A stretch of DNA of 55,597 bases from Bacteroidota bacterium (GTDB taxonomy: Bacteria > Bacteroidota > Bacteroidia > Flavobacteriales > Flavobacteriaceae). The position numbers and the translations under genes were made by a program. The notes below the pieces were generated by a model. It saw nothing but the letters and a program-made list of their open reading frames with translations. It did not search any database and was not told the origin of the DNA. Below are positions 1 to 55,597 of the stretch, one piece after another (within the stretch, counting starts at the first letter, position 1; each line of letters opens with the position of its first letter). The DNA lies in the NCBI GenBank assembly GCA_027593245.1, contig JAQCJC010000003.1, positions 1-55,597 of the forward strand, written 5' to 3'.

Positions 1-203
1 TTAATACATATTATAAACATTTTAAAAATTAAGATATAACACTATTTACAGGTATAATTAAAAAATAATTAGAAGTTATTATAGCTATTAACAAGCAATC
101 ATTATAACCATTAATATTTTAAAATTTAAAGAAAAAAATTACTTATGTTGTATTATGTGGATAAAGTTAATTTTAAGCTAAATAAATCAAGAAATTAAAG
201 TTG

Positions 204-211
204 TAGTTTTG
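204..211 (+). promoter_or_regulatory. Putative Bacteroidota -7 box (TAGTTTTG, matches TAnnTTTG) upstream of rnr
   Basis: TAGTTTTG 18 bp upstream of the rnr ATG; no clear -33 TTG at the usual spacing. Confidence 0.35.
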
Positions 212-228
212 TTTAAACCAAAAACTAG

Positions 229-2394
229 ATGCCAAAGAAATCCAAAACTAAATCAACTGCTTTTAAAAAGCATATTAACCGAATTTTATCTATTCTTAAT
301 TCTTCAGCTGCTTTAAACCTCAAACAAATATCTATGAAGCTTGGGATAAATAACCCAATAGAGAGAGTTGAGGTTATTGAGTGCCTCCATTACCTTATGA
401 TTTCAAATCAAATAGAAGAAAAAAGAAGAGGTATTTATACAATAAAGACAAATAATAAATACCTCACAGGTATTTTTGACCTTACAGCGAGAGGCTCTGG
501 TTATATTATCTCTAATGATTTCGAAGAAGATATTTATATACCTTCAAATAAGACCATGGGTGCACTTTCAGGAGATGAAATAGAATTTTATATACTAAAC
601 AGAAAGAAGAAAGGGCGATTAGAAGGAGAAGTAAACCAAATATTAAAACGCTCAAAATCTGAATACGTAGGTGTTATTCAACTGAACAAAAATTTTGCTT
701 TTGTAGTTCCAGATGATAAAAAAATGCCGGTGGATATCTACGTCCCTTTAAAGAAAATAAAAAATGCAAAAGAAGGTCAAAAGGTTTTAGTTAAAATAAT
801 TGAATGGCCCTCAAAAGCAGAGTGTCCAACAGGAAAAGTAGTTGAAGTTCTTGGCGATGCTGGAGACCACCAAACAGAAATACATGCTATTCTAGCAGCA
901 TATGGTTTACCTTACAAATTTGATAAAAAAGTTGAAGACTTCGCTAATAATTTAGATACATCAATTACAGAGGAAGAAATAAAAAAGAGGCGTGATATGC
1001 GTCAAATATTAACTTTTACTATCGATCCAAAAGATGCCAAAGATTTTGATGACGCCCTTTCATTCCAAATACTTAAAAATGGAAATTATGAGATAGGTAT
1101 ACATATTGCTGATGTTTCTCACTATTTACAAGAAGGTACTATTTTAGACGATGAGGCTTATGAACGTGCAACATCGGTCTATCTTGTAGATAGAGTTGTT
1201 CCAATGCTCCCAGAAGTATTATCTAATAATGCATGTTCGTTACGACCAAATGAAGAGAAATATACATTTTCTGCAGTTTTTGAACTTAATAATAATGCAG
1301 ATCTTATAAATAAATGGTTTGGAAGAACAGTCACTTACAGTGACGCTCGATTTAGTTATGAAGAAGCACAACACATTATAGAAGCTAAAGATCTTCTTAT
1401 TCCAAAAGAAATAGCATTAACTAAAAAACAATACAAAACGACGAACTCTATAAAAGAAGCAATTTTAAAATTAGATGATCTCGCTAAAATATTGAGAGCT
1501 AAAAGGATGAGAGATGGTGCAATATCCTTTGATAAAAAAGAGGTTAAATTTACTCTATCAATTAACAAAGAGCCTGAAGGCGTTTATTTTAAAACATCTA
1601 AGGATGCAAATAAGCTAATTGAAGAGTTTATGTTATTAGCTAATAAAAAAGTTGCAGAATTTATAGGAAAACAAACCCCTAAAAAAACATTCATCTACAG
1701 AGTTCACGACGTACCAGATCAACAAAAATTAGAAAGTCTACAACGAGTTGTTTCTCAATTTGGTCATCAAATAAATATTAAAGATCAAAATCAAATAAGT
1801 TCTTCTTTAAATAAACTATTAATTAACGTTGTTGGTAAAAAAGAACAAAATCTAGTTGACACCTTAGCAATACGGTGTATGAGTAAAGCAGAATATTCTA
1901 CCCAAAATATAGGACACTACGGTTTATCTTTCGATTATTATTGCCACTTTACATCCCCAATAAGACGGTACCCAGACGTTATGGCACATCGTTTGTTACA
2001 GCACTATTTAGATGGTAATAAAAAAGTTAACGCTACTGAGTTTGAAGAGAAGTGTAAACACTCTTCTTCTATGGAAAATTTAGCGACAAAAGCAGAGCGA
2101 GATTCAATCAAATACATGCAAATAAAATATATGATGAATAAAAAAAACACTCCTTTTCTTGGCATTATTTCTGGTGTTACAGAATGGGGTATGTATGTAG
2201 AAATTATTAAAAATAAATGTGAAGGAATGGTTAGAGTCAAAGATATTAGCGGAGATTATTATTCTTTTGACCAAGACAACTATGCTTTAATAGGAGAGCG
2301 CACAAAAAACAAATACCAACTTGGAGACCAGGTTGAAGTACAAGTAAAAAAAGCAGATTTATTAAAAAGATACTTAGATTTTAAATTAACCTAA
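229..2394 (+). CDS. rnr: Ribonuclease R (RNB family exoribonuclease)
   Basis: 721 aa; RNB motif TIDPKDAKDFDDALSF, IHIADVSHYL, HFTSPIRRYPDVMAHRLL; C-terminal S1-like domain. Confidence 0.96.
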   Translation: MPKKSKTKSTAFKKHINRILSILNSSAALNLKQISMKLGINNPIERVEVIECLHYLMISNQIEEKRRGIYTIKTNNKYLTGIFDLTARGSGYIISNDFEEDIYIPSNKTMGALSGDEIEFYILNRKKKGRLEGEVNQILKRSKSEYVGVIQLNKNFAFVVPDDKKMPVDIYVPLKKIKNAKEGQKVLVKIIEWPSKAECPTGKVVEVLGDAGDHQTEIHAILAAYGLPYKFDKKVEDFANNLDTSITEEEIKKRRDMRQILTFTIDPKDAKDFDDALSFQILKNGNYEIGIHIADVSHYLQEGTILDDEAYERATSVYLVDRVVPMLPEVLSNNACSLRPNEEKYTFSAVFELNNNADLINKWFGRTVTYSDARFSYEEAQHIIEAKDLLIPKEIALTKKQYKTTNSIKEAILKLDDLAKILRAKRMRDGAISFDKKEVKFTLSINKEPEGVYFKTSKDANKLIEEFMLLANKKVAEFIGKQTPKKTFIYRVHDVPDQQKLESLQRVVSQFGHQINIKDQNQISSSLNKLLINVVGKKEQNLVDTLAIRCMSKAEYSTQNIGHYGLSFDYYCHFTSPIRRYPDVMAHRLLQHYLDGNKKVNATEFEEKCKHSSSMENLATKAERDSIKYMQIKYMMNKKNTPFLGIISGVTEWGMYVEIIKNKCEGMVRVKDISGDYYSFDQDNYALIGERTKNKYQLGDQVEVQVKKADLLKRYLDFKLT

Positions 2395-2405
2395 ATTTAA
2401 AAAAA

Positions 2406-3080
2406 ATGAAGAACAAAAAATATTATATAATACTACTTCTAAGCACACAATTATTTTCCCAGTCCCCAATTACCAAAACCTTAGGAGAGTTTTCACAACT
2501 AAAAGTTTATGATCTTATTAATGTTACCCTAATTAAATCAGATCAAAACAAAATTATTATTTCTGGAGAGCAAGCCGATGCTGTTAGAATTGTTCAAAAA
2601 AACAACACCCTTAAAGTCAAAATGAAACTAGACAAAATGTTCAGCGGTGCAAAAATAAACCTCAAACTTTATTTCACCTCGATAGATGAAGTAGATGCAA
2701 ATGAGGGCGCTGTTGTTACTATAGAAGAACCAATCAAACAATATGAGTTAACCTTAAAAGCACAAGAGGGAAGTAAAATTACTGCTGTCGTGGAAACAAA
2801 ATTATTAAATATTAAATCCATAACCGGTAGTGTTATTAATACAACAGGGAATTCTGAGCGACAACAACTTAATATAAGAACAGGGGGTATTTACAAAGGA
2901 AGCAAAACAAGCGCTCAAAACACCTCACTTTTTATAAAAGCAGGAGGAATAGCAGAAGTAAAAACAACAGATGTTTTGGATGTTAAAATATTTTCAGGTG
3001 GTGATGTTTTTATATATGGAAGCCCAAAACAACTTAAGCAAAATAGACTTTTCGGAGGTCGAGTCATTTTCAAAGAATAG
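2406..3080 (+). CDS. Head-GIN-type DUF2807 secreted protein (putative auto-transporter adhesin domain)
   Basis: Signal peptide, beta-rich repetitive pattern typical of DUF2807; 11 bp after rnr. Confidence 0.75.
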   Translation: MKNKKYYIILLLSTQLFSQSPITKTLGEFSQLKVYDLINVTLIKSDQNKIIISGEQADAVRIVQKNNTLKVKMKLDKMFSGAKINLKLYFTSIDEVDANEGAVVTIEEPIKQYELTLKAQEGSKITAVVETKLLNIKSITGSVINTTGNSERQQLNIRTGGIYKGSKTSAQNTSLFIKAGGIAEVKTTDVLDVKIFSGGDVFIYGSPKQLKQNRLFGGRVIFKE

Positions 3081-3086
3081 ATTATA

Positions 3087-3755
3087 ATGTTAGAAGACAT
3101 TCAGGCAGCTATACCTTTAGGTTTTTTCTTGTCTTTTATGATAGGACCAGTTTTTTTTGTTCTTTTAGAGACGAGTGTTGTAAAAGGATTCAGGGCAGCT
3201 ATTTCTTTTGATCTCGGTGTTGTTTTAGCAGACATTATTTTTATTTTCTTAGCTTATTTTAGTAGTTATCAACTTCTTGAAAACCTGAGCAATCAACCCG
3301 GTCTGTATATTTTTGGAGGAACTCTTCTCTCTTTGTATGGGGTCATTGTGTTTACCAAAAAAACAAAAGGGGATACACTAGACACAAACTCTCATGCGCC
3401 ATTAAAAAGCAATTATTTACAATTGTTTGTAAAGGGTTTTTTGCTTAATTTTATAAACGTTGGTGTTTTAGTATTTTGGTTAGGAATTATTATAGTTGTA
3501 GGACCAAATTTAGACGCAAATCCGAGCAGATTTTTACTTTTTTTTGGAACTCTAATTATTTCATACTTTCTAACAGATGTTGTTAAAATTTTATTAGCTA
3601 AACGCCTCAAAGCTTATTTAACCCCTTTAATAATTTTGAACATAAAGAAGGCCTTAGGTGTTTTACTGTTAATATGTGGCATAACTCTAATAACAAAAGG
3701 TTTTTTGCCTAAGGATAAACTAAACCCCACTCAAATAATTGAGGATATTAGATAA
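3087..3755 (+). CDS. LysE family translocator/transporter
   Basis: Multi-TM, N-terminal AIPLGFFLSFMIGPVFFVLLETS typical of LysE family. Confidence 0.85.
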   Translation: MLEDIQAAIPLGFFLSFMIGPVFFVLLETSVVKGFRAAISFDLGVVLADIIFIFLAYFSSYQLLENLSNQPGLYIFGGTLLSLYGVIVFTKKTKGDTLDTNSHAPLKSNYLQLFVKGFLLNFINVGVLVFWLGIIIVVGPNLDANPSRFLLFFGTLIISYFLTDVVKILLAKRLKAYLTPLIILNIKKALGVLLLICGITLITKGFLPKDKLNPTQIIEDIR

Positions 3756-3757
3756 AA

Positions 3758-3780
3758 AAACCACAACAAAGTTGTGGTTT
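3758..3780. terminator. Intrinsic hairpin terminator (AAACCACAAC-AAA-GTTGTGGTTT)
   Basis: 10-bp perfect stem with 3-nt loop between the LysE stop and tRNA-Cys; flanking A run can give a U tract on the minus strand. Confidence 0.75.
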
Positions 3781-3789
3781 ATAGTTTTG

Positions 3790-3860
3790 AGGCGTCTAGC
3801 GGATTCGAACCGCTGTAAAAGGTTTTGCAGACCTCTGCCTAGCCACTCGGCCAAGACGCC
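3790..3860 (-). tRNA. tRNA-Cys (anticodon GCA)
   Basis: Reverse complement GGCGTCTTGGCCGAGTGGCTAGGCAGAGGTCTGCAAAACC...GGTTCGAATCC...AGACGCC-T; cloverleaf arms, GGTTCGAATCC T-arm, GCA anticodon, U73 discriminator. Confidence 0.95.
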
Positions 3861-3947
3861 AAAAAGGACAGCAAATTTACGCAAAAAAACAGCACACACA
3901 AGAGAAATAAATATTAATGCTTAAATCTAACCCAATATAACAAACAT

Positions 3948-4844
3948 ATGATGCCGAAAAGAAGTGTTCATTTTATTTTAAATCCAGTTTCAGGCAGCGG
4001 TCAAAATAAGCTAAATGTTAAGTCTATTTTTTCTGTTTTAAACACTAAAAAATATGATTTGAAGTTGAAAATTTCACAAAGACCTGGAGACGTTTGTCAA
4101 CTAACAAAGTTGTCATTACAGGAGGGCGCCAATGTAATTGTTGCGTGCGGTGGGGACGGAACCATCAATCAAGTTGCATCACAACTTATAGGAACAAAGG
4201 TAAAGTTGGGGATTATAAAATTTGGATCAGGAAATGGTTTGGCATCCCACTTAGGTATACCGAAAGAGCTGATAAGGGCTTTAGAGGTTATTAAAAAAGA
4301 AAAAGTCATAAATATCGATGTCGGAACGGTTAATCAACATTATTTTTTTAGCAATATGAGCATAGGCGTAGGAGCCCGAGTGATTAATCATTACACGGAC
4401 TCTAAAAAGCGACAGTTTATGTCTTATTTTCGTGCGGTGCTGAAAGGCCTTCTGAGTGAACCCCTAAACATAACCCTAGACTTAGTAATTGACGGCTACA
4501 AAACAACTATAACACCCCTTGTTTTATTTATCTCTAACTCAAATGAAATGGGATACAATGTTTCTTTTACGCCAGAAGCCTCACTACAAGACGGAAAATT
4601 AGATCTTGTTTTTACTGAACACCTTTCGCTTATTCAAAAGATTTTATTTGCCAATCAAATTGTTTTTTTTAAGAAAAGAAGATTTAAAAAAGCTCAATAT
4701 CTTCAAGCAGAGGATATTTTGATTACTAATAAAAAAAATGAAGAATTTTTGACGCAATTAGACGGTGAGCCTGTTGTTGTCAACTCTAATGTACTAAGAA
4801 TATCACTTAAGAAAACTGCGTTAAGCGTTATTGTGCCAGCTTAA
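3948..4844 (+). CDS. Diacylglycerol/YegS-type lipid kinase family protein
   Basis: NPVSGSG, VACGGDGTINQVASQL and GSGNGLA motifs. Confidence 0.9.
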   Translation: MMPKRSVHFILNPVSGSGQNKLNVKSIFSVLNTKKYDLKLKISQRPGDVCQLTKLSLQEGANVIVACGGDGTINQVASQLIGTKVKLGIIKFGSGNGLASHLGIPKELIRALEVIKKEKVINIDVGTVNQHYFFSNMSIGVGARVINHYTDSKKRQFMSYFRAVLKGLLSEPLNITLDLVIDGYKTTITPLVLFISNSNEMGYNVSFTPEASLQDGKLDLVFTEHLSLIQKILFANQIVFFKKRRFKKAQYLQAEDILITNKKNEEFLTQLDGEPVVVNSNVLRISLKKTALSVIVPA

Positions 4845-5203
4845 TAAGACCTTTTTTCCTCCAACACTACAGTAACCTTTTCAACATCTCCACCAAGCGG
4901 GGGGTTTAGTTTTGAAACAGACACTGAAGCCCAATCGACTGCGGCACACTCATTAAGAAAACGAGCAATGATCCGTTGAGCCACTGTTTCTAAAAGTTTA
5001 CAGGGAATACCCATCTCATCCACAACAATTGAATTTAAAGTAACGTAATCTACAGTATCTTTCAATTCATCAGTTTTTGAAGACTTATCAAGATTTGCAC
5101 TAACCGCCACATCCACCCGGTAGTTGCTTCCAATAACCGTTTCTTCTTTCAAGCACCCATGATGCGCATACACTTTTATATTTTCAACCTTTATTATTCC
5201 CAT
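4841..5203 (-). CDS. folB: Dihydroneopterin aldolase
   Basis: MGIIKVENIKVYAHHGCLKEE...; internal Met18 of the ORF track (4841..5254) chosen as the more likely start. Confidence 0.88.
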   Translation of the reverse strand: MGIIKVENIKVYAHHGCLKEETVIGSNYRVDVAVSANLDKSSKTDELKDTVDYVTLNSIVVDEMGIPCKLLETVAQRIIARFLNECAAVDWASVSVSKLNPPLGGDVEKVTVVLEEKRSY

Positions 5204-5306
5204 TTTAATTATTTGTTTTGACAAAAGTAACATTTCTTCTAAAGATATATTCACAATCTTTTTAATTGATTAATTTTGCTTTGCAATAGCGTACAAAAAA
5301 GAAACC

Positions 5307-7337
5307 ATGGCGATAGATAACACAAAACCGCTTAATTTTCTACAGCAAATAGTAGAAGATGATTTAAAAAACGGATTAAGTTCTGCTCATTTGCGTTTCC
5401 GCTTCCCACCAGAACCAAACGGCTATCTTCATATTGGACACACTAAAGCGATTGGCATTAGCTTTGGATTAGGGCAAAAGTATTCTGCACCGGTCAACTT
5501 AAGATTTGATGACACCAACCCCACAAAAGAGGAGCAAGCTTACGTAGATGCAATAAAAGAAGATATTACTTGGTTGGGCTATTCTTGGGACAAGGAGTGT
5601 TATTCGTCTGATTACTTTAAACAACTTTTTGATTGGGCTGTTTTAATGATTAACGACGGAAAAGCCTATGTTGATTCACAGTCTAGTGCAGAAATGGCTG
5701 AACAGAAAGGCACCCCAACACAGCCAGGCGTTGACGGACCTTACCGCGACAGAACATCAGAGGAAAACTTAGCTTTATTTTATAAAATGCGCAACGGTGA
5801 TTTTGAAGAGGGGACCCATGTCCTTAGAGCCAAAATAGACATGAAACACCCAAACATGCTAATGCGCGACCCCATAATGTACCGCATATTACATGCAGCC
5901 CACCACAGAACAGGAACAGATTGGTGTATATATCCAATGTATGATTGGACCCACGGGGAAAGTGATTACATCGAGCAAATTTCACACTCGCTTTGTTCTT
6001 TGGAATTTAAACCGCATAGAGAGCTGTATAATTGGTTTAAAGAATCAGTATACACCTACAGCAAAGACCAATACACTTTGCTGCCAAAACAACGAGAGTT
6101 TGCACGATTAAACCTAAGTTATACAGTAATGAGCAAAAGGAAACTTCTTAAGCTTGTTCAAGACGGAGTTGTTTCGGGCTGGGATGACCCGAGAATGCCC
6201 ACAATTTCTGGCCTACGACGAAGAGGGTATACACCAAATTCAATAAAAAAATTCATTGACACTATTGGGGTTGCTAAGAGGGATAATGTCATTGACGTTT
6301 CCCTTCTCGAGTTTTGTGTTCGTGAAGATTTAAACAAAATAGCTCCGAGAATTATGGCCGTATTAAATCCTGTAAAATTAACACTAACAAATTATCCAGA
6401 GCAGAAAACAGAATATTTAGACGCAGAAAATAATCCAGAGGATGATGGAACTGGAAATAGAAAAGTCCCTTTTTCTAATACACTTTACATAGAAAGAGAA
6501 GATTTTAAACAAGAGGCAAACAGCAAATATTTTCGTTTAACCTTAGGAAAGGAAGTGCGTTTAAAAAACGCTTATATCATAAAGGCAGAATCAGTTACTA
6601 AAAATAAGACTGGGGAAATAACAGAAATACACTGTATTTACGACCCAAAGAGCTTAAGTGGAAGCGGCACAGAAGAAAGCCTTAGAAAAGTAAAAGGCAC
6701 ACTGCACTGGGTGTCTTGTCAACACGCTGTAGAGGCCGAAATAAGGGCTTATGACCGCTTGTTTTCACATGAAGCCCCAGATAGTCAAGAAGAGGATTTC
6801 ATGACGTTTCTTAATCCAACTTCACTCACCAAAACAACTGCTTTTATAGAGCCAAACATTTCTAATCCTAAAGCTGGGGATAAGTTCCAGTTTCAGCGTA
6901 TGGGGTATTTTTGTGTAGATCAAGATTCTAATGAAAATAAGATTGTTTTTAATAAAACGGTTGGACTTAGAGACAATTGGGCGAAGCCAAAAACTAAATC
7001 AACCCCAAAAGCTGTTCAACCAATTAAACCAAAACAGAAACGAAAGGCAATTGACCTTATAAAACAGCTTGGAAAAAAATACACCAATTTACCGGAACAA
7101 AAACAAGCAAAAGTTAAAACGGAAATTCAAGTGCTTTCCGAAGGAATAGCTTACGACGAGTTAGCCCCTCTTTTTGGCACAGCAGTAAAAAAAACAGGGA
7201 CTCGTATCGCAGTAATGATTGCGCTTAAAGTTCTATTAGATAATGGTCAGAAACGCAATTCCGCTATAAAAGAATTTATAGAAAAAGCCTCAACAGATAG
7301 TAATGATTTACTCGTTGCTGAGGCGGTCCTTAAATAA
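5307..7337 (+). CDS. glnS: Glutaminyl-tRNA synthetase with C-terminal extension of about 100 aa
   Basis: RFPPEPNGYLHIGHTKAI (HIGH), VMSKRKLL (KMSKS-like), class I GlnRS body; extra domain KAIDLIKQLGKKYTNLPEQKQAKVKTE... at C terminus. Confidence 0.95.
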   Translation: MAIDNTKPLNFLQQIVEDDLKNGLSSAHLRFRFPPEPNGYLHIGHTKAIGISFGLGQKYSAPVNLRFDDTNPTKEEQAYVDAIKEDITWLGYSWDKECYSSDYFKQLFDWAVLMINDGKAYVDSQSSAEMAEQKGTPTQPGVDGPYRDRTSEENLALFYKMRNGDFEEGTHVLRAKIDMKHPNMLMRDPIMYRILHAAHHRTGTDWCIYPMYDWTHGESDYIEQISHSLCSLEFKPHRELYNWFKESVYTYSKDQYTLLPKQREFARLNLSYTVMSKRKLLKLVQDGVVSGWDDPRMPTISGLRRRGYTPNSIKKFIDTIGVAKRDNVIDVSLLEFCVREDLNKIAPRIMAVLNPVKLTLTNYPEQKTEYLDAENNPEDDGTGNRKVPFSNTLYIEREDFKQEANSKYFRLTLGKEVRLKNAYIIKAESVTKNKTGEITEIHCIYDPKSLSGSGTEESLRKVKGTLHWVSCQHAVEAEIRAYDRLFSHEAPDSQEEDFMTFLNPTSLTKTTAFIEPNISNPKAGDKFQFQRMGYFCVDQDSNENKIVFNKTVGLRDNWAKPKTKSTPKAVQPIKPKQKRKAIDLIKQLGKKYTNLPEQKQAKVKTEIQVLSEGIAYDELAPLFGTAVKKTGTRIAVMIALKVLLDNGQKRNSAIKEFIEKASTDSNDLLVAEAVLK

Positions 7338-7351
7338 GACTAAAACAGCCT

Positions 7352-8266
7352 TTATTCTCCGTTTTTCTTTTTCATAGCTTCGCCAATTTGATTGCTAGCG
7401 GTAAAACTAGCAACCATATCGTTTAACATATTACTTCCCGCCTGCGGAGAGTTTGGTAATAAAATTAAATTACTATTTGTTTCGCCTCCTATTGATTGAA
7501 GCGTGTCATAGTGTTGTGTTACCACAATAAGCGCAGAAGCTTCTTGTGAATTGATTCCCACTTTATTCAGCACTTCAACAGACTCCTCTAATCCGCGCGC
7601 GATCTCACGGCGCTGGTCTGCGATACCCTGTCCTTGAAGGCGCTTGCTTTCCGCTTCCGCCTTTGCTTTTTCTACAATCAAAATCCGTGCAGCATCACCC
7701 TCAAACTGAGCAGCAATTTTTTCACGTTCTGATGCATTAATTCTGTTCATCGCTTCTTTCACTTGCTTGTCTGGATCGATGTCTGTCACAAGCGTTTTGA
7801 TGATATCATACCCAAAAACCATCATCGCATCATTAAGCTCAGCCTTGACGGCGATTGCAATGTCATCTTTTTTAACAAAGACGTCGTCAAGTTTCATTTT
7901 TGGTACCTCGGCACGTACGACGTCAAAAACATAGGATGTAATCTGATCGTGTGGGTAATCTAATTTATAAAATGCCTCATATACTTTGTCGCGAATAACC
8001 TTATATTGAACAGAGATTTTTAGACGTACAAAAACATCATCCAATGTTTTTGTTTCTACAATAACATCCAGCTGTTGAATTTTTAGGCTTAATCGTCCGG
8101 AAATACGATCAATCAAAGGAATTTTTAGTTGAAGCCCAGAGTGGCGAATACTTTGGAACTTACCAAAGCGCTCTACAATCGCTGCGGTTTGTTGTTTCAC
8201 AACAAAAAAGGCCGCAAAGAGAATAAGCGCGCCAAATAAAATAAAAATATACAGTAGTAAATTCAT
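7352..8266 (-). CDS. SPFH/Band 7 domain protein (stomatin/prohibitin-like)
   Basis: N-terminal TM, AAIVERFGKFQSIRHSGLQLKIPLID, AEAESKRLQGQGIADQRREIARGL. Confidence 0.92.
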   Translation of the reverse strand: MNLLLYIFILFGALILFAAFFVVKQQTAAIVERFGKFQSIRHSGLQLKIPLIDRISGRLSLKIQQLDVIVETKTLDDVFVRLKISVQYKVIRDKVYEAFYKLDYPHDQITSYVFDVVRAEVPKMKLDDVFVKKDDIAIAVKAELNDAMMVFGYDIIKTLVTDIDPDKQVKEAMNRINASEREKIAAQFEGDAARILIVEKAKAEAESKRLQGQGIADQRREIARGLEESVEVLNKVGINSQEASALIVVTQHYDTLQSIGGETNSNLILLPNSPQAGSNMLNDMVASFTASNQIGEAMKKKNGE

Positions 8267-8328
8267 AACAAATAAGGTTTAAAGATGATTATTGATAAAG
8301 GTACTAAAATTGACTTGCAAAATAAAAA

Positions 8329-10068
8329 TTAAATCAATCTAATACCTGATTCTATTAATCTACCTAATTCCGGTTTGTTTTGAACGATTTCAGCTAAGTG
8401 TTTTTTGATCTTGAGAATTAAGCTACGATCTTGCGCAAGTTCCAAAAGTTCAATTTGAAGTAACCAGTCGGTTTTGTGATTTTTAATTAGTATTTCAAAA
8501 ACTTTTTCCAAATCGCTCGACGAGAAACGCTTAGTTGTTCTATAAGACCGAACACTTTGGTAGAGCTGTTCAAGGGCTATATTTTTTGGCTTTTTCTTGG
8601 TTTTAATTGTTTTGGTCTTTGACACCGCATATAGGTTTGGAAAAGAGCTGCTGTCTGCCGCACCCGCAAACGCAGAAACAATGTTATTTCCAATAGCCAT
8701 GTCAAAGACCCCAAATTCAGGTTTAAAAAGAACCTCTTTACCATAGCGTACTGTACAATCCTTCAGCTGTATTAGCATGATTTTACCTTTTACATTTCTT
8801 ATGCCTGTAATGTTTAACCCTTCGACCGTTATACCGCTCTCAAATTCGAAAGCTAAGCGCTGACCGTCGTATAAATTATACGCCTTTAGGTCTACTGGGG
8901 TCATGTTTTCAATCGGAAGGTTGACGCTTTTCAACATACCCAACGGAGAGCTGTATCCATCTTTGTGTGTTTTAATTCCATGACCAATAAGCTCTTTATC
9001 TCTGTACGCCAGAGCTGTAGGGCCATCAGTTTTAAAGTAGATAACCTCCCTATCATCGTTCAGGATCATTTGGGTAAATACTCCGGAAACCTGCAACCCT
9101 GTACTCAGTTCAACTGTACCTATAGCTTTTGAATCAATAAGCTTCTGTAGGCCTTTATACCCTCCTTTTCTTATACTTAGTGTATTAGCAAGTTCTTCAA
9201 GCACTTCCATTAAGTATGCAAAATTTGGCGTTACAAAAAGTTGAGGTTGGGGTTTTGTGATATCAAAACCCACCTGAGCTACATCAACTGAGTAAGGTAT
9301 TTTTTCAACATCATCACGCATACACCATTCGCTTTCCCCGATTGAGGACAACAAGCCAGCGCCATATATTTTAGGATTATTCATTTCTCCTATTAAGCCG
9401 TATTCAACACTCCACCACTGCATATTTCTTATTTGCGCCATTTCCGAGTACTCTTCGTGTTGCTTTTGAAGGACGTTAACATCTAGTTCCGCGGCATCAA
9501 TATCTTTTTGTTTTACTCCGGGCGCTTCTTTTAGAATAGAAAGTTTACGCACCGCTTCATACAGATCAATATCGTATTTAGAAAGAATAGCTTTTGCACC
9601 AATTTCACCAAGACGCCTTAAAAATTCTGCATAATCAGGATTTGCAATGATTGGCGCATGACCAGACGCCTCATGAATAATGTCGGGTGCTGGCGTATAC
9701 TCAATATGTTCGAGCTGTCTAATATCTGAAGCAATAACAAGTATCTTATTAGCCTGAAACTCCATAAAGGCATTGGGCGGAATAAAACCATCGACAGCAA
9801 CAGCCGCCCAACCAATATCTTTAAGGATGCGATTCATTCCGTAGATGTTTGGAATTGACTCGACGAGAACCCCCGTTTTTTTTAGTCCACCAATATAAGA
9901 TTGGTGCGCAACATCTTTTAGGTAAGAGATGTTTTTTCTCATAACATATCGCCATACTGCTTGGTTAATTGGCGTATACTCCTCATAATTCTGTGGTGCG
10001 ATAAATTGTTTTAAATGAGCTGGAAGCCGTTCAATAACTTCTTCGGAATAAGCAGCAATAGGTGTCAT
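8329..10068 (-). CDS. Aromatic amino acid hydroxylase (phenylalanine-4-monooxygenase-like), long form
   Basis: Catalytic core with HEASGHAP iron-ligand motif and WSVEYGLIGE; about 300-aa extra C-terminal region. Confidence 0.9.
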   Translation of the reverse strand: MTPIAAYSEEVIERLPAHLKQFIAPQNYEEYTPINQAVWRYVMRKNISYLKDVAHQSYIGGLKKTGVLVESIPNIYGMNRILKDIGWAAVAVDGFIPPNAFMEFQANKILVIASDIRQLEHIEYTPAPDIIHEASGHAPIIANPDYAEFLRRLGEIGAKAILSKYDIDLYEAVRKLSILKEAPGVKQKDIDAAELDVNVLQKQHEEYSEMAQIRNMQWWSVEYGLIGEMNNPKIYGAGLLSSIGESEWCMRDDVEKIPYSVDVAQVGFDITKPQPQLFVTPNFAYLMEVLEELANTLSIRKGGYKGLQKLIDSKAIGTVELSTGLQVSGVFTQMILNDDREVIYFKTDGPTALAYRDKELIGHGIKTHKDGYSSPLGMLKSVNLPIENMTPVDLKAYNLYDGQRLAFEFESGITVEGLNITGIRNVKGKIMLIQLKDCTVRYGKEVLFKPEFGVFDMAIGNNIVSAFAGAADSSSFPNLYAVSKTKTIKTKKKPKNIALEQLYQSVRSYRTTKRFSSSDLEKVFEILIKNHKTDWLLQIELLELAQDRSLILKIKKHLAEIVQNKPELGRLIESGIRLI

Positions 10069-10147
10069 AATTATCTAATTTAAACACAAAAACAAGAGGT
10101 TTTAATGTGAAAGTTGAACTTGAGACTGCCACTAATTTAGTGAAATT

Positions 10148-11059
10148 TTAGAGATTTTCTTTTGTTTTTAAAAGCACGCTCTGATTAATATCAAGTGGCA
10201 AAGGATGATTGAAATAAATGATTTGGCCGTCCGCTTCCGCTTCAATCATATAGTGTGTTCCTTTAAAATAATTATGCTTTATATGTGCTTTAATTGACCC
10301 TTGTTCTGAAATTTCAATTTGATGTGCGTAATAAATAACATTGTTAAGGATGCAATAGTCAGAAAAAAAAGCAGCAACCAAATCATGTTGTGGGTCTATA
10401 TAGAGTTTTTTAGGCGGGCCTTTAAGAATTATTTTTCCGTCATTCAAAACGGCCATATGGTCAGCAAAGGCCAACACGTCATTTTTGTCGTGAGTTGCAA
10501 CAACACAAGTAATTTGTTTGGCTTTTAAGAACTGAAATAAACTCTTTCGTAATGATTGTTTTTTAAAGTTATCAATATGACTGAACGGTTCGTCCAATAA
10601 AAGAACTTCTGGCTGTTTAGCTATGGCTTTAGCTAAGGCCACGCGTTGTTTTTGACCACCACTGAGTAGCTTTACTTTAGTAGAGCTAAATTCTTCTAAT
10701 TCAACGACTTCTAGCAATTCCTTGATGCGTTTTTCTTTTGGATAGAAATTTGAGAGATGGGTTCCTATGTTTTCACTTACTGTTATGAAAGGCATTAGGT
10801 CGAATTCTTGTGCAACATATTTCATGAATCCATGCCCCACAACGAGCTTGTCTTTTGGACCTAACACAGCTGAACCGTTCCACAAAATTTTGCCCTCATC
10901 TAGGTCGTACTCTCCGTAAATTAGTTTTAAAAGCGTACTTTTCCCTGATCCACTTTCGCCAACAATTGCGAGACAATCTCCTTGTTTAACATGAAGGGAA
11001 ATTCCGGAAAGTATTTGACTTTTTTCGTAGCCAAAAGAAATATTTTTAATCGATAGCAT
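10148..11059 (-). CDS. ABC transporter ATP-binding protein with C-terminal accessory domain
   Basis: Walker A GESGSGKST, signature LLSGGQKQRVALAKA, Walker B VLLLDEP. Confidence 0.92.
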   Translation of the reverse strand: MLSIKNISFGYEKSQILSGISLHVKQGDCLAIVGESGSGKSTLLKLIYGEYDLDEGKILWNGSAVLGPKDKLVVGHGFMKYVAQEFDLMPFITVSENIGTHLSNFYPKEKRIKELLEVVELEEFSSTKVKLLSGGQKQRVALAKAIAKQPEVLLLDEPFSHIDNFKKQSLRKSLFQFLKAKQITCVVATHDKNDVLAFADHMAVLNDGKIILKGPPKKLYIDPQHDLVAAFFSDYCILNNVIYYAHQIEISEQGSIKAHIKHNYFKGTHYMIEAEADGQIIYFNHPLPLDINQSVLLKTKENL

Positions 11060-12057
11060 TATGTGGCTGAGCTAAACACATGCTCTACCATATATTCAGC
11101 AATTTGAATGGCGTTGGTTGCTGCCCCCTTTCTCAAGTTATCAGCAACAATCCACATATTTAGTGTATTGGCTTGGCTCTCGTCTCGTCGAATTCTCCCC
11201 ACAAAAACATCGTCCTTATTGTGCGCCAGTATGGGCATAGGGTAGGTATTGGTTTCAGGGTTGTCCTGTACAGTCACACCTGGCATTTCATCAAGAATGC
11301 TGCGCACATCATTAAGCTTGAAATCTTCTTCAAATTGAACATTTACAGCCTCAGAATGTCCACCTGCTGTAGGTATTCTAACAGCAGTTGCAGTTATGGC
11401 AAAAGAATCGTCACCCAATATCTTTTGCGGCTCATTTGCCAGTTTCATCTCTTCTTTTGTGTATCCATTCTCTAGGAAAACATCACAGTGTGGAAGCGCA
11501 TTTTTAAAAATTTGATACGGGTAGGCCATTTCTTCACTTTTTCCATGGATTTCATTTTCCATTTGCCGCACGGCCTTCACACCAGTTCCCGAAACAGATT
11601 GATAAGTAGAGACAATAACGCGCTTCATTTTATAACGCTCATGCAGTGGCGCCAAAGCCATAACTAACTGAATCGTAGAGCAGTTTGGGTTTGCAATTAT
11701 TTTATCTTCACCCGTAATGACATTTGCATTTATTTCCGGCACAACAAGCTTTTTGGTTGGATCCATACGCCAAGCCGAAGAGTTATCAATCACTACACAA
11801 TCAACTTCAGCAAATTTTGGCGCCCATGCCAATGAAGTATCACCACCTGCCGAAAAAATAGCAATGTCTGGTTTAAGCTCAACGGCGGTTTCCAAACCAA
11901 CGATCTTATGCTCATTGCCTTTAAATAAAACAGATTTTCCAACACTGCGCTCAGATGCTACAGGGATAAGTTCTGTAACAGGAAAGTTTCGCTCTTCCAA
12001 TAACTTCATCATGATGGTTCCGACCATGCCCGTTGCGCCTACGACTGCTATTTTCAT
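11059..12057 (-). CDS. asd: Aspartate-semialdehyde dehydrogenase
   Basis: VGATGMVG, IANPNCSTIQ active site, RIPTAGGHSEAVN; stop/start overlap (TAATG) with downstream ABC ATPase. Confidence 0.95.
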   Translation of the reverse strand: MKIAVVGATGMVGTIMMKLLEERNFPVTELIPVASERSVGKSVLFKGNEHKIVGLETAVELKPDIAIFSAGGDTSLAWAPKFAEVDCVVIDNSSAWRMDPTKKLVVPEINANVITGEDKIIANPNCSTIQLVMALAPLHERYKMKRVIVSTYQSVSGTGVKAVRQMENEIHGKSEEMAYPYQIFKNALPHCDVFLENGYTKEEMKLANEPQKILGDDSFAITATAVRIPTAGGHSEAVNVQFEEDFKLNDVRSILDEMPGVTVQDNPETNTYPMPILAHNKDDVFVGRIRRDESQANTLNMWIVADNLRKGAATNAIQIAEYMVEHVFSSAT

Positions 12058-12167
12058 TTTGTAACACTTAAAAAATTAGGCCATAAAATTACTAAATAAG
12101 CACTGACTTTTCTTTAAATTTTACACATAAAAAAAGGCGGTCATGCATTCATTCTTTAAAAAACCAG

Positions 12168-12551
12168 CTATTTTTTTAATAAATCTCTAACTTCAGACAA
12201 AAGATCGTTGTCAGAGGGACCAGTGGAAATGTCCTCCTCTTTCCGTTTTAAAGCGTTTATTCCTTTGATGATTAGGAACATGACGAAAGCAACGATGATA
12301 AAATCAATGAGATAGGTAATAAAGTTCCCCCATAATATAGCGGACTCACCTTCAATAACACCATTATTGTTTACAACGCCCTCTTGAATAATGTACTTTA
12401 GGTCTTTAAGGTTTGCGTTAAAAATAAGACCAACTAACGGAGAAATAATTCCGCCTGTAAAGCTGGTGACAACATCTTTGAATGCTGCACCCATAACAAA
12501 GGCAACAGCGATATCCACCAGACTGCCTTTCATTGCAAATTCTTTGAACAT
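12168..12551 (-). CDS. mscL: Large-conductance mechanosensitive channel
   Basis: FKEFAMKGSLVDIAVAFVMGAAFKDVVTSF, 127 aa. Confidence 0.96.
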   Translation of the reverse strand: MFKEFAMKGSLVDIAVAFVMGAAFKDVVTSFTGGIISPLVGLIFNANLKDLKYIIQEGVVNNNGVIEGESAILWGNFITYLIDFIIVAFVMFLIIKGINALKRKEEDISTGPSDNDLLSEVRDLLKK

Positions 12552-12614
12552 AGGTTTTAGATTTTGGGTTAAATAATAGTTACTAACTTATCTAAATCTA
12601 GGCAGAAAACCAAA

Positions 12615-13718
12615 TTATTCTGTTATGAAGACGCGTTTTACGCGTTGAGAAACTGCCGTTAGGAGTTCATACGGTATTGTATTTCCAGCTTTAGAAAAAT
12701 CCTCAGCAGTATTTTCTTGATCAAACAAAACAACCTCATCCCCCTCTTCACACTCAATGTTTGTAACATCTACCATAATCATATCCATACATACATTTCC
12801 AACAATAGGAGCTTTTTGGCCGCTCAAGTATACCACCCCCACGCCGTTCCCATATTGTCTACTAATTCCATCGGCGTGCCCTACAGGCAAGGTAGCAATC
12901 CTAAGGTCTTGAGTTGCTTTAAATGCTCTGTTGTAGCCAACAGTTTCTTCTTTATTAACTGTATGTATTTGAGAAATTACAGTTTTGAGCGTAGTAACAG
13001 GAATAAATCTACTTTTGTCTTTTTGCATATTATCGTATCCGTACAGACCTATCCCGCAGCGCACCATATCAAACTGAGCCTCTGGAAAATTCACTACCCC
13101 CGAAGTATTACAAAGATGCTTGATAAAAGGATAACCGCATAGGTTCTGAAATTGCTTAGTAATGGATTTAAAGCGTGTAATTTGAGCCTGTGTAAAGGCG
13201 GTCTCTTTCAGGTCTTCACTTGCGGCTAGGTGAGAAAACACAGACCGCACCTTAATGGAATTATAAGCCTTTATGATGTCTGTTACTTTAATTAGCTCAG
13301 GCTCTTGAAATCCCAAACGATTTAATCCTGTATTAAACTTGATGTGCACAGGGACGTTCTTTTGGCGATTAGCCTCTGCAATCTCTGCGAACTCTGCCAG
13401 TGTTTTAAAGCTATACAAACTAGGCTCAAGATTATGGGCAAGGATCATATTAAAGTTGATTGGCTGAGGATGAAGCACTAGAATTGGTGTTTGTATCCCA
13501 GCCTTTCTTAGTGCAACTCCTTCACTTACGTAGGCAACGGCAAAATAATCTACCCCCAAAGCCACAAGTTGATGCGCTATTTGTACCGCGTCATTGCCAT
13601 AGGCAAACGCCTTAACAACAGCGAGCAGCATGGTGTTATTGTTTATTTTTTCTCGGAGAAGGCTAAAGTTATTTTTTAGCGCAGCAAGGTTTATTTCTAA
13701 TGTTGTTTCGCCCACCAC
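12615..13718 (-). CDS. alr: Alanine racemase
   Basis: LLAVVKAFAYGNDA (PLP lysine), VRCGIGLYG, GNVCMDMIMVDVT. Confidence 0.95.
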   Translation of the reverse strand: MVGETTLEINLAALKNNFSLLREKINNNTMLLAVVKAFAYGNDAVQIAHQLVALGVDYFAVAYVSEGVALRKAGIQTPILVLHPQPINFNMILAHNLEPSLYSFKTLAEFAEIAEANRQKNVPVHIKFNTGLNRLGFQEPELIKVTDIIKAYNSIKVRSVFSHLAASEDLKETAFTQAQITRFKSITKQFQNLCGYPFIKHLCNTSGVVNFPEAQFDMVRCGIGLYGYDNMQKDKSRFIPVTTLKTVISQIHTVNKEETVGYNRAFKATQDLRIATLPVGHADGISRQYGNGVGVVYLSGQKAPIVGNVCMDMIMVDVTNIECEEGDEVVLFDQENTAEDFSKAGNTIPYELLTAVSQRVKRVFITE

Positions 13719-13723
13719 AAGTA

Positions 13724-14365
13724 TTAATTTTCGGTCTTATTATCCGCTATATTTTCAGGGTCTACAACTTTAATACCTTTTATCTTTTCCTCAGTCATAG
13801 CTTTGTAAAATGCGCCACGACTAAGCGGCTCATATTCGTTTACTTCACCTAAGAGCACAAGCTTATCGTCATTTAATTTGCGGAAGCTATACTGGGCCAA
13901 GTTTCCTGTTCTTGTGCAAACAGCGTGCACTTTAGTGACATATTCGGCTGTAGCCATAAGATTAGGCATAGGGCCGAATGGGTTGCCTTTAAAGTCCATA
14001 TCTAACCCCGCAACAATTACACGAATCCCTTTATTGGCCAACACATTACAGACCCTTACTATTTCGTCATCAAAAAATTGAGCTTCGTCTATACCCACCA
14101 CATCACAGCCATCAGCAAGAAGCGGGATATTGGAAGCAGCAGGCACTGGCGTTGATCGAATTTCGTTAGCGTCGTGAGAAATAACACGTTCGTCGTCGTA
14201 GCGGACATCTATTGCCGGCTTAAATATTTCAACTTTTTGTTTGGCAAATTGAGCACGTTTTAGGCGACGAATCAACTCTTCTGTTTTTCCAGAAAACATG
14301 GATCCACAGATGACTTCAATCCATCCAAATTGTTCTTTAGGGTTTACTGTATTTTCAAGAAACAT
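13724..14365 (-). CDS. tdk: Thymidine kinase
   Basis: [30 protein letters not shown]. Confidence 0.96.
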
Positions 14366-14481
14366 TTTGTAATTTTAACGCAGACAAATTTTTTGAATGC
14401 TTGTAATAACCGCGACGTAAATTTACTAAAAATAAAAGCATAACTCTAAAACTTATTCAATCGTATTAATTTTATTTTATA

Positions 14482-15243
14482 ATGAAAAAGAAACTCGAAT
14501 CAGAACTTATAAGCATAGCCCACCGAATCTTGAAGCTAACCGGTAAGGAAGACCTAACAAAGATGCAGAAAGAAATAGCTTTGCTCTACCAAAAAATCGT
14601 TATTTTAAATTTTTTAGAATCTCAGTTCAACGGAGAAATCCCTGATAATGTTGCCACAAGCGCATCTTTTTTTGACGCTTTAGATGAGGCATTTAATAAT
14701 AAAGTCACAGATTCTGTTGAGGTAGACGAACAAGTTTATGTTAATATTGACCATGAACAAGATGAAGCACTTATGGAGCCAGCAATAGAAAAAATAAAAG
14801 ATATTGTAGCCCAAATGCCTGAAGAAACAGCGGCGGTAGATGATTTAGTTGATGAAATAAACGATCAGCCAACAACTACACCTGTAGAACAAGACTTGTC
14901 TGCTTTATCGCCAAGCTATAATCAACTTCCTATTTTTGCCGCTGTTGATGAACAAGAAGACCCTCAAAAGCAAAATGAGTCACCCACGTCATTAAACGAA
15001 AAGCTCAAGCCGACAGGTTTTCAAATTGGACTAAATGACCGCCTAGCCTTTGTTAATCACCTTTTTGAAAACAACAATGAAGATTACGACCGAGTTATGT
15101 CTCAACTAAGTACTATGGATTCATTTGAAGAGATTTCCGACTTTATCGAAAACATTATTAAACCAGATTACAACAACTGGACAGGGAAGGAAGAGTATGA
15201 AACACGTTTTATAGACACTATTGAGAACAGGTTCAAGAGTTGA
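14482..15243 (+). CDS. Conserved hypothetical protein (acidic linker, conserved-looking C-terminal LNDRLAFVNHLFENNNEDYDRVMSQL segment)
   Basis: 253-aa ORF with good start; acidic low-complexity centre between two ordered-looking ends. Confidence 0.75.
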   Translation: MKKKLESELISIAHRILKLTGKEDLTKMQKEIALLYQKIVILNFLESQFNGEIPDNVATSASFFDALDEAFNNKVTDSVEVDEQVYVNIDHEQDEALMEPAIEKIKDIVAQMPEETAAVDDLVDEINDQPTTTPVEQDLSALSPSYNQLPIFAAVDEQEDPQKQNESPTSLNEKLKPTGFQIGLNDRLAFVNHLFENNNEDYDRVMSQLSTMDSFEEISDFIENIIKPDYNNWTGKEEYETRFIDTIENRFKS

Positions 15244-16192
15244 TAAAATACAATAACTCCGAAGTTCTGTTTTGAGATCTTTTGTTTTCTTGTCTCTTTG
15301 TTTTTTGTGGACGTAATTTTTGGTTTTCAACCCCCTGTTTACCGCCCTGTATAGTTCTCATAAACGCAATATAGTTACGGCCACTATACACGTATGTTTT
15401 TTCTGAACCTGGGTGATAAAGCCTGATAGTTTCGTCGTCAATTACAGATAATTCAAAATAATCGGTACCGTAAAAAGTATAATTCAGGGTTAACCTTTTT
15501 GTGTCGCCTCCATTAATGTCCTCTACTAAATATGCTCCTGTATAGTCCCATTGAATTTGGCCAGCGTTTGAGATGTTTTCATCAATAGAGCTTTTAAAAA
15601 GAGCCTGACCCTCTGCGTTGTAAAAAAAGAGATAGTTTTCGTCATCAAATGCTGTTTCAGCACCCCCAGCTGTAGTTAGGCTGTTTTCCCAGGCCCGATA
15701 CTCTTGCAAGAAATAATCAATATTCTCAAAAAATATAGCATCATAGTCAAATGTACTGCGCTGAAAACCTCTTAAGAAGTAGGAAGTATCATTGATTGGA
15801 CTATAAAGCTCTATGGAGGAGGCGCTTACTTGGTATACTTCAAAATGCTGATGCCCATCCAAAGCGTGGTTAACGTCCAAAACGACTCCATTAGTATCAT
15901 ACACTCCAATATATACCCCAAACCCATTACCACGCTCACCAAACCCCACTAGATTATTGTTAGCATATAAACTTCCATTTAAAAAAGAGAGCGTAAATGC
16001 CATTTCAACAAAAACGGTTTGCCCATCACCCAATGTACTTTCAAGATCCACATACCAAAGATCATAACTTCCAAGAAGTTGTTCTAGCGTAACACTATTA
16101 TTCACATCAGCGGGGTGTATTTCATCATGCCCACAAGAGGTTAAAAATAAAAAAGATATAGCATATCCAAAAAGAGAATTTAGTGTTTTCAT
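15233..16192 (-). CDS. Predicted lipoprotein of unknown function
   Basis: MKTLNSLFGYAISFLFLTSCGHDE lipobox; beta-rich repeats; very basic C-terminal tail; 3' end overlaps the convergent CDS by 11 bp. Confidence 0.75.
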   Translation of the reverse strand: MKTLNSLFGYAISFLFLTSCGHDEIHPADVNNSVTLEQLLGSYDLWYVDLESTLGDGQTVFVEMAFTLSFLNGSLYANNNLVGFGERGNGFGVYIGVYDTNGVVLDVNHALDGHQHFEVYQVSASSIELYSPINDTSYFLRGFQRSTFDYDAIFFENIDYFLQEYRAWENSLTTAGGAETAFDDENYLFFYNAEGQALFKSSIDENISNAGQIQWDYTGAYLVEDINGGDTKRLTLNYTFYGTDYFELSVIDDETIRLYHPGSEKTYVYSGRNYIAFMRTIQGGKQGVENQKLRPQKTKRQENKRSQNRTSELLYFINS

Positions 16193-16286
16193 AAAGTATG
16201 AGTTTAACTTATATTTTTATTTTCAAAAGACATGCCAAAAGCACATCAGCTTCACCTTTAGTGCTTTATAAGCATTAATTTTTTAG

Positions 16287-16294
16287 TATTTTTG
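16287..16294 (+). promoter_or_regulatory. Putative -7 box TATTTTTG overlapping the palindrome TTTTGCTAGCAAAA (16290-16303)
   Basis: TAnnTTTG match 19 bp upstream of the gpsA ATG. Confidence 0.35.
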
Positions 16295-16312
16295 CTAGCA
16301 AAATCATAATAA

Positions 16313-17314
16313 ATGACGACGGAGTTGAAATACGCAGTTTTTGGAAATGGGAGTTGGGCAACAGCGATTGTAAAAATGCTATGTGAGAAAACAGCATCAA
16401 TTAGTTGGTACGTTCGTAAGCAACAAACAATTGATTACATTCAAAAAGAACAACATAACCCTTCTTATTTAAGCTCAGTATCTTTCAATACAGATCAATT
16501 AAGACTCAGTTCAGATATAAATGAGGTTGCCGCATCGGCCGACGTTCTTGTGTTTGCCATCCCCTCAGCTTTTGTGTATGCGCAATTAAAGAAACTTAAT
16601 ATAGACATTTCAACTAAAATTATTCTCTCTGCTGTGAAGGGTATTATTCCAGAGACAGGCTTGCTCGTTGGTGAGCATTTCCACCAACACAAAGCAGTCC
16701 CATTTGACCAAATTGCGGTCTTAGCGGGTCCATGCCATGCGGAGGAAGTTGCCCTCGAGCGTCTTTCGTATTTGACGGTAGCCTGTACTAACACAGCTAC
16801 AGCTACAGCTATAGCCAGCCAGCTCTCTAGTCATTATATTCAAACAAAAATTCATGATGATGTCATTGGAGCTGAATATGCAGCTATGCTGAAAAACATT
16901 TACGCCATTGCTGCTGGGATGGCGCACGGCTTAGGTTATGGAGACAATTTTCAAAGCGTACTAATGAGTAATGCAATTCGTGAAATGAAACGCTTTATTA
17001 AAAAAGTGTACAAAATGAAGCGAAAAATAAATGAAACGGTTTATCTGGGCGATCTTTTGGTTACAGGGTATTCAACTTTTTCACGAAACAGGATGTTTGG
17101 CAACATGATTGGAAAAGGATATACAGTGAAATCAGCCCAAATGGAAATGAATATGATCGCTGAAGGCTATTATGCCACAAAAAGCGCATATTTAATAAAT
17201 CAAGCGCATAAAAATTCGGCTAGAACACCGATTATTAAAATGGTTTATGATGTGCTTTATAAAGGAAAAACCCCTAAAGAAGCACTCACAGAGCTGGCTG
17301 AAAAACTCGATTAA
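16313..17314 (+). CDS. gpsA: Glycerol-3-phosphate dehydrogenase [NAD(P)+]
   Basis: AVFGNGSWATAIVKML, VLAGPCHAEEV, EYAAMLKNIYAIAAGMAHGLGYGDN. Confidence 0.95.
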   Translation: MTTELKYAVFGNGSWATAIVKMLCEKTASISWYVRKQQTIDYIQKEQHNPSYLSSVSFNTDQLRLSSDINEVAASADVLVFAIPSAFVYAQLKKLNIDISTKIILSAVKGIIPETGLLVGEHFHQHKAVPFDQIAVLAGPCHAEEVALERLSYLTVACTNTATATAIASQLSSHYIQTKIHDDVIGAEYAAMLKNIYAIAAGMAHGLGYGDNFQSVLMSNAIREMKRFIKKVYKMKRKINETVYLGDLLVTGYSTFSRNRMFGNMIGKGYTVKSAQMEMNMIAEGYYATKSAYLINQAHKNSARTPIIKMVYDVLYKGKTPKEALTELAEKLD

Positions 17315-17337
17315 TAAGGATTGGCTTTAAAGGATGT

Positions 17338-18357
17338 TTAAAAGGAGCTTTTAAATTGTTCTAAGAAACGTACATCATTTTCACTTAACAAACGAATATC
17401 ATTAATTTGGTGCAATAAAAGCGCAATTCGATCGATGCCCATGCCAAAAGCAAAACCCGAATATTCTTTTGGATCTATTCCGCAATTTTCCAACACATTT
17501 GGATCAACCATTCCACACCCCATTATTTCTAGCCAACCGGTACCTTTTGTCATTTTGTAGTCTGTTTCAGTCTCTAAACCCCAGTAGACATCAACTTCAG
17601 CACTTGGCTCTGTAAATGGAAAGTATGAGGGTCTTAATCGGATTTTAGACTTCCCGAACAGCTCTTTTGTAAAGTATTGTAGAGTTTGCTTTAGGTCGGC
17701 AAAACTTACATTTTTATCAATGTATAGTCCTTCGACTTGGTGGAAGAAGCAATGTGAACGAGCAGAAATAGCCTCGTTTCTATACACACGCCCAGGCGAA
17801 ATCGTTCTAATTGGCGGGGCATTGTTTTCCATATAGCGCACTTGAACAGAGCTTGTGTGTGTGCGCAATAAAATATCTGGGTCAGTTTGTATAAAGAACG
17901 TGTCTTGCATATCTCTTGCCGGATGATGCTCCGGAAGATTGAGTGCAGTAAAGTTGTGCCAATCATCCTCTATTTCTGGCCCCTCACTAACATTAAATCC
18001 TATACGTGAGAAAATATCTATTATTTGATTCTTAACCAAAGAAATAGGGTGCCTTCCTCCGATATTAATCGGATCACCAGGCCGTGTTAAATCTCCAACA
18101 GCAGACGTTTTTGCTGTGTTTGTCTCTAGGGCAGCCTTTAATGTGCTTACCTTTTCAAGAGCCGTAGATTTTAATATATTTATAGCTTGACCATATGCTT
18201 TTTTTTGATCATTTGGGACTGATTTAAAATCAGCAAACAAACCATTCAAGAGCCCTTTTTTACCTAAATATTTGATACGAAAAGCCTCTAAATCAGCAAG
18301 AGAATTTGTTGTAAAGCTATCGGCTTCTTCGATTAATTTTTGAATGCGGTCAATCAT
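17338..18357 (-). CDS. pheS: Phenylalanyl-tRNA synthetase alpha subunit
   Basis: class II motifs: [46 protein letters not shown]. Confidence 0.96.
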
Positions 18358-18388
18358 GGTTTGAAAATAAAACCAAATTTAAGAAATC

Positions 18389-18745
18389 TTAGCCAATAAA
18401 CTTCTGTTCAAGAAAATAGTTTACAATCGCCTCTTTCATTAAGATGCTTTGTTCTCCAGCTTTCAAATTAGGCAATTCTTCTTTTATTTGGTAATGAGGC
18501 CACCCTTCCTCGTCTACGTAATCTAGCGCATAATAACCGTACGGAGTCAGTAGGCGGCATATAGCAATATGCATGAGGTTTAGTTTTTCATCTTTTTTGA
18601 ACCGCCTATGCAACTGCCCTAATTCTTGTACACCGATAAGATATATTATACCGTCAAGGTCTAGGGGCGCACCATCAGCGAAGCGCAAAGAGAGTTTCTT
18701 TATAAGGGTATCCCAGCGTTTTTTTAATTCTTCGTCTCTTGCCAT
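18389..18745 (-). CDS. Conserved hypothetical protein (118 aa)
   Basis: ORF in the pheS-proximal position on the same strand. Confidence 0.65.
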   Translation of the reverse strand: MARDEELKKRWDTLIKKLSLRFADGAPLDLDGIIYLIGVQELGQLHRRFKKDEKLNLMHIAICRLLTPYGYYALDYVDEEGWPHYQIKEELPNLKAGEQSILMKEAIVNYFLEQKFIG

Positions 18746-18806
18746 AATTTATTTTGTAAATTTAGAGTCTAATTTTAATTAAAGAAATTTTAACCCACAT
18801 TATTTT

Positions 18807-19334
18807 ATGTCTGTAATTGACATTGTTCTAGGCGCCCTTATAGTATATGGCATTATTAAAGGGTTTTTTAAGGGTCTTTTTGTAGAGGTTGCCTCTCTTT
18901 TGGCTTTAATGTTGGGCGTGTATGGCGCTGTTCATTTTAGTAACTATGCTTCAGAATTTTTATCAAGCTATGTAGATAGGACCGAACACACAATGAGCGT
19001 AAGTTCCTTTGTTATTACTTTTGTAATAATCGTTTTTACGGTATCCTTGGCAGGCAAAGCCTTGACAAAGCTTGCTGATTTTGCTGCGCTTGGTGTTATA
19101 AACAAGTTTCTGGGCGCTCTTTTTGGGGGCCTCAAAGTGGCGCTAATTTTATCTATCGTTTTGCTTGTTTTTAAGCGCGTAAACCCAAGCTTAAATATGG
19201 TTTCTGACGAAGAGCTTAAAACCTCTATATTTTACGAGCCCGTGGGTGTTTTGGCTCCGTTAATCTTACCCCGTTTTATTGGAGACGACCAAGCCTTTGG
19301 CGTTCCTGATTTTAGCACTTCAGAGCAAGAATAG
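18807..19334 (+). CDS. CvpA family protein
   Basis: IDIVLGALIVYGIIKGFFKGLFVEVASLLALMLGVYGA, 4 TM pattern. Confidence 0.9.
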   Translation: MSVIDIVLGALIVYGIIKGFFKGLFVEVASLLALMLGVYGAVHFSNYASEFLSSYVDRTEHTMSVSSFVITFVIIVFTVSLAGKALTKLADFAALGVINKFLGALFGGLKVALILSIVLLVFKRVNPSLNMVSDEELKTSIFYEPVGVLAPLILPRFIGDDQAFGVPDFSTSEQE

Positions 19335-19335
19335 A

Positions 19336-21180
19336 TCACTTAGAAAGCGACATTAAGTACGCTTTAAAAGATTTAAAAATACGCTCTTCAGGAATAAAAC
19401 CTGGTATAATATTAACTCGCTCCATCATATACCTAGGTTGTTTCAAGAGGCCTACAAAAATTATATCTACCCCTTTAACCCTTAGGTCTTGAAGAGCGTC
19501 TTCCATAACATATAAACCCGTCTGGTCCATATATTGCATTCTGCTAAGCCGAATCACTACCGTTTCGGCGCCTTCAGGAATTTGTTTGTAAAGCTGCTCA
19601 AACTCCGAGGTCGAACCAAAGAAAAGAGGCCCTTTAATATGTTTAACAAACACCTTATCCTTTAAATTTTTTGGAAAATCAATTTCATCAGGCCAAGCCT
19701 CCTCTTTAAGCGGCCCAACCTCTGATCTTTCTGCGGTCAGGTCACCAATAAGCTTCATGAACATCAAACAAGAAATAAGAAGCCCAATTCCAACCGCGAA
19801 AATTAAATCCCAAAAAGTTGATAATAGTAAAACAATTATCATAATCAGAACCTCAGAGCTTAGTTTAACAGGCCCAAGGAAAATATCTTTTGGCAATATA
19901 GGTATAGCCTTAAGCCCCTTATAATCCATAACTCCTATACCAACAGTTATAAGAATTCCAGATAATACAGCCGCAGGAATTTTTGACGCAATTGGTCCTA
20001 ATGCAAGAAGAATAAACAACAGCAAAACACCAGCAATCATTCCAGACAATCTAGTCTTTCCTCCAGCATTGATGTTGACTACAGTTCGGATGGTTGCACC
20101 CGCACCTGGAATTCCACCAAAAACTGCGGCGATACTATTACCGATGCCCTGACCAACAAGTTCTCTATTTGGTTTGTGTTTGGTTTTTGTCATGTTGTCG
20201 GCCACTATACTTGTTAGTAAAGAGTCTATAGCTCCCAAAAGCGCCAATGTGAGTGCCGAGAATATATAGGGGCTAATACTGCCAAGATTGAAATGAGAAA
20301 ACATCTCTAATTTAGGCACAGGAAGTCCCTCAGGGATTTGTTCGATTGGCTTGTAGTCCAGCCCGAAGCCAATAGCAATTCCAGACATCGCTACAAGTGC
20401 AACTAGTGTGCTAGGGACTGCTTTTGATATCTTTCTAAAACCAAAGATGATTATAATTGTGCCAAGCGAAAGAATCAGCTCTAGCCAGTTTATGTTGCGA
20501 AGCGCCCTAGGCATTACTTTTACTGCACCAATTGTACCCGAAGCGTATTTTGCCGCAAGAGTTTTAGACTCTCGTAGGATATCTGCCTCTGTGATATTGC
20601 CAGCTCGCCTGATAGTTTCTTTGAAATCTTCCAAAACAAGCAAGCCTTCTCCCGCCTCTTCTTTCAATATGTTTTCTAGTATGATTTCTTCCGCTTGAGG
20701 CTTAAACTGGTTCACATACTCCATGTCTTCTTTAGGACTATAACCTAAAGATGGTAGAATTTGAGTTAAAAGAATGATCACTCCTATTGCTGTCATAAAC
20801 CCAGAAACAACAGGATAGGGAATGTATTTAATATATTTTCCCACTCCAACAAGCCCTAGACCAACTTGAATTAAGCCTGCTAGGAAAAAAACCATCAGTA
20901 TAGAAGGTAAGGCTTTGTTCACATCACCATCGCTTGCAACCACGATGCTGGCAATTACAACCATACTTACTGCGGTCATTGGCGCTGTAGGTCCAGAAAT
21001 TTGGGTATTAGTTCCTCCAAAAAGGGCTGCAAAAAAACTGATAAATATTGCGCCATAGAGACCAGCGCTAGGTCCTAAGCCAGAGGAAACCCCAAATGCA
21101 AGCGCTAAAGGAAGTGCTACGACTCCGGCAGTAATACCACCAAAAGCATCGCCTTTGATATTTGAAAAAAAGCCTCTCAT
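19336..21180 (-). CDS. SulP family anion transporter with C-terminal STAS domain
   Basis: DAFGGITAGVVALPLALAFGVSSGLGPSAGLYGAI; STAS segment VVIRLSRMQYMDQTGLYVMEDAL. Confidence 0.94.
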   Translation of the reverse strand: MRGFFSNIKGDAFGGITAGVVALPLALAFGVSSGLGPSAGLYGAIFISFFAALFGGTNTQISGPTAPMTAVSMVVIASIVVASDGDVNKALPSILMVFFLAGLIQVGLGLVGVGKYIKYIPYPVVSGFMTAIGVIILLTQILPSLGYSPKEDMEYVNQFKPQAEEIILENILKEEAGEGLLVLEDFKETIRRAGNITEADILRESKTLAAKYASGTIGAVKVMPRALRNINWLELILSLGTIIIIFGFRKISKAVPSTLVALVAMSGIAIGFGLDYKPIEQIPEGLPVPKLEMFSHFNLGSISPYIFSALTLALLGAIDSLLTSIVADNMTKTKHKPNRELVGQGIGNSIAAVFGGIPGAGATIRTVVNINAGGKTRLSGMIAGVLLLFILLALGPIASKIPAAVLSGILITVGIGVMDYKGLKAIPILPKDIFLGPVKLSSEVLIMIIVLLLSTFWDLIFAVGIGLLISCLMFMKLIGDLTAERSEVGPLKEEAWPDEIDFPKNLKDKVFVKHIKGPLFFGSTSEFEQLYKQIPEGAETVVIRLSRMQYMDQTGLYVMEDALQDLRVKGVDIIFVGLLKQPRYMMERVNIIPGFIPEERIFKSFKAYLMSLSK

Positions 21181-21260
21181 TTTTGTTTATTTTTTAGTAA
21201 AATATAAAATTATTTATTAAAAATCAAACAAAAACAGCAATTTTTTTAAAGATACGTTAA

Positions 21261-22007
21261 TTATAACTCTTTAAAGGCTTCGTTTGGCAACCATCCGCTT
21301 TTGCCATCAATGAGCTTAATTTTTGTCCATTCTTTTTTGTACGATTCAAGAATTTGAATTTTCGCGCCCTCGTGAAGAATAAAAACTGTTTCACTTTTTA
21401 GATTAGGCTCGGATTTTGAGGCAACCTCTTGCGAGAAAACGACAGCAAAACGCTCGTTGTCTAGATTTAGTTTTTTATTGAGTAAAGCAAGCCCCAGAGT
21501 AAGATTCAAAACAGAGAAAACACTTAGAATAAAATATGCTCTTTTGCTTTTCGTGGTTTCAGAACGATAATATGCAATAAACAACAACACGAACACCCAC
21601 ATCGTTAGTATGCAAAAAATAGACCACCCAAAGACATTAAAAAATCCCGCCATTTTCTCATAGAGCTTAAGCACTTTCACCTCAGGTATATTATCAAATT
21701 TATCGATTGTCATTTGCTTAGCAAAGCTGTAGTTGTTAAGTGTCTCTTCATCATAGGGGCTTAATTTTAAAGCTTTTTCGTAATAATATATACTTGGCGC
21801 TATTTCATTTGCTTTATAGTAGCAGTTAGCCATGTTAAAGTACAAGGCACTAGAATGAAAACCATTGCTTATAATCTTGTTGTATATGGAAATGGCGGCC
21901 TGATACTCGCCTTTATTGTACAGTGTGTTTGCTTGATCAAACAATAGATTTTCTTGTGAAAAACCAAGAAGCCCAATCAGCCAAAAAAGAACAATTAGTT
22001 TTTTCAT
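21261..22007 (-). CDS. batE: BatE: TPR plus membrane plus SH3-type protein
   Basis: TPR repeats, 2 TM, C-terminal SH3-like KSGWLPNEAF; position in Bat operon. Confidence 0.85.
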   Translation of the reverse strand: MKKLIVLFWLIGLLGFSQENLLFDQANTLYNKGEYQAAISIYNKIISNGFHSSALYFNMANCYYKANEIAPSIYYYEKALKLSPYDEETLNNYSFAKQMTIDKFDNIPEVKVLKLYEKMAGFFNVFGWSIFCILTMWVFVLLFIAYYRSETTKSKRAYFILSVFSVLNLTLGLALLNKKLNLDNERFAVVFSQEVASKSEPNLKSETVFILHEGAKIQILESYKKEWTKIKLIDGKSGWLPNEAFKEL

Positions 22008-22008
22008 A

Positions 22009-23769
22009 TTATTTTAGTTGTTTGTCTAATGTGTTAATTATCTCAACTGATTTTTTATAAGCGCGGGTCATGTCAGAAGCCTGTAATGGGGTGTATCTGG
22101 CTAGCTCGCAAGATTCGATAATATTTAAAAACGATTGGACATACAATTGATCCACCCCTCTTTTTTCTAAAAGAAGCGCAATTTTTTCCTTGGATAATTC
22201 ACTTGTTTCAATTTTCAATCTAGATTTCAGATAATTATGTAATGCGCGCTCCAAGGCCACATAAAACGCCTCTTTTTCACCAATTGCTTTTTTCGCTGAC
22301 CCAAAATATTTACGAGCAAGCTTATTCGTTCTTCTTGTTTTATTTCCAGCAACATCCATTGCTCTTTTTTCTTGCTTGCGCGTAAAAATGATCAGTAACG
22401 GAATTAAAAGCAATGGCCCTAAGAACAACCACCAAAACAGCTTTGTATTGTAGTAAGCCTTCTGAGCAACAGGCTCTAAATTTGCGTTAGATTTAAAGGA
22501 AAAAAACTGTTTTGAGAGTGCGGTGACGTTTGTTTTTTGCACTTCTTTTGTGTTTGAATCATCAGTTGGCGTTACTCCAGAACTTCCTATAACCGAAACC
22601 ACTAACTCATTTGATTTAATTGTTTTATAAGCCTCAGACTTGAGGTCAAAATAAGAAAAGCTAACCTCGGGGATTGGGTACCGCCCCTGATCATTGGGTA
22701 CAATCGTATAAGTATCTGTTATACTCCCTTTCATCCCTGAGAGGTTTGTAGAAACTTTTTCGGAATGTTCGGGCTCGTAAACTTCAAGCGCACTGGGAAG
22801 TTTCGGCTTAGGAAGCTCGAATAACTTGAGATTACCATTTCCAGACACCATAAGTTTTAAGTTGAACGCTTCTGTGACTTCTAACTTCTTTTTGCTCGAA
22901 GAAAGACTAAAGTCAAAACGGCCAACAGCCCCTGAAAAATCCTTTGGTCTTCCAGCGCTAGGCAAAGGTTTTACATTGATAGTTCTTTTTCCAGCTGTTA
23001 CTGTCAAATTAGCCGTAGTAGTTATAGATCGCCCAAAAATATCTCGCCTCTTTGAGGGCACCTCAACACTTACGTCTAAGGTGAGCGGCTCAATATTTAA
23101 TTTTCCTGTTTTTTGAGGGTAAAGCACTGTTTTTTTCAAAACAGCGTAGCGATAGTCTTCTCCTTTATATTTTCCCTCTCGTACGTTTTGACCCTTAACA
23201 TCAATGTTCTGGCTCCAAAAATCATTATACCTAGGACTGTCTAGTTCAGACCAGTTTCTCACACCAGTATTTTCTGCTACATATAGTTTATAAACAACAC
23301 TTACAGGCTCGTTGAGGTACGGGTTTGTTGTAGAAACCTCTGCAACCAAATGGATATTCTCTGAAGCAATATAGTTTGGGTCATTAGGGTCTTTTGGTAT
23401 ATCTACAGCTGTTGTGACTGTAATTTTCATTGGGGCGGTTTTGTAGGATTCTCCGTTTATTTCAATACTGGATTGCCCTATGGTAAACACCCCTCTTTTT
23501 GTTGGAGACAAAAAATAGCTATAACTCTTAGAAAACGAACGCTTACCGTTTATGGAATAGTTTTTTATGGATTGACTTGGTCCGCCAACCACTTTGAAGC
23601 CTTCAAAGCTAGGCGGTGTGAAATTGTCGCCATCTTCGTTCATGGTGAAGTCTATACGTAAACGCTCATTTACTCCTAATTGTGTTTTGCTTGCTTTTGC
23701 TTCGAAAACGACTTGAGCATAGCTAAAACTTGAAAGGAACATCAAAAAAATAAGCACTCTAAATTTCAT
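22009..23769 (-). CDS. batD: BatD family protein
   Basis: Signal peptide, VVFEAKASKTQLGVNERLRIDFTMNEDGDNFTPPSFEGFKVVGGPSQS, C-terminal TM. Confidence 0.9.
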   Translation of the reverse strand: MKFRVLIFLMFLSSFSYAQVVFEAKASKTQLGVNERLRIDFTMNEDGDNFTPPSFEGFKVVGGPSQSIKNYSINGKRSFSKSYSYFLSPTKRGVFTIGQSSIEINGESYKTAPMKITVTTAVDIPKDPNDPNYIASENIHLVAEVSTTNPYLNEPVSVVYKLYVAENTGVRNWSELDSPRYNDFWSQNIDVKGQNVREGKYKGEDYRYAVLKKTVLYPQKTGKLNIEPLTLDVSVEVPSKRRDIFGRSITTTANLTVTAGKRTINVKPLPSAGRPKDFSGAVGRFDFSLSSSKKKLEVTEAFNLKLMVSGNGNLKLFELPKPKLPSALEVYEPEHSEKVSTNLSGMKGSITDTYTIVPNDQGRYPIPEVSFSYFDLKSEAYKTIKSNELVVSVIGSSGVTPTDDSNTKEVQKTNVTALSKQFFSFKSNANLEPVAQKAYYNTKLFWWLFLGPLLLIPLLIIFTRKQEKRAMDVAGNKTRRTNKLARKYFGSAKKAIGEKEAFYVALERALHNYLKSRLKIETSELSKEKIALLLEKRGVDQLYVQSFLNIIESCELARYTPLQASDMTRAYKKSVEIINTLDKQLK

Positions 23770-23772
23770 AAA

Positions 23773-24633
23773 CTACCAGTCTTTATCTGTTTTTACTTTT
23801 ACTCCTTTTACTTTGGAGGCATTCATTTTTTCCTGAACTTTTTTTTCTTCATTATTCATAGCTTCAAGTAGATTTTTTACTTGTTGCGGCGACATTTTTC
23901 CTTGTCTGTTTTTGTTGTTTTGATTGGGGTTTTTTTGATCTCCTTCTTTATCTTTTGGCTTGTCCTTATTATCTTTTTGGTCGCCCCCTTTTTCTTTAGG
24001 ATCTTTATTTTTGTCGTCTTTATCTTTGTTTGGTTCGTCTTTATCTTGTTGTTTGTCGCTGTCTTCTTTTTGGTCTTTATTTTGCTCGTCTTTGTCTTCC
24101 TTTTCTTTATCATCGTCGCCATCGTCCCCGCCACCACCTTGCTCTTCAGCACAATCTTTTGCTAGGGCTAAGTTATATCGGGTTTCATCGTCTGCCGGGT
24201 TATTTCTTAGCGCGCTTTTATAGGCCTCAACAGCTTCTTTACATTTTTTATTTTTCATGAGTGTATTTCCAATATTATGGAACGCTGCATGTTTTTCTTT
24301 TTTGTTGCCATGTTCTGTTGACTCAATAAGTTTTGAAAGTGCTTCGTCGTAAAACTCAGCCGCATAATAAGCACTACCAAGATTGTATGAGCTTTTTGCA
24401 TTAGTAGCTTTCTTTGAAATCGCTCTGCGGTAATATTTTTCTGCTTCAGTGAAATTTTCGTTCAGAACAGCATTTCCGTCGTACACAAAAGCGTCTGATT
24501 CAGCTTGAATTTCATCTTTTTGTTGTGCCTGAGATTGATTCACAAAAACGGCACACATAAACAACATAAAGCAGCTTAAAAAAGAGTTTAAAATTGGTAT
24601 GCTAAACAAGTGTTTATAAACGATTTTTCTCAT
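23773..24633 (-). CDS. batC: BatC-like TPR protein with extended D/K/E/Q low-complexity tail
   Basis: TPR (NPADDETRYNLALAKDCAE) then GGGDDGDDDKEKEDKDEQNKDQKED... tail. Confidence 0.85.
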   Translation of the reverse strand: MRKIVYKHLFSIPILNSFLSCFMLFMCAVFVNQSQAQQKDEIQAESDAFVYDGNAVLNENFTEAEKYYRRAISKKATNAKSSYNLGSAYYAAEFYDEALSKLIESTEHGNKKEKHAAFHNIGNTLMKNKKCKEAVEAYKSALRNNPADDETRYNLALAKDCAEEQGGGGDDGDDDKEKEDKDEQNKDQKEDSDKQQDKDEPNKDKDDKNKDPKEKGGDQKDNKDKPKDKEGDQKNPNQNNKNRQGKMSPQQVKNLLEAMNNEEKKVQEKMNASKVKGVKVKTDKDW

Positions 24634-25667
24634 AGATTTTCATTAAACAAATTCAGGCGCTTGAGCCAAGCAGTTTTTCTTTCTAAAAAAAGAATATCCA
24701 AAATTAAAAAGAAAAGACCTAACCCTAAAAACCATTGGAATTGATCTTCATACTCAGCAAACTCTTTGGCTTCAAACTCCTTTTTATCCATTTTATTCAA
24801 AATATCGCTAACTGTTTCTGTTACACTCTTGGTGTTTTTACCATCAACATATGTACCATTCGCTTTTTCAGCAATTTCAGCTAGTGTTTTTTTGTTTAAT
24901 CTTGTAATTACAGTTTCTCCGCTTTGGTTTTTTTTATAACTCATCACAACTCCATTTTTCTTCAATGGAATTGGCCCTCCTTTTTCACTACCAACACCAA
25001 TGGTGTATATTTTGATCCCTTCCTCTGCGGCAGCCCCAGCAACACTGATACTCGAGTCGTTGTGGTCTTCCCCATCTGAAATAATAACCAACACACGATT
25101 TGTTTGCTCTTCATCATTGTAATAGCTACGAGATAGCTGAATAGCTTCATTTATAGCTGTACCCTGCGAAGAAAGCATTTCTGTATTCATGTTTTGAAGA
25201 AACATTTTTGCGGCAGCGTAATCTGTTGTAATTGGCAATTGTGGAATAGCCTTTCCCGCGTAGGCAATTATGCCAACACGATCACTGACAAGGCTATTTA
25301 TAATTTGCGTAGTGAGCTGCTTAGCTTTTTCAAGACGATTGGGCGCAATGTCCTCTGCCAACATACTTTTGGATACATCTATTGCAAAAACAACATCAAC
25401 CCCTTGTCTTTTGACCGTTTGTAGTGATGTGCCCATTTTTGGGTTTACTAAGGCGATAATTAAACAAACAATGCTAAGCGACAGCACAATAAACTTCAGG
25501 ACAGATTTAAACACTGATTGGTCTGGACTTAAACGAGCCAATAATTCCAAATCGGAAAACTCTCGCTTAGTCTTTTTCTTCCATATTTGTACCCACAGGA
25601 ACACAATAAGCATACCTAGCACTATAAATAAAAGCCAAAACCATATGTCTTCTTCGAGTTGAAACAT
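24630..25667 (-). CDS. batB: BatB: VWA domain membrane protein
   Basis: MIDAS DVVFAIDVSKSMLAEDIAPNRLEKAK; TMs at both ends. Confidence 0.92.
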   Translation of the reverse strand: MFQLEEDIWFWLLFIVLGMLIVFLWVQIWKKKTKREFSDLELLARLSPDQSVFKSVLKFIVLSLSIVCLIIALVNPKMGTSLQTVKRQGVDVVFAIDVSKSMLAEDIAPNRLEKAKQLTTQIINSLVSDRVGIIAYAGKAIPQLPITTDYAAAKMFLQNMNTEMLSSQGTAINEAIQLSRSYYNDEEQTNRVLVIISDGEDHNDSSISVAGAAAEEGIKIYTIGVGSEKGGPIPLKKNGVVMSYKKNQSGETVITRLNKKTLAEIAEKANGTYVDGKNTKSVTETVSDILNKMDKKEFEAKEFAEYEDQFQWFLGLGLFFLILDILFLERKTAWLKRLNLFNENL

Positions 25668-25669
25668 AG

Positions 25670-26671
25670 TTAAATAAAACTTTTTAATAAGGTGTGACGA
25701 AGCAAAAATTCAAAAACAAGTAATGCAAGTGCCCATAGGACCAGTGGCCGAAACCTCTCTTCGTAATTATAATACTTAAATTCTTCTATTTCTGTTTTTT
25801 CAAGCTGGTTAATTTCAGCATAAATTTCTTCAAGTTTTTTATTGTTTGTTGCCCTAAAGTACTTCCCGCCAGTTCCCTCAGCAATTTCTTTAAGTAATTT
25901 TTCATCAATTTCAACTTGAATTCTAGAGTATTGGATTTTGCCATTTCGAATGGCTACAGGAGACAATGCCATGCCGTTACTTCCTAGGCCGATGGTATAG
26001 GTCTTTACTCCATAATCTGAAGCCAACTCACTTGCCGTTAGCGGATCTATAAAACCAGAGTTATTGACTCCATCGGTTAAAAGAATAATAATTTTACTTT
26101 TAGCGTTACTGTCTTTTATGCGATTGACAGCTGTTGCAAGCCCCATTCCAATTGCCGTTCCACCCGTGATAATTGTGTTGTATTTTATATCTTTTAAGGA
26201 ATTAAAAATAATATTTTTATCACTTGTGACTGGAGTTCTTGTATAACTTTCACCTGCATATTCTACAAGACCAATTCTATCATTTGGCCTTCGGGCTATA
26301 AACTTTCCCGCTACGTCTTTTAGCGCCTCAAGTCTGTTTGGTTTTAAATCCTTTGCAAGCATACTTGCCGACACATCAATAGCCATCACAATGTCAATCC
26401 CACGAGTTTTTTTTGTTTTAGTAGAGACGTCAACGCTCTGTGGCCTTGCCATTGCAACAATGATTAAGATTAGGGCAAGTGTACGGAAGCCGAACAAACA
26501 ATGCTTTAAAACAGTCCAAAACAAACTTCCTTTTGCCAACGCCGAGCTATTTGAAATTTCTAGAACTGCAGTTTGTTTTTTATGTTTTACAACATACCAC
26601 AGCAGCAGCGGAGGAAGCAGCAGCAGTAACCAAAGCAATTCTGTATGAGTAAATTCTATTCCTTGCAGCAT
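25670..26671 (-). CDS. batA: BatA: VWA domain membrane protein
   Basis: MIDAS DIVMAIDVSASMLAKDLKPNRLEALKD. Confidence 0.92.
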   Translation of the reverse strand: MLQGIEFTHTELLWLLLLLPPLLLWYVVKHKKQTAVLEISNSSALAKGSLFWTVLKHCLFGFRTLALILIIVAMARPQSVDVSTKTKKTRGIDIVMAIDVSASMLAKDLKPNRLEALKDVAGKFIARRPNDRIGLVEYAGESYTRTPVTSDKNIIFNSLKDIKYNTIITGGTAIGMGLATAVNRIKDSNAKSKIIILLTDGVNNSGFIDPLTASELASDYGVKTYTIGLGSNGMALSPVAIRNGKIQYSRIQVEIDEKLLKEIAEGTGGKYFRATNNKKLEEIYAEINQLEKTEIEEFKYYNYEERFRPLVLWALALLVFEFLLRHTLLKSFI

Positions 26672-28332
26672 TAGCTTTTGTTTGGTTTAATCAGTTCTAC
26701 GGAGTTCAATATGCGCTCAACTATTTGCTTGCTGTAGGGGTCGTCAGTTTTCCACACTATAATAAGTTGTTGTAAAACAGCTGCAGTCGAAAACCCTAAG
26801 ATTACAAAAGACCCTTCTGTCAATCTGCCTGATTTGAAAGCAAGGGCCGCTGTACCATAGGTTTTCACCCCTTCTTGGCCGTTAGGGCTAACAAACTTTT
26901 CATTTCGAGGAATGATGTTTACAGCCCCTTTTTTCTCCAGCAAACTAAGCTCGTAATCTGCTATTTTAATCAGATCTAATGGCTCATTGCTTGAGTTTTT
27001 TGCGTTATCGCTTGAATTTTTCTTTGAGCTTTTCACAATAATTTCCAAAGGGACGTTAGAATTATCGTATGTAAATACTTTTGTGCTTAGAGAATCCGTA
27101 GTCTCATTTAGTTTTTCTTTTTTTTGTCGTTCTAAAACTTTTGGAGTCTCAACAATAATTCCTGGCGCACCATATTCACTGGTGACCCAATCTTCTGTTT
27201 CTAAAAGAAGCTTACTAGGGTTCCGCAGTACGGTGTCTTTTACCGAATTAAACCCATAAACTATGCTAAACCCAACAAAAGCCGCAATGAGTACACCCAC
27301 AAAAGAAAGGCCGACAACAATTATTTTTTTTCGTTGTTGTTTTTGTTTCAGTTCTTTTTGATAGGCCAAATCATTTAAAAGGTCTTCTTCGCTTGGCTCA
27401 GGGAGTGCTGCTCTTACATGGTCAATTTCTTTATCGATTACGTGTTTATCCATACGTGCAATTTCAAAATCAGGTTTTAATTTTGCGAATTTCACTAAGT
27501 CTGCACGCTGCAAGGTTGCCTGGATGTTGTTTATAGTTTCTTTATTTATTGAAACACGATTTGCGTCTCTAAGTGCACTAAGCCTTTGAATAAGTTCCTC
27601 TGTTGTACTTTCTAGCGACTGGTCATAGACTTTGTCGTTGAGGTATTTACGTAAAATAAACGTTAGTTCAGAATAGAATTCTTTGACCTTTTGATCTTCG
27701 AAATACGATTGCTCGTCAAGCTTGTTAAGAGCTAATTTTGCCCGTCTGTATGGTGGTAGGGCTGCAATTTTCTCCTCCTCAGAAAGCGCTTTTTTTCTGT
27801 AAAACAACCAATATATAACACCACCTGCACAAACTAAGAATAAAATAAAAACCCAATAATAATGCTCAAAAAACGAACGTTGATTCACCACATGAATTAC
27901 AGGCTTTATGTCATAAAGTTTTTGTTTGGTTGTATCAACAGCTACGGGCTGAACAATTATGCGTAAGGAGTCTGAGAATATTGTTTTGTTCCCAACTAAT
28001 ATTTTTTGGCGCGGAATGGTATAAGCGCCAGAATCAAACTGGGTGAGACCGTATTTTTTTATGATTTTTGACTTAAAATTGCCGCGCAGCGTGTCTGTTG
28101 CATAGCTTTCAATCATTTCCATAGGCTTAAAAGTTTGCCCTTCAGGAAACACAACTGCTGTTGTGCTGTCAATTTCTGCTTCAATACTGTATAATAACTC
28201 CTCACCAATCTTTATTGATGTGGTATCTACAGTTGTTTTGAGTTGTGCACTACTAACAAAAGCAAGCAAAACCATTCCTAAAAAGCACTGCTTTTTTGAC
28301 CATGATCTTAAATACTGCCTTTTGAATTTCAT
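26671..28332 (-). CDS. Bat-operon membrane protein of unclear function (DUF4381-like middle region, two TMs, C-terminal globular domain)
   Basis: Signal-like N-terminus, TM WVFILFLVCAGGVIYWLFYRKKALSEEEKIAALPPYRRAKLALNKL; TAATG overlap with batA. Confidence 0.75.
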   Translation of the reverse strand: MKFKRQYLRSWSKKQCFLGMVLLAFVSSAQLKTTVDTTSIKIGEELLYSIEAEIDSTTAVVFPEGQTFKPMEMIESYATDTLRGNFKSKIIKKYGLTQFDSGAYTIPRQKILVGNKTIFSDSLRIIVQPVAVDTTKQKLYDIKPVIHVVNQRSFFEHYYWVFILFLVCAGGVIYWLFYRKKALSEEEKIAALPPYRRAKLALNKLDEQSYFEDQKVKEFYSELTFILRKYLNDKVYDQSLESTTEELIQRLSALRDANRVSINKETINNIQATLQRADLVKFAKLKPDFEIARMDKHVIDKEIDHVRAALPEPSEEDLLNDLAYQKELKQKQQRKKIIVVGLSFVGVLIAAFVGFSIVYGFNSVKDTVLRNPSKLLLETEDWVTSEYGAPGIIVETPKVLERQKKEKLNETTDSLSTKVFTYDNSNVPLEIIVKSSKKNSSDNAKNSSNEPLDLIKIADYELSLLEKKGAVNIIPRNEKFVSPNGQEGVKTYGTAALAFKSGRLTEGSFVILGFSTAAVLQQLIIVWKTDDPYSKQIVERILNSVELIKPNKS

Positions 28333-28341
28333 CCCTTTTGT

Positions 28342-29220
28342 TTATCCTCTTTGTTTGAAATAACCTAATAATTTTTTCACATAACTTTCGTCAAGTCTGC
28401 ATTCGAAGTGTCCTGCCCCAGCTTTTTTAAAACTATCCTTAAAATAGTTGACTTGGTTTAAGTATTGTTTTGCATAAATCCTCCTTATTTTTCGAGAGCT
28501 TGTATTCACCAGTGTTGATGTCCCGGTTTCTTGATCTAGCATTTGCACGACTCCTAGGTTAGGAATCTCGGCTTCGTTCTTGTCAAATACACGAATTCCG
28601 GTTATATCGTGCTTTCCGGACGCAATCTTCAAATTGTGATCATATGCAGAATCTATAAAATCTGAAAGCAGAAAAACAATAGCCTTTTTTTTCATCACAT
28701 TAGACAAAAACTTTAAAGCTTCTGCAGTGTCGGTTTGCTTATTTTTTGGCTTAAATTCAAGAAGCTCTCTAATTATGCGCAAGACGTGAGACCGTCCTTT
28801 TTTTGGTGGAATATAAAGCTCGACATCGGCAGAATAAAGAATGAGTCCAATTTTGTCGTTGTTTTGGCTTGCAGAAAATGCGAGGGTAGCTGCAATCTCG
28901 GTAATAAACTCACTTTTAAATTGACGAAACGTCCCAAATTGTCCCGACCCAGAAACATCAACCATGAGCATCATGGTTAGTTCCCGCTCTTCTTCAAAAA
29001 CCTTGATATAAGGCTCGTTATAACGCGCGGTAACATTCCAATCAATATTACGCACATCATCTCCAAATTGATATTGTCTTACTTCCGAAAAAGTCATTCC
29101 ACGTCCTTTGAAGGTCGAATGGTACTCTCCACCAAAAACATGATCAGACAATCGCCTTGTTTTGATTTCAATTTTACGGACTTTTTTTAGGAGCTCTTTT
29201 GTATCCATTTGTACTAACAC
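28342..29220 (-). CDS. DUF58 domain protein
   Basis: FGGEYHSTFKGRGMTFSEVRQYQFGDDVRNIDWNVTARYNEPYIKVFEEERELTMMLMVDVSGS. Confidence 0.93.
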   Translation of the reverse strand: MLVQMDTKELLKKVRKIEIKTRRLSDHVFGGEYHSTFKGRGMTFSEVRQYQFGDDVRNIDWNVTARYNEPYIKVFEEERELTMMLMVDVSGSGQFGTFRQFKSEFITEIAATLAFSASQNNDKIGLILYSADVELYIPPKKGRSHVLRIIRELLEFKPKNKQTDTAEALKFLSNVMKKKAIVFLLSDFIDSAYDHNLKIASGKHDITGIRVFDKNEAEIPNLGVVQMLDQETGTSTLVNTSSRKIRRIYAKQYLNQVNYFKDSFKKAGAGHFECRLDESYVKKLLGYFKQRG

Positions 29221-29261
29221 GTGAATTTTTTAATCTAGAAAAGATAATTAACAGCCGCCCA

Positions 29262-30266
29262 CTAAGGCACCTCTATTACATTTACAATTTTGTGTACAAT
29301 ATCTTCGGAGGTTATGTTTTCAGCCTCTGCTTCGTAGGTGATTCCAATTCGATGGCGAAGAACATCCAAGACAACTGCACGGACATCCTCTGGGATGACA
29401 TAGCCGCGGCGTTTGATGAAGGCGTAGCATTTTGCTGCAGTCGCTAGGTTAATACTTCCCCTTGGCGATGCCCCAAATGATATGAGCGGTTTTAGCTCTG
29501 CTAAATTGTAGCGTTCAGGGTAGCGCGTTGCAAAAATGATATCAAGAATATATTTTTCAATTTTTTCATCCATATAAACCTCGCGTGCTGCTTTTTGTGC
29601 ATCTAGGATTTGCTTGACACTTACTACGGGTTTGATTTTTTCGAATATCCCTTTCAAGTTCGCACGCACAATTAGTTGTTCGTCCTCAAGCCTTGGGTAA
29701 TCGATTACAGTTTTTAGCATAAAACGGTCCACTTGCGCTTCAGGGAGCGGATATGTTCCTTCTTGTTCGACCGGGTTCTGAGTTGCCATGACTAAGAAAG
29801 GTTTTTTTAAAATGAAAGTTTCATCGCCAATTGTCACTTGCTTTTCTTGCATAGCCTCTAGAAGTGCTGACTGTACTTTTGCCGGTGCGCGGTTGATCTC
29901 ATCCGCAAGGACAAAATTAGCAAATATTGGCCCTTTTTTTATATTAAACTCATTTGCTTTTATGTTGTAAATGAGCGTACCGACAACATCAGCAGGAAGG
30001 AGGTCTGGGGTAAACTGTATTCTGCTAAAACTACCAGAAACCGCTTGTGACAAGGTGTTTATTGCAAGTGTTTTCGCTAAACCAGGCACACCTTCTAATA
30101 AAATATGACCTTGACCTAAAAGGCCTATCAGAAGGCGCTCTATCATGTGCTTTTGACCAACAATGACCTTATTTATTTCTAAAGTAAGCAAATCAATAAA
30201 CGCACTTTGCTTTTCAATTTTTTCGTTTATTGATTTGATATCTACTGTTTGACTGTTTTCTTCCAT
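29262..30266 (-). CDS. MoxR family AAA+ ATPase
   Basis: HILLEGVPGLAKTLAINTL, FVLADEINRAPAKVQSALLEAMQE, MATQNPVEQEGTYPLPEAQ. Confidence 0.95.
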   Translation of the reverse strand: MEENSQTVDIKSINEKIEKQSAFIDLLTLEINKVIVGQKHMIERLLIGLLGQGHILLEGVPGLAKTLAINTLSQAVSGSFSRIQFTPDLLPADVVGTLIYNIKANEFNIKKGPIFANFVLADEINRAPAKVQSALLEAMQEKQVTIGDETFILKKPFLVMATQNPVEQEGTYPLPEAQVDRFMLKTVIDYPRLEDEQLIVRANLKGIFEKIKPVVSVKQILDAQKAAREVYMDEKIEKYILDIIFATRYPERYNLAELKPLISFGASPRGSINLATAAKCYAFIKRRGYVIPEDVRAVVLDVLRHRIGITYEAEAENITSEDIVHKIVNVIEVP

Positions 30267-30458
30267 TCTTCGGGATCTATTATATTGTTTTCTTCTTTTG
30301 CAAGGTGTTAAATTATTTTTCTTAGTTCTGTTAAGAATTGGTTAAAAATAAAGATTTTTTTGTGAGCTGAATAGGCTTTTATTTTTTAATTTTAATAGCA
30401 TTAAGCAAAGGACTTGACACAAAAAAAGCACTTATAGAAAAGATAAAATTTCATTCTA

Positions 30459-31598
30459 ATGATTAATAAACGCTTACTTATCAAAAATTTACTAGCTCAC
30501 AATGATGAGAACAGTTTTTACGATAAAAAGCGCCAGATAAACATTGGGGAAAAAGAAGGAAAAGCAAAATTCTTGAAACATATTTGCGCACTATCCAACT
30601 CCAACCCTAACAACAATTCTTATATTATTATTGGAATAGAAGACCCAACAAATGAGATTATTGGAGTAGAGTTTTTTGACGATAGCAAAATCCAGAACCT
30701 AATCAACGCTTACCTTGAATACCCGCCAATCATACAGTATGAAAATGTTTCTTTCCCACATCTTTCGGATGATAAAGTTGTTGGCTTAGTTACCATCAGA
30801 CCAAAAAACACGCGCAAAATCACAGCCTTGCGAAAGAATATTTGGAAATACTACGGCGGCTCTATTTTTTTTAGAGATGGGAGTATGAGCATGCCGAAAG
30901 TTTTCGATATTGAGCTTAGAGATGTAAACTCCAAAATTGTAGCATCCATAGAGCAACACGCCCAAAATAACATTCAATATACGCTAGATGGGGTGTTTGA
31001 CTTTTTGAATAACAGAAAGGATTATCACCCCACATACCGGGTTTTCAAGGAGTATTTCGTGATGTGTTGGTCTGGTCAAAAGAAAAATGTAAGAAACCAA
31101 ACTTTTTATTCAAGAGTTGATATAGCGCTCATTAACGAACAGGTTCGGCTATTTTACTCTACTTTAGATGAGGTTGAAATTAATTATGACGCTGATTGCT
31201 TTAAAATTATAGAGTATGTAAATCTAGGGCTCAATGGCCAAGATAAATATCTAAAATTAGAGCAGACATGTATTGAGTTTTCAGATAACGCACAGTACAG
31301 CATTGAAACTAAGTTGTTGTTTCAGCCGCCTATTTATGACAAGAAAATATTACATCATGTTTTTAATACAAACAATGCTATAATTGAAAAATTAAAGACC
31401 CATCAAATCTTAACTGAAAGGGAGCAGCAAGATTTAAAAAATATCCCTATCACTTATTTGATTTGTCACTTTAATGGCTTTACACAAGCATTGAAGTTGT
31501 TGGAGTCTGCCAAACCACTTTTGACAAAGTATAGTCACGATTTACATAAATTGTACAAAGAAAGCCTGCGCTTACTTCGAAAAGTGAAGTACAACTAA
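30459..31598 (+). CDS. AlbA_2/divergent AAA-4-like putative DNA-binding protein
   Basis: KAKFLKHICALSNSNPNNNSYIIIGIEDPTNEIIGVEF resembles the AlbA_2 (Schlafen-like) core. Confidence 0.65.
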   Translation: MINKRLLIKNLLAHNDENSFYDKKRQINIGEKEGKAKFLKHICALSNSNPNNNSYIIIGIEDPTNEIIGVEFFDDSKIQNLINAYLEYPPIIQYENVSFPHLSDDKVVGLVTIRPKNTRKITALRKNIWKYYGGSIFFRDGSMSMPKVFDIELRDVNSKIVASIEQHAQNNIQYTLDGVFDFLNNRKDYHPTYRVFKEYFVMCWSGQKKNVRNQTFYSRVDIALINEQVRLFYSTLDEVEINYDADCFKIIEYVNLGLNGQDKYLKLEQTCIEFSDNAQYSIETKLLFQPPIYDKKILHHVFNTNNAIIEKLKTHQILTEREQQDLKNIPITYLICHFNGFTQALKLLESAKPLLTKYSHDLHKLYKESLRLLRKVKYN

Positions 31599-31633
31599 AA
31601 ATGCAACTTTTTTCCGGCTAATGTTTGTTTTGC

Positions 31634-32128
31634 TTACCGGCCTGCATCAAGTTTGTCTTGCCATTGACGCAGCTCTTGCCACTTTCCCTCATAAGCCATG
31701 CGGGCTTGCTTAGGCCATGTCTTTGGGTTGTGGATTCTGTAAGCCTCTCCTGCTTTATCCAAAATGTACTGACATTTTTCGACACTACAGTTGGCAAGTG
31801 ACTTCCAGGTTTTAATATTATAATTATGAAAAAGATGTTGAATTTTTGGACCAATACCCTCAATTACCTTGAGGGCGTTTTCTTTTACCGTTCTATTATA
31901 AGCCTGTTTTGCTAGTGCTGCATTAAATTGCGGCATTTTAGCCCCTGTTAAATGCTCTTGAGCTGTATTTTTAAAGTCGCTTTGTTCGATAGTTAAGCTG
32001 TTGTGTTGTTCTGCCCCGCATAGAGTACTGTAGTCCCTCTTTTTGCAGTTGAGGCACCCTAATAGGAACCCAAAAAACGCAGACAACAAGCAGCCCACAC
32101 CAAGGTGTATTAATAGACAATTACTCAT
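31634..32128 (-). CDS. Membrane-anchored helix-hairpin-helix protein
   Basis: N-terminal hydrophobic segment; VIEGIGPKIQHLFHNYNIKTWKSLANCS HhH-like motif. Confidence 0.7.
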   Translation of the reverse strand: MSNCLLIHLGVGCLLSAFFGFLLGCLNCKKRDYSTLCGAEQHNSLTIEQSDFKNTAQEHLTGAKMPQFNAALAKQAYNRTVKENALKVIEGIGPKIQHLFHNYNIKTWKSLANCSVEKCQYILDKAGEAYRIHNPKTWPKQARMAYEGKWQELRQWQDKLDAGR

Positions 32129-32134
32129 GAGTAT

Positions 32135-33028
32135 TTAATTAATTATTACTTCTGTTCTTCTATTTAGCGCTCTTCCTTCATCTGTTTTATTCACTGCGAT
32201 AGGCTTTAATGGGCCATGAGAAGTTGTCTTTATTTTTTCAGGATTAACGTTATATTTCATTAGGGTTCTTTTTGTAAATTCAGCCCTACTTTTTCCTAGA
32301 AGCCGGGGGTCTCTTTTGTGTTCAATGCTGTCGGTGTGGCCAACTATGACGCACTGCACGTTTTTTGACTTATTAAGGAATTTTGCGAGGCTTTTTAATT
32401 TCTTTTTTTGGTTTGTGTTTAAGACTGCATTTGGCATTTTAGCCTTAAAGTTAATCAGTACTGGTTCTGCAATGATTTTTGATTTGACTTCTTCTAACTT
32501 TAGCAATAGCTCATTTGAAGTTTCAACTTTTAGCGCATAATACCCCGTCAAAACATCTTTTTCGTCTTGTCTTTTTTCAATTTTATTGTTACTTATGATA
32601 ATTTGGTCTTTTGGAAGCCCTTGGTTCACCAGAAATTTTTTAATTTCATTTGCGCGCGCAATACTAAGATTATCAAAATTAGATAAATTATCTTCGCTTT
32701 TTCTGTAAAGCCCGGTGATGCTTAGTCTTTGGGATTTTCGCTCCTTCAAGTGCAAAATCATTTCATTTACACACGACAACAAATTATCTGAAATAGGTTG
32801 CATAAGCGCATAACCAGATGTCATAAAACGAAAGTTGTCATTGCTTTGAATGAGGGTATATCCGTCATCAAAAATAAAAGGCATAGAATTGTTGTCTTGT
32901 TTTTGCCCTTTAGCTATAACAGCGGGCTTGGTTGTCTCATCTGTATGTGCACACAATGAAATGTGTAGAAAGGATCCAATAATTAGAGAGGCTAAGACCC
33001 CAAACAAATAGGCTATTTTTTTAGACAT
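32135..33028 (-). CDS. OmpA family protein with two OmpA-like segments
   Basis: C-terminal VIVGHTDSIEHKRDPRLLGKSRAEFTKRTLM...GRALNRRTEVIIN; upstream degenerate copy LSITGLYRKSEDN...LSIARANEIKKFLVNQGLPKDQI. Confidence 0.88.
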   Translation of the reverse strand: MSKKIAYLFGVLASLIIGSFLHISLCAHTDETTKPAVIAKGQKQDNNSMPFIFDDGYTLIQSNDNFRFMTSGYALMQPISDNLLSCVNEMILHLKERKSQRLSITGLYRKSEDNLSNFDNLSIARANEIKKFLVNQGLPKDQIIISNNKIEKRQDEKDVLTGYYALKVETSNELLLKLEEVKSKIIAEPVLINFKAKMPNAVLNTNQKKKLKSLAKFLNKSKNVQCVIVGHTDSIEHKRDPRLLGKSRAEFTKRTLMKYNVNPEKIKTTSHGPLKPIAVNKTDEGRALNRRTEVIIN

Positions 33029-33096
33029 AAGGCATTATTTTAAAATATAATGAGGGTAAAACTTACCCGACGCTCATTTAGACATTAAAAACAAAG

Positions 33097-33127
33097 AAAA
33101 AGTCACATATTTATGTGACTTTTTTTT
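33097..33127 (-). terminator. Intrinsic terminator (AGTCACATA-TT-TATGTGACT with A/T tracts)
   Basis: 9-bp perfect stem just downstream of the minus-strand ALDH gene. Confidence 0.8.
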
Positions 33128-33153
33128 GTTTTTAGTAAGAGGAGGTGAAAAGC

Positions 33154-34698
33154 TTACAAATCAAATTTAATACCTTGCGCTAGCGGTAAATCGCTAGTGT
33201 AGTTAATAGTATTGGTTTGTCTCCTCATGTATATTTTCCACGCATCGCTTCCAGACTCTCTACCTCCACCAGTGTCTTTTTCACCGCCAAAGGCACCTCC
33301 AATTTCAGCCCCCGAGGTTCCTATGTTTACATTTGCTATTCCGCAATCACTTCCTGATTGAGACAGGAAAAACTCCGCCTCACGCAGATTATTTGTCATG
33401 ATAGCCGATGATAATCCTTGGGCTACATTGTTTTGTAATTCAACAGCATTTTGAACCCCCCCAGAATACTTTAAAAGATACAGAACTGGAGCAAAGGTCT
33501 CGTGCTGTACAATTTTAAAACTGTTATTTGCTTCAGCTATAGCAGGCTTAACATAACATCCGCTTTCGTATCCTGCACCACTCAAAACCCCGCCCTCGAC
33601 AATAATCTTCCCGCCTTCAGCGACAACATCCTTTAGTGCTTTTTGGTAATTTTCAACTGCACCTTTGTCAATTAATGGCCCTACATGATTGTTTTGGTCC
33701 AAAGGATTACCAATACGCAATTGTTTATAAGCTTGTAAAATGGCCATCTTTACAGTATCGTAAACATCCTCATGAACAATCAAACGGCGCGTAGATGTAC
33801 AGCGTTGGCCAGCAGTGCCAACTGCCCCAAAGACTGCCCCAATCACAGTCATTTTTATATCAGCATCAGGGGTTACTATGATAGCGTTATTACCCCCGAG
33901 TTCTAAGAGTGATTTCCCAAGGCGCTCTCCAACTGTTTTTGCAACAATTCTTCCCATTCTAGTTGATCCAGTAGCGGAAACTAATGGGACTCGCTTATCC
34001 TTTGTTAGGAACTCACCAACGGAATAATCTCCATTAATTAAGCACGAAATACCTTCAGGTAAGTTGTTTTCAGCAAACACGGCTGCAGCAATTTTTTGAC
34101 AAGCAACTCCGCAAAGAGGCGTTTTTTCTGAGGGCTTCCACACACAAACGTCGCCACAAATCCATGCAAGTGCGGTATTCCAAGCCCATACAGCAACAGG
34201 GAAGTTAAAGGCCGAGATAATCCCTACAATTCCCAGTGGATGGTACTGCTCATACATCCGGTGTCCTGGGCGCTCAGAATGCATAGTTAATCCATGTAAT
34301 TGCCGTGATAAACCCACTGCAAAGTCACAGATGTCTATCATTTCTTGAACCTCGCCTAGGCCTTCTTGAAGGCTTTTACCCATTTCGTAGGAAACTAACT
34401 CGCCTAATGGTTTTTTTAAAACCCTTAACCGCTCGCCAAATTGCCGAACAATCTCTCCGCGTTGTGGCGCAGGCAATGTACGCCAAGATTTAAAAGCAGT
34501 GCTTGCGCTGCTCATGATCATTTCATATTGTTCTGGGCTCGTTATAGATACAGTGCCGATCTGGCTGCCGTCCACCGGCGAAACAGATGAGATAGATTTT
34601 GTAGAAGCAAACCATTTATTTCCAGTTGAAGAACCTGAATTATGCTCTTCAATTCCTAATGATTTGAGCGTTTCTTTAATAGTTATTGTTTCTGACAT
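33154..34698 (-). CDS. Aldehyde dehydrogenase family protein (ALDH7/aminoadipate-semialdehyde dehydrogenase-like)
   Basis: ISAFNFPVAVWAWNTALA, LELGGNNAIIV, FGAVGTAGQRCTSTRRLIVHE. Confidence 0.9.
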   Translation of the reverse strand: MSETITIKETLKSLGIEEHNSGSSTGNKWFASTKSISSVSPVDGSQIGTVSITSPEQYEMIMSSASTAFKSWRTLPAPQRGEIVRQFGERLRVLKKPLGELVSYEMGKSLQEGLGEVQEMIDICDFAVGLSRQLHGLTMHSERPGHRMYEQYHPLGIVGIISAFNFPVAVWAWNTALAWICGDVCVWKPSEKTPLCGVACQKIAAAVFAENNLPEGISCLINGDYSVGEFLTKDKRVPLVSATGSTRMGRIVAKTVGERLGKSLLELGGNNAIIVTPDADIKMTVIGAVFGAVGTAGQRCTSTRRLIVHEDVYDTVKMAILQAYKQLRIGNPLDQNNHVGPLIDKGAVENYQKALKDVVAEGGKIIVEGGVLSGAGYESGCYVKPAIAEANNSFKIVQHETFAPVLYLLKYSGGVQNAVELQNNVAQGLSSAIMTNNLREAEFFLSQSGSDCGIANVNIGTSGAEIGGAFGGEKDTGGGRESGSDAWKIYMRRQTNTINYTSDLPLAQGIKFDL

Positions 34699-34743
34699 GT
34701 TTTTTTGTTTTTTACTATTGTAATTTACTCAGAGTAGACTCAC

Positions 34744-35211
34744 CTACCACCGCCTAAAAGGATTTTGGCTCAATTGGCTATTGTAATATTTCTTTTTCCC
34801 AGTGACCTCTTTACCCAACCACTCTGGACATTTAAAGTCCTCATTTTCATTAGCAAGCTCAACCTCTGCTACAATTAATCCATGGTTGTCATCTAAAAAC
34901 TCATCTACTTCAAAAAGATGATTCTCATATTGAACATAGTGTCTTATTTTGTTGATGACGCCATCGAGACACATAGTAATTAAATGCTGTGCTTCTTTTA
35001 CCTGGATGCTTTTTTCCCACTCAAAGCGAGAAGCGCCACTTTTTGATGCCTCTCCTTTTACTGTTATAAACGCTTGTTCACCGCTAATTCGAATTCGCAC
35101 TGTGCGCTTAGGGTCTTTGGACAAATAACCTTGGGTCATTTTTAAGGCCCTAATGGCTTCATGTTTAAAGTTGTCATTTTCGACTAAAAATTTACGCTCG
35201 ATTTCTATCAC
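34744..35211 (-). CDS. CYTH domain protein
   Basis: MIEIERKFLVEN start, RTVRIRISGEQAFITVKG, FEVDEFLDDNHGLIVAEVEL. Confidence 0.92.
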   Translation of the reverse strand: MIEIERKFLVENDNFKHEAIRALKMTQGYLSKDPKRTVRIRISGEQAFITVKGEASKSGASRFEWEKSIQVKEAQHLITMCLDGVINKIRHYVQYENHLFEVDEFLDDNHGLIVAEVELANENEDFKCPEWLGKEVTGKKKYYNSQLSQNPFRRW

Positions 35212-35252
35212 AAATAAAATTATGTATGGATTAGAAGCATTAAATTTACACT

Positions 35253-36350
35253 ATGTTTAGCGATTTACCAATTCGAAAGATTATTCATGTGGACATGGAC
35301 GCTTTTTATGCTTCTGTAGAGCAAATGGATAATCCAGCTTTGAAAGGGCAGCCCATAGCTGTCGGTGGGAGAAAAGCGCGCGGGGTAGTTAGCGCTGCAA
35401 GCTATGAAGCGCGAACATTTGGTGTTCGCAGCGCAATGTCCGGTACTTTGGCGGCAAAGCTTTGTCCTAAATTGGTGTTTGTCTCTCCTCGGTTCGATCG
35501 TTATAAAGAAATATCAAATAAAATTCGCGCTATATTTTTTGAATACTCAGACCTTGTGGAACCCCTTTCTCTTGATGAAGCCTATATTGACGTCACAGAA
35601 AACAAAAAAGGTATACAAAGCGCTACGCGAATAGCATATAAAATAAGAGAACAAATTAAAACACAGGTTGGACTTAGTGCATCTGCAGGGATTTCGATTA
35701 ATAAATTTATTGCTAAAGTTGCAAGTGATTACAACAAGCCCAACGGCCAAAAAACAGTACCTCCGGAAGAAGTTTTAACTTTTTTAGAGGCCCTTGATAT
35801 TAGAAAATTCCATGGCATTGGAAAGGTCACTGCTCATAAAATGTATGAGTTAGGCATCTTTACAGGGCTGGATTTGAAGAATAAATCCCAACCGTTTTTA
35901 ACGGAGCACTTTGGTAAATCCGGCGCATATTATTTCAATGTTGTTAGGGGTATTCACTTGAGCTCTGTAAAGCCAAACCGAGTCCGAAAGTCTTTAGCGG
36001 CCGAGCGCACTTTTTCAAATAACCTATCGAGCGCACTTTTTATTCTTGAAAAGTTAAACCATATTGCTCAGGAAGTCTCAGGGCGTTTACAGCGGCTAAA
36101 CATTGCAGGAAAGACCATTACTTTGAAAATCAAATACAGCGATTTTAAGCTTCAAACAAGAAGCAAAACACTGACTTACTTTATAAGCACGACAGATGTT
36201 ATATTTGAACACGCTAAGGAGTTGCTTTTTCAAGAAGGACTTCAAAACTCTGTTCGACTTGTGGGAATTTCCATCTCAAACCTAAACAGCAACATAAAAA
36301 AGCATGTTGCGTCAGAAGACGTCACGGTGCAGCTGAAGTTTGAATTTTAA
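35253..36350 (+). CDS. dinB: DNA polymerase IV (Y family)
   Basis: IIHVDMDAFYASVEQMDNP, EPLSLDEAYIDVT, SAGISINKFIAKVASDYNKPNGQ. Confidence 0.96.
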   Translation: MFSDLPIRKIIHVDMDAFYASVEQMDNPALKGQPIAVGGRKARGVVSAASYEARTFGVRSAMSGTLAAKLCPKLVFVSPRFDRYKEISNKIRAIFFEYSDLVEPLSLDEAYIDVTENKKGIQSATRIAYKIREQIKTQVGLSASAGISINKFIAKVASDYNKPNGQKTVPPEEVLTFLEALDIRKFHGIGKVTAHKMYELGIFTGLDLKNKSQPFLTEHFGKSGAYYFNVVRGIHLSSVKPNRVRKSLAAERTFSNNLSSALFILEKLNHIAQEVSGRLQRLNIAGKTITLKIKYSDFKLQTRSKTLTYFISTTDVIFEHAKELLFQEGLQNSVRLVGISISNLNSNIKKHVASEDVTVQLKFEF

Positions 36351-37783
36351 GCTTTGATCTCAGTAACACGCATTGTATTTACCATACCCTTCTCTTGAAT
36401 AGGCATTGCCGCTAGGCTTATTACCATGTCTCCCTCTTCCAAATAACCTTTTTCCAAGGCAATTTTATTAACATCTACAACAGTTTGGTCTGTGGACACA
36501 AATTTGTCGTAATAAAACGCACGGACACCCCAGAGTAAATTAAGCTGTGAGATGATTCTCTTATTAGATGAAAATGCTAGAATATGCGCTTTTGGCCGCC
36601 ATGCCGATATTTGGAAGGCGGTATAGCCACTGTTTGTTAAGGTGGTTATGCCTCGTGCGTTAATTTCATTGGCCATATTGGCAGCATGGAAACATATAGA
36701 CTTTGTAATGTAGCGCTTTGTTTTAATGTGAGGGTGCTTTTGGGGCACATGAATAAGCTCTGAGTTTTCGACCGACTTGATAATGTCTGACACTTTTTGA
36801 ATCACTTGAACAGGGTATTGCCCGACAGATGTTTCACCAGATAACATCACAGCATCAGCACCATCCATCACTGAATTTGCTACATCATTGACTTCTGCTC
36901 TAGTGGGTGTTAAGCTTGTGATCATAGACTCCATCATTTGAGTGGCTATGATTACGGGAATACGCGCGCTTTTTGCCTTGAGCACCAATTGTTTTTGAAT
37001 CAAAGGCACCTCATGGGCTGGGATTTCAACGCCGAGATCCCCTCGAGCAACCATCAAGCCATCGCAATAAGCGACAATTTTATCAATGTTTTTGACGGCC
37101 TCTGGCTTTTCTATTTTTGCGATAATGGGGATTTTATAACTGCTGTGTTTAGAAACAATGGCCTCAAGCTCCATTAAATCTTCAGCGTTGCGCACAAACG
37201 ACAGTGCAATCCAATCTACCTCTTGTTCAATAGCAAAAAGAGCATCTTCTTTATCTTTTTCTGTCAGCGCTGGCTGTGAAATATTAGTGTTAGGAAGATT
37301 AACGCCTTTTTTGGACTTCAAGGGGCCGCCCTGAATTACCTTAGCTTTAACTTCATCTTTTTGATTTGTTGAGACAACTTCAAAGATTAGCTTCCCGTCA
37401 TCTAGCAAGATGTGCTCGCCTGGCTTAGTGTCTAAAGGAAAACGGTCGTACGTCATGTAGACACGATCCTTTGTTCCCTCGAAGCGGGTGCCTGTTGCGA
37501 AAATAATTTCTTCTCCTGGCGCTACAACAACATCGTCTTTCATTACGCCAACCCTCAGCTTGGGACCTTGAAGATCTGCTAAAACAGAGGCGTTGTATCC
37601 GTGCTCTTCGTTAATTTCACGAATATATTGAACACGCTTTTTTACATCGTCGTAGTCTGCATGTGAGAAGTTTATTCTAAAGACATTTACGCCAGTAGCG
37701 ACCATTTTTAAGAGCATTTCTTTTGAATCTATGGCCGGCCCTAAAGTGGCAACAATCTTGGTCTTTTTTCTTTTGTATGACAT
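36347..37783 (-). CDS. pyk: Pyruvate kinase
   Basis: TKIVATLGPA, IIAKIEKPEAVKNID, MVARGDLGVEI, IIATQMMESMI. Confidence 0.97.
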   Translation of the reverse strand: MSYKRKKTKIVATLGPAIDSKEMLLKMVATGVNVFRINFSHADYDDVKKRVQYIREINEEHGYNASVLADLQGPKLRVGVMKDDVVVAPGEEIIFATGTRFEGTKDRVYMTYDRFPLDTKPGEHILLDDGKLIFEVVSTNQKDEVKAKVIQGGPLKSKKGVNLPNTNISQPALTEKDKEDALFAIEQEVDWIALSFVRNAEDLMELEAIVSKHSSYKIPIIAKIEKPEAVKNIDKIVAYCDGLMVARGDLGVEIPAHEVPLIQKQLVLKAKSARIPVIIATQMMESMITSLTPTRAEVNDVANSVMDGADAVMLSGETSVGQYPVQVIQKVSDIIKSVENSELIHVPQKHPHIKTKRYITKSICFHAANMANEINARGITTLTNSGYTAFQISAWRPKAHILAFSSNKRIISQLNLLWGVRAFYYDKFVSTDQTVVDVNKIALEKGYLEEGDMVISLAAMPIQEKGMVNTMRVTEIKA

Positions 37784-38256
37784 TAATTCAGTATTAAGTA
37801 ATCTTTTGATTTTAGTTCCTCGACATCTAGTGCGTAAGCCATACTAATTGCCGAAATTTTTTGCAATTCTAATGCGGTTTCGTCTGCTTCTTTGTTTCCT
37901 CCACTAATTTTTAAAAAATAATTTACCGAAGAATGTTCGTCGAGCAGATGGTAAGTAGTCCAGTTTTTTTCTGAACGGTCTGCAAACAAGCCTTGATTGA
38001 TTGAATTATTTTCTAAAAGACAGCTGTTTTTAATTAAATTCCAAGTCGTTTTTAAATTAGCATTTTCCCATTCAAACAAGGAAAATGAAGCTTTGTTGTC
38101 GTTAAAGTCAATATCTTCTTTTGTGCGTTTTAAATTTGTGTTTAAAGCGCAGTTTATATGAAAGGCAAGGCGGTAATCTTCTAGGTCGCAGTGGATGGCA
38201 AAAAGCGAATAATCAGCATCTACAAAATCGTCCAAAACAAGTTTATGTACTGCCAT
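37783..38256 (-). CDS. IPExxxVDY family protein
   Basis: Position between rnc and pyk; segment HLLDEHSSVNYFLKISG fits a degenerate form of the family motif. Confidence 0.75.
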   Translation of the reverse strand: MAVHKLVLDDFVDADYSLFAIHCDLEDYRLAFHINCALNTNLKRTKEDIDFNDNKASFSLFEWENANLKTTWNLIKNSCLLENNSINQGLFADRSEKNWTTYHLLDEHSSVNYFLKISGGNKEADETALELQKISAISMAYALDVEELKSKDYLILN

Positions 38257-38368
38257 AATTTAATTCAAAAACATTGGTGTAAATATAAAGATAAAAGCGC
38301 AAACAGAAGATACTTCCATATTGCCATAGTTTTAAATTATTACGAAAACGATGTAGTGAGTTCCCCAA

Positions 38369-39103
38369 CTACAATTGTATTTTATCCTGAAGCGCAAAAT
38401 ACCCCCTTTGACTTACCTTTTCTTCCGCTTTTTTTCGCGAAGTAGCACGTGCCTTGGCTATCACTTTACCATCAATTTTCAAAAGTACTGAAAAGTGTTT
38501 TATTTCGTCAACACCCTCGTCTTGACATCGGTCGTAATAAATTTTCTTTTTTTCTTTTTGACACCATTCAACCATAAGGCTTTTGTAACTAATGACTTTG
38601 CCCTCGAGCTGATCAAGGTCTACATGAGGGTCGATGACGCTGTCAAAAATAAATCGTTCACTTGCGCTGTAACCGCGATCTAAAAACACTGCTCCAACAA
38701 GCGCTTCAAACAAGTTGCCGTGAATATTGTCCCCAAATTTATTATGGTCTAATTTGGAGTCTAATAAGGAGATTAAGTTTAAGCTTTTCCCGATTTTATT
38801 TAAATGCGAACGGCTTACAATTTTTGAACGCATTTTTGTTAAATAACCTTCATTGGCGTCCAAAATAGAAATATATAGATAGTGAGCAATAACCGCTCCT
38901 AATATAGCATCGCCTACGAACTCTAATCGCTCGTAATTAAAAGGGTTCCCTTCCTCGTCTTTTTTATTGGTAGAACGGTGGGTAAAAGCTCTATCGTAGT
39001 AATGTGTTTTTTTTGGCTTGAACCCTAAAATAGGTTCAAGGGCAGTACTGAGTTTGTTGTTTGTTTTATGGCCTAACTTTAATATATTTTGAATATAGTT
39101 CAA
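38369..39103 (-). CDS. rnc: Ribonuclease III
   Basis: NYERLEFVGDAILGAVI, GNLFEALVGAVFLDRGY, C-terminal dsRBD. Confidence 0.96.
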   Translation of the reverse strand: MNYIQNILKLGHKTNNKLSTALEPILGFKPKKTHYYDRAFTHRSTNKKDEEGNPFNYERLEFVGDAILGAVIAHYLYISILDANEGYLTKMRSKIVSRSHLNKIGKSLNLISLLDSKLDHNKFGDNIHGNLFEALVGAVFLDRGYSASERFIFDSVIDPHVDLDQLEGKVISYKSLMVEWCQKEKKKIYYDRCQDEGVDEIKHFSVLLKIDGKVIAKARATSRKKAEEKVSQRGYFALQDKIQL

Positions 39104-39106
39104 AAT

Positions 39107-40360
39107 TTAATCATCTAGAGTTTTGAAAACAACACAAGCATTATGCCCACCAAAACCAAAAGTGTTACTCATGGCAACATTTACTGTTCTTTTTTGAGCC
39201 TTATTCAGTGTAAGATTGAGATCCGGATCAATGTTCTCGTCGGGAGTTGTGTGGTTGATTGTAGGCGGAACAATTCCGTTTTGCATAGACAGTATTGAAG
39301 CAATAGCCTCTATAGCTCCAGCTGCGCCCAGTAGGTGCCCTGTCATTGATTTAGTGGAGTTTATGTTTATGTTTTTTGCGTGGCTACCGAACACTCTTGA
39401 AATTGCCTTTAACTCAGCAACATCCCCTAACGGTGTGGATGTTCCGTGGGTGTTAATGGCGTCTACATCTTCGGGCTTTAGGCCGGCGTTAGCCAAACAG
39501 TTTTTTATTACTGCGGTTACTCCAGTTCCGTCAGGATGAGGAGCGGTCATATGGTAAGCATCTGAAGACAAGCCGCCTCCAACAAGTTCAGCGTAGATTT
39601 TAGCACCTCTTGCCTTAGCATGCTCGTATTCTTCCAAAATCAACGCACCAGCACCCTCACCTAAAACAAAGCCATCTCGAGTTGCATCAAATGGTCTAGA
39701 TGCGGTTTCCGGACTTTCATTTCTTGTCGACAGAGCATGCATTGCGTTGAATCCGCCCATGCCAGACTCGTTGATTGTAGCTTCACTTCCACCAGTGACA
39801 ATAACATCGCAATGACCAAGGCGAATATAGTTTAAAGCATCAATGATTGCATTTGCTGAAGACGCACAGGCCGAAACAGTTGTGTAGTTTGGCCCCATAA
39901 ACCCATGTTTAATGGAAATGTTGCCTGGTGCAATATCAGCAATCATTTTAGGGATAAAGAACGGGTTGAAACGCGGCATGCCGTTGCCGGTTGCGAAATT
40001 GGCAATTTCTTTCTGAAAAGTATCAATTCCACCAATACCAGCACCCCAAATCACACCAACGCGAAACCTATCTATGGTTTCCAAATTAAGCTTGGAGTCT
40101 ATAATGGCCTCATCAGAAGCCACCATAGCATATTGCGCAAACTTATCTGTTTTTCTGGCTTCTTTGCGGTCAAAAAAGTCAGATACGTTGTAATTTTTTA
40201 ATTCACAAGCAAATTTAGTCTTGAAGTGCTCCGTATCAAAATAAGTTACAGGGCCACAACCACTTTTTCCTGCTACTAGAGCACTCCAATAGTCGTCTTT
40301 GTTATTTCCTATGGGCGTTAGCGCACCAAGCCCAGTGACCACAACTCGCTTTAAGTTCAT
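39107..40360 (-). CDS. fabF: 3-oxoacyl-ACP synthase II
   Basis: VVVTGLGALTPIGN, TVSACASSANAI active Cys, NTHGTSTPLGD, NTFGFGGHNAC. Confidence 0.97.
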   Translation of the reverse strand: MNLKRVVVTGLGALTPIGNNKDDYWSALVAGKSGCGPVTYFDTEHFKTKFACELKNYNVSDFFDRKEARKTDKFAQYAMVASDEAIIDSKLNLETIDRFRVGVIWGAGIGGIDTFQKEIANFATGNGMPRFNPFFIPKMIADIAPGNISIKHGFMGPNYTTVSACASSANAIIDALNYIRLGHCDVIVTGGSEATINESGMGGFNAMHALSTRNESPETASRPFDATRDGFVLGEGAGALILEEYEHAKARGAKIYAELVGGGLSSDAYHMTAPHPDGTGVTAVIKNCLANAGLKPEDVDAINTHGTSTPLGDVAELKAISRVFGSHAKNININSTKSMTGHLLGAAGAIEAIASILSMQNGIVPPTINHTTPDENIDPDLNLTLNKAQKRTVNVAMSNTFGFGGHNACVVFKTLDD

Positions 40361-40381
40361 AAAAAAAAATTACAATAGTTT

Positions 40382-40615
40382 TTATTTTGCTGATTCTATA
40401 TATGAAACAGCTTGACCTACAGTGGCAATGTTTTCTGCTTGATCATCTGGAATTTGAATATCAAATTCTTTTTCGAATTCCATTATAAGTTCTACGGTGT
40501 CTAGTGAATCTGCTCCTAGATCGTTTGTGAAGCTCGCTTCAGTTACTACTTCGTTTTCATCAACGCCCAATTTATCAACGATAATTGCTTTCACTCTTGA
40601 TGCAATGTCTGACAT
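40382..40615 (-). CDS. acpP: Acyl carrier protein
   Basis: 77 aa; [28 protein letters not shown]. Confidence 0.97.
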
Positions 40616-40797
40616 AATAATTAGTTTTAAGTTTTAGTTAGTGTGCAAAAATAAAAAACTTTATTTTAAAAAGAATAAATCCTAAAAAAATGTGCGCATT
40701 CTTTTCAATAAACAGAGAATGATCAAGGGAATTGGGTGGCTATTAAAAATATTATCCCTTTTTTTGTAGTGCAATTAGTGTTAAAAACTAAAATATA

Positions 40798-41370
40798 ATG
40801 AAAAAAATAGCTGTTTTTGCATCTGGCTCCGGCTCCAATGCCGAAAATCTCATCAAGTTTTTTCAAAATGATACCACTGCAGAGGTTGTTTTGGTGCTGT
40901 CAAATAATTCGGACGCCAAAGTTTTAGAACGCGCAAAATCTTTAGCTGTAGACACATTGCTTTTCAACAGAGAACAACTTTTAGACCCTCATGTTGTTAT
41001 TAAGGCGTTGCATTTATACAAAGTTGATTTTATTGTACTTGCGGGGTTTTTGTGGAAATTACCAAAGCACATAATTAAGGAGTTCGAAAATAAAATTGTA
41101 AATATACACCCTGCTTTGTTACCTGATTTTGGAGGAAAAGGGATGTACGGAATGCATGTGCATAAAGCGGTTATTGCAGCAAAGGTTAAGGAGTCAGGAA
41201 TCACAATACATCAAGTGAATGCACAATATGATGAAGGAGCAATCGTTTTTCAAGCAAAGTGCACTGTTGACCCTAAAGACTCTGCAGAAGATGTTGCACG
41301 CAAGATTCACAAGCTAGAAATGGCACATTTTCCCAAGATTATCAAAAATATTTTATTGTCAGATGCCTAA
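40798..41370 (+). CDS. purN: Phosphoribosylglycinamide formyltransferase
   Basis: IAVFASGSGSNAENLI, NIHPALLPDFGGKGMYGMHVHKAV, SGITIHQVNAQYDEG. Confidence 0.95.
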   Translation: MKKIAVFASGSGSNAENLIKFFQNDTTAEVVLVLSNNSDAKVLERAKSLAVDTLLFNREQLLDPHVVIKALHLYKVDFIVLAGFLWKLPKHIIKEFENKIVNIHPALLPDFGGKGMYGMHVHKAVIAAKVKESGITIHQVNAQYDEGAIVFQAKCTVDPKDSAEDVARKIHKLEMAHFPKIIKNILLSDA

Positions 41371-41998
41371 AACCAAACAAAAATATTACACCGTTTGGAA
41401 GGGTCATAAAACAGGCGTTTTCGAGACGTGGTCTGAATGCCAGTTGCAAATAAAAAACTTTCAAGGCGCTCAATACAAGTCTTTTGCAACAAAGGCGATC
41501 GCTGTTAAAGCATTTGAAGGGCTTTATGAAGATTATATAGTAAAAAACAAAGCTAAAAAGGTGATTCCAAATAGAAGAAATAAAATAGAGGGGCCTAACT
41601 TAAATTCTATTTCTGTTGATGCCGCCTCGAGCGGAAACCCTGGTGTTATGGAGTATAGGGGGGTTGACACCCAAACCAAAGCTATACTTTTTCATAAAGG
41701 ACCTTTCCAAAAAGCCACAAACAATATTGGGGAGTTTTTAGCTTTAGTTCACGGACTCGCATTACTTAAAAACCAAGAAAGCCAAGTCATGCTATATACA
41801 GACTCTGTAACCGCAATGAGTTGGGTTAGTAAAAAAAAGTGTAACACAAAATTGAAACGCAGCAAAGAAAACCAAGCCGTTTTTGTATTAATAGATCGTG
41901 CAGAACAGTGGCTACAAAACAACACTTTTACAACTAAAGTTGTAAAATGGGAAACAAAATCTTGGGGTGAAATTCCTGCAGATTTTGGAAGAAAGTGA
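41363..41998 (+). CDS. rnhA: Ribonuclease H1 with N-terminal viroplasmin-type domain
   Basis: KYYTVWKGHKTGVFETWSECQLQIKNFQGAQYKSF; catalytic residues in SVDAASSGN, IGEFLAL, YTDS, IPADF; 8-bp overlap with purN. Confidence 0.92.
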   Translation: MPKTKQKYYTVWKGHKTGVFETWSECQLQIKNFQGAQYKSFATKAIAVKAFEGLYEDYIVKNKAKKVIPNRRNKIEGPNLNSISVDAASSGNPGVMEYRGVDTQTKAILFHKGPFQKATNNIGEFLALVHGLALLKNQESQVMLYTDSVTAMSWVSKKKCNTKLKRSKENQAVFVLIDRAEQWLQNNTFTTKVVKWETKSWGEIPADFGRK

Positions 41999-42077
41999 GA
42001 TTAACTTTTTGCTTCAAATTTAACGCCAATAACCTATAATTTTTTGTAGATTTGTCCTTTAATTTTTCTACAAGTTT

Positions 42078-43004
42078 ATGAACAAACTCCTAATTGTCGG
42101 TACTGTTGCATTTGATGCTATTGAAACACCTTTTGGGAAGACCGATAAAATTCTTGGGGGGTCAGCACCTTACATAGGGCTATCAGCTTCGCAGTTTGAC
42201 ACAGCGAGTGCGATAGTTTCGGTTGTTGGCGGAGATTTTCCGGAGACTCATTTAGAGCTTTTTCGCCAACACAACATAGATGTTTCTGGCATAGAAATCA
42301 TCTCATCAGGAAAAACTTTTTTTTGGAGTGGGCGCTACCATAACGACATGAACACAAGAGACACATTGTCTACTGAACTTAATGTGTTGTCTGACTTTCA
42401 ACCTGTAGTGCCTTCTAAATTTAAGGATGCCAATGTTGTTGTTTTAGGAAATTTGCACCCCCTTGTTCAATCTAGTGTTTTGAATCAAGTTACCAATAAA
42501 GAGGCTTTGGTCATATTGGATACGATGAACTTTTGGATGGACAATACTTTAGAGGATTTGATAAAAGTCATTAAAAGAGTCGATGTAATTACGATTAATG
42601 ACGAGGAGGCGAGGCAATTATCAGGGCAAAGTTCTTTGGTAGCAGCAGCACGAAAGATTCATACAATGGGACCTAAATACGTAGTGATAAAAAAGGGAGA
42701 ACACGGCGCATTATTATTTAGTGGTGACAATGTGTTTTTTGCGCCTGCACTTCCACTTGAGGAGGTTTTTGACCCTACCGGAGCTGGCGACACTTTTGCT
42801 GGCGGGTTTGCAGGATTTTTGTCCAAAACAAACAACTTTACTTTCGAAAATATGAAAAAAGCTGTTGTGTATGGCTCCGCATTAGCGTCTTTTACTGTAG
42901 AAAAATTTGGAACAGAGCGAATTAGTAATCTATCATCTAAAGAGGTCTTTGAGCGGCTTCAGATGTTTAAAAACTTAACCCAATTTGACATTGAATTAAC
43001 TTAA
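42078..43004 (+). CDS. PfkB family sugar/nucleoside kinase
   Basis: GGSAPYIGLSASQF and C-terminal DPTGAGDTFAGGFAGFL. Confidence 0.93.
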   Translation: MNKLLIVGTVAFDAIETPFGKTDKILGGSAPYIGLSASQFDTASAIVSVVGGDFPETHLELFRQHNIDVSGIEIISSGKTFFWSGRYHNDMNTRDTLSTELNVLSDFQPVVPSKFKDANVVVLGNLHPLVQSSVLNQVTNKEALVILDTMNFWMDNTLEDLIKVIKRVDVITINDEEARQLSGQSSLVAAARKIHTMGPKYVVIKKGEHGALLFSGDNVFFAPALPLEEVFDPTGAGDTFAGGFAGFLSKTNNFTFENMKKAVVYGSALASFTVEKFGTERISNLSSKEVFERLQMFKNLTQFDIELT

Positions 43005-43072
43005 TAAATTGTATTAATTTTGAGCACAAATGGGATTATTATAAATACATTAACCAACCACAACCTTCACAC

Positions 43073-44971
43073 ATGAGTGATGCAATCAAACACGAATGTG
43101 GCATAGCCCATGTTCGCCTTTTAAAGCCCTTAGATTTTTACAAAGAAAAGTATGGCACTGCTTTTTATGGGATAAACAAGATGTACCTGATCATGGAAAA
43201 GCAGCACAATAGAGGACAGGACGGTGCTGGTTTTGCAAGTATAAAATTGGACATGAGCCCTGGAGAGCGCTACATAAGCCGTGTGCGCTCTGTTACCCAA
43301 CAACCCATTCAAGATGTGTTTGAGCAAATCAACGAACGTATTAATACCGTCTTGGTGAATAACCCTGAATGCACTAATGACACCGCATTACAAAAGAGAA
43401 TGGTGCCCTACCTTGGGGAGGTCATGCTTGGCCATGTTCGCTATGGAACATTTGGGAAAAACAGTGTTGAAAGTGTACATCCGTTCCTGAGACAAAATAA
43501 CTGGATGCACCGCAACCTAATCTTAGCAGGAAATTTTAACATGACTAATGTTCGTCACTTGTTTAAGAATTTAGTAGAAATTGGCCAGCACCCAAAAGAG
43601 TACACAGATACGATTACAATCATGGAGCGTATTGGACATTTCTTGGATGATGCGGTTTCAAAAGTGTATAAAAAATTAAAAAAGGAAGGCTATACTAAAA
43701 TGGAATGTTCTCCTTTAATTGCTGAACGCCTAAATCTCAAGAAGATTTTAAAAAAATCTGCAAAAAATTGGGACGGAGGGTATGCAATGGCGGGTATGCT
43801 TGGCCACGGCGATTCATTTGTTTTACGCGATCCGGCTGGGATCCGCCCAGCGTATTACTACATGGATGATGAGGTAGTTGTTGTGGCTTCAGAACGACCG
43901 GTAATTCAAACCGTTTTTAATGTGGATTACCACTCTGTTCAAGAGCTACCTCCTGGACATGCTATTATCACCAAAAAATCTGGGGAAACCAAAATAAATA
44001 AAATTTTAGAACCCACAGAACGTAAGGCCTGTTCTTTTGAGCGGATTTATTTTTCGAGAGGTAGCGACGTTGAAATATATAAAGAACGAAAATTATTAGG
44101 AAAACTTATTGTTCCAGAAGTTTTGAAACATATCAATAATGATATTAAAAATACAGTTTTTTCATTCATACCTAATACTGCCGAAACCTCCTTTTTTGGT
44201 ATGGTTGAATCCGTTGAGGCATTTTTAAATAAAACAAAAACAGATGAAATTTTGGAGGGAAGACGCTCTTTGTCAGCAGAAAAAGTAACTCAAATTTTAT
44301 CGCAACATACAAGAATAGAAAAAATCGCAATTAAGGATGTAAAACTTAGAACCTTTATAACTGAAGACAGCAGTAGGGACGATTTGGTAGCACACGTATA
44401 TGACATTACATATGGCGTTGTAAAAAAAGAAGACAATTTAGTTATTATTGACGACAGCATCGTGCGCGGGACAACACTAAAGAAAAGTATATTAAAAATG
44501 TTGGACCGCCTATCCCCTAAAAAAATTGTAGTGGTGTCTTCAGCACCACAAATCCGCTACCCCGATTGCTACGGCATTGATATGGCAAATTTAGAAGGTT
44601 TGGTTGCGTTTAGAGCGGCACTAGCACTACTAAAAGACCACAAGCAAGATCAGCTCATTGATGATGTTTACGCCAAATGCAAGGCGCAAGAACATTTGAG
44701 TGACAGCGAGATAAAGAACTTTGTTAAAGAGATTTATTCACCATTTTCTGCAGATCAGATATCAAGCAAAATAGCTGATTTACTCAGCAGGGATGAGATA
44801 AATGCTGAGGTTGTAATCATTTTTCAAACCATTGAAAATTTACACAAGGCTTGCCCGGATAATTTAGGAGACTGGTATTTTACAGGAAATTACCCAACTG
44901 ACGGAGGAAATCGCGTAGTTAATCAAGCGTTTATAAATTTTTACGAAGGAAAAAATGAGCGCGCCTACTAA
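43073..44971 (+). CDS. Amidophosphoribosyltransferase-like protein (PurF paralogue, long form)
   Basis: HECGIAHVRLL with catalytic Cys near N-terminus, QHNRGQDGAGFA, PRPP-binding VIIDDSIVRGTT. Confidence 0.87.
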   Translation: MSDAIKHECGIAHVRLLKPLDFYKEKYGTAFYGINKMYLIMEKQHNRGQDGAGFASIKLDMSPGERYISRVRSVTQQPIQDVFEQINERINTVLVNNPECTNDTALQKRMVPYLGEVMLGHVRYGTFGKNSVESVHPFLRQNNWMHRNLILAGNFNMTNVRHLFKNLVEIGQHPKEYTDTITIMERIGHFLDDAVSKVYKKLKKEGYTKMECSPLIAERLNLKKILKKSAKNWDGGYAMAGMLGHGDSFVLRDPAGIRPAYYYMDDEVVVVASERPVIQTVFNVDYHSVQELPPGHAIITKKSGETKINKILEPTERKACSFERIYFSRGSDVEIYKERKLLGKLIVPEVLKHINNDIKNTVFSFIPNTAETSFFGMVESVEAFLNKTKTDEILEGRRSLSAEKVTQILSQHTRIEKIAIKDVKLRTFITEDSSRDDLVAHVYDITYGVVKKEDNLVIIDDSIVRGTTLKKSILKMLDRLSPKKIVVVSSAPQIRYPDCYGIDMANLEGLVAFRAALALLKDHKQDQLIDDVYAKCKAQEHLSDSEIKNFVKEIYSPFSADQISSKIADLLSRDEINAEVVIIFQTIENLHKACPDNLGDWYFTGNYPTDGGNRVVNQAFINFYEGKNERAY

Positions 44972-44975
44972 AAAA

Positions 44976-45014
44976 GTGCATTTCGTCTAAAAAAAGTGCA
45001 TTTCGTCTAAAAAA
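44976..45014 (+). repeat. Two perfect direct repeats GTGCATTTCGTCTAAAAAA with 20-bp period (44976-44994, 44996-45014)
   Basis: Read directly; noncoding, starts 4 bp after the PurF-like stop codon. Confidence 0.95.
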
Positions 45015-45038
45015 CAAAAAGGCTAATTAATTAAAGTA

Positions 45039-45046
45039 TATATTTG
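45039..45046 (+). promoter_or_regulatory. Putative -7 promoter box TATATTTG (TAnnTTTG) downstream of the direct repeats
   Basis: Exact match to Bacteroidota -7 consensus; no -33 TTG at usual spacing. Confidence 0.45.
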
Positions 45047-45052
45047 ATTCAC

Positions 45053-45122
45053 CATAACATAAGTAGGTTAAGTTCATGGTAGATTTGGGGCAAAAAAGGT
45101 GAACATCTGTTCACCTTTTTTA
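45053..45122 (+). ncRNA. Candidate short noncoding transcript (hypothetical)
   Basis: Bounded by the putative promoter box and a strong hairpin terminator; no convincing ORF; inference only. Confidence 0.25.
45093..45121. terminator. Bidirectional intrinsic terminator (AAAAAGGTGAAC-ATCT-GTTCACCTTTTT)
   Basis: 7-bp GC-containing stem flanked by A and T tracts between convergent PurF-like and sod genes. Confidence 0.88.
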
Positions 45123-45145
45123 TTTATACACGATATTTTGTGTGC

Positions 45146-45754
45146 TTATTTCGCTGCCGCAAAACGTTTTGCTACTTCATTCCAGTTGATTACATTAAAA
45201 AATGCATTGATATAGTCTGGACGTCTGTTTTGATAATTTAAGTAATAAGCATGTTCCCATACGTCAATACCTAAAATTGGAGCGCCGCCACATGATACAC
45301 CCGGCATGAGCGGGTTGTCTTGATTAGGCGTAGCACACACTTCCACTTTACCGCCTTTGTGGACGCAAAGCCAAGCCCATCCAGAGCCAAACTGTGTTGC
45401 AGCGGCATTTGAGAACGCAAACTTAAAGTCTTCAAAAGAACCATAAGCTTCTAGGATTGCATCTTTTAATTCTCCTGAAAGTTCGCCTTTATCAATTGGG
45501 CTCATTACCTCCCAAAATAAGCTGTGGTTATAAAATCCACCACCATTATTCCTAACCGCTTTGTTACTCATGTCCAAAGAGCTTAATATTGATTCAATAC
45601 TCTCGTTTTCTAATACTGTTCCTGAAATAGCAGCGTTTAATTTTGTGGTGTATCCGTTGTGATGCTTAGAGTGGTGGATTTCCATTGTTCTTGCATCAAT
45701 ATTTGGTTCTAATGCATCGTAAGCATAGTTTAATTTTGGTAATTCAAAAGCCAT
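45146..45754 (-). CDS. Superoxide dismutase (Fe/Mn family)
   Basis: [53 protein letters not shown]. Confidence 0.97.
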
Positions 45755-45860
45755 GTTATTATTTTTAAGGTTAAATACTTTAAATCAAATTTACGATTTT
45801 CCATTCAAATTAAATTAAGGATGTGATTTAGATTGTTTATTTTGGTATAAATTTTATTTA

Positions 45861-48800
45861 GTGAGCGGCTCATCATTCAAGATATACAATGCTTCTGCTG
45901 GAAGCGGCAAAACCTATACTTTAGTCAAGGATTACTTAAAAATAGTACTGACTTCAGAAGCTTATTTACCTCACCGTCATGTACTTGCAATTACATTCAC
46001 GAACAAAGCTGTGGACGAAATGAAAAGGCGTATTGTCGCAGCCCTACTTCGCTTTTCGTCGTCAAACATCCTAACCACAAAAGACGATTTATTTGCTGAC
46101 CTTACTCATGAACTGAGTTTAAGTCCAGAAAAAATCCATGGTAAAGCAAGAAAATTAATCCGGAAAATATTACACAATTATGGCGGATTTGATGTATCCA
46201 CAATTGACAAATTTAATCAACGGCTTATACGAACATTTGCCTATGATCTCCGAATTCCTGTAAATTTTGAGGTAGAGTTAGATACAGACAGCTTGTTGCA
46301 AAAAGCCGTTGATCAGATGATTTCAAAAACAGGAAAAGACAAGGCGCTTACTAAAGTTCTTGTGGCCTATGCTCTTTCTAAATCAGAGGATGATAAAAGC
46401 TGGGACATTGCCTTGGACTTGTATAAATCAGCAAAATTACTCACTCAAGAAACGGCTCTTCCATATTTGGAGCGCTTATCCAATCAAAAATTAGCTGCAT
46501 TTGAAGGCCTGAAAGCCACTCTCGAAAGAGAATATAAGGCATTAGAGCATCAAATAACAGAGGCCGCGACTCAAGTTTTAGACCTTATTGTTGGGCAAGG
46601 ACTGACTTTTGGTGATTTTTATAAGGGCTCCTTACCTAAGCATTTTGCAGCCCTTACAGCCAAAAAATATAATATTAAATTTGATCTGGTTTGGCAAAAG
46701 AATATCGAGACAACTCCTTTGTATACAAAGAACACCCCAGAAAGCATTTCACAAAAAATAGATGCTTTACGATCGGATTTAGTAGTCGCCTTTTTGAGTA
46801 CAAAGCAAGCTGTTTATCGCTTACGTTATCTTCTAAATATCCGCAAAAATATCACACCAGTTTCTGTTTTAACTCTTATTCAAAATGAAATCAATGCGAT
46901 CAAGGAGGCGCAAAATATTATATTAATTTCAGAATTTAATACCATTATTGGGAAAGAAATCAAGACCCAACCCGCACCTTTTATATATGAAAGAATTGGT
47001 GAGAAATTTAATCATTATTTTATTGATGAATTTCAGGACACCTCAGAACTGCAGTGGACAAACCTCGCCCCTTTAATTACAAACGCTTTAGCAGCAGGGA
47101 AGGGCAGTGTGCTACTGGTGGGTGATGCAAAACAATCGATTTATCGTTGGCGAGGGGGTAAGCCAGAGCAGTTTATGAGTCTTATTAACAATCAACATAC
47201 ACTTCCGCTTGATGCACGTGTTGCTAATTTGCCGACAAATTACAGAAGCTGTAGAGAAGTAGTCAAATTTAATAATGACTTCTTCAACTTCTGCTCAAAA
47301 GCAGTTTTCTCTGAGGCTACACATCAGAACCTTTATTTATCCGCAACTCAAGAACAGAACAAAACTAAGCCGGGATATGTTCAGCTTTCTTTTTTAGATT
47401 TTGACCAAGGCTCTGACAAAGAAGCGCTCTACGCAGAAGAAGTGTATAAGAACATTAGTATATATAAAGCTTCTAATCCTGACGCCAAATATAAAGACAT
47501 TTGTGTATTGGTGCGCAAACGCAAGGAAGGGGTTGCTGTTGCAACCTACTTGAGCTCCAAAGGCATTGATATTATTTCTAACGAAACACTTCTTATAGCC
47601 GAATCAAAGGAAGTCAAGTTTATCATCAATATTTTCTCATTCCTCAAAGACAATACGGACACTACAGCGAAATTAAATATTTTGAATTATTTGATTAGCC
47701 GAAACAATGTCACGGACGGGCATCAGTTTCGATTGAATTATTTGCACTTAGATTTCTTGTCGTATTTTGCGTCATTTTCACAATTCAATATCAATTTCGA
47801 CCCCCAGACAGCGATTCAGCTGTCTGTGTATGAGTTGGCGGAATACATTATATCTACATTTCATTTGGTTCAAAACATGAATTCACACATTCAATTTTTC
47901 TTGGACATTGTTTTTGACTTTACTCAAAAAAAGTCGTCGAGTATTGCCCCGTTTTTGACTTATTTTGAACACAATAAAGAAAAGCTTAGTATTGTTTCTC
48001 CCGAGGGGATGGATGCAGTACAGATTATGACTGTGCACAAAGCCAAGGGGCTAGAGTTTCCTATTGTTATTTTCCCTTTTGCAGAACTAAGTATTTATAA
48101 AGAAATTGAACCTAAAGAATGGATGCCAACACAAGAGCTAGATGATAATTTTCCATATTTTTTGATCAATTACAACAAAGATCTTGAGCATTATGGTACT
48201 GAGGGTAAAGCCAGATATAAGGCGCACCAGGCCAAGTTGGAATTAGATAATATTAATTTGCTTTATGTTGCTTTTACCCGTGCTGCTGAGCAGCTTTACA
48301 TTATAGGAAATCGATCATCAGCAAACAAATCAAAAGCAGATTTAAAGACATATTCAGACATTCTTATTGGATTTCTAAAATCTACAGGAAGGTGGAGTAC
48401 TGGAGTTTCTAGATATACCTTTGGTTCAATGCAGCCAATTGCTGCTCTCGATGCCCCACAATATCCAATGCAGCTGCAAAGAAAATTTGTTTCAACACTA
48501 AAAACCCAACTCAATGTTTCTATGGCCTTAAAAGCTGATTATTTTTGGGACAGTGCTCAAAAAGAAGCTATTGAAAAAGGAAACTTAATCCACCTGTTAT
48601 TAGCTAGAGTTTATTTGTCATCAGATATTGAAATGACAATTAACACTTCTTTAGAGGAAGGGTTAATTTCACCAGAGCAAAGCCAACCGCTTTTTAAAAT
48701 TCTAGAATCTATCGTTTTCCACCCACAACTTAAGTTGTATTTTAGCCCTGGTATTGAGGTGTATAACGAACGCGAGATTATGACTGGTTCAGGCCAAATT

Positions 48801-48995
48801 ATTATACCAGATCGGCTCATTGTAAACGCGAATGGCAAGGCTGTAATAATTGACTATAAGACCGGGCAATATTTGGAAAAACACCAACAGCAGCTACAAA
48901 CTTATGCTTCTGTTGTCCAGCAATTGGGGTATATTGTGGAGAAAAAAATATTGGTGTACATTCACCCAGAACTTACAATCAAAATGGTTATATAA
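45861..48995 (+). CDS. UvrD-type helicase/PD-(D/E)XK nuclease (AddA-like)
   Basis: GTG start; Walker A ASAGSGKTYTLV, FIDEFQDTSELQW, VGDAKQSIYRWRGG, nuclease DRLIVNANGKAVIIDYKTG. Confidence 0.93.
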   Translation: MSGSSFKIYNASAGSGKTYTLVKDYLKIVLTSEAYLPHRHVLAITFTNKAVDEMKRRIVAALLRFSSSNILTTKDDLFADLTHELSLSPEKIHGKARKLIRKILHNYGGFDVSTIDKFNQRLIRTFAYDLRIPVNFEVELDTDSLLQKAVDQMISKTGKDKALTKVLVAYALSKSEDDKSWDIALDLYKSAKLLTQETALPYLERLSNQKLAAFEGLKATLEREYKALEHQITEAATQVLDLIVGQGLTFGDFYKGSLPKHFAALTAKKYNIKFDLVWQKNIETTPLYTKNTPESISQKIDALRSDLVVAFLSTKQAVYRLRYLLNIRKNITPVSVLTLIQNEINAIKEAQNIILISEFNTIIGKEIKTQPAPFIYERIGEKFNHYFIDEFQDTSELQWTNLAPLITNALAAGKGSVLLVGDAKQSIYRWRGGKPEQFMSLINNQHTLPLDARVANLPTNYRSCREVVKFNNDFFNFCSKAVFSEATHQNLYLSATQEQNKTKPGYVQLSFLDFDQGSDKEALYAEEVYKNISIYKASNPDAKYKDICVLVRKRKEGVAVATYLSSKGIDIISNETLLIAESKEVKFIINIFSFLKDNTDTTAKLNILNYLISRNNVTDGHQFRLNYLHLDFLSYFASFSQFNINFDPQTAIQLSVYELAEYIISTFHLVQNMNSHIQFFLDIVFDFTQKKSSSIAPFLTYFEHNKEKLSIVSPEGMDAVQIMTVHKAKGLEFPIVIFPFAELSIYKEIEPKEWMPTQELDDNFPYFLINYNKDLEHYGTEGKARYKAHQAKLELDNINLLYVAFTRAAEQLYIIGNRSSANKSKADLKTYSDILIGFLKSTGRWSTGVSRYTFGSMQPIAALDAPQYPMQLQRKFVSTLKTQLNVSMALKADYFWDSAQKEAIEKGNLIHLLLARVYLSSDIEMTINTSLEEGLISPEQSQPLFKILESIVFHPQLKLYFSPGIEVYNEREIMTGSGQIIIPDRLIVNANGKAVIIDYKTGQYLEKHQQQLQTYASVVQQLGYIVEKKILVYIHPELTIKMVI

Positions 48996-49005
48996 ATAAT
49001 TTCCC

Positions 49006-50202
49006 ATGTATACGTCTATTAAAAAACATTTAGAACAAGAACTGCAAGCCATAAAGGCACAAGGGTTATACAAAGAAGAGCGTATTATCGTATCCTCTCA
49101 AGGCCCAGAAATCACGCTAGATACAGGACAAAAGGTGTTGAATTTTTGCGCCAATAATTATTTGGGCCTCGCCAATCATCCTGAAGTTATTCAAGCTGCA
49201 AAGGACAGCATGGATACCCATGGATTTGGAATGGCTTCCGTTCGATTTATTTGTGGGACTCAGGATATACACAAACAACTAGAGCAAAAAATTGCACATT
49301 TTTATCAAACAGAAGATACCATATTGTATGCTGCAGCTTTTGATGCTAATGGCGGAGTTTTTGAACCACTTTTAAGCGCAGAGGATGCGATCATTTCAGA
49401 CAGTTTAAACCACGCCTCTATTATAGATGGTGTGCGCTTGTGTAAAGCCATGCGTTTTCGTTATAAGAATAACAACATGGCGGATTTAGAAACTCAATTA
49501 CAAGCTGCTGACTCTAGTGGCGCGCGCTTTAAAATTATTGTAACAGATGGCGTCTTTTCTATGGACGGTTTACTTGCCCCTCTTGATGCTATTTGTGATC
49601 TGGCAGATAAGTATGATGCCTTGGTTATGATTGATGAGTGTCATGCAGCGGGATTTATAGGCAAAACAGGGGTTGGCACATTGGAGGACAAGAATGTTTT
49701 GGGGCGAATAGACATTATAACAGGCACCTTAGGCAAGGCGCTTGGAGGAGGCATGGGAGGTTATACTACCGGCAAAAAAGAGATTATATCTATGTTGCGC
49801 CAACGGTCTAGACCTTATTTGTTTTCAAATTCATTAGCGCCGGCCTTGGTAGGTGCCTCCATTAAAGTTTTTGATTTATTATCAAATGATACTAGTTTAC
49901 GAGATCGCCTTGAACACAATACAAATTATTTTAAAGAAGGCATAAGAAATCTTGGATTTGACATTATTGATGGTGATTCTGCAATAGTACCCGTGATGCT
50001 CTATGATGCAAAGTTGGCTCAAAAAATGGCAAGCTTACTTCTTAAACAAGGGATTTACGTCATAGGGTTTTTTTTCCCTGTCGTACCAAGAGAAAAAGCT
50101 AGAATCCGTGTACAACTCTCCGCAGCTCATGAAAAATCACACCTTGACAAGGCAATTGCCGCGTTTAAAAGTGTTGGAAAAACCTTGAATATTATTAGTT
50201 AA
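49006..50202 (+). CDS. kbl: Glycine C-acetyltransferase (2-amino-3-ketobutyrate CoA ligase)
   Basis: [62 protein letters not shown]. Confidence 0.94.
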
Positions 50203-50224
50203 TCTACTGGTTTTTAGTTGTTTA

Positions 50225-50248
50225 TGTGAAAAAAGTGTATTTTTCACA
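50225..50248. promoter_or_regulatory. Inverted repeat TGTGAAAAA-N6-TTTTTCACA directly upstream of TATATTTG (50252-50259)
   Basis: Perfect 9-bp arms, 3 bp upstream of a -7-type box and 72 bp before the ompA ATG. Confidence 0.45.
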
Positions 50249-50323
50249 CATTATATTTGTTTAGTGAACTTTACGTATTACTTTTGCAATGAATTTAACT
50301 TCTATCAAAATAAAAAAATAATT

Positions 50324-51751
50324 ATGAAAAATTTAAAAAGGTTAGCACTTTCTATCATGCTTGTCATGTTTGTTGCTAACGTAAATGCTCAAGACGATAA
50401 AAACCCTTGGCAAATCACCGTTGGTGTTAACGCTGTGGATGTATATCCTGTTGGAGAGGGCTCACCACAAGGAGAGCTCTTTGACGAGTTCTACAATGTT
50501 GAAGGGCACTGGAATTTTGTTCCTTCTCTATCTTCAATTTCTGTTTCTAAATACCTTACGGACAACTTTTCTTTTGGTGTTTCTGGGTCTTTTAACATCA
50601 TTGAAAAATGGGGATCTGATAATGCAACAAATGAAAATATTTCTGTCGATGAATTGAAGTACTATGCGCTTGACGCAACAGTAAAGTATTCACTAAGAGA
50701 TTTAGCTAATTTTGGAAACTTCGAGCCTTTCCTTGGCTTAGGTGGAGGTTACACATGGATTGAAGAAGGACCTTACAACACAAATGACAACGGTAGTACT
50801 GCAAGTGAACTTATCGGTGCAGGAACAGTAAATGGGACCGTAGGTGTTTCATACTGGTTCTCTGACAACATTGGCTTGACTTACCAGTCAACATATAAGC
50901 ACTCTTTTCAAGACTACTTAACAAAGCATTTCCAACATAATGTTGGTCTTTCAATTAACTTTGGAGGTACAGATACAGATGGCGATGGCGTTTATGACAA
51001 AAAAGACGCTTGTCCTGAAGTTCCTGGTCTAGCTGAGTTTAATGGATGTCCAGATTCAGATGGTGACGGCATTCAAGATTCTGAGGATGTTTGTCCACAA
51101 GTAGCAGGTTTAGCCGAATTTAATGGTTGTGCCGACATTGACGGAGACGGTGTTTCTGATGACAAAGACAGCTGCCCTAGTGAAGCAGGATTAGCAGCTC
51201 TAAACGGCTGTCCTGATTCAGATAACGATGGTGTTGCTAACGCAGATGACAAGTGTCCTAACGAAGCTGGTGACGCTGCAAATGGTGGTTGCCCATGGCC
51301 AGATACGGACGGAGATTCAGTTTTAGACAAGGATGATGAATGCCCGAATGATCCAGGAACAGTAGCAAACAACGGCTGCCCAGAAGCGCCAAATGAAGAG
51401 ATACAAGCTCAATTGACAAGCTATGCAAGAACAATAAACTTTTCAACTGGAAAATCTGATATTGAAGATGCTGCTACTGAAACGCTAGAAGCAATCGTGG
51501 CAATTCTTAAAGAATACCCAAAAGCAAATTTTGTAGTTGAAGGACATACAGACAGCACTGCTTCTGAACAATTCAACCAAAAGCTTTCTGAAGAAAGAGC
51601 AGCAACAGTCGTTGGCTTTTTAATATCTAATGGAGTTGATGCTTCAAGATTGTCGTCTGTTGGCTTTGGTGAAAATTCACCAATTGCTTCTAATGATACT
51701 TCTGAGGGAAGAGCTACAAACAGAAGAGTTGAGGTAAAACTTGCGAATTAA
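50324..51751 (+). CDS. OmpA family outer membrane protein with thrombospondin type-3-like calcium repeats
   Basis: Start revised from GTG 50264 to ATG 50324 ([23 protein letters not shown] signal); DTDGDGV...C...C repeats; [28 protein letters not shown]. Confidence 0.93.
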
Positions 51752-51776
51752 TCGTTTAAACCTCAAAAATATATTT

Positions 51777-51809
51777 AAAAACGCTTCGCTTTTGCGAAGC
51801 GTTTTTTAT
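51777..51809 (+). terminator. Intrinsic terminator (ACGCTTCGC-TTTT-GCGAAGCGTTTTTT)
   Basis: 9-bp GC-rich stem followed by T6, downstream of ompA. Confidence 0.92.
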
Positions 51810-51818
51810 TTTTAGGGT

Positions 51819-54575
51819 ATGGCAAGTTTCATTGCAGAGGTATTAAAAGAGCTAAAAAACAAAAAAGCAGATTTATCTGCTTTAACCTTTATTTTGCCCA
51901 ATAAACGCGCAGGGGTTTTTTTAAAACAAGAACTTTCAACACATACAACAGAAGCAAGTTTTTTACCAGAGATTTGTTCTATTGAATCCTTTGTGGAAGA
52001 GCTCTCACAGCTGAAGAAGATAAGTGCTGTCGAATTGCTCTTTGAATTTTATGGTGTTTATATTTCAGGAACCCCAAAGGACAAACAAGAGTCTTTTAAT
52101 CAGTTTTCAAAATGGGCTCCTATGGTCATACAAGATTTCAATGAGATTGACCGGTATTTAATTCCCCCATCAAAAATATTTGATTACCTCAGTGCCATTC
52201 AACATATAAATCACTGGTCTTTGCAGCCCAACCCTACTGCAATGGTTAAAGGCTATCTGTATTTTTGGCAAGAGCTAAAACACTATTATACACGACTTAT
52301 GGACCAACTCTTAAATAAAGGAGTTGGTTATCAGGGGCTGATGTATAGAACTGCTGTTGATAATATTGAAGAGTATATTCAAAACAGCAAGCGCAGCCAA
52401 CACATTTTCTTAGGATTTAATGCTTTAAATTCTTCGGAAGCCATCCTAGTCCAAGAACTATTGCAGCAAAATAAAGCACAGATCTTTTGGGATATTGATC
52501 AAGGTTTTTTGGAGGCAAATTTTCATGATGCAGGCCACTTTATGAGGCATTATAAAAAGACATGGCCTTTTTACAAAACGCACAATTTCAACTGGACAAC
52601 CAAGCACTACCAAGAAGAGAAAAACATTAATATAACAGGGACTCCAAAAAACATTAGTCAGGTCAAGTATGTCGGAGAACTATTAGACAATTTATACGAA
52701 CAAAATAAACTTGAAAACACGGCGCTAGTGTTAGGCGATGAATCATTATTACTTCCTGTATTGCACTCGATCCCTAAAAAGGTCAAAAGTGTAAATATCA
52801 CGATGGGGTTGCCACTACGTCAAATCCCGCTGGCCTCTTTCTTTGAACAGTGGTTTCTGGTTCAGACGACATCTGAACAGCCTGTATTTTACTACAAAGA
52901 TGTTTATGAAATATTAACACATCCTTTTATTTCGTTATTGTTTAAAAACTATACGAACTCTCTTAAGAGCGTTTTCAATGCTATAAAGGACCAAAATCGT
53001 ACCACCATATCTTTGCGCGATTTGATTATACTCGCCCCAGATTTAAAACACCCATTTGAGCTTCTTTTAGCGCCTTGGAATAATCAACCAAAAACCGCTT
53101 TACAACAAATTAAAACATTGATTTTTGAATTGAAATTAGCATATGATGCTGAAAAAAGCAACAATGTATTGCCGTTGGAGTATTTACTGCGCTTTTTCGA
53201 ATTATTCAATCAAATAGAGCATTTAAGTCAATCCTATAATTACATCAGCTCCATTAAAATCATACACACTTTATACCGAGAGTTATTGGCAAAGGAAACC
53301 TTAGATTTCAAGGGAGAGCCACTTAAGGGCCTTCAAATTATGGGGATGCTGGAATCGCGTGTATTAGATTTTGAAACTGTCATTGTTGTTTCAGTGAATG
53401 AGGGGATTCTTCCGGCTGGGAAAACACAGAATTCATTTATTCCATTTGACGTCAAACTTGAAAACGGCCTGCCAACCTATAAAGAAAAAGACGCGGTGTA
53501 CACCTATCATTTTTATCGACTTATGCAACGTGCTAAAAATATTCATCTTGTTTACAATACAGAACCCGACGCTTTAAATGGCGGTGAGCCTAGTCGATTT
53601 TTGGCACAAATGCAACTTGAAGATCATCACCAGCTACAGCACAAAATAGTTACGCCTAAAATAGAAATACTCAGCCCATCCCCGCTACAAGTTATAAAAA
53701 CAAAGAAACTTCTAAAATCCCTTGAGACTATAGCCAAAGCTGGATTTTCGCCTTCATCTTTGGGGCAATACATTAGAAACCCAATTGAGTTTTATAATTA
53801 TAAAATTTTAGGGCTAAAACAGCCTAAAAATTTAGAGGAAATCATAGAGGCTAGTACTTTTGGCAGAGTTATCCATTACACTTTGGAGGCGTTTTACACA
53901 CCTTTCACCGGAGCGTTTTTAGAGCCTAACAAGCTGGAAGGACTAAAACCCAAAATTTCTAAAACAGTAGAAAAATTTTTCAAAAAACTCTATAAGAGAG
54001 GTGACATAACCCAGGGCAAAAACCTCATAAGTTTTGAAATCGCTAAACGCTATATTCGTAATTTTTTGGACAGCGAAATTCAATTTCTCAAAGCAGGTAA
54101 TGAGGTTCAGCTCTTGGCTATTGAGAAGCCTGTTGCCTATGATTTCACACACTCGTTATTTGAATTTCCCATTCGATTAAAGGGGAACGTTGACCGAATA
54201 GATATTTGTAATGGGACCAAGCGAATCATTGACTATAAGACCTCAAAGGTGACACAGACAGACTTAAATTTAGTCGACTGGGGTAATATCACGAAGGATT
54301 ATAAAAAGCACAACAAGAGCTTCCAAATTTTAATGTATGCTTATATACTTAATAAGACCCAACCTTATGATGGTCCAACAGAAGCAGGAATTTTTTCATT
54401 CAAGAATTTTAAATCAGGGTATATTAAATTCACCAAAAAAGATAAACTTGGGAATAGCGCTTTAAAACAGCAACACATTTCAGAGACAATTTTAGAGGCC
54501 TATGAAAAACAATTGGTGGAGTTGCTTGCAGAGTTGTTTAATCCAGACATTGAATTTATTGAAAAAGAGGTATGA
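51819..54575 (+). CDS. PD-(D/E)XK nuclease family protein (AddB-like)
   Basis: FILPNKRAGVFLKQEL; inactivated-helicase-like body; GRVIHYTLEAFY and KGNVDRIDICNGTKRIIDYKTS nuclease motifs. Confidence 0.88.
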   Translation: MASFIAEVLKELKNKKADLSALTFILPNKRAGVFLKQELSTHTTEASFLPEICSIESFVEELSQLKKISAVELLFEFYGVYISGTPKDKQESFNQFSKWAPMVIQDFNEIDRYLIPPSKIFDYLSAIQHINHWSLQPNPTAMVKGYLYFWQELKHYYTRLMDQLLNKGVGYQGLMYRTAVDNIEEYIQNSKRSQHIFLGFNALNSSEAILVQELLQQNKAQIFWDIDQGFLEANFHDAGHFMRHYKKTWPFYKTHNFNWTTKHYQEEKNINITGTPKNISQVKYVGELLDNLYEQNKLENTALVLGDESLLLPVLHSIPKKVKSVNITMGLPLRQIPLASFFEQWFLVQTTSEQPVFYYKDVYEILTHPFISLLFKNYTNSLKSVFNAIKDQNRTTISLRDLIILAPDLKHPFELLLAPWNNQPKTALQQIKTLIFELKLAYDAEKSNNVLPLEYLLRFFELFNQIEHLSQSYNYISSIKIIHTLYRELLAKETLDFKGEPLKGLQIMGMLESRVLDFETVIVVSVNEGILPAGKTQNSFIPFDVKLENGLPTYKEKDAVYTYHFYRLMQRAKNIHLVYNTEPDALNGGEPSRFLAQMQLEDHHQLQHKIVTPKIEILSPSPLQVIKTKKLLKSLETIAKAGFSPSSLGQYIRNPIEFYNYKILGLKQPKNLEEIIEASTFGRVIHYTLEAFYTPFTGAFLEPNKLEGLKPKISKTVEKFFKKLYKRGDITQGKNLISFEIAKRYIRNFLDSEIQFLKAGNEVQLLAIEKPVAYDFTHSLFEFPIRLKGNVDRIDICNGTKRIIDYKTSKVTQTDLNLVDWGNITKDYKKHNKSFQILMYAYILNKTQPYDGPTEAGIFSFKNFKSGYIKFTKKDKLGNSALKQQHISETILEAYEKQLVELLAELFNPDIEFIEKEV

Positions 54576-55417
54576 TTGTTCAGCAGCTAAATAAGGTTAT
54601 CTATAGGCCACAAGATCGGCCTATTGTTTTTGATCTTATTTTTGAAGATACTGTAAAAACCGCCCCGCTTATTGTGTTTTGTCACGGGTACAAAGGCTAT
54701 AAGGACTGGGGGGCATGGGGTTTATTGGCGAAAGCTTTTGCTTCTCAGGGGATTGCATTTTTAAAGTTCAACTTTTCACACAACGGCGGTACTGTTCAAC
54801 AGCCTTTAGATTTTCCCGACCTAGAAGCCTTTGCACAAAACAACTATTCTAAAGAGCTTCATGACTTATCTTGTGTCTTAGATTGGGTTATTGAAAATCA
54901 TGAAGAGGATAATGCCATAGATTTGAAATCTATTTTTCTAATGGGCCATAGTAGGGGTGGTGGAATCGTTACTATACAAGCCAGCGAAGATTTAAGAGTA
55001 AAAAAAGTAATCACCTTGGCGGGGGTTAGTGACTATAAATCCAGGTTTCCAAAGGGAGATGCACTTAGGAGGTGGGGAAATGACGGTGTGTATTATGTAA
55101 AAAACAAACGCACCAAGCAGCAAATGCCCCACCACATTCAGTTTTACAATGATTTTTTAGCCCATGAGGCTCGATTAGATATTGAACAGGCCGCAAAAAA
55201 ATGTACTATTCCTCACCTTATTCTTCATGGAGATGCCGACCAAGCCGTCTCTATAGAAGAAGCCAAAAAACTACACGCATGGAGCTCAAGCAGTATTTAT
55301 AAATGCATTGAGGGTGGGGATCATGTTTTTGGGGCAAAACAGCCTTGGGAAGATTCTGAAATGCCTCCAGACTTAATAAAAGTTTGGGCAGAAATATTAG
55401 ATTTTATTAACAATTAG
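54572..55417 (+). CDS. Alpha/beta hydrolase family protein
   Basis: VFCHGYKGYKDWG, LMGHSRGGGIV nucleophile elbow, HGDADQAVSI, GGDHVFG. Confidence 0.92.
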   Translation: MIVQQLNKVIYRPQDRPIVFDLIFEDTVKTAPLIVFCHGYKGYKDWGAWGLLAKAFASQGIAFLKFNFSHNGGTVQQPLDFPDLEAFAQNNYSKELHDLSCVLDWVIENHEEDNAIDLKSIFLMGHSRGGGIVTIQASEDLRVKKVITLAGVSDYKSRFPKGDALRRWGNDGVYYVKNKRTKQQMPHHIQFYNDFLAHEARLDIEQAAKKCTIPHLILHGDADQAVSIEEAKKLHAWSSSSIYKCIEGGDHVFGAKQPWEDSEMPPDLIKVWAEILDFINN

Positions 55418-55509
55418 GCCAACTTCTTAAGAAAAATGTTATTTATCTGATAAAATTTTTGGTAATACCGAAGTAATTTTTGTAATTTGGACTAAAATAT
55501 AATTACATT

Positions 55510-55597
55510 ATGGGATATTCATTTAAAAACAGCAAAGGAAAAACTTATTATTTACACACTAAAGACGTGGTCTTGAAAGGTGGAAGAAACCAAACAA
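55510..55597 (+). CDS. Partial conserved hypothetical protein running off the window (MGYSFKNSKGKTYYLHTKDVVLKGGRNQT...)
   Basis: ATG-initiated open frame to the window end. Confidence 0.6.
   Translation, partial: MGYSFKNSKGKTYYLHTKDVVLKGGRNQT

Follow-up and report, generated by a model that had tools for sequence, protein, structure and literature searches.

What is encoded between two convergent genes of a marine flavobacterium, where a direct repeat, a promoter element and a terminator follow each other in this order? The window analysed here is a stretch of 55,597 nucleotides on contig C8 of an assembly of 2.02 Mb (142 contigs, 91% complete). The elements lie between a gene for a PurF-like amidotransferase (43073..44971, + strand), which is the conserved upstream neighbour, and the Fe/Mn superoxide dismutase gene sod (45146..45754, - strand), which is the convergent neighbour in the window's genus and in Flavobacterium swingsii. 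The nearest relative of the window's PurF-like protein is that of a genus mate (G006, 98% identity), and the PurF of Formosa sp. NAT248 is 100% identical to that of another genus mate (G002); the genus is Formosa-like and marine.

A sequence-only reading had proposed that this locus makes a regulated small RNA, and the elements on which it rested held. The direct repeat with a period of 20 bp has perfect copies at 44970-44989 and 44990-45009 (its 19-mer lies at 44976-44994 and again at 44996-45014), the box TATATTTG lies 24 bp 3' of the repeat at 45039-45046, no TTG is found at the -33 position in the window, and the terminator is a 14-bp perfect inverted repeat (45092-45121) with an A-tract and a T-tract. 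The proposed transcript of about 70 nt without a convincing reading frame also held, being predicted here at 71-75 nt with an internal frame that is not conserved. Its start, placed about 7 nt after the box, is corrected to 45051, five nt after the box, which slightly shifts the span of the repeats from -77 to -39 to about -75 to -37. The regulated small RNA is thus supported as a reading, with transcription and activation still inferred and no expression data.

The RNA gene and its conservation

Not every element is informative within the window. The box TATATTTG occurs four times against 4.2 expected by chance, so that the box alone carries no meaning. The 20-bp repeat has no second occurrence in the 2.02-Mb assembly, the seven other hits (two mismatches) being at the level of a reversed-pattern control. 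The fold of the RNA is 4.3 sd better than those of shuffled sequences, with the terminator contributing most. What places the element above chance is its conservation, the transcribed part hardly differing among dozens of genera. Orthologous intergenic regions keep the repeat and the -7 box at a conserved distance, keep the terminator as well, and agree most strongly in the transcribed body of the RNA. In the regions 3' of the orthologous PurF-like gene from 30 genomes, the block ACCATAACATAAGTAGGTTAAGTTCATGGTAGATTTGGGGCAAA was almost unchanged at 78% PurF identity, the surrounding intergenic sequence varied freely, and the terminator always came next.

A scan of bacterial genomes with the 23-nt core returned at least 115 stretches from Aquimarina, Winogradskyella, Algibacter, Salegentibacter, Christiangramia, Dokdonia, Flavobacterium (F. 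swingsii, F. luminosum and F. aciduliphilum) and other genera; all records naming a family or genus belong to the Flavobacteriaceae. Because these rows were fetched by the core itself, its conservation among them is partly a matter of selection, but the flanks ACCAT and TTTGGGGCAAA, which are outside the search pattern, are conserved equally with the core. Of 150 relatives searched with a covariance model, 75 were found to have the RNA, 74 of them in the window's family and one, a weak match, outside it; the model matched the window at 45050-45122 with 92.7 bits. From this match and the onset of conservation we place the RNA gene at 45051..45125 on the + strand, with a predicted start at 45051 and a length of about 71-75 nt (~72).

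The nearly invariant 5' hairpin and linker of the RNA, ACCATAACATAAGTAGGTTAAGTTYATGGTAGATTTGGGGCAAA, are followed directly by the intrinsic terminator. In the hairpin (45051..45080, + strand; ACCAUAAC paired with GUUCAUGGU, loop GUAGG) the sequence is nearly invariant; 99.6% of the alignment cells are paired, with only G-U changes and no compensatory ones, so that this stem is too invariant to receive support from covariation. The linker AGAUUUGGGGC (45081..45091, + strand) is unpaired and invariant. In the terminator stem (45092..45121, + strand), by contrast, 10 of 11 pairs changed on both sides (0 of 500 shuffles), and compensatory cells numbered 264 against 65 in shuffles and at most 63 in slid versions.

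A rival explanation, given as the alternative in the sequence-only reading, is that the locus is only a bidirectional terminator of the convergent purF and sod genes beside a chance TATATTTG. In its favour, the box is as frequent in the window as expected, and the palindromic terminator carries both an A-tract and a T-tract; the alternative is partly true in that this terminator may also serve sod. However, it leaves the invariant 5' block of the RNA unexplained, since conservation is highest in the ~40 nt between the box and the terminator, which also recur as tandem copies with promoters of their own. We regard it as virtually ruled out. Equally remote is a short peptide gene, MVDLGQKR, behind a regulated promoter. 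An ATG at 45075 does open an 8-codon frame with a stop in the window copy, but this frame is set by how long the A-run is, and in 121 of 178 variants it stays open through the end of the terminator, on which ground the candidate was rejected.

Tandem copies of the RNA are frequent, with two to six lying 3' of the same PurF-like gene. In many genera (for example L021, L098 and L150) these copies fall into recurrent types, GTTC with seven A and GTTT with five or six A, and it is possible that the first and the later copies have long been kept apart. In F. swingsii (L091, 1879-7930) the purF-like gene, two RNA copies, sod and a UvrD-like helicase gene stand in the same order as in the window, and a Flavo-1 RNA (RF01705) lies between sod and the helicase gene. 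In one other genome (G106:C88:35422-35517) a second match to the last 32 PurF-like residues is found just 3' of the gene, apparently a duplicated gene end.

The RNA belongs to no family that we could name. In the Rfam scan of the window locus the best hit was STnc40 at 28.3 bits against a cut-off of 45, and only sub-threshold terminator look-alikes were returned; the sole match in the relatives' loci was the separate Flavo-1. Nothing relevant to the repeat or core sequence was found in the literature, and viral contigs gave no match to the RNA. We conclude that 45051-45125 is a genuine, broadly conserved and unclassified non-coding RNA gene, with its transcription inferred. Its own sigma-A promoter, unconserved reading frame and intrinsic terminator meet the criteria that can be judged from sequence alone, the transcript itself being predicted.

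Promoter and operator

The -7 box of the window (45039..45046, + strand) is of the sigma-A type, TAnnTTTG, and stands without a -33 TTG. The sigma-A box of F. psychrophilum lies between -12 and -5 (PMC9723704); a box so placed would put +1 at 45051, and this is also the first base of the conserved block. Among 190 non-redundant promoters collected for an iterative motif search, TAnnTTnG was found at the box position in 156, mostly at one position, and the full TAnnTTTG in 87; a TTG 18-22 nt 5' of the box was rare (27 of 190).

Upstream of the RNA lie tandem half-sites, GCATTTCRTCTAA, with a period of 20-21 bp. The window's repeat is GTGCATTTCGT, two copies 20 bp apart; within it we assign by motif a distal LytTR half-site GCATTTCGTC at 44978..44987 (+ strand, about -73 to -64), which matches the YpdB site, and 20 bp after it a proximal one, again GCATTTCGTC, at 44998..45007 (+ strand, about -53 to -44). 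There are no binding data for either. The motif obtained from the 190 promoters is G[CT][AC][TG]TT[CT][AG]TCTAA, and at least one half-site is present in 177 of them, with peaks 63-66 and 83-86 nt 5' of the core, that is, at about -53 and about -73 from the start. In 105 pairs the half-sites were 20 or 21 bp apart, and shuffled sequences gave about 0 such pairs. The site recognised by LytTR regulators consists of two 9-11-nt direct repeats with 11-13 nt between them, and E. coli YpdB, a member of this class, binds GGCATTTCAT twice, 21 bp from start to start, as monomers (PMC4847170); the spacing expected of a LytTR operator is therefore met by the RNA promoters.

The lack of a -33 element and the putative activator sites just upstream give this promoter the look of an activated one, activation itself being an inference. 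In all 10 RNA-bearing genomes of the genus, a relaxed form of the tandem operator was found once per genome and always at the RNA promoter. Since this is the only detectable tandem operator in the genus, the output of the regulator would be essentially this RNA.

An orphan LytTR regulator and its co-occurrence with the RNA

The activator had been pictured only as something bound as tandem monomers; there is now a strong candidate, a single orphan LytTR response regulator, still without binding data. The window's genome has one LytTR protein (G000:C14:8182-8898), encoded between priA and rpsF, with a receiver domain (PF00072) and a LytTR domain (PF04397). No kinase gene was seen beside it in the 3.3 kb read, so the regulator is an orphan. 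The single-contig, 99% complete genome of G006 likewise has exactly one LytTR protein. Genus mates have one or two, and seven of the nine having any have one; none was found in G005, which is 73% complete and in which the PurF match is missing as well.

Of the 74 genomes of the family that carry the RNA, 72 have the orthologue, against none of the 17 that lack it (Fisher, 1.5e-16; 3e-11 among genomes with any LytTR protein). RNA-lacking genomes such as G012, G013, G026, G035, G043 and G057 carry 6-16 other LytTR genes each, which links the RNA to the priA-rpsF orthologue and not to LytTR proteins generally. The orthologues of G030, G053 and G063 are only 38-42% identical, and their orthology was confirmed by the order priA-lytTR-rpsF. 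In six genomes (G014, G051, G062, G074, G077 and G075) priA and rpsF abut and lytTR is missing; the RNA is gone in five of these and diverged in G075. When RNA-lacking family genomes were searched 3' of purF with filters off, no convincing diverged RNA was found except the one kept by G075 (59 bits, L326:132-199); G057 gave a weak match resembling a relic (E 0.024, L317:1342-1386, minus strand), which is possibly due to chance.

On a PurF tree the RNA state changes nine times, at least six of these being forced by well-supported branches, and the regulator eight times; six independent pairs gave on average 5.5 changes in the same way and 0 in the opposite (p about 0.03). The tree was a quick one, with several RNA-lacking genomes on long branches. 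The simplest history that we infer is one origin inside the family followed by repeated joint loss of RNA and regulator. There are exceptions: G075 has its diverged RNA without any LytTR protein, G089 (81% complete) has the RNA and no clear orthologue, and some genomes of related families (G091, G117) have a homologue of the regulator with no RNA detected.

Another factor might bind the operator, with the co-occurrence of the LytTR protein arising from shared ancestry and genome reduction. It is true that RNA and regulator both cluster on the tree, and that many RNA-lacking genomes are small or long-branched. On the other hand, the RNA is missing from family genomes that lack the orthologue but possess 6-16 other LytTR genes, the operator matches in sequence and spacing a site at which LytTR binding has been demonstrated, and several of the losses are clean deletions of a single gene. 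We consider this rival unlikely, and the orphan LytTR protein to be the strongly supported regulator of the RNA; this too is an inference, binding and activation being unproven.

The regulator of the window's genus has an altered receiver. In all 10 genus orthologues (G000 L252/L277; L278-L286) the acceptor Asp is replaced by Glu (Glu55; LIFLE[IV]). In those of which the N-terminal motif was read, Pro or Ser stands in place of the second pocket Asp. The 20 orthologues examined outside the genus have the canonical VVDD and LIFLDIEMP, with the Asp kept. A conserved phospho-acceptor Asp is thus not a property of the window's genus. In YpdB, Asp-to-Glu at the same position makes the protein constitutively active, mimicking phosphorylation (PMC4847170), and by analogy the genus regulator may no longer need to be phosphorylated.

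Proposed circuit and known systems

Taken together, we propose a LytTR-activated, -7-box promoter driving a trans-acting RNA of ~72 nt. We hold this as likely overall: conservation of the RNA, covariation of the terminator, the anatomy of the promoter, uniqueness of the operator in the genus and joint presence and loss are shown, and transcription, binding, activation rather than repression, and the RNA's mode of action are inferred. In this view, the orphan regulator encoded between priA and rpsF would occupy, as tandem monomers, the two GCATTTCRTC half-sites between -73 and -44 and recruit sigma-A RNA polymerase to a promoter having only the -7 box; transcription would stop at the intrinsic terminator, and the resulting RNA would act in trans, most likely by pairing through the unpaired linker AGAUUUGGGGC and the hairpin loop with partners not yet identified. 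The linker is the obvious candidate seed by inference, and no conserved target was found for it. Across 11 genus genomes, no match to its complement CCCCAAATCT near a start codon was conserved in several of them, and none fell in a 5'UTR of the window's genome; in all, the complement matched 66 times in the 11 genomes, the RNA gene excluded, against 25 for a reversed control. Two matches are leads only, not being conserved in other genus genomes: a 14-nt perfect complement of the linker 5' of a SusC-like gene (G008, L458) and a 10-nt complement just before mscL (G006, L444).

A serious rival keeps the same RNA and promoter and supposes that the RNA titrates an RNA-binding protein, as RsmY/Z and CsrB do, with tandem copies raising the dose. 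It is favoured by the ~40 nearly invariant nt, which include the hairpin and its loop, by the two to six near-identical tandem copies in many genomes, and by the absence of a conserved mRNA complement. Against it, a single RNA contains no repeated binding motif, unlike CsrB and RsmZ (by inspection, the 72-nt RNA has no repeated GGA motif, so it does not meet the criterion for a Gac/Rsm titrating RNA), no candidate protein has been identified, and the search for mRNA targets was narrow. Titration remains possible; we prefer an RNA that pairs with its targets.

A bolder reading of the LytTR-activated RNA, against which we lean slightly, is that of an ancient, family-wide master switch of the Flavobacteriaceae. 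The orphan LytTR protein would have the RNA as its sole output in a Gac/Rsm-like global circuit, in bacteria presumed to have no CsrA and mostly no Hfq, and in the window's genus it would be locked in a phosphomimetic state by the Asp-to-Glu change, with control moved to another input.

The Flavobacteriaceae are major marine degraders of polysaccharides and include fish pathogens, and their post-transcriptional regulation is almost unexplored. Here an RNA family and its likely regulator can be identified as a pair, along with a short operator, in genera some of whose species can be cultured, and this offers a way into RNA regulation in a large bacterial group that is still poorly understood. 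Their tight joint loss leads to directly testable predictions, and in the window's genus, where a single promoter makes up the entire predicted regulon, the role of the RNA presents an unusually clean case.

Two other flavobacterial RNAs are worth comparing. Rfp18 of F. psychrophilum is a small RNA conserved in flavobacteria that affects protease mRNAs; at least three stem-loops are described, and it pairs through the third (PMC9723704), whereas the window RNA has one hairpin and a terminator. Only described structures were compared, and identity with any Rfp RNA is neither shown nor excluded. Flavo-1 is also a short flavobacterial RNA of similar length, but it occupies a separate locus and strand without useful similarity, and the window locus does not match it. 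Response regulators that drive RNAs are known elsewhere. VirR of Clostridium perfringens is a LytTR regulator driving a regulatory RNA, VR-RNA, which is longer, is one of several VirR targets and is unrelated to the flavobacterial RNA. In Pseudomonas, GacA is a response regulator driving the small RNA promoters of RsmY/Z (PMC4866733). For regulators of this type, small RNA promoters are apparently the main direct output, and the RNA has multiple copies. The circuit proposed here shares with it the small RNA output of a response regulator and the several RNA copies, but its regulator is an orphan of the LytTR class in Bacteroidota, and its RNA is unrelated in sequence to RsmY/Z. YpdB, for its part, works with a partner kinase and switches on a protein gene, while here the regulator has no neighbouring kinase gene and its predicted target is an RNA gene; the likeness to its target promoter PyhjX lies in the tandem direct repeat 5' of an activated promoter, with the half-site GCATTTCRTCTAA matching GGCATTTCAT.
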